From assembly GCA_016928395.1 (NCBI GenBank), contig JAFGKV010000319.1, positions 1-32,913 of the forward strand: DNA of 32,913 bases. Direction: 5' to 3'. This document shows, piece by piece, positions 1 to 32,913 of this stretch; position 1 is the stretch's first letter, and each line of letters begins with the position of its first letter. Both the position numbers and the translations under genes were made by a program. The notes beneath the pieces are model-generated. The model saw only the letters and a list, made by a program, of their open reading frames with translations. It was not told where the DNA came from and did not search any database. Origin of the DNA: Candidatus Fermentibacterota bacterium (GTDB lineage Bacteria; JAFGKV01).

Positions 1-20
1 ACTCGTACTCGGAGCTGCGG

Positions 21-56
21 CTCCGATAGCGATAGCGATTGCGATTGCGATTGCGC
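21..56. repeat. Degenerate hexanucleotide (NNNCGA) run
   Basis: Five CGA triplets occur at an exact six-base period (24, 30, 36, 42, 48), as CGATAG twice then CGATTG three times. Read on the minus strand this is a TCGNNN run. It lies just after a short inverted repeat (CGGAGC, loop, GCTCCG) at about 10-25. The same kind of run is found at 27675-27722. No coding role is apparent. Confidence 0.7.
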
Positions 57-90
57 CCTTGGGTGAGAAGTGAGGAGAAAGGAGTGGCCC

Positions 91-175
91 GACAGCCGAT
101 AGCCAACTGCCGGCTGTACTCTCAACCCTGAGAATTCTGAGGGAGCCCGGCGTCCTCAGAGGCCGCACTGAACCC
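91..175 (-). repeat. 85-bp extragenic repeat, copy 1
   Basis: Read on the minus strand this 85-base segment aligns without gaps to 27497-27581 on the plus strand, with about 68 of 85 identical bases counted by eye. The best-conserved part is the end containing TTGAGAGTAC and TGGCTATCGGCTGTC. It lies just downstream of the beta-propeller gene. The function is unknown; it looks like a dispersed intergenic element. Confidence 0.75.
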
Positions 176-234
176 TGAACCCTCGAACCTGCTCGCAAAG
201 CGAGCTGAACCCTCGAACCTGCTCGCAAAGCGAG
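175..234. repeat. Two tandem 30-bp units, each with a hairpin
   Basis: Bases 175-204 are repeated exactly at 205-234. Each unit contains the inverted repeat GCTCGC-AAA-GCGAGC (191-205 and 221-235). The array ends five bases from the stop codon of the minus-strand beta-propeller gene, so the paired hairpins could act as a 3' end or mRNA-stabilising structure. No T-tract follows, so an intrinsic terminator is not demonstrated. Confidence 0.7.
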
Positions 235-239
235 CCCCG

Positions 240-1508
240 CTACCAGGGCAGCGGGGGGATACGGTAGCAGACCGCCTCGGACGAGGGCGAGCCACCTTCC
301 TTGTCTGCACCGCCGAACATGCCAATCCAGGATGATCGACGGCCCCGCGACAGTACCATGATATCATCGCCGAGATAGAACAGCTCGTCGTCCGTGGGAT
401 CACCCTCACAGGCGATGGCAGCCTCGGCCACGTAGTTGCCCTTGGGATCAAAGACATCCAGCGTGTACATGACACCGTCAGGCTGCGCCTCGGCCGAGTT
501 GGCGTGTCGTACGTAGAGCATACCGCGATCGTCAACCCAGAGGTCGAGGATGCAGGGAGGATAATCTTCTACCGTCGCTTCGGGCCGGACACGTTCACCG
601 TTGATGAGCATGACGACCCCCTCGACCACTTGATCCTTTTCCTCGTGTGTTCGCTTCCGCGGGCTGAACTCCCGCTCGATGATGCGAACCAGCTTCCCGT
701 CTGGGTCGAAGACACAAACCTCATACTTGTCCCGCGCCGCCGCTGCGTACACCGTTCCGTCCGGCCCTACGGCCCATCCTCCCCTACTGGGGAAGTACGA
801 AGCCTTTTCGTTGAACGAAGGCCTTCCCAGCGGGTTCTCAGTCGTATGTTCCAGGTACCGCGCGATCTCCTTGCCCTCCGGCGTGAACCTGCCGAGGTAC
901 TCGGTACGACGCGCCGTTCCTCCGTCACTGATCTCGAGAAGCCCCGCGCACCCCACCAAAACGCCGCCACGATTTCTGAGGCTGCGAAGGCTGTGCATGC
1001 CTCCGCTGGTTCGTTCGCCGCCAAACGCGATAGTGCGGCCAGGCACATTGTCCCGGTCGAAACACACCACCGAACCCGTCATGAAGTGTACGGCACCCAG
1101 GGTGCTGTCGGGCATGAACAGCAGGCCATCGGCCCGGCGGATCTCACCCGGCCCCTCTCCCTCGCGGCTCAATGTCTTCAGGTACTCTCCTTCGGGGCTG
1201 AACGCCTGCACCTGAGAAAGCTGGGCATCGAGGAGAAAGATGTTCCCCTGAGCATCCCGGGTTGCCGAGACGATGCAGCCAAAGACCATGTCCTCGTCGT
1301 CCCCAGCCCGCCATAGCTCTTCAAGGCGCAGTGTGTGAGTTCCCTTGACCGGTTCGGGGCCGTTCTTGACGTGGGCAGCCCCCTCAGACACGGCATTATC
1401 GGCAGCAAGGACGGGGGCAGGAGCCATGATGAAGCCAAGCGCGCAGAAGACAGACAGAGAGGCGACGGCCCGGCCTCGTGGTCGAAGCCCCATGAAACAG
1501 AGTGTCAT
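240..1508 (-). CDS. Secreted 6-bladed beta-propeller protein
   Basis: The 422-residue product has an N-terminal signal peptide: a basic stretch (GLRPRGRA), a hydrophobic core, then APVLAADNA as likely cleavage site. The rest shows the pattern of 6-bladed beta-propeller (NHL-like) proteins: repeated blades such as DAQGNIFLLDAQLSQVQAF, a GEGPGE motif typical of this family, PDGTVYAAA and DDRGMLYVRHA. Such proteins are exported and usually have no known enzymatic activity; ligand binding or a structural surface role is assumed. ATG at 1508 is chosen because GGAG lies eight bases upstream; a GTG at 1517 would sit on top of that site. It stands alone, with repeats downstream and 237 bases before the nucleotidase gene's stop on the same strand. 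Confidence 0.85.
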   Translation of the reverse strand: MTLCFMGLRPRGRAVASLSVFCALGFIMAPAPVLAADNAVSEGAAHVKNGPEPVKGTHTLRLEELWRAGDDEDMVFGCIVSATRDAQGNIFLLDAQLSQVQAFSPEGEYLKTLSREGEGPGEIRRADGLLFMPDSTLGAVHFMTGSVVCFDRDNVPGRTIAFGGERTSGGMHSLRSLRNRGGVLVGCAGLLEISDGGTARRTEYLGRFTPEGKEIARYLEHTTENPLGRPSFNEKASYFPSRGGWAVGPDGTVYAAAARDKYEVCVFDPDGKLVRIIEREFSPRKRTHEEKDQVVEGVVMLINGERVRPEATVEDYPPCILDLWVDDRGMLYVRHANSAEAQPDGVMYTLDVFDPKGNYVAEAAIACEGDPTDDELFYLGDDIMVLSRGRRSSWIGMFGGADKEGGSPSSEAVCYRIPPLPW

Positions 1509-1745
1509 GAGTTTCACTCCTTGTTCTAAAGCACATCTGCAGGGTAGCCGCGCGCAATGCGGAGGATACGACCTTCGCCGACGCCGGCAACGCGGTCAGT
1601 ATGTGAAACGGCAATCCCGGCACGACGTTACGCCGTGGCCATCCTCATCACCCCATTACCCTGCCGGCCCGAGGAATCGCCCTTCTCCAAAGCCGACTAC
1701 CGCCGAGTTCAGGGGACGAGGAGCCCCGCGCCGGCCGCCCGTCAG

Positions 1746-4700
1746 CTATTTCGCCAGACGCAGCCTGGGGGGAAGTTCAACGGTAACGGGTTGTGGCATC
1801 GTCTTGAGGTAGGCGATCATGGCGTCGACATCCACGATACCTGTGTCATACTTTCGAGACGCATCGCGCAAGACCGTGAATCCGTCGCCGCCGCTGGCCA
1901 TGAAGTTGTTCACCACCACGGTGTAGTCAGCCTCCGGGTTGATGGGAGTGCCATCCTCCAGGTGGGCTCGCACGACCCGCTGGCCGAAGGATCGCGCGAG
2001 GGTGATCCATGCCTCGATGCCGGCGAGCTGCAGGCGTGTCCCGTCGGGGTGAATGCCCTGCTCCAAGGTGGTGAGCAGTTCCTTCCCGGTGAGAGTCGTC
2101 TTGACCAGCGTATTCCCGAAAGGCTGCACGGTGAACAAGGCCTGCCAGGTCACGGGCCCGGCATCGACATCGCTGCGCACGCCTCCGGTGTTCATGATGG
2201 CGATCTGGGTACCTGTCATCCACCGCTGGGACTCGGCGATAAGGCGGCCCATGGCTGACTCCCCGGCTTCATTGCGCTCCCTGGAGATCGGATGCGCCAG
2301 TTGGGTCACCACCACTTCGGTTCTGGGCGCCAGCTCAAGTCGATAGGTTTCCACAGCCTCGGCACACTCGGGATCACGCAGCCCGGGGAGGTCGAGACGC
2401 TCCACCGAAGGGACGACCCACGGCTCGTCCGGCCCCAACCGGTCAAGCCATGCCCGGGCCACACAGCAGGCGCGACCGTGGCTGCCACCCTGCAAATGGG
2501 GAAGCCCGTGTATCCGCCGGGCATAGGTCTGGTGGGTATGACCGTTGAAAAGCACATGGGCCTTGCCCGCCGCGGCGTCGGTGAGCACTGCCGCGCCGCC
2601 GACTAGCTCATGCTCGATCTCCTCGAGACCCAGATGCGCCAACACCACGATGAGGTCGGGATCCGTGGCGTGCACAGCCGGCAGGAGGCGGTCGAACACC
2701 ATTGCCGGATCCTCGAAGTGAAGCCCCGCCACATGATCCGGCAACGTTGCCCACGGAGTCTCGGGTGTGCCGAACCCCATGATCGCGACGCGGGCACCAC
2801 CCCGCTCCACGACCGTGAAGGGCTGCAGCCACTCGGGTGGGGATTCGGTGCCCTCAACCAGCACATTGGCGCCCAGAAAGGGAAATCCCGCCTCCGCGAT
2901 CCGATCCTGGAGAACGCTCTGGCCCCAATCGAATTCGTGATTGCCCACCGCCAGGGCATCGTAGCCAAGCCGGCGATACAGGCGAATCGTAGAGGACCCA
3001 AAGAACAGGTTGGAGATCGGAGTGCCCTGCATTGCGTCGCCGGCATCCAGGAGAATCACCCCTTCGGGGTTTGCCTTGCGTGCTCTGGCAACCCATGCCG
3101 CCATGCCCTCCATGCCGGCGTGCCCCCGCGTGGGGTTTCGCTCAAGATGACCATGAAAGTCATTGCTGGATACGACAGTCAGGGCACGGTACCGGGCGTT
3201 CAGACAGAACGCGACGAGATCCGCAGTGGAAACCGCAGCATCCGGGAGAAGACTGTCGCCCGGGAGCCCCGCAACGAGCCCGCTGGAGACCACTGAATCC
3301 CACAGTGAGGCTTCGGTACGCGGGGCAATGTCGGCAAAACGATCAGAGGCGGAGCCGAAGGTACACAAGGGAACCGGTAGCTCCCGAACCAAAGGCACAA
3401 GCAAATCCCCTCGGGTGATGGGGTGCGTGCTCAGCAGTGTGGCCAGGGAAGGAGGAACGTCGCCGCCCCACGCGGCGCCCACCAATGCCAGGGCAGCCTC
3501 GGGCGAGGGGTAGCCGAGCCAGTCTATCCCGGCAAGACCTTTGTGGCCCGACCGGGCCAAGAACATGTCCAAAGCGGAATGGGCCCAATGCCCCCGATAC
3601 GACGGCAGGCTCCACCATGTCTCCTGCCGCGAAGGGCTCGATGCTTCGGCAGCGAATCGATCGGCCAGAAGATCTCGAAGATACCTGTCGGTTCGTCGGA
3701 TCTCTGGCGCAGTCAAAAGGTCTGCGTATCCCCCGGGGCCGGTTCGATGATAGCTGGTAACCACCACGTCCAGCGAGTCGGGCAGCGGCCTGCCTTGGCG
3801 GCGAACCCAGCGCAGACGGCTTCCTGCCGGCTCCGTGTAGTCGAGCGCATAGGAAAGGCCGGTTCCGGCGAGGAACAGGTCATACCGCTTACCCTCTGCG
3901 ACCGCTACTCTGGTCGACCCGTCGAAGGGATAGGGCGCCCATGTTGCCGCCGCTTCCTCCAAGCATGCGCGGATGTCTCCAGCCGAGAGCCGCACGGTCA
4001 CCAGCCTGTTCAGATACGGCTGCAGGCGGTAGAGATCACGACGATACACCGGGCCCGCAGGCAGAACCAGACGTTGCGACGCAAGAGGGACAAACGCTGC
4101 GTGGCCCCTGCCTTGTGCGATCATGACCTCGCCTATGAGGCGTGTGATCTCGTCTAGACGGTGGGTCCCATGACCGGCCGTTAGGGCCGTATCGAGGGTC
4201 CCCACGGGCTCGTCGAGCCACTGCCGGACGGGCTCCTCAGCCTGCCGGCACAGGAGGAGCAACGACGAATCGGGTTGGGCTGTAGCCAGCACGGAACCCT
4301 CCCGACCCGTGACTGCATACCCCGAGCCCTTGCGTGCCAACGTAAACGTGGCGACCGCCACGGCCGATCCCCGCACACCGGGCTGGAGCACAAGCGTCGA
4401 TCCCACCGTCTCGTGTACGGTGGTGTGGGTATGCCCCAGGAACAGCACATCGATGCCGGCGACTCTTTCGGCGATGGCCCTGCCCGCGTTCTCGGCGCCC
4501 GGAGTAGACCCATCGCCAAGCCCGGTGTGGGCCAGCACGCACACCAGGTCGGGCTTCTCCTGCTTCCGCAGCACGGGGAGCAGCCGGCGCAACGTTTCCA
4601 CCGGATCCTCAAACCGCACATCCTCAAGCCAAGGGCCTTCCGCCAGCGCGGTCCACGGCGTGGTGACACCGACAACCAAGACCCGGGCCGGCCCGACTTG

Positions 4701-5141
4701 GAGCACGGTATGGGAGCGCCACACAGGGGATGGAGCCGTGACATTGGCGGCCAGCATGGGGAAGGAGACCTGGCCCGCCACCCGCTTCAGAAGGGTCATT
4801 CCATAGGTGAACTCATGATTGCCCAGGGCCATGGCCTCGTATCCGAGACGGTTCATCATCTTGGCCAAAGGATGGGGCGAGACCGTGTCGACGGTGGCAT
4901 AGTAGTCGGCCTCCGGGCAGCCTTCGAACGCGTCGCCGACATCAAGAAGGGCGCTTGCCGGCATGTGTGCCCGCAGTTCGCCCACGACCGTAGCGATCGC
5001 GGCCAGTCCCGCACCTGATGAGTCAGGACAGAGGCGGCAGTGCACGTCGCTGGTTGCCATGAGGACGATTTCGGTGGAAGAAGGCTCCGATGCCACCGGC
5101 GCCACCAAAAAGAGCAGGACCAATGCGATACGGTACGACAC
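1746..5141 (-). CDS. Tandem-duplicated secreted 5'-nucleotidase / cyclic phosphodiesterase (UshA-like) with SLH-like linker
   Basis: A 1131-residue secreted protein made of two complete UshA/CpdB-type units. The GTG start at 5141 is preceded by GGAGGT and gives a clean signal peptide (SYRIALVLLFLVAPVAS); the open frame upstream to 5318 has no such features. Unit 1: metallophosphatase with D32xH34, GD70, N108H109E, H205 and GHTH (236-239), then a C-terminal nucleotidase domain to about 480. Unit 2: NDFHGH (660-665), GD702, N734H735E, H836, GHTH (867-870), then a nucleotide-binding domain with NTGGVR and NNFMASGGDGF. Both dinuclear metal sites look intact. Unit 1 lacks the NGG.R motif and has TGPGGY where unit 2 has GGDGF, so its specificity may differ. 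Residues 511-650 resemble two degenerate S-layer-homology repeats (GHWAHSAL, ITRGDLLVPLV). Likely role: extracytoplasmic nucleotide hydrolysis for phosphate or nucleoside salvage. Confidence 0.9.
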   Translation of the reverse strand: MSYRIALVLLFLVAPVASEPSSTEIVLMATSDVHCRLCPDSSGAGLAAIATVVGELRAHMPASALLDVGDAFEGCPEADYYATVDTVSPHPLAKMMNRLGYEAMALGNHEFTYGMTLLKRVAGQVSFPMLAANVTAPSPVWRSHTVLQVGPARVLVVGVTTPWTALAEGPWLEDVRFEDPVETLRRLLPVLRKQEKPDLVCVLAHTGLGDGSTPGAENAGRAIAERVAGIDVLFLGHTHTTVHETVGSTLVLQPGVRGSAVAVATFTLARKGSGYAVTGREGSVLATAQPDSSLLLLCRQAEEPVRQWLDEPVGTLDTALTAGHGTHRLDEITRLIGEVMIAQGRGHAAFVPLASQRLVLPAGPVYRRDLYRLQPYLNRLVTVRLSAGDIRACLEEAAATWAPYPFDGSTRVAVAEGKRYDLFLAGTGLSYALDYTEPAGSRLRWVRRQGRPLPDSLDVVVTSYHRTGPGGYADLLTAPEIRRTDRYLRDLLADRFAAEASSPSRQETWWSLPSYRGHWAHSALDMFLARSGHKGLAGIDWLGYPSPEAALALVGAAWGGDVPPSLATLLSTHPITRGDLLVPLVRELPVPLCTFGSASDRFADIAPRTEASLWDSVVSSGLVAGLPGDSLLPDAAVSTADLVAFCLNARYRALTVVSSNDFHGHLERNPTRGHAGMEGMAAWVARARKANPEGVILLDAGDAMQGTPISNLFFGSSTIRLYRRLGYDALAVGNHEFDWGQSVLQDRIAEAGFPFLGANVLVEGTESPPEWLQPFTVVERGGARVAIMGFGTPETPWATLPDHVAGLHFEDPAMVFDRLLPAVHATDPDLIVVLAHLGLEEIEHELVGGAAVLTDAAAGKAHVLFNGHTHQTYARRIHGLPHLQGGSHGRACCVARAWLDRLGPDEPWVVPSVERLDLPGLRDPECAEAVETYRLELAPRTEVVVTQLAHPISRERNEAGESAMGRLIAESQRWMTGTQIAIMNTGGVRSDVDAGPVTWQALFTVQPFGNTLVKTTLTGKELLTTLEQGIHPDGTRLQLAGIEAWITLARSFGQRVVRAHLEDGTPINPEADYTVVVNNFMASGGDGFTVLRDASRKYDTGIVDVDAMIAYLKTMPQPVTVELPPRLRLAK

Positions 5142-5724
5142 CAGCGACCTCCAAGGCTGCGAGGAAAGGGCCCCTGATAGGCAGTCGTAACTGCGAAGAC
5201 AGCAGGGCTCAGGGTTCTTGGTGAGGAAATAAGACCCTCGAGAGGGATCTGTGCAACTCGTAACCACGCCGGCATCACGCCGTCGGGTCTCGGGAATACA
5301 TCGAAGGACCAAGGTCAAAGCTTCAGGAGGCTCTTCCGGAACTCCTGTGGGGCACCCCGAGGAGACCTGGGCTGCGTCTCACCGGACGGCTTGGGAGCCT
5401 CTTCGGACGCGGCGAGGTCATCTCTCAGCCGATGTCATGCTCCCTGGAGGCACGCGATTCCTCGCGTCCACGGGTGAACCGACGAAGCGGACCCGACGAA
5501 GCGGGTCCCTCCACCTCGGCGTTCCCGTACGCGTACTCGTTCGCGGCATTGGCGTTGATCGCCTGAGGGTCGGTGAGACGAGAATAACGTTGCGGGGGCA
5601 TGGGAGGAAAGCCAATATCGTGCAGTCGCACGTTCGCCTCCACGAGTCCCGGGGCGAGCCGGCTGGGATCGAGACTGCGCCGTCTCTCGCGCCGTTTTGC
5701 GGTCCGTTCTCAAACCACCCGAGT
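5142..5724. other. Divergent intergenic region without a supported gene
   Basis: This 583-base stretch separates the divergent nucleotidase and flippase genes and must hold both promoters. The flippase frame stays open back to 5251, but the translated extension is Arg/Gly/Ser/His-rich and has no family signature or convincing ribosome site. An AGGAGG at about 5326-5331 has no start codon at useful distance. A short direct repeat (CGACGAAGCGG) occurs around 5481-5505. No sure promoter motif was identified. Confidence 0.6.
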
Positions 5725-7200
5725 ATGCCGATGTCACAGCAGGTTGCGGTAGGCCCCAAGATGGCGCGGCGGGCGCTGGTCATGTTCATCGGGAAGACCG
5801 CAGCCATCGTGCTGTCGCTTGTCGCCGCGGCCCTCATTCCACGGCAGCTCGGCCCGCGCGGAATGGGGTTCTACAGCTATTTCTATTCGTCGGTGTTCAC
5901 CATCGTCTGCATACTCGATGTCGGCGGCTCCATGTTGCTCCGGCGCTACGTGCCGGAGTTCTTGACGCATCGCAGAGCCGAGGTGCGCCCCCTATTCCTG
6001 GCATCACTGCGGGCCAAACTGCTGGTGTTGATGGTCTTCGCGGTCGTGACTCCCCTGGTGTCAGACCCCGGCATGTTTGGGCTCGTGCTAATCGCTGCGG
6101 CCTGCTCTTCTATGGTGGAATCGGTGCAGACGCTGCTGTACGCGGGAGGAGCGCTGGGGAGCTACGCCGCGGTGAGTGCGGTAGTAACGGCGTTGCGGAT
6201 TCTGCTGGTCCTCCTCCTGGCACCCCGTTTCCAACGAATTGGCATTTCGTTGGCGCTGGTCATGTCGGCGGCGATCACCATCGCCGTGTTCATCATGCCG
6301 GCGGTGCGTGTGCTGCCGCCGTCTCGTGAGCGTCTCTCCCAGAGCTACTGGCGATTCCTCAGATTCGGTCTCGTCTCCTACGGCGCCGATCTGGCGTTCG
6401 TCTTGAGCAACCGTGTCGCCCTCATCCTCGGGAGGCACATGATGGACGACATGGCCGAACTTGGGTACTTGGGGGTGGCGTTCATGGTGTATCTGCTTGC
6501 CCGCCAGCTCGCCTTCTTCATCGGCGAGACATCGATCCCCTCTTTGGTGCACTATCATGCCTCGGGCGAGCGAACGCAGTTTGCCCGTACTATGCACCAC
6601 GTATGGCGCTATACCACAATCGTTGTCTTCGCGGCGGCAGCGCTCATCATCTGCTATGCGGAAGCGCTCGTTCTCGCCATCGTTGGCCCGGTCTTCGCCA
6701 AGACCGCGGTGCTGATAAGGCTGCTGGTGCCCGCCTTCGCAGCGATGACCCTCACACTCTGCGTGAGAATTGCCCTCTTCGCCCAGGAGAAGTCGTTCCG
6801 GCTACTGGTGGCGCACGGGGGAGCTCTGATTGCCTTCGTGGTCATGGTTGGCGGGTGGTGGCTCGTGCGGCCTCCGATGACCAGTGAGGCGATCGCCCTG
6901 GCATTCAGCCTCAGTTCCGTCGTCGGCTTCGCCCTCATGGCCTTCCACTCGGGCACAGGGGTCTCCGGCACGACACTTCTGGTCTCCGTGGTCAAACCGA
7001 TCATCGCTGCGATCCTGGTCTGCCAGAGTATCCGGGTCATAGGCCCCCAGGGGCCGTGGCTTGTCGCCTCCGTGCCGCTCGCTTTGGTGGGGTACCTGCT
7101 AGTCTTGCTCGTGATACGCGGATTGGAACGGCGCGATTGGCACCGGGTGATGGGGCTCATGGGTAGGAGTACTGGCAAGGATGAAAACTGGGCGAGCTAG
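5725..7200 (+). CDS. Polysaccharide / oligosaccharide flippase (Wzx-like, MOP superfamily)
   Basis: About 491 residues with roughly 12-14 predicted membrane helices. The N-terminal region (FIGKTAAIVLSLVAAALIPR followed by QLGPRGMGFYSYFYS) is the characteristic start of Wzx/RfbX polysaccharide-biosynthesis flippases, including the conserved LGPxxxGxY motif. The family moves undecaprenyl-linked oligosaccharide units across the inner membrane. The start is uncertain: ATG codons at 5725, 5731 and 5761 are all possible and none has a strong ribosome site. Starting at 5761 would still keep the first helix. The gene overlaps the next one by 20 bases, so it leads a three-gene envelope glycan operon with two glycosyltransferases. 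Confidence 0.85.
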   Translation: MPMSQQVAVGPKMARRALVMFIGKTAAIVLSLVAAALIPRQLGPRGMGFYSYFYSSVFTIVCILDVGGSMLLRRYVPEFLTHRRAEVRPLFLASLRAKLLVLMVFAVVTPLVSDPGMFGLVLIAAACSSMVESVQTLLYAGGALGSYAAVSAVVTALRILLVLLLAPRFQRIGISLALVMSAAITIAVFIMPAVRVLPPSRERLSQSYWRFLRFGLVSYGADLAFVLSNRVALILGRHMMDDMAELGYLGVAFMVYLLARQLAFFIGETSIPSLVHYHASGERTQFARTMHHVWRYTTIVVFAAAALIICYAEALVLAIVGPVFAKTAVLIRLLVPAFAAMTLTLCVRIALFAQEKSFRLLVAHGGALIAFVVMVGGWWLVRPPMTSEAIALAFSLSSVVGFALMAFHSGTGVSGTTLLVSVVKPIIAAILVCQSIRVIGPQGPWLVASVPLALVGYLLVLLVIRGLERRDWHRVMGLMGRSTGKDENWAS

Positions 7201-8800
7201 TGTGTGGATCCCTTGGGCCATGGCCCTGACGCTACGGGTGGCCGTGGCGCTGACGGTGCGAACGCCGACGGTGCTCGGCGACGAGGTCGAGTATTTCCTG
7301 GCCGCCCGTCAACCCCCCGGACACGCGGGACTGCTCTCCATCGCCTATCCGCCGCTGTATCCTGCCATCCTGGCAGCAGTTGCCGGAATTGGCAGCAGCC
7401 AGACCGGCTATCTCCTGTGCCGCCTTCTGAGCGCGGTGGTCTCCTCCGCCATCGTCCCGCTCTCACAACCCCTGTGGGGTCCGGCAGGGTTGCTTGGCGG
7501 GTGCCTCGTGGCCCTGCTCCCGGCGGGCATGATCACCAGCGGCCTTCTCTTGAGCGAGAATCTGTTCGCACCGCTGCTCGCTGTGTGGCTGCTGGGCGCC
7601 ATGCGATGGAACGGGAAGCCGTCCCATGCCTCCGGGCTGGTGATGGGGCTCTCGGCGTCTGCCGCGGCGCTGACGCGAGCCGCGGGCGGCGCGGTGATGC
7701 TGGCCACGCTGGTGATGGTGATGCTCCGGAGAAACTCGATCGGTCGTGCGGCGACCATCATGCTGGCGTTAGCACCGGTCGCCTTCTACCTGGCCTTGCG
7801 CCAGGAGAATCCTCCGCAGCCATTCAATGACCCCTTGGCGGTGGTGCATCCCCACGAAATCACCAGAGCTTTGTCGCCGGACTTGGGTGATCTCACCCAA
7901 GGGACCCTGCTGGAGCCGGTGGCGGCACGTCTGCCCTGGCCATACCTGTTCACGATCGTGTGGGGGGGATTGTGGTGCCTGCAGTACACCCTGTACCTTG
8001 CCCTCGGAACGGGGGGGCTCGCTCTGGTCTTTCTGGATGGGCGAATTCGCCGCGAGTCACCCGGCCGGCACGCGATATTGCCCCTCTTGGTTTTGAGCGC
8101 AGCATGTATCGTGATTTCCGCCAATCACAACTTGGCGGGGGAGCAAGCGAATCAGTTTGTCCGGGGGCGATACATCGAGCCGTTGCTGCCGCTCTGGTTT
8201 GCCGCGGCCTTGGGCGCCTTGGCGACCAGAAGCGGCATTCAAATCACGGCCTGGGCGCTCCCCGCCTGTTGTCTTGCGGGCATTGCTTCCCTCACTGCAT
8301 CTCAGAACCGAGCCGCGGATTTCCTCTATCCGCTTCGCTCGACACTGCTATCCGCACAACCGCTGGCGCGCATAGGCATGAACGTCATCGCCGGCATCGT
8401 GCTGTTCCTGGTGGCCAGGCTCATGCTCGGCCGCGCGTCGAAGCGCAGGCTCCTCATCACGGCATTCGTAGGCATCTCGCTCCTGGCGTCGGTTCTCAGG
8501 TTTCATCGCCAACACAGCGTAGCTGACGGCCTGGCTGCCCCGGCCCGCTGGCTTGCGGCCCATGATCCCCAGGCGCCAATCGAGATCGTGACTGATGGAC
8601 AGCCATCTGATTCCCTGAAGGCCTCCGGGCTTTGGTGGGCCGTACAACACATCCGGTTCTTCAGCGCAAACCCTCTGACGGTGTCACCGGAGACCGGCGC
8701 GGGCTATTCACTCCTCATGGGAAAGCAGGGGGTGGTGTGTACCGGCGGCGAGTCTACCCATCCGTCGATCTGTCTCGCGCCCCGGGAATGGCTGCCATGA
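7181..8800 (+). CDS. Multi-pass GT-C family glycosyltransferase (ArnT/PMT-like)
   Basis: The 539-residue integral membrane protein has many hydrophobic helices over most of its length and a soluble C-terminal tail (about 445-539). After the first helix, VLGDEVEYF carries the acidic DE pair in the first extracytoplasmic loop that is typical of GT-C enzymes such as ArnT, dolichyl-phosphate-mannose-protein mannosyltransferases and their bacterial relatives. AYPPLYPAILA just after it is also typical of this group. Such enzymes use polyprenyl-phosphate sugars on the periplasmic face. The acceptor cannot be told from sequence. The ATG at 7181 lies inside the flippase gene, and the gene overlaps the next by four bases (ATGA), so translation is probably coupled. 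Confidence 0.8.
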   Translation: MKTGRASVWIPWAMALTLRVAVALTVRTPTVLGDEVEYFLAARQPPGHAGLLSIAYPPLYPAILAAVAGIGSSQTGYLLCRLLSAVVSSAIVPLSQPLWGPAGLLGGCLVALLPAGMITSGLLLSENLFAPLLAVWLLGAMRWNGKPSHASGLVMGLSASAAALTRAAGGAVMLATLVMVMLRRNSIGRAATIMLALAPVAFYLALRQENPPQPFNDPLAVVHPHEITRALSPDLGDLTQGTLLEPVAARLPWPYLFTIVWGGLWCLQYTLYLALGTGGLALVFLDGRIRRESPGRHAILPLLVLSAACIVISANHNLAGEQANQFVRGRYIEPLLPLWFAAALGALATRSGIQITAWALPACCLAGIASLTASQNRAADFLYPLRSTLLSAQPLARIGMNVIAGIVLFLVARLMLGRASKRRLLITAFVGISLLASVLRFHRQHSVADGLAAPARWLAAHDPQAPIEIVTDGQPSDSLKASGLWWAVQHIRFFSANPLTVSPETGAGYSLLMGKQGVVCTGGESTHPSICLAPREWLP

Positions 8801-9960
8801 GCACGTTGGTCTTAGCCGATCTCATCTGGCATCCCCTGGTTCCGGCAGGCGCCGGCAATCGCCAACGTATCCTCTCCTTGGCGGCGTGCGGCCCCGGAGT
8901 AAGGGCGCACTTGATCGGCCCTGGTCCGTTTCCCGATGCCACCGGTCTACCGGTGGTGACCGTCAAGCCATGGAGGCCGATCTGGCGTCCCCCGTGGTTC
9001 AATCCTGACCTGCTTGGCTTTCTTCCCCCGCGGGCCATCAGGAGGATGGCCCGTGCCGCAGCTGCCTTACACCCGGATATCGTGCTGTCGGAAGGGCTCT
9101 GGGCCGTGCCTGCCGGTTCTCAGACGGCTCGACTCACGGGGCGCCCGCTGGCCGTCACTGTCAACAACATCGAACATGTCGTTTTGCTCCAACGCAGGAA
9201 GCTGGCATGGGCGACGGCCGTTCGGTTCATCGAGCGCTCCTGGTATGCCAGGGCCGACCTGCTCATCGCAATGTCCACGGAGGATGCGAGGCGTCTGAAA
9301 TGCGTGCTGGGGAGATCCTGCCCGCGAGTCGAGGTGGTGCCCAATGGAGTGGAGCCCCCTTCTGAACTGGGAGTGCAGGCTGATGTCCCCCATCCCAATG
9401 TCATGTTCCTGGGCAAAACCGACTATCCACCCAATGCCGAGGCAATCCGGGAACTGCAGCACAGTTGGCTTCCGGCCGCCCGCAGTCTGGGCATTCCCGT
9501 CACCGCGGTCGTGGTTGGTGGGCCCAGGGCGCCTGCCTGGCAGGGTGATCTGGTCTTCAGCGGCTATGTGGATGCTGTGTGGCCCTGGATCAACGCAGCC
9601 GATGTGTGCGTCGCGCCACTCATATCCGGGAGCGGCACCCGCCTCAAGGTACTGACCTATCTGGCAGCGGGAAGGCCGGTGATCGCCACGGAGGTGGCGG
9701 TTGAGGGGTTGGGCATGGCGCCGGAGATCCACTACCTCCGCGCCGAGACCGGCGAGGAGTTCGCGGCTGCACTCGCACGGGTTCGCGGTACACCAGAGTT
9801 GGCAGCCGAGTTGGGCCGACGTGGAAAGGAGCTGGCTCAACGATTCTCATGGAATGCGATTGGGAAACACTGGGCCGGCGTGCTCCAGTCGGCCGCGGGT
9901 GGGGCTCCCACGGATTCGTCTCTCGTGGGAGCGGAGGCCCGTGTCACTCATCCGCGATGA
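8797..9960 (+). CDS. Family 4-like glycosyltransferase (GT-B fold)
   Basis: A 387-residue cytoplasmic protein. It has the N-terminal half of a GT4 enzyme with an early glycine-rich loop (VPAGAGNRQR), then VVPNGVE at the start of the donor-binding Rossmann half, NVMFLGKTDYPPNAEAI, and SGSGTRLKVLTYLAAGRPVI near the C-terminus. These are hallmarks of the GT4 group that trims or builds surface glycans. In many relatives the segment after GTRLK reads VLEAMAAG; here the Glu is replaced by Thr. ATG at 8797 forms an ATGA overlap with the upstream GT-C gene; an in-frame ATG at 8788 is the alternative. It is the last gene of the glycan operon and probably acts on the lipid-linked unit later flipped. 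Confidence 0.88.
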   Translation: MSTLVLADLIWHPLVPAGAGNRQRILSLAACGPGVRAHLIGPGPFPDATGLPVVTVKPWRPIWRPPWFNPDLLGFLPPRAIRRMARAAAALHPDIVLSEGLWAVPAGSQTARLTGRPLAVTVNNIEHVVLLQRRKLAWATAVRFIERSWYARADLLIAMSTEDARRLKCVLGRSCPRVEVVPNGVEPPSELGVQADVPHPNVMFLGKTDYPPNAEAIRELQHSWLPAARSLGIPVTAVVVGGPRAPAWQGDLVFSGYVDAVWPWINAADVCVAPLISGSGTRLKVLTYLAAGRPVIATEVAVEGLGMAPEIHYLRAETGEEFAAALARVRGTPELAAELGRRGKELAQRFSWNAIGKHWAGVLQSAAGGAPTDSSLVGAEARVTHPR

Positions 9961-10143
9961 GGAGGTGACCGCCGCGAACCTGCCACCTCAGCCAGTCGGC
10001 CGCCACCAGTTGTGTTCCCGGGCCTCTGTTCTGCGCGTCAATGGATCCTCAACGCCACCGCACTAGCAATCCTAGTCGAATCAGCGGGTCACATCTCGGC
10101 TGCGATATCGATGGCGCTGTCAACCCCAGACCCTCTTCCCGCC

Positions 10144-10165
10144 GGGCGACCAGGGACGGTCGCCC
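10144..10165 (+). repeat. Dispersed palindromic element, copy A
   Basis: The arms GGGCGACC (10144-10151) and GGTCGCCC (10158-10165) are perfect inverted repeats around AGGGAC. The minus strand of 27641-27662 carries the same 22 bases with one difference. Flanking GCC and CAAC are also similar. Comparable palindromes are familiar from intergenic regions of several environmental phyla (recollection, not a search). Confidence 0.65.
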
Positions 10166-10235
10166 CAACAAAGTCAGAGTGCCATCGTCCCGGACCCTGC
10201 GCCCTGATCAGTCACACGCCATAGACAGAACCAGT

Positions 10236-10260
10236 ACGGGGCCGCCAAAGACGGCCCCGT
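10236..10260 (-). terminator. Probable terminator hairpin of thioredoxin gene
   Basis: A perfect 9-bp stem (ACGGGGCCG and CGGCCCCGT) with a seven-base loop lies 30 bases past the thioredoxin stop codon on the minus strand. The following T content is modest (ACTGGTTCTGTC), so it may be a weak intrinsic terminator. It could also serve the converging glycan operon. Confidence 0.6.
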
Positions 10261-10289
10261 GCGGGGAGGAGGATGCTGGTACGGAAGTC

Positions 10290-10679
10290 CTAGACAGGAG
10301 GTGAGGCGAGCATGCCGTCGAGCGTCTTCCTGAACTCCGTGTCAGGCCGAACACCGACAAGCTGCGTGACCGCCTTGCCATCTGAAAAGATGGCGACCGT
10401 GGGAATCCCGCGTACGCCGAGCTTGCCTGCCCATGCCTGATGATCGTCAACATTGATCTTGGCGAAGATGGCCTTGCCATCGTATTCCTTCGCCAGCTTT
10501 TCAATGGTCGGCGCGAGCATGACGCATGGCGCGCACCACGGAGCCCAGAAGTCAACCACTACTGGGCCGGTGGCAGTTGGAAGCAGCACATCCAGCTCTT
10601 CGTCGGATAGATGTTTCACCAAGCTGTCCGCACTGTGTTCCTCGTCGGCAGGTTTCCTAAGAAGGTCGGCAATTCCCAT
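10290..10679 (-). CDS. trxA: Thioredoxin
   Basis: A 129-residue thioredoxin fold protein with the redox motif WCAPC (W48-C52), the preceding VVDFWAP strand, and the cis-proline in GIPTV (P93). This motif fits a general cytoplasmic thiol-disulfide reductase. The first 25 or so residues (MGIADLLRKPADEEHSADSL) form a short charged extension absent from minimal thioredoxins; there is no signal peptide. The ATG at 10679 follows a GAGGAAG ribosome site, whereas the open frame upstream to 10868 is not thioredoxin-like. It is a single gene with its own terminator hairpin. Confidence 0.95.
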   Translation of the reverse strand: MGIADLLRKPADEEHSADSLVKHLSDEELDVLLPTATGPVVVDFWAPWCAPCVMLAPTIEKLAKEYDGKAIFAKINVDDHQAWAGKLGVRGIPTVAIFSDGKAVTQLVGVRPDTEFRKTLDGMLASPPV

Positions 10680-10989
10680 GTTCGTCTTCCTCTCTATGTG
10701 CCCACCAGATGGTAGGGCTCCCGTTGCCGTGAATGGAACCCTCGTTGAGCCCGGGGAGTTCCGCAAGAAGCCTCCAGACGAGCAGTGGCGCTCCGGGAGG
10801 GCTGGCAATCTCGCATGTGCAGGGCGATGTGCGCCGGTCGAACGCTCCTGCAAGGATCCCGGTATCATGTCTCACGGCATGCCTTATTGACAGGAAGCCG
10901 TTCTTATGCAGAAGTCGTGCCGGAGGCCCTGCACTGTGGACCCGATTCCGGCACACCCCTGCCAAAGAGGGGCCGCGCCTGACGGGGGG
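10680..10989. other. Intergenic region upstream of thioredoxin
   Basis: This 310-base stretch lies between the DUF362 stop and the thioredoxin start on the minus strand. A short CCCCT...AGGGG inverted repeat near 10961-10977 could end the DUF362 transcript but has no T-tract. The thioredoxin promoter should be here; no confident -35/-10 pair was found. Small open frames look like shadows. Confidence 0.5.
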
Positions 10990-12321
10990 TCAGTATTCCG
11001 CAGTAACCGTGTAGAAACCGAAGGGTTCGCCGGCCACGCCCACGTGGGTGAATGTCGCTCCCACCGTTGACCCGATCAAAGTTCCCGGGGCCTGGGGATA
11101 GGCAATGCTGTGGCGGTACACGTTGTAGTTGGAGACACCTGCCACTGCATCCCAGTCTAGTACCACATCGCTTCCCACTGTGGTGCTGCGCACGTTCTGC
11201 ACCTGGGCGGGAGGAACCGACGGATTCGTGATCTGAACCAGGTCGATGTTGGCGGGGTTGTTCGTGCCCAGGTTGAAAGGCGCGCCGGCGGCGGCATTGA
11301 CATGCGCGGGGTTCAAAGGCGGGGCCCCCACTAAGGACCGGTAATAGTTCAGCACCTGGGTCATCTGGTAGTCCACCGCCACGGGATCGGTGCCCAGGAT
11401 GATGGTCTTGGGCACGCAGTCCACAGCCGCCTGGGGGCCGTACTGGCAGCAGCCGAAGAGCCCGTCGATCATGAAGACCCGCTGGATGTTATCGAAGGAG
11501 TCACGGAGGTATGCGCTGAGTCCTGGGATACCTCGAGAAATGCCGGAGCCGTGCATCGAGCCTATCCGGATATTGTCAAAGGACCCGTAATGGTTCTTGA
11601 GTACGCCAGTGATCTGGGCGTCACTGTGGTAGCCAAGCACTCCGACATTTATCATGTAGTCCGTGTAGTCAGTGATAATGGTTGCTGGGTGGTGACTGCT
11701 GTCTGGCGTCGGAAACGGATGGTCGATGGTACAAATGGAAGACATGCTGAAGCCAAGGCCGTCCCCAACGAGATCATTCCCGATTCCCGGACCAGAGTAG
11801 TCGTTCGTCCATACTCTGTAGTCTTCCACGGCATAGTAGACCTGGACGCCGGGGCCGCCGAGATTGATGGTGTAGCCGCTGCCGACAATGGGAGCCTTAT
11901 CGAGATCCCAGACCATGATGCTCTCCAGGGGGATGGGCATGGCGCCGAGAGGCATCTGCCGCAGCCCCTGGACCACTGCATCGGTCACGCAGGGGTGCAC
12001 GACCGCCTTCCTGGGCTCCCACCGCTCCCCGTTGGAGTTGTTCTCCTTGAGGCTCACCTTGCTGGACGATGTGATCCCCGGGAGCAGGGAATACCACGCA
12101 GAACCTATGGTGGGCTGGCCCGTGAGCTGCTTGATGCCTGCATTGACCATCTGACGAACGATATCGGCATATACAGTCGATCCCGATACCGCGTTTTCAT
12201 CGGTGACGATGACCACCCTGGTGTTTCGGGCAGATCCGGCGAACAGCTCGTGCGGAATGACGCTGCCGACTGCGGTGGCGATACTGCCGGCGAGGAATCG
12301 TCTCCTGGTGATCATGCGCAT
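10990..12321 (-). CDS. Tat-exported DUF362 protein with C-terminal Fn3-like domain
   Basis: About 443 residues. The N-terminus MRMITRRRFLAGSIATAVGS has a twin-arginine motif (RRRFLAG) and hydrophobic core, so export of a folded protein by Tat is likely. The body shows DUF362 features: KVSLKENN near residue 90, and IILGTDPVAVDYQ near 315. That second motif (xxGxDPVAxD) is the best-conserved DUF362 signature. Residues from about 360 form a fibronectin-type-III-like tail (VVLDWDAVAGVSNYNVYRH). The biochemical role of DUF362 is not established; some members carry Fe-S clusters. Clustered Cys occur only in GCCQYG plus DCVP. The start at 12321 follows GAAAGAGAG; ATG 12315 is also possible, and the longer frame would need a TTG. 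Confidence 0.8.
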   Translation of the reverse strand: MRMITRRRFLAGSIATAVGSVIPHELFAGSARNTRVVIVTDENAVSGSTVYADIVRQMVNAGIKQLTGQPTIGSAWYSLLPGITSSSKVSLKENNSNGERWEPRKAVVHPCVTDAVVQGLRQMPLGAMPIPLESIMVWDLDKAPIVGSGYTINLGGPGVQVYYAVEDYRVWTNDYSGPGIGNDLVGDGLGFSMSSICTIDHPFPTPDSSHHPATIITDYTDYMINVGVLGYHSDAQITGVLKNHYGSFDNIRIGSMHGSGISRGIPGLSAYLRDSFDNIQRVFMIDGLFGCCQYGPQAAVDCVPKTIILGTDPVAVDYQMTQVLNYYRSLVGAPPLNPAHVNAAAGAPFNLGTNNPANIDLVQITNPSVPPAQVQNVRSTTVGSDVVLDWDAVAGVSNYNVYRHSIAYPQAPGTLIGSTVGATFTHVGVAGEPFGFYTVTAEY

Positions 12322-12628
12322 GCTCTCTCTTTCACGGGGCAACGTGTCGATGGAAGCCAGGTGCGTGCTCAGGAATGGCGGGGACGAAACCTGGCCTGGC
12401 AGCCCGCGTCAATGACAAATGGCGGAGAATGCTCCGTTCGGGTTCGAAGTTGACGGTGTGTCCACTCCGAGGGGGACTCTCAGCACACGGGGGTTGTCAT
12501 CTCTGCCCCTATCGAGGGAGGGCAATCGGCTACCGTGCAGCCGTGTCGGATAGACCAGTGGCCTCAGCCGCAGCCTCCGGTTCAGTTGGGCCGAAGACCT
12601 TCCTGGGTTCGGCGCACTCGTCACCGGG

Positions 12629-13231
12629 TCAACTGAGCAGAGTCATGACTGCCCCGGCAACCAAAGGGATGCGAAGGTTGTCATCCAGGGGAATCGGCAG
12701 GAATTCTACGATGGCCGCGGTGACCGCGCCGTACGCGGCAAGCCAGGGCGAGACGAAGGCGATTCCGATCAGCCATGACACGACGACATTTGCGGTGAAC
12801 CCTTCGAAGCTCTTGCCGAACAGCCGGTAGCTGCCAAAGGCTTTGCCGACGATGGCCGCGGCGGAATCGCCCAGGATGAGGAAGCTCAGCGCCGCCGCGG
12901 CGATATGCCGGTCATACAGGTAGTAGGTGCACAGGGATCCGGTGAGGACAAATGTGGAGCCGGTGAACGTGAACGACTCGTGTTCGCGGACCACCGAGCC
13001 GAAGAAGCGGCTGAAGACGTTGGCAAAACGCCTGTTCTCCAAACGCGCATACTCGATGCAGAGCATCACGACGCTCGCCCCAAGCAGGATCGGCATCATG
13101 ATGTAGCGAGGCAGGAAGCGGCAGCCCAGCGGTATGGCCATGGCGGCCACGTGAACCGACTTGCGTTCGATTTCCCGTGCCAGCATCCCTTTGGTGGACG
13201 GCTGGCGCGAAGTGTCGCCGGGAAAGGCCAT
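12629..13231 (-). CDS. CTP-dependent lipid kinase / phosphatidate cytidylyltransferase-like membrane protein
   Basis: A 200-residue polytopic membrane protein. It opens with REIERKSVH, then has several hydrophobic helices and the signature LILGDSAAAIVGKAFGSYR followed by GKSFEG. This combination is typical of the dolichol kinase / CTP-dependent diacylglycerol kinase / CDP-diglyceride synthase superfamily (Sec59, Dgk1, VTE5). Bacterial members are about 200 residues, as here. It probably phosphorylates a lipid or polyprenol using CTP at the cytoplasmic membrane; the substrate is unknown. ATG at 13231 is preceded by GGTAGGTG; a GTG at 13234 is the alternative. A link to the polyprenyl-dependent glycan operon 2.7 kb away is possible but not shown. 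Confidence 0.8.
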   Translation of the reverse strand: MAFPGDTSRQPSTKGMLAREIERKSVHVAAMAIPLGCRFLPRYIMMPILLGASVVMLCIEYARLENRRFANVFSRFFGSVVREHESFTFTGSTFVLTGSLCTYYLYDRHIAAAALSFLILGDSAAAIVGKAFGSYRLFGKSFEGFTANVVVSWLIGIAFVSPWLAAYGAVTAAIVEFLPIPLDDNLRIPLVAGAVMTLLS

Positions 13232-13262
13232 CACCTACCCGCTTCCGTGGGACGAATGAACG

Positions 13263-13287
13263 GGGGAAGGCGAGCTTCGCCTTCCCC
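13263..13287 (-). terminator. Terminator hairpin after tRNA genes
   Basis: A perfect 11-bp stem (GGGGAAGGCGA / TCGCCTTCCCC) with a three-base loop lies just past the 3' end of tRNA-Glu in the minus-strand direction. The sequence after it (CGTTCATTCG) is only moderately T-rich. It most likely ends the tRNA transcript before the lipid-kinase gene. Confidence 0.65.
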
Positions 13288-13290
13288 GTC

Positions 13291-13365
13291 TGGTAGCGCC
13301 ACGGGGAATCGAACCCCGGTTTGATGGCTGAGAACCACCCGTCCTAACCCCTAGACGATGGCGCC
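13291..13365 (-). tRNA. tRNA-Glu (anticodon CTC)
   Basis: The 75-nt cloverleaf can be folded by hand. The acceptor arm is GGCGCCA with TGGCGCT (one G-U). The anticodon stem GGTGG/CCATC carries loop TTCTCAG, giving anticodon CTC for GAG codons. The T arm CGGGG-TTCGATT-CCCCG is perfect. The 3' CCA is encoded. It is the second gene of a tRNA pair with 14 bases between the genes. Confidence 0.95.
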
Positions 13366-13379
13366 ACGAGTAGTCGAAC

Positions 13380-13453
13380 TGGCTGGGGAGCAGGGATTCG
13401 AACCCCAATACCATGGTCCAGAGCCATGTGTCCTGCCGTTGGACGACTCCCCA
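13380..13453 (-). tRNA. tRNA-Gln (anticodon CTG)
   Basis: The 74-nt cloverleaf has acceptor arm TGGGGAG/CTCCCCA, anticodon stem CATGG/CCATG with loop CTCTGGA (anticodon CTG for CAG codons), a T arm with loop TTCGAAT, discriminator G and an encoded CCA. It is transcribed first, followed by tRNA-Glu. Confidence 0.95.
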
Positions 13454-13499
13454 TCCACTCCCCGCATTCTTCGACAGAAGAACACACCCTCCAGAGATG

Positions 13500-13527
13500 C
13501 TTATCTGCCGGGTGAGAATACAGTAAA
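13500..13527 (-). promoter_or_regulatory. Possible sigma70-type promoter of the tRNA pair
   Basis: On the minus strand TTTACT (13527-13522) and GATAAG (13505-13500) are spaced by 16 bases and would start transcription about 40 bases before mature tRNA-Gln. Each hexamer matches the consensus at about four of six positions, so this is weak evidence. Confidence 0.3.
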
Positions 13528-13753
13528 TGAATGAACGAGACAAGCTAGAGACAAGAGGCGGCGCGGTCAAGCCATCCGCGATGGGATGCGTCAGGCATTC
13601 CCAGATCTTCACCCGTTGCTTCCCGGGGCGTCCATGCCGAGGCGCCTCGCGGCCTTGCCTCCCACATGAACCCTCTCTACCTTGGCGGGTCACGCTCATT
13701 TCACTGACACCACGACCGCGCCTGCGCGGGTTCATCATCATGGAGGCACCTGT

Positions 13754-14764
13754 ATGGACTGGGACAACCTCGGGTTCAAAGTCGTTCCCACCAAGACGCT
13801 GTACGTGGCGCGTACAGATGAGAACCTCCAGTGGCAACCTGGCGCCTGCGTGCCGTACGGCCCCCTGGAGATCCATCCCGCATCCGGAGCCCTCAACTAC
13901 GGCCAGAGCGGTTTCGAGGGCATGAAAGCCTTCGATGCGGCCGGTCGCTCGGTGGTCTTGTTCCGGCCGCACGATAATGCCCGAAGGATGCAGCAGCTTG
14001 CCGAGCGCCTTTGCATGCCTCCCTACCCCGTGGATGACTTCGTGGCAGCCGTACTATCCGTGGTGAATGAGAACCGGGAGTTCATACCTCCCGGAGACAA
14101 GGGAAGCCTCTACATCCGTCCGGTTCTGTCTGGCAGTGGGCCGGTGCTCGGTGTCGGGCCGGCCAGCTCGTATATCTTCTATGTCTTCGTCTCTCCCGTG
14201 GGGCCATACTTCAAGGGCGGCATCCGTCCCATCGATCTGCTGGTAACGGATTACCACCGCGCCGCTCCCAACGGAACCGGCAATGTGAAAGCCGCAGGCA
14301 ACTATGCCGCGAGCCTGAAGCCGTTGACCGGCGCCAAGAGCGCCGGCTATGACGAGGTTCTGTATTTGGATGCCCGGGAAGACATCTTTGTCGAAGAGGT
14401 TGGGGCCGCCAACTTCTTTGCCGTGCTCAAGTCTGGTGTCATCGTGACGCCCCGTCATGGTTCCATTCTCCCCGGCATCACCAGGGACTCGATCATCCGG
14501 CTCTCCATGGAGCATTTCTCGTGGCAGGTTGAGGAACGGGATATCGAGATTCACGAGGTACTTGGCGAAGCCGCGGAGTGTTTCAGTACCGGCACCGCCG
14601 CGGTGGTCACGCCTATCGGCAGTATTACCTACCGAGGCGCGCGCCACGCGTTATCGGACGGGAAGCCCGGTGAGAAGACCATGGCCCTCCGTGATAGGCT
14701 GGTAGGGATTCAACGCAAGAAGTATCCGGATCCTTACTCTTGGGTCGTGGAGGTGCCACGATAG
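13754..14764 (+). CDS. ilvE: Branched-chain amino acid aminotransferase
   Basis: A 336-residue fold-type IV PLP enzyme that interconverts Leu, Ile and Val with their 2-oxo acids. Visible signatures are ALNYGQSGFEGMKAF near residue 46, YIRPVLSGSGPVLGV near 120, the PLP-lysine motif GTGNVKAAGNYAASL (Lys179), and EVGAANFF near 215 with GSILPGITRDSII shortly after. Length and motifs match the larger BCAT group that carries GNxKxxGNYA. ATG at 13754 has GGAGG seven bases upstream; the frame upstream to 13682 lacks this. The 300 bases upstream, back to the tRNA genes, hold a small GC hairpin (13716-13729) but no convincing leader peptide. The downstream HPr-kinase-like gene follows after 221 bases. 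Confidence 0.95.
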   Translation: MDWDNLGFKVVPTKTLYVARTDENLQWQPGACVPYGPLEIHPASGALNYGQSGFEGMKAFDAAGRSVVLFRPHDNARRMQQLAERLCMPPYPVDDFVAAVLSVVNENREFIPPGDKGSLYIRPVLSGSGPVLGVGPASSYIFYVFVSPVGPYFKGGIRPIDLLVTDYHRAAPNGTGNVKAAGNYAASLKPLTGAKSAGYDEVLYLDAREDIFVEEVGAANFFAVLKSGVIVTPRHGSILPGITRDSIIRLSMEHFSWQVEERDIEIHEVLGEAAECFSTGTAAVVTPIGSITYRGARHALSDGKPGEKTMALRDRLVGIQRKKYPDPYSWVVEVPR

Positions 14765-14794
14765 GCAACAGGGGCCCGTCACGGCTGGGCGTCG

Positions 14795-14986
14795 GTGCAA
14801 GAAGGGGGAATACCCGCTTCTCGGCGGTTTTCGAATGGAATCGTATCCGTCGATGAGCGAATCATGGCGCCGTCACACACGAGTGGTTTCATAGAGGTTG
14901 CCGATGTAGTGCCCGCTGCCGAACGGTTGGGGGGCTTCCGTCGAGCAGCGTACGTGGTTGTCATGCCTGAACAAGCAGGAGACTGA
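14795..14986 (+). CDS. Doubtful small ORF coupled to the kinase-like gene
   Basis: This 63-codon frame begins at a GTG with no ribosome site and ends TGATG, overlapping the start of the next gene by one base, an arrangement common in coupled genes. The product (ending RRAAYVVVMPEQAGD) resembles no family I know and has no signal peptide or motif. An internal ATG (14864) would leave about 40 residues. It may be chance; coding is not established. Confidence 0.22.
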   Translation: MQEGGIPASRRFSNGIVSVDERIMAPSHTSGFIEVADVVPAAERLGGFRRAAYVVVMPEQAGD

Positions 14987-15789
14987 TGAAGGAACTGACT
15001 CTCGAGATTGGTGGGCTGTCCACCACAATTGTCGTACCAGAGGAACCCATCGCTGAGGTTCTGCTGGATAGGTATGCGGCGTTCTTGATCCCGGAAACTA
15101 CGGACGAGTCGATCATCCGTGTCGAGCTGCTGACTGGATCCCTGGAGCAGGGCTACAGAGCTCCTACCATTGTCAGCGATGGCGATACCATCACCGTGAC
15201 TCGCCACGATTTGAGTGCAACCTCGCGGAATCGCGGCAAGACCTGGCACGCGAGGATGATCGCCAACGAGTACACCTTTGATTCGTGCCTCAGGGTTCTC
15301 TACACATTGCGGCTTCTCGAACACGAGGGCTTCCTCGTTCATGCCAGCGCCCAGCTTCGAAACGGCATCGGCTGCATCTTTACCGGTAAGAGCGAAGCCG
15401 GAAAGAGCACTATCAGCCGGCTCGGCACCGACAACCTCGTACTGTGCGATGAGCTTCCCATGGTGAGGAAGGTCAATGGAGGCTACAGGGTGTGGGGAAC
15501 ACCCTTCTGGGGGGAATTCGGCAAGGGTACCATCACCGCGTCGGGCGACGTGAAGACCGTATTCTTCCTGAACAAGGCGCCCTTCAACCGTAGCACGCCG
15601 CTGAGTTCCGCCAAGGCCTTGCCGCGCCTTCTGCAGACGACTCTCTTCTTCTCACGGGATCGCACCATGGTCGACGCTGCCATGCAGCGGTGTATGGACT
15701 TCCTCGACCATGTCAGCGCCTTCGATCTCTACTTCCGCCCAGAACCTGGGGTGTGGGAGGCAGTGGACAGCGCCCTGCCGCCAGCCTAG
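14986..15789 (+). CDS. HPr kinase (HprK)-related P-loop protein
   Basis: A 267-residue cytoplasmic protein. The C-terminal half has the HprK/PEP-carboxykinase-like order: HEGFLVHAS (His119), a strand GCIFTG, the P-loop GKSEAGKST (134-142), then NLVLCDELPMV (Asp155, Glu156) where HprK-like kinases have their acidic pair. The N-terminal 110 residues are unlike the HPr-binding domain of true HprK. Such stand-alone HprK-related kinases are known from peptide-modification loci, for example lasso peptide kinases that phosphorylate a C-terminal Ser of the precursor; others remain uncharacterised. Here a candidate precursor ending in Ser lies 1 kb downstream on the opposite strand. The ATG at 14986 has AGGAG four bases upstream. 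The target is unknown. Confidence 0.75.
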   Translation: MKELTLEIGGLSTTIVVPEEPIAEVLLDRYAAFLIPETTDESIIRVELLTGSLEQGYRAPTIVSDGDTITVTRHDLSATSRNRGKTWHARMIANEYTFDSCLRVLYTLRLLEHEGFLVHASAQLRNGIGCIFTGKSEAGKSTISRLGTDNLVLCDELPMVRKVNGGYRVWGTPFWGEFGKGTITASGDVKTVFFLNKAPFNRSTPLSSAKALPRLLQTTLFFSRDRTMVDAAMQRCMDFLDHVSAFDLYFRPEPGVWEAVDSALPPA

Positions 15790-15941
15790 CGCCTTCTGTC
15801 ACCCTCGCGGTGTCAGAAGGCCACAGTATTCGATTCACGGCCGCAGTTCGCGACGACTCACGATTCGAGGGTTCTCCCCTCCCCGTGCGACCCAGGCAGC
15901 CGCCACGCATGGGGCCGGTCTTTGTCAGCAGGCATCATCCC

Positions 15942-16622
15942 TTACCTGCTCCTGCCAGACGTGAGGAATCCGCGCGCCCAGTCCTCGAAACCGGGGCGCC
16001 CTGCCCTCTCCACCAGCTCCGATAGCGGGGCCAGGCTCATGAGCCGTCGTACAAGGGCAGCGTAGCGCCGGTATGCTCCCCGGCCACCTGCCGACAGTGC
16101 CTCCCATGTGGGTTCGCATCGGGGCGGTTCCAGGAGATCTCCCGAGGCAACGACGGCGAATCCTTCATAGAGCCACTCGGGCCCCATGGCATCCTCGTCA
16201 CCGCCCACGATGGCGATGTGGAGGCGGTGCGCGATCTCGTGGGCTAAGAGTCGCGGGTACGCGTCTGGCGTCGACCCATATTCGGGAGCAACGGACGCAT
16301 ACTCCTCGGGCGTAACCGCCACCAGTATCCGACACTCAAGAGCAGCGGCAAGCCCCGGGGTGGGCACCGGCAAATCGCGGGGCAGAGAATGGAGTGTCTT
16401 GATCCTTTCCCACAATGCAGCCTGGCTCTCGAATACCTCTACTCCCCTGTCGAAGAAGACTCCCATGCGGTGCGTCCATCCGTGGGCCGCCGCGAAACCC
16501 TCAATCGTGGCGTAGGCTGCAGAGACTGCCTCGGCAAACTCATCCCGACGAGGTTCCAGGAGTGGGGAGAGACGAAGAAGCGTGAACGCCTCCCGTGCGA
16601 TGTGCCCATCTGAGATCACCAC
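15942..16622 (-). CDS. HExxH metallopeptidase-like protein (gluzincin / MA-like)
   Basis: A 226-residue protein with LLAHEIAHRLH (zinc-binding His128 and His132, catalytic Glu129) and, about 20 residues on, WLYEGFAVVAS (Glu153), the usual third zinc ligand of gluzincins. This pair is typical of peptidase-MA-like proteins distantly related to thermolysin and M1. I see no signal peptide, so a cytoplasmic location is likely. The start is two adjacent GTG codons at 16622 and 16619. The gene converges with the HPr-kinase-like gene and lies downstream of the small-peptide unit but behind its terminator, so it is probably transcribed separately. Processing of the neighbouring small peptides is possible but not shown. 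Confidence 0.7.
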   Translation of the reverse strand: MVISDGHIAREAFTLLRLSPLLEPRRDEFAEAVSAAYATIEGFAAAHGWTHRMGVFFDRGVEVFESQAALWERIKTLHSLPRDLPVPTPGLAAALECRILVAVTPEEYASVAPEYGSTPDAYPRLLAHEIAHRLHIAIVGGDEDAMGPEWLYEGFAVVASGDLLEPPRCEPTWEALSAGGRGAYRRYAALVRRLMSLAPLSELVERAGRPGFEDWARGFLTSGRSR

Positions 16623-16724
16623 GGAATCTCTCTACACTCCCAGCGTCGGGCGTGTGCCATGAAGGCCTGTGGAGCAGCACCATCGAGGCCATCCGACGGA
16701 GAAGGCTATGTGACAGCAGGAAGG

Positions 16725-16761
16725 TGGGAAAAGGAAAGGGCCAGGCCTTGCGGCCTGGCCC
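16725..16761 (-). terminator. Strong intrinsic terminator of the small-peptide unit
   Basis: A perfect 10-bp stem (GGGCCAGGCC at 16738-16747, GGCCTGGCCC at 16752-16761) with a four-base loop is followed on the minus strand by TTTCCTTTTCCC. It lies 20 bases past the stop codon of the 83-residue peptide gene. This is the clearest rho-independent terminator in the window. Confidence 0.85.
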
Positions 16762-16781
16762 TCCACAAGATCCTGAATCGG

Positions 16782-17033
16782 CTAGCTGGCCAAATAGGCC
16801 AGTTGGCAGATCGCAGTACTGACGCTGGAATAGCCAGAGTTGAAGTGCAGCCAGGGGCCGGACGTACCCGGGGTATGGCTGTAGCTGACGCTTCCGGCGG
16901 AGTGACCGGTCAGATAGGTCGATCCCGGGCCGATGTGGATGTTCTCGCCGGTTGTGGATTTGGCACAGGAAAGAGCCGATGTCTCGAACGAGCGCTCGGA
17001 GACGATCGACGGCTTACGATAAGCCTTGCGCAT
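16782..17033 (-). CDS. Small Ser/Thr/Gly-rich peptide, candidate modified-peptide precursor
   Basis: An 83-residue peptide with no signal sequence. The N-terminal part (KAYRKPSIVSERSFETSALSC, split here as residues 3-18 and 19-23) contains Y5xxP8xI10, which resembles the YxxPxL leader motif bound by RiPP recognition elements in lasso-peptide precursors. Residues 24-75 are rich in Ser, Thr, Gly, His and Tyr. The end, ICQLAYLAS, holds the second of two Cys (C23, C76) and a C-terminal Ser. The ribosome site GAGGAGG five bases before ATG 17033 is very strong, and a strong terminator follows. I do not recognise the family; small proteins with a KPxIxSE..FE..AL.C start occur in other environmental bacteria as far as I recall. 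No cyclase, lasso protease or PqqD-like gene is in the window. Confidence 0.7.
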   Translation of the reverse strand: MRKAYRKPSIVSERSFETSALSCAKSTTGENIHIGPGSTYLTGHSAGSVSYSHTPGTSGPWLHFNSGYSSVSTAICQLAYLAS

Positions 17034-17070
17034 GACTGCCTCCTCTGAAACGGATGTCGTCTACTGACGA

Positions 17071-17274
17071 CTACCGAGTTGATGTGACTGGAACGCGAGC
17101 TGACAGCTTGCCACCGAGCAGGGTGACGATCCTGTACTGCACATCCTCCCGGGGGGTCTTGCCCTTCTCGGGAGTCTTTGCAGCCTGGAACGTCTGCCCT
17201 TTCGCCGGTTTCGCGGCGAGAACGGCGGGCGCGGCCAAGCTCAGGATAAGCAGGGCGACGACTAGATAACGCAT
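17071..17274 (-). CDS. Small secreted peptide, unknown function
   Basis: A 67-residue protein starting with a textbook signal peptide (MRYLVVALLILSLAAPAVLA, cleavage before AKP). The mature part of about 47 residues is Lys/Thr/Pro-rich at first (KTPEKGKTPRED) and then more hydrophobic (YRIVTLLGG). AAGGAGG lies five bases before ATG 17274, with the same GGAGGCAG context as the next gene, which starts 37 bases downstream. It is the first gene of the two-peptide transcript. No family recognised. Confidence 0.72.
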   Translation of the reverse strand: MRYLVVALLILSLAAPAVLAAKPAKGQTFQAAKTPEKGKTPREDVQYRIVTLLGGKLSARVPVTSTR

Positions 17275-17362
17275 CTCTGCCTCCTTGCCTTAGGTCCAAA
17301 CTTCCGTTGATCATCCTCATTGGAGGAACGATCAAGGACACTAACTGACAAGACTGAGCAGC

Positions 17363-17390
17363 TATATACGCGAGATTTCATGATTGTCAA
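17363..17390 (-). promoter_or_regulatory. Near-consensus sigma70 promoter of the small-peptide unit
   Basis: On the minus strand a perfect -35 box TTGACA (17390-17385) is followed after 16 bases by TATATA (17368-17363). Transcription should start near 17356, leaving a leader of about 80 nt before the secreted peptide gene. It is the best housekeeping promoter seen in the window. Confidence 0.75.
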
Positions 17391-17773
17391 CAGAAAATCT
17401 GGCACCCCGAAGCACCAGAGCCCGCTTGGGCAAGCAGCCGTCCCCATGAAGGGCGGTCGACTCCCTCCAGCGGGTCCAAGCGCTCCAGAATGGTCAATCA
17501 TGCAGGGGAGGGGCTCTCGAAATCCCGGGGGAACGCCACGGCAATGCACGGATCCGTGTCAGGAGCACGGTATGGGCTTGAATGCCGGGGCCATCTCCCT
17601 CGCGCTCCAACCCGGTCCCTGTGATTTTCCCCAGCGCGGGAGGAACCGACGCAGGGGTCGGTGGGTACGGTGATTGACGGTGCACAGCGCCGACCCACTA
17701 CGAATCTTGCGTCTGCTCTCAACGGGCAGCATAGTATGCGCTCTCTCATTGAGAGAATTGCTCAGGAGCCATT
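17391..17773. other. Intergenic region between peptide promoter and sigma factor gene
   Basis: This region of nearly 400 bases separates the divergent peptide unit and sigma operon. It contains GGAACC at 17642-17647, which resembles an ECF -35 box but has no clear -10 partner. A TCTCTC-ATT-GAGAGA inverted repeat at 17742-17756 sits just before the ribosome site of the sigma gene. Open frames across it look spurious. Confidence 0.5.
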
Positions 17774-18460
17774 ATGGCATCGATTTCGACCCTCCCCGCC
17801 AAGGGAGCGTACACCCGGTCTCTCGGCAGGGTCTTGGCCTTTCGAAAGCCCCGCCGTGAGGAAGAAGATCAGGCATTGGCTCTCATGGACGATTCAGACG
17901 ATGGTCTGATGGTCAGGGTGAAGCGCGGAGACCACCAGGCATTCAGGACACTGGCGGAGCGCTACCGGATTCGCGTATTCCGCTTCATCTACAAGATGAT
18001 TCACGATGAGGAGGTCGCCGAGGACCTCGCCCAGGAGACCTTCCTGCGGGTGTTCAAGCGAGCCAATACCTACAAACCCGGCAGCAACTTCTCCATCTGG
18101 CTCTACACCATCGCCAAGAACCTCACCTTCAATCGAGTTCGGGACGAGAAGCGCCAGCCTTTGGGATTGGCGGATCAGGTTGACCAACACTACTGGGATC
18201 TCGCCACGGCCGATGGAGGGCCCGATCCCCTGGAGATGAGCCAGAGGGAGGAAATTCGACGAACGGTGAACTGGGGCCTGGCGCAGTTGCCTCCGAAGTT
18301 TAAATCGGCAGTAATCCTCCGTGACATTGAGGGGTTCGAATACGAGCAGATCGCGAAGATCCTCCGCTGTCCGCTGGGTACGGTCAAATCTCGCGTAAAC
18401 CGAGGAAGGCTGCGGTTGAGGGATCTTATCAAGGATCGGATTCATGAGTATATCGAGTGA
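17774..18460 (+). CDS. ECF-type RNA polymerase sigma factor (RpoE-like)
   Basis: A 228-residue sigma70-family protein of the extracytoplasmic-function group. Region 2 is at about 50-120 (RVFRFIYKMIHDEEVAEDLA followed by QETFLRVFK, then FSIWLYTIAKNLTFNRVRD). Region 4 is at about 160-220 (LAQLPPKFKSAVILRDIEGF, then GTVKSRVNRGRLRLRD). Regions 1.1 and 3 are missing, as expected. The first 40 residues form a basic extension before the usual ECF start. ATG 17774 is supported by CAGGAG five bases upstream; Met38 lacks a ribosome site. It is followed at once by an anti-sigma gene and an HtrA-like gene, the classic rpoE-rseA-degP order for an envelope-stress regulon. Confidence 0.93.
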   Translation: MASISTLPAKGAYTRSLGRVLAFRKPRREEEDQALALMDDSDDGLMVRVKRGDHQAFRTLAERYRIRVFRFIYKMIHDEEVAEDLAQETFLRVFKRANTYKPGSNFSIWLYTIAKNLTFNRVRDEKRQPLGLADQVDQHYWDLATADGGPDPLEMSQREEIRRTVNWGLAQLPPKFKSAVILRDIEGFEYEQIAKILRCPLGTVKSRVNRGRLRLRDLIKDRIHEYIE

Positions 18461-18500
18461 CTCGCCGTCTGTTTCGGACGGCTAGAGGGAGGTGGAATCG

Positions 18501-19079
18501 GTGCATTGTCGAATAGTGCGAGCCAGGTTGTCAGAGTTCCTGGATTCTTACCTGAACCCCCGGCATCGAGAAGAGCTGGAGGCGCATCTGAAGGTGTGCC
18601 CTGAGTGCCGGCAGCTTGCCCGCGAGATGCGACGCGTGCGCGACGTGCTCGGCGATCTGGATCAGATCGCTCCGTCAGCGACGCTTGCGTCTCGGATTGA
18701 CCGCATACCGTGGGAGACCTCTCAAGACCGGTCATGGCCCATGCCCAGCGCGACCCGCCTGGGGTTGGTTGCCATGACGGTTGCCGCAGCCGTCATGGTG
18801 ATTGTGCTGCGTCCGGCGATGACGGCCAAGGTTCCTCCCGGTCCGACGGCATCCATTCAGGAGCAGACCAAGTCTGGCGTGGTGGAGGTTCACGAGCTCA
18901 TGCTTCCCGAGGAGCGCGCTGAGAGATTCTCACCACAATTGGCGAGGGTAGCCTTGGCGCGGGGGGTTCCTCTGGAAGGCCCGGCAGTCTCTGTGACCGC
19001 GACGCCCGGGCAGACACGGGATGATCTGATCTGGCAGGAAGTACGGCGAGTCTCCGCGTGCTCGCGCCGGTCGTTCTGA
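18501..19079 (+). CDS. Zinc-finger anti-sigma factor, single-pass membrane protein
   Basis: A 192-residue protein with an N-terminal zf-HC2 / ZAS-type domain: Cys3, then His29-x3-Cys33-x2-Cys36 in AHLKVCPEC. A single membrane helix follows at about 87-103 (LGLVAMTVAAAVMVIVL) and then an extracytoplasmic tail of about 90 residues with no known domain. It should bind and hold the sigma factor encoded 40 bases upstream until an envelope signal arrives. GTG at 18501 is chosen because GGGAGG lies at suitable distance; the GTG at 18492 would overlap that ribosome site. Confidence 0.88.
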   Translation: MHCRIVRARLSEFLDSYLNPRHREELEAHLKVCPECRQLAREMRRVRDVLGDLDQIAPSATLASRIDRIPWETSQDRSWPMPSATRLGLVAMTVAAAVMVIVLRPAMTAKVPPGPTASIQEQTKSGVVEVHELMLPEERAERFSPQLARVALARGVPLEGPAVSVTATPGQTRDDLIWQEVRRVSACSRRSF

Positions 19080-19089
19080 CGACCGCCTT

Positions 19090-20235
19090 GTGAGCATCCT
19101 GTCCATGACGCGTCGCGTGAAGAGGCTCCTCAGTTCCGTGACCGGCCTTCTGGCTATTCCAGCCGCCGTGGCCGGGGGACAGGATCTTCTCCCTCAGCTC
19201 GATGCTGAGCTGAATGCATTGGTTGCCGCCACACGCCGGCACGTCGTGACCGTTATCGTGCCCCAAGATGGTGACGATGGCCCGGTTCGTTCGGTGTTGA
19301 TTGCATCCGGTCTGGCTCTCGACGACTCCCTCGTGGTCACCGCAGCAAGCGTGGTAACTCGAGGCCACCACGTGGAGGTGATCCCATCAGGCCTTGACCC
19401 CCGGCCTGCCTCCCTGGCGGGCGTCGATATCTTGGGGGGCGTTGCCCTTCTCAGGACCTATGGCCTGACGCCTACTGACGCAGGACTCCGCAGCATTGAC
19501 AACCCCGTTGCGTTGGGGGACCTGGTCTGCCTTGTCACCAGCAGTTTTGAGGAGCGTGCCGGCTACAGCGTGGGGTCGGTGGTTTCGGTCCGGCCGGCCG
19601 GCATGAACGGGCAGGTGACCACAGAGATCGAGGCGAGCACCACGCCGGTACCCGGCAGCGCAGGAGCCGTTCTCGTCAACAGCAGAGGCCAGTTATCCGG
19701 CCTCGTGGTTGGTCGGCCGGGACGCCAGGCAGGCCTCATGACTGCGGGCGATGCGGGAGTGCTGGCTATCCCTCTTCGAGACGTCTTGCGCATCGCCGAC
19801 GAGCTGAAGCGCCACGGAAAGGTGGGGCGGAACTGGCTCGGGGTGAGTGTGCAGGAGATGACTCCGGCCCTCCGGGAGATCCTCGGCGTCGAGCCTTCTA
19901 CCGGCGTCATCATCATCGCGGTGGATAAGGACGGGCCGGCCGTCAAATCCGGCCTTGAGCTCGGCGATGTCATTTTGCGCTGTGGCAATGATGTCATCAA
20001 AGATCCGGTCGGGCTGATGGAAGCGGTTGCGACTGCGCCGGCTGGCTCACGGTTGCGATTTGCCGTGTTGCGCAACGGAGAGACCATTCAGCTCCCCGTG
20101 ACCCTTGCCGAGCTGCCCATCCAAGACGGCGGCGTGGGGCTTGCCGAGCCCCCGCTCTCCTACGAAGAGCGAATTCGCGCGTTGGAGACTGAGATCTCCC
20201 GGCTCAAGTCCGCGGTCGAGCCTCCTCGCAAGTAG
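19090..20235 (+). CDS. HtrA/DegP-like PDZ protein with apparently degenerate catalytic triad
   Basis: About 381 residues: signal peptide or anchor (1-28), trypsin-like domain (40-230), PDZ domain (245-335; NWLGVSVQEM, GPAVKSGLELGDVILRCGND) and a short C-terminal coiled coil (EERIRALETEISRLKS). Aligned by eye to DegP, the catalytic His of VTAAHVV is Ser87 (VTAASVV). The Asp of SDIAL becomes Gly117 (GGVAL), and GNSGGALVN becomes GSAGAVLVN with Ala191 in place of the nucleophile. All three triad residues thus seem lost, so a chaperone or ligand-sensing role is more likely than proteolysis. It ends the sigma/anti-sigma operon, starting ten bases after the anti-sigma stop. GTG 19090 or ATG 19105 may be the start; neither has a clear ribosome site. 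Confidence 0.85.
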   Translation: MSILSMTRRVKRLLSSVTGLLAIPAAVAGGQDLLPQLDAELNALVAATRRHVVTVIVPQDGDDGPVRSVLIASGLALDDSLVVTAASVVTRGHHVEVIPSGLDPRPASLAGVDILGGVALLRTYGLTPTDAGLRSIDNPVALGDLVCLVTSSFEERAGYSVGSVVSVRPAGMNGQVTTEIEASTTPVPGSAGAVLVNSRGQLSGLVVGRPGRQAGLMTAGDAGVLAIPLRDVLRIADELKRHGKVGRNWLGVSVQEMTPALREILGVEPSTGVIIIAVDKDGPAVKSGLELGDVILRCGNDVIKDPVGLMEAVATAPAGSRLRFAVLRNGETIQLPVTLAELPIQDGGVGLAEPPLSYEERIRALETEISRLKSAVEPPRK

Positions 20236-20364
20236 CCCATCTGCGCCGGGCGCCCCCAGACAGTTCGCCGTTACTCCCCCACCGAAAGACCGCACGCTCC
20301 GCACTGGAGCAAGGAGTTGACCTTCCCCTACCTCTCACGACTGCCGGCCGCGCCAGTCTCTTGC

Positions 20365-23300
20365 CTAAGGATGGTCGATGAGCTGCTCGTGTTCCCCGAA
20401 TCGTCCGGAGTGTATGAGCTCCTGCTCAGAGGCATCCATGGCACGCACCATGTATGTCCAGTTGTGATCCGGATCTCCGAGACCCGTGCTGGTTGACCAT
20501 GTCGTCGTTGTGGCGGGTACGGTCGCCAGCCGATTACCCAAAGCCGGCGTGAAGTAGGCGTCATTGTCGGCGCCGTGGACCCAGTAGCTCGCAGCATCGG
20601 GGCGAGACGTCCAGGTGAGCACAAGCTGGTTCTCCTCCACCCCGCCTGAGAGAGTCATCGCCGTCGGCGCGTAGCCCGTCAGCGTGACTTCGTCAAGGCC
20701 CGCCTCGACAATCGAGCCGGGCGACACATCTGAAGCGATGAAGCGCAGGCGCACCGTGCTACTCAACTCGACATAGGTGTCCAGCACGAAGGTCTGCAGC
20801 GCCCAGCTACGGTCACTGACGTTGGTGCGCTCCAGGTCGACCCATGTGGCCCCGTCGTCCGTCGCCTGCACCACCCAGTAATCCAAGCCCGGTGAGCTAC
20901 CCGTATCGTTGGTATACCATCGCCGGTAGGTCAATGTCACGCCCGCATACGGCGACAAGTCCAGCCAGGGGCTGAGCACGGTGGTGGTGCCGTTGTCTAC
21001 ATCGTCGGCACCCTGGGTCGATCCAGGCGGATCATTGCCCGTGACGTAGCACATCACGCCCGGATCCGCCGTCGCGTCGTTTTCGGGCTGGACCTCGATG
21101 CTTCCCGACCACACACCGTTGGGATCGACGCGCACCCAGATGCCTGACGTGGCATTGTCACCCGCGGCGCCAACCGTCCAACCCTGGTCACTCTCCATGT
21201 CATGGTGCAGGATCTCCACCGACGCGAGCACCCAGAAGTCATACGTATCCGTACCCGACGGGTCACGGCTCTCGTTGGCCACACCGTCCGTGGCCTCCAC
21301 CCAGTAGCTGATCGACGTGTTGAGCGGCTGCCCGGGGATCTGGCCGCGGTGGAGACCCGTCGCCGCATTGATCAGTGTCAAAGGCACGTCCACCGCCGGG
21401 CCGCCGTTCACCTTGAAGTAAAGATGCGCGCCCGACAGCGACGTAAAGTCAGTGATGGTTGCTTCGACCACGTAGGGTCCCACCGTGTCATCCGTGGTGA
21501 GCAACACCGTGGTGTTCGAGATCTGGGGCCCGAGAATGTCGGTGAGCGCGAAATCAAGCTCGGTGGTCTCCCCTTCCGTGATGACCACATTCGGCACCGT
21601 CTCCGGCGCGAAGCTGAGGTGTTCCGCCCGTACGGTGTACATACCCTCCTCCACCGAACCCGTATAGTGGCCGCTGCTGTTACTCGCCAGCGTCTGATTC
21701 GTCTCCAGCAGCCGGATGGTTACCTCCTGCACCGGAGCGCCCCCGGCGCTGGCGTTGGTCACGTCGCCCTGGAGAGTGCCCAGATGCAGCGTCCCGATGG
21801 GCAGAATGCGAATCGCCCGCCCTGTGCCCAGGCTCGCTGCGCCGGGGCTGTAGTGGTTCCAGTAGGTGTACAGCAACCCGTCCGTGTGATCCTGATTCTG
21901 GATTCCAACCGTTACGTAGCCATCACGGCTGTCTGTGTTGTTCACCGTCTGGTACTGGAATAGGATTTCCCCGTCGCCCGTCGGCGTTGGATAGCAGCTC
22001 GGGTCGTACAGGAACACCTGGAAGTTCTGGGTCGCATTGCTGTAGTCGTTCTTCATCCGGCTCCATTGGATCCCGTACCGGTGATTCGCCGTGTCGTTCC
22101 AGTAGTAGACTCTGTTCGTGCCGCTCTGGTAGAGGTCGTCCCACATCGGACAGATTGCCGCCTCGGGTGCGCCGGCGCTGGGTAAGGTCGTGTTGGTGTA
22201 CGGTTTCTGGTACGTTTGCCCCATGACCACCCAGCCATTGGAGCAGATACTGATCTGGCTGTAGTCCTGCCCGTAGAAACGGAAGACGAACGGCAGGGCC
22301 CGGATCTTGGTGTCATCCTGCTCATAACCGAAGTCGGTCAGGCCGACATCGGTTCCCGGACCGCCGTAGGTCGGGTCGAGCTCCACCCATGCGTAGGTAG
22401 GCGCGTAGAAGTAGCCGACATCGGTGTTGTCGAACGCATAGTAACCGTACACGTCGGGGCCTGTCGGATCGACGGTGGTGGCCGCGCCAACCGTAGAGGT
22501 GAACTCGACCACGTCCTGAGCTTGGCCGTTGAAGGTGAGCGTCAGGGTGAAGTGGGCCTTGTGGCCCTTGACGCAATCGCTGGCGATACTCAGGGCGAAG
22601 GGGTTTGCGGTATTCTCGTTGGAGCCCCCCGCGGCGATGGTGCCCCAACCGCCCGCGCCATCGGTGACGTCGATCCAGGGGCTGTCGGTGCTCAATTCAC
22701 CGGTCACGGAGACCCCGTCAATGCTACCCACATTGCCGATTCTGATGCTCAGCGTGCCCGATTCACCGGGATCCAGAGTTGTCCCACCCCCGCCCCAGGT
22801 GAAGTCCTCCACCTCGAACGCCGCACTCTGCACTGTGAGTTCGATCAGCGACGTCCAGACTGATGCACCGCTATGCGCCGTCAGGTCAAGTGCCAGCACA
22901 TGGCCATCCGGAATCGTCGGGGCCACGCCGAAGTCGAAGTCTTCAGCGCTCCACACGGTTGCCCCTGCGCCAATAGTGCCGAAGGTCTCCTCGGCGTCGG
23001 TGATGGTGACATAGGGATCGGAGGTCGACAGAGTGGCGATGACGCCCGTGACTGCGGATGTGCCGTGGTTGTGAAGGGAGACCGGCAGTTCGATGATCTC
23101 GGCCGGATTGACGATGCCATTGCCGTTGCCCGAGCTGGCGCCCGACGCATCGTCATCCACGATGCAGCCCTCGTAGCCGGCGAAAGACTCCATCGAGCCA
23201 AAGACTATCTGACCCAGATGGGGGAAGCAGTTGTGCTTCGTGACCGTGACCAGAGCCTGTCCCGCGGTGGCGGATACCGGCAGGTTGACGCGACCCGAGA

Positions 23301-25167
23301 AATCGCTGTAGCCGCTCACGAGGGAGCCACTCCCGTGGATCCCATCGGCTTTGTAGATGGTCACCAAGGCGCCCGCCACCGGCAGGGTGCCCGCGGTGAT
23401 GGTGACCGGCACCGAGTTCGCTCCCACAGCCAGCAGGCTGGGGTAGGTCACGGACAGAACGGCCGGATGCGCCGTCCACATGTCCGTTGCCGGATCGCCC
23501 ATGAGGTTGTTCCACACCGAGAAGCGTTGCGCTACGTCACCGTCATACTGGTAGTTGAGGTAGAGGTTCAGCTTGCCCCGCGAGTGGGCGGTGCCCAGGC
23601 GGTGATCGGAGCCGTTGACAGCGCCGTCCCACGTTCCGGCGTAGTAGCAGTTGTTGTAGCGGGTATGCGTGCTCCACGTCGCGGTTCCCACGGAGCCGAT
23701 TCCCCCACCATTGGCGTTGCGGAGAAACGCCTCGGAGTTACAGGTCTCGCCGGCGAAATCGCCCGAGCCGCAGGTGGGGATGATCGCCAAGGGTAGTTCA
23801 TACCCATTGGTCAGGCCGCCGATTGTCGTCGTGGTGATGCCGCTCATGCCCAGATAGCCCCGGTAGCCGAACACACTCAGCCCCTGGTTGACGCTGGCGG
23901 TCATCTGGCTAACCCAGGGGCTCGAGAAGATGGTGTCGACCTGCGTGTAGCCCGCCCCCAGCAGCTGTTTCTTCAACCACTGGTTAATGTAGATGCAGGT
24001 GATGCCCGACGAGGATGGATCACCCAGAAGGCACGCTCGGGTGAACCATCCCGAATCACCGGTGGGCGGGGTGGTCTCATAGGTCATTATCTTGGTGACG
24101 ATCGCCTGGAGGTTGGTCAAGCCGGTGTGCGATAGGCGGCCGATGTGCACATCAGCCAGGTAGTCGCTCCCTTCCAGCATCGTGTACGAATGATCCCCCT
24201 CACCGCCGGAGTAGCTGCCCGTGGCAACGCCGTATGTGCCGTCGGCATCACCCACGATGGTGACGAACTCCAAGGGGGGGTCTGCGGCGTTGTAGATGTT
24301 CTGGATGTAGTTCTTGATTGATGTGGTCGTAGTGCCAGTCTGCGTCGTCGAGGCAGTCAGCACGGTGTAGCCCTGCCTCGTGCGCCAGTCGATCAGGGGC
24401 TGCACTGCCGTGAGCACCCCGCTGGCGGAGGAGTGGATTACCAGATAGGTTCCCGGCCCCACATCCGCGTCGCCGCGCCCCATGGAAAGGTCGTAGTTGA
24501 GCACCACATCCTGGTACATCCGGTGAAACGAATCCGGAATCCTCTTGCGCTGCAGAGGCGCCGCGTTCCGCGAATCCTGACCGCCAAACTGCACTTCCAC
24601 CTCAACCCGCGTGGTTATCGTCACCTCCCCGACCACTGGATCGTAGGCCACGGGGTTGAAGGTAAGTGGCACGACTCGCAGGCTGTGCAGGAGCGCGGGC
24701 GCGCCAGCCTCGGCTGCCGGAGCCGCCGGGCCTGGCCTCTGTGCGTACGCCTCACGGTCGATTACGAGCTCTTCACCTTCGTCAGGCTGCACGGGCAGAA
24801 GCCGAAACCCAGAGAGGACCATGCTTTCCCGCTCCAGGACGTTGACCGATACTCCCACATTGCTGGGAATCGCTACGAGCCGGGTGATCACGGGAAGCCC
24901 AGGGTGCCCGACCTCTCCACGGATATCGCCACCGGGGATGGTCAGCGCCTGGAATATCTCGCCTTCGATAGCGAGTTGCTCCTGTTGCAGAGACGGCAGC
25001 CGCATCTCCAGGCGGAGGGAAGCGCTGGTCGCTTCCAACACGATGAATGCGGGTTCTGCAGCGCCAACCAAGGGGTCAACCAAACGTATGTCTGGAGATT
25101 CGGCTGCATTGCTGACAGCAACCAGGAGCAGCATGCAGATAGGACTCAGCACGGTAAAGCGGCGCAT
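20365..25167 (-). CDS. Large secreted C25 (gingipain)-family peptidase-like protein
   Basis: A 1600-residue exported protein. Order: signal peptide (1-21), C25-type propeptide (about 50-235), peptidase C25 domain (about 240-565), Ig-like domain (570-650), two CARDB/NEW3-like beta domains (680-900), a nidogen-like domain (about 930-1140), a carboxypeptidase-regulatory-like domain (IGTLHLGTLQGDVTNASAGG), an Ig-like segment, a jelly-roll/MAM-like domain (ILHHDMESDQGW), and an Fn3-like C-terminus. The nucleophile Cys466 is present (IIPTCGSGDFAG), as is the GDPATDMW end motif. Where gingipains have the catalytic His in GHG, this protein has FGYRGYLGMSG (Arg436). No type IX sorting tail or GlyGly-CTERM is seen at the C-terminus. 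ATG 25167 has GGAGG five bases upstream. Activity is therefore uncertain; an adhesive or degradative surface role fits. Confidence 0.88.
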   Translation of the reverse strand: MRRFTVLSPICMLLLVAVSNAAESPDIRLVDPLVGAAEPAFIVLEATSASLRLEMRLPSLQQEQLAIEGEIFQALTIPGGDIRGEVGHPGLPVITRLVAIPSNVGVSVNVLERESMVLSGFRLLPVQPDEGEELVIDREAYAQRPGPAAPAAEAGAPALLHSLRVVPLTFNPVAYDPVVGEVTITTRVEVEVQFGGQDSRNAAPLQRKRIPDSFHRMYQDVVLNYDLSMGRGDADVGPGTYLVIHSSASGVLTAVQPLIDWRTRQGYTVLTASTTQTGTTTTSIKNYIQNIYNAADPPLEFVTIVGDADGTYGVATGSYSGGEGDHSYTMLEGSDYLADVHIGRLSHTGLTNLQAIVTKIMTYETTPPTGDSGWFTRACLLGDPSSSGITCIYINQWLKKQLLGAGYTQVDTIFSSPWVSQMTASVNQGLSVFGYRGYLGMSGITTTTIGGLTNGYELPLAIIPTCGSGDFAGETCNSEAFLRNANGGGIGSVGTATWSTHTRYNNCYYAGTWDGAVNGSDHRLGTAHSRGKLNLYLNYQYDGDVAQRFSVWNNLMGDPATDMWTAHPAVLSVTYPSLLAVGANSVPVTITAGTLPVAGALVTIYKADGIHGSGSLVSGYSDFSGRVNLPVSATAGQALVTVTKHNCFPHLGQIVFGSMESFAGYEGCIVDDDASGASSGNGNGIVNPAEIIELPVSLHNHGTSAVTGVIATLSTSDPYVTITDAEETFGTIGAGATVWSAEDFDFGVAPTIPDGHVLALDLTAHSGASVWTSLIELTVQSAAFEVEDFTWGGGGTTLDPGESGTLSIRIGNVGSIDGVSVTGELSTDSPWIDVTDGAGGWGTIAAGGSNENTANPFALSIASDCVKGHKAHFTLTLTFNGQAQDVVEFTSTVGAATTVDPTGPDVYGYYAFDNTDVGYFYAPTYAWVELDPTYGGPGTDVGLTDFGYEQDDTKIRALPFVFRFYGQDYSQISICSNGWVVMGQTYQKPYTNTTLPSAGAPEAAICPMWDDLYQSGTNRVYYWNDTANHRYGIQWSRMKNDYSNATQNFQVFLYDPSCYPTPTGDGEILFQYQTVNNTDSRDGYVTVGIQNQDHTDGLLYTYWNHYSPGAASLGTGRAIRILPIGTLHLGTLQGDVTNASAGGAPVQEVTIRLLETNQTLASNSSGHYTGSVEEGMYTVRAEHLSFAPETVPNVVITEGETTELDFALTDILGPQISNTTVLLTTDDTVGPYVVEATITDFTSLSGAHLYFKVNGGPAVDVPLTLINAATGLHRGQIPGQPLNTSISYWVEATDGVANESRDPSGTDTYDFWVLASVEILHHDMESDQGWTVGAAGDNATSGIWVRVDPNGVWSGSIEVQPENDATADPGVMCYVTGNDPPGSTQGADDVDNGTTTVLSPWLDLSPYAGVTLTYRRWYTNDTGSSPGLDYWVVQATDDGATWVDLERTNVSDRSWALQTFVLDTYVELSSTVRLRFIASDVSPGSIVEAGLDEVTLTGYAPTAMTLSGGVEENQLVLTWTSRPDAASYWVHGADNDAYFTPALGNRLATVPATTTTWSTSTGLGDPDHNWTYMVRAMDASEQELIHSGRFGEHEQLIDHP

Positions 25168-25249
25168 TGTGGCCTCCGGGGATGCTGCAGTTGGAACGTA
25201 AGGGTGAGAGAATCCTCACTGTGCGGGGGCAGAGTGCCGCCAGGTCAGG

Positions 25250-25269
25250 GACTCATGGGCACATGAGTC
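25250..25269. promoter_or_regulatory. Perfect palindrome upstream of the C25 gene
   Basis: GACTCATG and CATGAGTC are perfect 8-base arms around GGCA, 83 bases before the C25 start and 190 bases past the serpin stop on the minus strand. Its symmetry and position suit an operator or an RNA hairpin. No T-tract follows, so it is not an obvious terminator. Confidence 0.4.
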
Positions 25270-25461
25270 GATGACAGCGGGGAATGGCATGTGTCGGAGG
25301 CCGCAATTTGATCCCTAATGCCGATCGAGTCAAGCACCTTCGCTCTGCTGACCTGAGCGGATTCCTTACTGTGGAGGCCGGAGCTTTCCCGGCCGTCCTG
25401 AGAAACCACCGTGTTCGCGATCGCGGCGACCAGCGAATCTACCGCACTATGCTCCAGACGC

Positions 25462-26673
25462 CTACTCCCTCGCTACAGACAAAGGGTCGACGAGCCTCCC
25501 GATGAAGAGAATGGAGCCTGTGCGATGCTCCCGGATCAGGAAGATAAACGGCCGATCAACCACGAACGAGGCGGGGCCGCCGCCGCGCTTGAGAACCACC
25601 GCCGTTGCGGCCGAGGCTTCGGTGCCCTCCTCGGTAACATCCACGAAGGCCTTGTGGATCACATTGCTGATGAACAGGTCCTTCCTCCCGGTCATGCCTG
25701 AGAAGTCTGCGCCTTCGAACGCATGGGGCATCCCCATGGAGGCCAGGGTCTCGACCAGCTCATATCGGGCCGTCATGGAAAACCGCGGCAGCATGAGCGC
25801 CAACTCCTGTGGCGTAGCCTCTGCCAGGTCCCGGAGCCAGCGGTCTAGGTTCTCCCATGTGAGCTGATGCTCGACCGACTCCAGCGGCAGGCCGGAATCA
25901 GGCAGGATGATCACCATGGAGAGCCCGCCTTTGGCATAGGGCAGTTCCGCGAGCCGAAACCCATCGTGCGCCAAGAGCCTTAGCGAAACCCTCTGCGACA
26001 TCATGGGCACGGTCACCGTGCTGTCTGGAGTGAGGTGGAACGGGCCGTCCGTCGTGGCGGCCGGATCGAACCGATACTGCCATGGCGCCTTGAAGTAGAC
26101 CGCATTGCACAGGACCAGCCTCGTCAGAGAGGTTACTAGTCCGGGAGGAATGAGATCCTTGATGGTACCATTGGTCTTGTCTTCGGCCCACGTATTGATG
26201 CGCTCCCGGGCCACATCCGCGGCGCGGATGAAATCGACCAGAAAGACCTTCGCGCCGTAGCGGTTGGTAGTCAGATCGAGAAAGGCCGGGAGGAATCGGT
26301 AGCCGTCCTGAGCCCAGAGTGAGTTCGCCACCTGGAAGGTGACCGAGCCACCGTGCACCGACCCCAGTGCCTTCTGAAGCCCTCCTAGAGCCTGATGCTG
26401 TCTCTCCTGGCCCAGGGAGAAGTAGAGCACCGTCGCCATTTCCTGCTCTGTGATAGTTCGTGCACCGGCATAGGTCATCGCCAGCGCTGTCGAGATGCTA
26501 TAGGGAGACAAGAACACATTACCGCCGGGCTCGCTGATCTTCCGATAGAGATCGCAGGCAAACCGGCCGTTGCCTTCCACCACGGCCACCAGATCATCGG
26601 CGGACGACACCCCTGCGTGCCCCACAGTGGCCGCCCCCATCACCACGGCATACGTGATTGCCATGAGTCGCAT
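25462..26673 (-). CDS. Secreted serpin (serine protease inhibitor family)
   Basis: A 403-residue serpin with a signal peptide (MRLMAITYAVVMGAATVGHA). Serpin landmarks are NVFLSPYSISTALAMTYAGA, NAVYFKAPWQ, LPYAKGGLSMVIILP, ISNVIHKAFVDVTEEGTEAS and the C-terminal DRPFIFLIREHRTGSILFIG. The hinge EEGTEASAAT is of inhibitory type (small residues at P15-P9). The reactive loop continues AVVLKRGGGPASF, so the scissile bond probably lies near Lys362-Arg363-Gly, suggesting a target that cuts after basic residues. Serpins trap target proteases by covalent complex and can also inhibit cysteine proteases. The start is ATG 26673, six bases from AGGAGG; ATG 26676 is nearly equivalent. It lies between the rhomboid and the C25 gene on the same strand. 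Confidence 0.95.
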   Translation of the reverse strand: MRLMAITYAVVMGAATVGHAGVSSADDLVAVVEGNGRFACDLYRKISEPGGNVFLSPYSISTALAMTYAGARTITEQEMATVLYFSLGQERQHQALGGLQKALGSVHGGSVTFQVANSLWAQDGYRFLPAFLDLTTNRYGAKVFLVDFIRAADVARERINTWAEDKTNGTIKDLIPPGLVTSLTRLVLCNAVYFKAPWQYRFDPAATTDGPFHLTPDSTVTVPMMSQRVSLRLLAHDGFRLAELPYAKGGLSMVIILPDSGLPLESVEHQLTWENLDRWLRDLAEATPQELALMLPRFSMTARYELVETLASMGMPHAFEGADFSGMTGRKDLFISNVIHKAFVDVTEEGTEASAATAVVLKRGGGPASFVVDRPFIFLIREHRTGSILFIGRLVDPLSVARE

Positions 26674-26786
26674 CATGTTCCTCCTCGTCTGTACTGTCCG
26701 GTGCATGGCGTCGGCTTCCTACTGGTTGAACCGCTCTTGGAGCGCGCCGGATCCCCGGAAGGTTCAACGAACCCGTCAGACTATAG

Positions 26787-26820
26787 GCCTCGGGGCATGC
26801 ACCTGCCCACGCCCCGAGGC
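26787..26820 (-). terminator. Stem-loop after the rhomboid gene
   Basis: A perfect 10-bp stem (GCCTCGGGGC and GCCCCGAGGC) encloses 14 bases, about 50 bases past the rhomboid stop and before the serpin start. No good T-tract follows, so terminator function is tentative. Confidence 0.45.
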
Positions 26821-26872
26821 ATGAGGCCCCGGCGTGCTCCGGATCGTCGCCTTCCCGTGATCGCACGACTCG

Positions 26873-27442
26873 TCACGATTTGCGGCGGTGCTTTGTCCAC
26901 GTGGAGCCGAAGGCGGCACCCAAACCGCCACCGATGAGGTGTGCCGATTGAGAGATATTGTCTGCGCGAAGGGCATTCACCAGCTCAGTGCCGATGAAGA
27001 TCATGGCCACCAAGATGAAGGTCAGCGGAATCGTGCCCTTGCGGGCGTCGGCCATGGACGCAAGGATGATGAACATGAACACGATGCCGCTGGCTCCGAG
27101 AAGCCCGGTCGAGAACAGAGCGGCGTTCACGAGGCCCGTCACCACCGCGGTCACCGCCATCATGAGCGTCAGCGTGCTCGATCCATACTTCTCCTCCAGC
27201 AGAGGCCCCAGGAGAAGGATGTAGGCGAGATTGCCCAGGAGATGCCCCCAGCTCGCGTGTCCGGCGACATGGCTGACGAGGCGGAAGTAGTCCAAAGGCT
27301 GTCCCCACGAGATGCTGGGAGGCGCGGCGAAGAGCTTCAGAGTAAAGCCGGGCACGATGCGGTTGATGAAGTAGATCACAACCGCGATGAGCGAGAAGGT
27401 CAGCACTGTAGGCGAATTGAAACGGACTCGATACTTCGGCAT
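26873..27442 (-). CDS. Rhomboid-family intramembrane serine protease
   Basis: A 189-residue protein with about six membrane helices. It has the HxxxN motif (SWGHLLGN, His67, Asn71), the catalytic serine in GASG (Ser118) and the catalytic histidine in SQSAHLIGGGLGA (His168), so the Ser-His dyad is intact. Rhomboids cleave single-pass membrane proteins within or near the bilayer. The length fits the minimal six-helix bacterial form. ATG 27442 follows AGGAGG at eight bases. It lies upstream of the serpin and C25 genes on the same strand, making a cluster of two proteases and one inhibitor; a GlyGly-CTERM substrate for a rhombosortase role is not present in the window. Confidence 0.9.
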   Translation of the reverse strand: MPKYRVRFNSPTVLTFSLIAVVIYFINRIVPGFTLKLFAAPPSISWGQPLDYFRLVSHVAGHASWGHLLGNLAYILLLGPLLEEKYGSSTLTLMMAVTAVVTGLVNAALFSTGLLGASGIVFMFIILASMADARKGTIPLTFILVAMIFIGTELVNALRADNISQSAHLIGGGLGAAFGSTWTKHRRKS

Positions 27443-27496
27443 TCCGGGCTCCTCCTGGCAGAAGCGCAGGTATCATGGTTCAGGATACAGGGTTCG

Positions 27497-27581
27497 GGGT
27501 TCAGTAAGGGCTCTGAGGGCGAGGAGCGCACTCAGATTCTTCGAGGTTGAGAGTACGGCCGGCTGGTGGCTATCGGCTGTC
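27497..27581 (+). repeat. 85-bp extragenic repeat, copy 2
   Basis: This copy aligns gap-free with the minus strand of 91-175. It starts GGGTTCAGT and ends TGGCTATCGGCTGTC in both. Further GCTATCGG/AGCTATCAGG words follow at 27583-27605. It lies upstream of the rhomboid gene. Confidence 0.75.
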
Positions 27582-27640
27582 AGCTATCGGCCTTCAGCTA
27601 TCAGGCCCGCCCAGCGCTACGAGGAACCGTTGTCTCGTAG

Positions 27641-27662
27641 GGGCGATCGTCCCTGGTCGCCC
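27641..27662 (-). repeat. Dispersed palindromic element, copy B
   Basis: The minus strand carries the same 22-base palindrome as 10144-10165 with one substitution, which turns one arm pair into a mismatch (GGGCGATC opposite GGTCGCCC). Orientation is opposite to copy A. Confidence 0.65.
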
Positions 27663-27674
27663 GCCGGGGCGGGG

Positions 27675-27722
27675 TCGGTATCGCTATCGTTGTCGTACTC
27701 GCAATCGTAGTCGTACTCGACG
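27675..27722 (+). repeat. Degenerate TCGNNN hexamer array
   Basis: Eight consecutive hexamers all begin TCG while the other three bases vary (GTA, CTA, TTG, TAC, CAA, TAG, TAC, ACG). The period is exact. It corresponds to the run at 21-56 in opposite orientation, and in both places it follows the 85-bp element at similar distance. Confidence 0.7.
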
Positions 27723-28088
27723 CTCCGGGCAGTCGAGCACGAGTTCTCCCATGTTCTCTGGAACAAGTCGGGCAGCGGTCGACCTTCTTCACTTCTTCAC
27801 CCTGAGCGAAGTCGAGGGAATGGATGGATGGACGGATGGGTGGGTGGGTGGGTGAGTGAGAAGGGCATTCTGAATCCTGGATTCTGACTCCTGCCGCCTG
27901 CCTACTGCCGACTGGCCACCCATTCTCTCGTCACTCTTCAGCCTTCCTTTGCGTCTCTGCGTCTTTGCGATGACAGTGCCCCTCTATTCCCTTCATGTTC
28001 TTTTCGGTGAATTCCGAGCTTCCTTTGCTTCCTTTGCGTCTCTGCGTAAGACTTCTCATTCACTTCATGGTGAAGCGTCTTTGCGTCC

Positions 28089-30698
28089 TCACTCCATAAC
28101 AGTTGTCTCGTAGCTCACGCCCTCCGGAACGTAGACCGGCACCTTGACCGTCACGGCCTTGCCGTCTGTCTGCTTGGTGCCGTCCACCGCCACGAACGAA
28201 GTGTACTGGCAGAGCAGGCGGTGCTGCAGGGAGGTCTGCGTGATTTCTTCCTTGAGCTCATCCGACGGCCACGACACCTCCTTGTCGGACAGCTCCGCAA
28301 GCTTCCAGCGTGCCCACACCGAACGGATCCCTGCATGTTCGGTCAACGCCTCATCGCGGGGCAATGGGATCGTGTGGCGCGAGGTGGTTGACCCCATGCG
28401 CCCGTGCACGTGGATCTGTCCTGAGCCGATTCTCTTGAAGCGACCGGTGAGTATGACCGGCCGGCCCACGAACAGGTCGGGGATTGTGGAGGGGTAAACG
28501 TCACTAACGTCCAATCCGCCCCAGTCGATCTCGATGTCGGTGAGTGCGGGACGGCTCATGCGCTCGTAGAACAGGTCGACCTTGTCGCCGGCGGCTTCGT
28601 TGAGGCCGATGTAGGCCACCGCGCCGCGGCCCAATCGTGCCAAGCCCTCGAGGAGGTAACGGTTCACCGACGTCCCGACCCCGAAGCTGAAGATCCGGGC
28701 ATCCTTCACCTTCTCATGCACCGCGGCGAAGATCTGGGCCTCGTTGCCGATGTAGCCATCGGTCATGAATGACACGATGCGGAACCTGCCGGGATCATGG
28801 GGGAAATCCAACGCCGCCTTGATGCCTTCGATCATCATGGTGCCGCCGCCGGAATGCAGTTCATCCACGTGGCGCAATGCCCGCATGACATTCTCAGGGG
28901 TGGCGGGAACGGGCAGCGGCCCGAGTCGTGATGCCCGTTCCGAGAAGCGGATGATCTGGAAGGTATCCTCTGGATGAAGGTTCTTGAGGCAGCGCCTCAT
29001 AGCCTCCTTGGCCTTGGCCAGCGGCGCGCCGTGCATGCTCCCCGAGCAGTCCAACACGAACACCATCTCCCGTGGCATGCGAGGGAGGTCAGAGAGCGAA
29101 GCCGGTGGCTGGAGGAATAGGGCGAAGTAGTCGCCCTTGTCGCCGCGATCGACCATGAGCGCGGTTTTGGTGGCGTTGCCGGCAGTGCGATACCTGAGCA
29201 CGAAGTCCTTGTCAGGGAGGCGATCATTGGGGCTCAACCGCACCACCGCCCGCGACTTCCGCGGGCGCTCCACCAGAATGGCGTGGCTGGAACTCGTCAC
29301 CTCCTCAACGGTGACGCCGGCATCGATATCCACCTGAATCGACAGGTGATGCCCGCCCATCTCTCCCGGCTTCAGATACTCGACCTCCACGGGTTGTCCA
29401 GAGATACCTGAGCTGCCCCGGGCGACCGCACCGATGCCCTGATTGAAGCCCGGCGGATTGAATCGAGGGCCGACCACCGTCGGGAACACGAACTCGTAGG
29501 CACCGTCGTCATAGGCTAGCGGCATGAAGAAGGTCGTCTGGACGTCGATGTCGTTGCCCGGCTCGATGTTGGCAACACGCTGGGTGAAGACATTGGGCCG
29601 TTCCTGCGACAGCAGGGCCGCACGATAGCCCATGGCCTTGGCCTCGTCGTAGATCCGTTGCGCCTCCTCTCGCTCTCGGATCACCCCCCGGATCTTGCGG
29701 TCGCCGATGATCATCTGGAAATCGGTCACCGCGGCGGTGGTCGGCAGCGGAAACACATACACGGCTTCGATCTTCTCGTTGTACGGGTTGTGATAGCTCT
29801 GGCGCACATCCACCGTGGCGATGAAGGCGTCGACTTGCCCCTTCACGTCGGTGTGCCGCAACGGCAGAGGGATCTCTTCTGGAGTGTCGGGCATCACCGC
29901 CTTGAGCTGTGGCGCCGCATACTCCGATGCTGGCTCCGACCCGTCCGACCGCTCAATGATCCACAGCTCGGTGGTCGGGCTGAGGGCGGCGAGGCTACTC
30001 TTGTCCAGTCGACCCGTACTCGCGCCCCGCACCGGCAACGGCGCGGCTCCAGGGAGCCCACTTGGGGGCTCATGGGGTGGGTGTTCACTGGGCGGTGGGG
30101 TGACCTTCGTGAGCGGCGGCGGAGTAAACACCGGTGCCGCGACCGCTGATGGCGCCTTCTTAGGGGGCCGTATCGGTCCCTCTACCATGCGCCTCGAATC
30201 GGTGACATCGGCCCTGATGATCGGACGATCCGCCACGATCTCAATCGCCTCGTAGCCGTCCACAACGGAGAGGTGCATCGAGAGGAAGCCCAGATCTGTG
30301 ACATAGCTGGCGGCAACGTAGACCTCTCTGACAATGAGATCCTTGTGTCCGAAGCTGGACAAGGTCACCGTGTGCCATCCGGGAGCCGCCCCCTTCACCC
30401 GAAACTGCCCCGCGCTGTCCGTGACGACGCCGGTATTCTCCCCATCAAGCAGGATGTGCACACCGGCCAAGGTCGGACCTTCATTCGAAACAACAACCGC
30501 CTCGATGCCACCTGTGCATCCTTGACACAGCCACCGGCTGAGACGACTACATGACACGGAGCCGAGCGCAACGACTGCGACTAGCGTTGCGACCGAAACT
30601 CGCATTGCCCGCGACAGTATGAGCACAAGCATGCTTCCTGTTCGATCAACACGCAGGGCTGACGATCCTGGGCTGGTCACTGATTGTGATGAATTCAT
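28089..30698 (-). CDS. Envelope VIT + VWA domain protein with N-terminal carboxypeptidase-regulatory-like domain
   Basis: An 869-residue exported protein. A hydrophobic segment (32-49) ends in VSC50, a plausible but poor lipobox. Residues 62-145 form a carboxypeptidase-regulatory-like domain (TLAGVHILLDGENTGVVTDS), followed by EIVADRPIIRADVTDS, which looks like the start of a TonB-receptor plug. A Pro-rich linker (175-225) leads to a VIT domain (about 270-400, HNPYNEKIEAVYVFPLP) and a VWA domain (about 545-710) with an intact MIDAS site: D550CSGS, Thr620 and MTDG (Asp647). VIT-VWA proteins bind partners in a metal-dependent way. ATG 30698 lies three bases after the upstream stop and has AGGAG/GGGAAG nearby; ATG 30632 and 30605 are alternatives giving a shorter signal. 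Last gene of a four-gene operon. Confidence 0.88.
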   Translation of the reverse strand: MNSSQSVTSPGSSALRVDRTGSMLVLILSRAMRVSVATLVAVVALGSVSCSRLSRWLCQGCTGGIEAVVVSNEGPTLAGVHILLDGENTGVVTDSAGQFRVKGAAPGWHTVTLSSFGHKDLIVREVYVAASYVTDLGFLSMHLSVVDGYEAIEIVADRPIIRADVTDSRRMVEGPIRPPKKAPSAVAAPVFTPPPLTKVTPPPSEHPPHEPPSGLPGAAPLPVRGASTGRLDKSSLAALSPTTELWIIERSDGSEPASEYAAPQLKAVMPDTPEEIPLPLRHTDVKGQVDAFIATVDVRQSYHNPYNEKIEAVYVFPLPTTAAVTDFQMIIGDRKIRGVIREREEAQRIYDEAKAMGYRAALLSQERPNVFTQRVANIEPGNDIDVQTTFFMPLAYDDGAYEFVFPTVVGPRFNPPGFNQGIGAVARGSSGISGQPVEVEYLKPGEMGGHHLSIQVDIDAGVTVEEVTSSSHAILVERPRKSRAVVRLSPNDRLPDKDFVLRYRTAGNATKTALMVDRGDKGDYFALFLQPPASLSDLPRMPREMVFVLDCSGSMHGAPLAKAKEAMRRCLKNLHPEDTFQIIRFSERASRLGPLPVPATPENVMRALRHVDELHSGGGTMMIEGIKAALDFPHDPGRFRIVSFMTDGYIGNEAQIFAAVHEKVKDARIFSFGVGTSVNRYLLEGLARLGRGAVAYIGLNEAAGDKVDLFYERMSRPALTDIEIDWGGLDVSDVYPSTIPDLFVGRPVILTGRFKRIGSGQIHVHGRMGSTTSRHTIPLPRDEALTEHAGIRSVWARWKLAELSDKEVSWPSDELKEEITQTSLQHRLLCQYTSFVAVDGTKQTDGKAVTVKVPVYVPEGVSYETTVME

Positions 30699-30701
30699 TG
30701 C

Positions 30702-31538
30702 TCACTTCCCTTCTCCTTGCTGTTCCTTTTCGAACGGCACCAGCTTCGTCTCGTCCTCCATCCTGGCGCCGCCGGGAGAGGCGACCGTCTGGAACGCCTT
30801 CTGTGTCCTTTCCTCGTCAGGGGGCAACATCCGCACAGCCGGGTTCAGCCCCATGTCGGTTCCAGGCTTGCACACGGGTGTGTCAGCTACCAAAGAGGCG
30901 ACTTCGTTCATGCCATCTTCGCGGGCGGGCACGACGCTACGACTGACGATGCGGCTTGTACCCTCCGGGCACCAAATCACCCTCATTCGTTCAGCAGTGA
31001 CAACGATTTCATCCATGACAGGAGGTTGCCTCTCCATCATGGAGACAGGTCCTACGGTGGTGCCGAGATCCGCTCTCACCGTCACCGAGTCCAGGACTGT
31101 ATCAGCGAACCCGACCATCGAAACCCTGACACGCCGGTTCCCAGATGGGACCCCAGCGATGGCGAATTTCCCCAGTTCATCAGTCGCCTGGCCCAACATC
31201 GTGCCCTCCACCATGACATTCGCATAGGCGAGCGGGGAGCCATCCTGTCGTAGGACCTTTCCGGCGATCTTTCCGGTTGCGGACGGACTCCCTGAGGTCG
31301 GGGGAGGCGTTGCCGGGGGCTTCGTGGACGCAGGCCTTCCTTGCACCATGGGTTGGTCTATCGCGGACGATGCGGCTGGCGGTTCCGCGGAGGACGAATC
31401 GGCCTTTTGCTGTTCTGAAAGCACGCCAGGCTCGTCCACGCCTTCTCTAGGCCGAAACCGGGCACAACCAGGCATCAGGAGGCCCGCCAGCATCACAATA
31501 AGAACCACCGCTGCCGTTTCACCTCGGTATCGCTTCAT
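30702..31538 (-). CDS. Lipoprotein with carboxypeptidase-regulatory-like domain and TonB-plug-like motif
   Basis: A 278-residue protein with a lipoprotein signal (VVLIVMLAGLLMPGC, Cys25), a Pro/Ser/Ala-rich linker (35-88), and a carboxypeptidase-regulatory-like beta-sandwich at about 90-168 (GKIAGKVLRQDGSPLAYANV, GTMLGQATDELGKFAI). Directly after comes MDEIVVTAERM (175-185), the typical junction to a TonB-dependent receptor plug, but no plug or barrel follows. Two Cys pairs may form disulfides (C190, C223). The last 29 residues (250-278) closely resemble the tail of the upstream cohesin-like protein. The start overlaps the upstream gene by four bases (ATGA). Probably outer-membrane anchored; function unknown. 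Confidence 0.8.
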   Translation of the reverse strand: MKRYRGETAAVVLIVMLAGLLMPGCARFRPREGVDEPGVLSEQQKADSSSAEPPAASSAIDQPMVQGRPASTKPPATPPPTSGSPSATGKIAGKVLRQDGSPLAYANVMVEGTMLGQATDELGKFAIAGVPSGNRRVRVSMVGFADTVLDSVTVRADLGTTVGPVSMMERQPPVMDEIVVTAERMRVIWCPEGTSRIVSRSVVPAREDGMNEVASLVADTPVCKPGTDMGLNPAVRMLPPDEERTQKAFQTVASPGGARMEDETKLVPFEKEQQGEGK

Positions 31539-32029
31539 CGCTCACCTTCTGGCGCTTCCCTCTGCTGTTCCTTGTCAAACAGTACCAGCTCGACGTTGGC
31601 CTTGATCTTGGCGCCGCCGGGAGAGGCGGCGGTCATGAGTGTGGCGTCAATGGCCGGCTCTTCCGGGCCGGTGATCCGAAGATGGATCCGGGCTACGTGG
31701 GACCGGCCCTTGGGCGCACGCCGGTGATCGGTGGTGAAGGCGGCGAGCACGAGCCGGCCACCTTCCATGCCTTCTTCGTCGAAGAATGGGGGATCACGGA
31801 AGGCGTCGGCCGTTCCGCCCTCGACGCCGACGATGCCGACGTGCGCCGCGTCGAATCGCAACTCGACCTGGTAGGCTACCAGCGGCTTCCTGCCGCTGTC
31901 GACGAAGAGATCCATGGCTTCGAATCGCAGGGCGGGCGCCTCTCGTGCCGTCATCGCCCAACCCTCGGCCACAAGGGCCGTTAGGATGAGGGCGCAGAGC
32001 ACACCAAACCCCGCTGTCTGTCGCATCAT
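31535..32029 (-). CDS. Secreted cohesin-like protein
   Basis: A 164-residue protein with a signal peptide (about 1-25, ending AEGWA). Residues 35-121 follow the pattern of cohesin-fold domains: LVAYQVELRFDAAHVGIVGV, a PPFFDEE turn, GGRLVLAAFTT and SHVARIHLRITG. Cohesins bind dockerin modules through such a nine-strand sandwich; this one is short and divergent, so the call is tentative. The C-terminus (ASPGGAKIKANVELVLFDKE) is shared with the downstream lipoprotein. The start ATG overlaps the stop of the upstream dockerin-bearing gene (ATGA), and its own stop overlaps the next start in the same way. It probably acts outside the inner membrane, possibly as a ligand of the neighbouring dockerin. 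Confidence 0.7.
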   Translation of the reverse strand: MMRQTAGFGVLCALILTALVAEGWAMTAREAPALRFEAMDLFVDSGRKPLVAYQVELRFDAAHVGIVGVEGGTADAFRDPPFFDEEGMEGGRLVLAAFTTDHRRAPKGRSHVARIHLRITGPEEPAIDATLMTAASPGGAKIKANVELVLFDKEQQREAPEGER

Positions 32030-32595
32030 GTCGTGCTCCTCTCCACGCTGACCGCCATGCGGGCAACCGCCCTGACGTCGGCGTCATCCACCGCTGCATC
32101 TCCTGTTAGATCCCATGAGTTCGCCGCAGGCTTGTCCCCTTGCAGGGCCACCGCCAGCAGGTAGGCATCGACGATATCGGTGGAACCATCGCGGTCCATG
32201 TCGGTAGCCGAAGCGATCTCGCCCCGTGGGCCGATGCGTTCGCGTACCGGCGAAACGACCAAGACTGAGAGGCCAATCAACACCACAGCTGCAGCCGCAG
32301 CCCAGACCGGATGCGCCAGAGCTCGGCGTCTTTGGCGCCCCCACCGGATCTCAGTGGCCCGGCGATCGATAGCTGAAAGCACTGCCCCGTCGGCATCCGC
32401 TGCGTTGGATCGAGGCGCAGCTCGGATGGCGCCTGCGCGGTGAGCAAGCACTTCGAGCTGCGCCAAGGCCGCAGTGCATTCCGGGCAGGTCCTGATGTGG
32501 GCCTCGATGTCCGGCGAAGCCTCCCCCGCCCGGGCGGCCTCGATGTCCGCGAGGTCGGGGTGGCCAGAGTTGTCTCGTGGATTCGATCTGTTCAT
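32026..32595 (-). CDS. Anti-sigma-like zinc-finger membrane protein with extracytoplasmic dockerin module
   Basis: A 189-residue protein. The N-terminal domain has His33-x3-Cys37-x2-Cys40 (AHIRTCPEC), typical of ZAS/zf-HC2 anti-sigma factors. One membrane helix follows at about 97-115 (WAAAAAVVLIGLSVLVV). The C-terminal 60 residues hold two dockerin-type calcium loops, DMDRDGSTDIVD (132-143) and DLTGDAAVDDAD (162-173), separated by about 18 residues as in type I dockerins. Topology places the zinc finger inside and the dockerin outside. ATG 32595 has GGAGG eight bases upstream; a GTG at 32610 overlaps the ribosome site. It leads an operon whose next gene is cohesin-like. No sigma gene lies between here and the window end, so the partner is elsewhere, perhaps the ECF factor at 17774. 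Confidence 0.85.
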   Translation of the reverse strand: MNRSNPRDNSGHPDLADIEAARAGEASPDIEAHIRTCPECTAALAQLEVLAHRAGAIRAAPRSNAADADGAVLSAIDRRATEIRWGRQRRRALAHPVWAAAAAVVLIGLSVLVVSPVRERIGPRGEIASATDMDRDGSTDIVDAYLLAVALQGDKPAANSWDLTGDAAVDDADVRAVARMAVSVERSTT

Positions 32596-32824
32596 GTTCG
32601 TTCCCTCCACCCCCTTGAGCAGACCAACAGGCCAAAAGGTTCCATCGTCCGGCTGCGCGGGAAATCCGACACGGAAATCTCACGCAAAGCACGCGAAGAG
32701 GTCTATCGAGTGAGGAGTGAGGAGTCAGGAGATGGACGGCAGTACGGGCTACGCTGTAACTTCACAGGGGAGCAGAGGTTCCCACGCAGAGCATGAGATC
32801 GAGCCGGTGGAATGAGGAGCACGG
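32596..32824. other. Upstream region of the dockerin operon
   Basis: The region should contain the operon promoter. GGAACC (minus strand, 32643-32638) followed by TTTTGGCCTG resembles an ECF -35 element, but a -10 at the usual distance is not clear. CTCACGCAAAGCACGCGAAG (about 32680) and GTGAGGAGTGAGGAG-type words (about 32710) belong to the repeat vocabulary seen at 27.9 kb. No gene seen. Confidence 0.45.
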
Positions 32825-32825
32825 A

Positions 32826-32909
32826 TGTCATCACCCGGCTTGACCGGGTGATCCAGAAGTCGGTCGATATGCGTCGGCCTGGATTGCCCGAACGAGTCGG
32901 GCAATGACG
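32826..32909. repeat. Inverted pair of REP-like hairpins
   Basis: Hairpin 1 has arms ATCACCCGG/CCGGGTGAT (32830-32838, 32844-32852). Hairpin 2 has arms ATTGCCCGA/TCGGGCAAT (32883-32891, 32897-32905). Each has a five-base loop. Flanks are GTC...CCAG for the first and CTGG...GAC for the second, so the two units face each other in inverted orientation, as in bacterial REP doublets. Confidence 0.7.
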
Positions 32910-32913
32910 GGGG

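Follow-up and report, generated by a model that had tools for sequence, protein, structure and literature searches.

A putative anti-sigma factor with an extracytoplasmic dockerin and its cohesin-fold neighbour in Candidatus Fermentibacterota: a candidate periplasmic input of an ECF sigma system

Related regulators and cohesin-dockerin pairs

In the SigI/RsgI systems of cellulosome-forming clostridia, a membrane anti-sigma factor with an extracytoplasmic sensor module is encoded in an operon with its sigma factor (PMC3413522, PMC6056542). The same holds for the gene studied here, gene A; it overlaps gene B, likewise on the minus strand, near the right-hand end of contig G000:C53 (32,913 bp) of the source genome, and this whole stretch of analyzed DNA is called the window. 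To read polysaccharide, RsgI proteins use sensors of the CBM, PA14 or GH type (PMC3413522, PMC6056542), whereas gene A carries a dockerin, whose presumed ligand is the protein encoded by its neighbour. Polysaccharide-binding modules of the SigI/RsgI kind (CBM, GH, PA14) are absent from gene A, the dockerin being the sole extracytoplasmic domain found, and the sigma factor is of the ECF type instead of SigI. With ECF sigma factors and their class-I anti-sigma factors, the locus shares sigma-70 regions 2 and 4, the layout of the inhibitor helices and a single transmembrane helix (PMC7406223). The Hx3Cx2C motif is present in some class-I anti-sigma domains and absent in others (PMC7406223), as it is within the gene A family. 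No periplasmic dockerin or cohesin partner of ECF class-I anti-sigma systems is described in the literature searched, and no paper on a dockerin-bearing anti-sigma factor was found in that literature.

The same two folds and a presumed calcium-dependent contact underlie the cohesin-dockerin pairs known from inside and outside cellulosomes, among them the proposed "planctosome", in which dockerins would hold peptidases (PMC6461901). In the cellulosome and planctosome enzymes are assembled on scaffolds, while here the dockerin is placed on a transcription regulator and the cohesin is a lone one, in an operon without enzyme or scaffold. Gene D of this operon is similar over nearly the whole TIGR03788 model (marine proteobacterial sortase target, VIT/VWA; E 3e-147), yet its score of 491.6 is under the cut-off of 551.65, and it has an N-terminal CarboxypepD_reg domain.

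Genome annotations contain many dockerins outside cellulosomes, and to few of them a function has been assigned. The locus is read as an ECF sigma/anti-sigma system with a putative input module that is undescribed for such systems in the literature searched. It offers a defined two-protein pair, encoded by neighbouring genes across several phyla, and a clear prediction, namely that their contact governs a transcription regulator or determines where it is located. If true, this would be, as far as found, the first signalling use of a dockerin-cohesin pair. A family of secreted proteins so far without a name would gain a function, and VIT/VWA proteins of the cell surface would be tied to a sensor. 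The prediction could be tested directly in a cultured Planctomycete that has the operon.

Predicted architecture of the two proteins

Features of the operon and of the adjoining contig end are collected in Table 1. Gene A was counted from the ATG at 32595, and an alternative GTG start would add 5 aa. The original prediction, made from the letters, had placed an HxxxCxxC zinc finger, one membrane helix and two dockerin-type loops in this protein, and all of these were recovered in the sequence; the membrane helix and the dockerin were also seen in an AlphaFold model (40 sequences, mean pLDDT 80, dockerin >90). In the model, the N-terminal part forms a three-helix bundle and, after it, a long helix 4 (helices 15-22, 28-36, 38-57 and 65-93), and a fold search gave weak similarity to RseA, RslA, RsiW and ChrR. 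The motif is spelled H33-x3-C37-x2-C40; on it the Pfam model zf-HC2 reaches E 0.04, under the cut-off, and the same model is above the cut-off in two distant relatives (L108 and L109). The NCBIfam anti-sigma model NF052375 matches gene A at E 2.5e-7, likewise under that model's cut-off. The three-helix bundle, helix 4, the Hx3Cx2C motif and an ECF sigma neighbour, both in relatives and on contig C253, agree with the class-I anti-sigma (ASDI) layout, and the membrane helix is arginine-rich on its N-terminal flank. The architecture of gene A as a predicted class-I anti-sigma factor with one membrane helix and a dockerin outside the cytoplasm is close to certain.

Table 1. Coordinates of the operon features (window numbering unless a contig is named) and their basis
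Feature	Position	Strand	Basis
Gene A, membrane-bound putative anti-sigma factor with extracytoplasmic dockerin, 189 aa	32026..32595	-	ORF; NCBIfam; AlphaFold model; fold matches
HxxxCxxC zinc-type motif of gene A anti-sigma domain (H33, C37, C40)	32476..32499	-	sequence reading; zf-HC2
Single transmembrane helix of gene A, residues 97-114	32254..32307	-	AlphaFold helix; hydrophobic segment conserved in A5
Dockerin domain of gene A, residues 126-185	32041..32220	-	VIA, PDB profile search, orthologues above Pfam cut-off
Calcium loops of gene A dockerin	32167-32202 and 32077-32112	-	sequence
Gene B, secreted cohesin-fold protein, 164 aa	31535..32029	-	AlphaFold, PDB fold matches, homologues in 53 loci
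Gene B parts: signal peptide about residues 1-26; cohesin domain residues 32-151	31577-31936 (cohesin)	-	model
Gene C, lipoprotein with CarboxypepD_reg domain	30702..31538	-	Pfam E 9e-15
Gene D, CarboxypepD_reg + VIT + VWA protein	28089..30698	-	VIT E 6e-36, VWA_3 E 2e-17
Contig-end sequence identical to 3' end of G000:C253	32870..32913	-	exact 44-bp overlap
Probable cognate ECF sigma gene	C253 5862-6368		62% identical to L019 sigma

The two 12-residue calcium loops read D132-M-D134-R-D136-G137-S-T-D140-I-V-D143 and D162-L-T-G-D166-A-A-V-D170-D-A-D173, each followed by a helix (141-152 and 171-182) modelled with pLDDT >90. The Pfam dockerin score of the window protein is under the cut-off (E 0.15) and Pfam is silent on gene B, so this reading of patterns needed independent support. 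Such support came from orthologues, in which Dockerin_1 (PF00404) is above the cut-off at E 1e-7 (L018), 2e-8 (L019) and 6e-9 (L020), with a Pfam dockerin match at E <= 0.01 in 35 of 40 aligned gene A proteins. A profile built from these 40 proteins retrieved solved dockerins from PDB sequences at E 2e-8, and model residues 126-185 were aligned by VIA to the dockerin 2vn5_B (Z 8.5, rmsd 1.7, 56 residues). The dockerin first placed at residues 125-189 was thereby upheld, and by both the profile search and the fold matches its paired loops resemble dockerins and not generic EF-hands.

Gene A overlaps gene B by four bases, ATGA (32026-32029), as originally described, and an overlap of the same kind joins genes B and C (31535-31538). 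Gene B matches no family of Pfam or NCBIfam, and a profile search of PDB sequences with it found nothing; with sequence families giving no answer, its cohesin identity relies on structure and on one distant relative. The AlphaFold model of gene B (17 sequences, pLDDT 89.2) gave 31 Foldseek matches at E <= 0.001, all 31 of them cohesin structures. After re-alignment with VIA, the first 48 rows were without exception cohesins (Z 11.1 to 7.1), followed by the first non-cohesin at Z 6.9, the best superposition having Z 11.1 and rmsd 2.6 over 116 residues, and the cohesin fold expected for the 164-residue protein was thus obtained by structure prediction. The distant relative is the homologue in the equivalent gene position of L107, where Pfam Cohesin (PF00963) matches at E 2.8e-5, with 24.8 bits against a cut-off of 24.1.

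In regard to the face by which the two proteins could bind, gene B was placed on the 1OHZ cohesin by MAFFT and by hhalign, with the same register over residues 47-101. In 1OHZ, residues N37, D39, G123 and A125 are reported to contact the dockerin or govern its binding (PMC5772552), and likewise N37 and L83 (PMC12484212). N37, D39, L83, G123 and A125 correspond to A52, Q54, A97, A135 and P137 of gene B; A52 and Q54 are invariant in 31 close sequences, the positions for N37, D39, L83 and G123 are near-invariant, and P137 is not conserved. The mean entropy of the five positions is 0.68 bit, compared with 1.86 across the aligned columns as a whole; tested against random columns, this gives P of about 0.004. 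Such conservation, which may have other causes, is support for dockerin binding and not proof of it. The residues themselves differ from those in 1OHZ, N37 being replaced by A and D39 by Q. On the dockerin side, the first recognition pair of gene A (loop 1 positions 10-11) is hydrophobic, I141 and V142, and N37A in a cohesin is reported to broaden dockerin choice (PMC12484212); the change from Asn to Ala at position 37 may complement I141/V142.

The replaced contacts, and the divergence of gene B from cellulosomal cohesins past sequence detection (no match among PDB sequences), would also fit a dockerin that serves the anti-sigma factor only by sensing calcium or folding and does not bind gene B, which would have another ligand and share the operon by accident. 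This explanation is quite improbable, as the 1OHZ docking positions are among the most conserved of the gene B family, the loops match dockerins over generic EF-hands, and the hydrophobic positions 10-11 of loop 1 appear suited to the alanine of the cohesin. The pair also outlives the change of every other partner and is fused in one locus, as described in the next section. Binding of gene B by the gene A dockerin, presumably dependent on calcium, is likely.

Conservation of the pair and its genomic surroundings

Homologues of gene B were sought in GTDB genome contigs and then in whole-genome samples by phylum. In the GTDB scan they were found in Planctomycetota, Verrucomicrobiales (Verrucomicrobia), a Myxococcales MAG, Ca. 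Fermentibacteria and others. Among the whole-genome samples, a homologue occurred in 33 of 392 genomes of Planctomycetota (phylum of G104), in 2 of 288 from the phylum of the Verrucomicrobiales MAG (G108) and in 1 of 282 from that of the Myxococcales MAG (G112), usually as one copy per genome. At 53 cohesin loci, dockerin loops were sought on the same strand within the 800 bp that immediately precede the cohesin gene; at least one loop was present in 50 loci and two in 34, compared with 8 and 3, respectively, among 683 control ORFs from the same loci. The exceptions were two contig starts (L030 and L037; no dockerin in the 885 bp of upstream sequence available at L030) and a decayed dockerin (L099). 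The pairing, whose conservation in relatives had been set as a check, reaches far beyond the genus. Chance juxtaposition, or a misreading of low-complexity Asp-rich repeats, could be argued from the window gene A alone, with its Pfam dockerin score under the cut-off; it is extremely improbable in light of the orthologue Pfam scores and the fold matches, and is refuted by the conserved pairing. As the pairing recurs in about fifty loci, the pair is probably used for signalling and not for digestion.

The operon in the window has the order A-B-C-D. Gene D represents the downstream partner kept in the close family and is 59% identical to a Ca. Fermentibacteria protein. Gene C looks like a hybrid, with a lipoprotein signal and a CarboxypepD_reg domain like gene D and a cohesin-B-like tail, its C-terminal 60 aa resembling the second half of gene B (32% identity to B residues 97-159, 63 aa, E 1.7e-4); an equivalent was not seen in the other loci. 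The contig stops upstream of gene A, so that the operon's own sigma gene is off the contig. Genome-wide, exact copies of the 44-bp terminal sequence are restricted to the ends of the window contig and C253, and because the overlap is exact and unique to these two ends, the contigs were taken as adjacent; the sigma gene of C253 sits 445 bp from the contig end. The terminal sequence belongs to a dispersed ~44-bp repeat with an inner palindrome (TTGCCCGACTCGTTCGGGCAA), of which two further copies with one mismatch exist elsewhere in the genome, and this repeat probably broke the assembly here. A second copy of the operon in the source genome, on contig C287, consists of ECF sigma, TM-dockerin, cohesin-like and VIT-VWA genes, and the same order is found in L019 (record L022), a Ca. 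Fermentibacteria MAG of the same family. The original prediction was thus right about the gene pair and missed the wider module, to which an upstream ECF sigma gene, beyond the contig end, and a downstream VIT/VWA gene belong.

Pfam dockerins occur in the source genome at three places besides the gene A paralogue, all on contig C113, and no Pfam cohesin was found in it. Since dockerins are scarce and Pfam cohesins absent, yet both B-type genes of the genome directly adjoin a TM-dockerin gene, the pairing goes beyond chance. A cellulosome, with its scaffoldin of several cohesins and its dockerin-bearing enzymes, was considered and rejected on the same grounds, as far as Pfam models see, and the proposed non-cellulosomal use of the pair is supported.

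Regarding the other partners, 41 of the 46 loci with enough upstream sequence have an ECF sigma gene next to the pair, either co-directional or divergent, and a VIT/VWA gene lies downstream in 34 loci (the script count of 35 includes L113). L113 belongs to a distant group and has a YfbK-type VWA protein in place of VIT/VWA (L113:9438-11060, plus strand), which indicates that the VWA domain recurs beside the pair. In the close family outside the Ca. Fermentibacteria relatives, the zinc motif is missing and the anti-sigma match is weak. L035 and L101 no longer have the first calcium loop. In the most distant group (L104, L106-L110, L112, L113), sigma, dockerin protein and cohesin are still together with no VIT gene following them. 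The zinc motif of the anti-sigma factor is mostly canonical there, a long stalk is usual, and the cohesin is usually a lipoprotein. In L104 and L106-L110, a zinc-type anti-sigma domain occurs with a dockerin and a long stalk, either proline-rich or coiled-coil, and the cohesin is a lipoprotein. Finally, in L088, a single genome, one reading frame encodes both the TM-dockerin protein and the cohesin, joined through a short linker and lacking an internal signal peptide; this is read as a true fusion, because a sequencing frameshift would have kept the signal peptide.

A mirror-tree of A, B and sigma showed mostly shared descent, with a partial r of 0.27 for the correlation of A and B distances beyond such descent; given this small value and an unrelated sigma used in the window row, it carries little weight. 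No shared promoter motif was recognized upstream of the sigma genes or divergent operons, where the top motif was no better than shuffles, and no relative was found in viral contigs. In L036 (8775 onward), from a Phycisphaerales genome, the operon has a broken VIT gene, and the break is immediately followed by a transposase-like gene; a second operon copy is present elsewhere in the same genome (L115).

Possible roles of the dockerin-cohesin contact

Taken as a module, the locus would encode an ECF sigma/anti-sigma system whose periplasmic input is a calcium-dependent dockerin-cohesin contact, a reading that we consider reasonably probable and favour because the pair survives where all other partners have changed (L104, L106-L110) and because of the fusion in L088. 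Against it count the lack of a shared promoter motif, the calcium loop lost in L035 and L101, the decayed dockerin of L099, the weak anti-sigma match in much of the close family and the small partial r. According to this model, the N-terminal class-I anti-sigma domain of gene A would hold, and thus inhibit, an ECF sigma factor at the inner membrane, while the calcium-binding dockerin is displayed to the periplasm. The secreted gene B protein, a lipoprotein in distant relatives, would be the cohesin docking on gene A, and in the close family gene B would probably report on the VIT/VWA protein, as its outer partner or its cargo. A change in this complex, in cargo, calcium or the state of the cell envelope, would alter docking, after which gene A could be exposed to proteolysis or its helices rearranged, setting the sigma factor free. 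The freed sigma factor would probably transcribe the same operon. Control of the sigma factor by docking is about evenly balanced between true and false, and a wider proposal has roughly an even chance: a widespread ECF system of Planctomycetota and other phyla would receive its signal through such a contact, so far known for assembly, with a dockerin gated by calcium sensing whether its VIT/VWA-loaded cohesin is in place.

The main rival is recruitment without signalling, in which the dockerin anchors the cohesin, and hence the VIT/VWA protein, to the inner membrane in a structural complex of the envelope, with the sigma and anti-sigma factors merely setting the expression level. Dockerin-cohesin pairs are classically structural, which agrees with such a role. 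It is also favoured by the five loci that have enough flanking sequence and no adjacent sigma gene (L116/L025, L117/L031, L086, L105 and L111), among which L105 has neither a sigma gene nor an anti-sigma domain. There, a 99-aa protein consists of a membrane helix and a dockerin alone (L105:7707-8003, plus strand), and a cohesin lipoprotein gene is kept directly downstream. Together with the other sigma-less loci, L105 indicates that the pair can exist without an anti-sigma role. On the other hand, the ECF sigma gene adjoins the pair in the large majority of loci, and distant members have a full zinc-type anti-sigma domain on the dockerin's own chain, so that recruitment alone is unlikely and docking as an input to the sigma factor is preferred.

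Two further gene groups were noticed in the window. At 20365-26706 (minus strand), a gingipain-type peptidase C25 (1600 aa, with C25 propeptide) adjoins a serpin gene (414 aa, Pfam E 4e-117), and the two could be a protease-inhibitor pair. At 17774-20235 (plus strand), a separate, ordinary operon encodes an ECF sigma factor, a zinc-type anti-sigma factor and a PDZ/trypsin-like (HtrA-type) protease.
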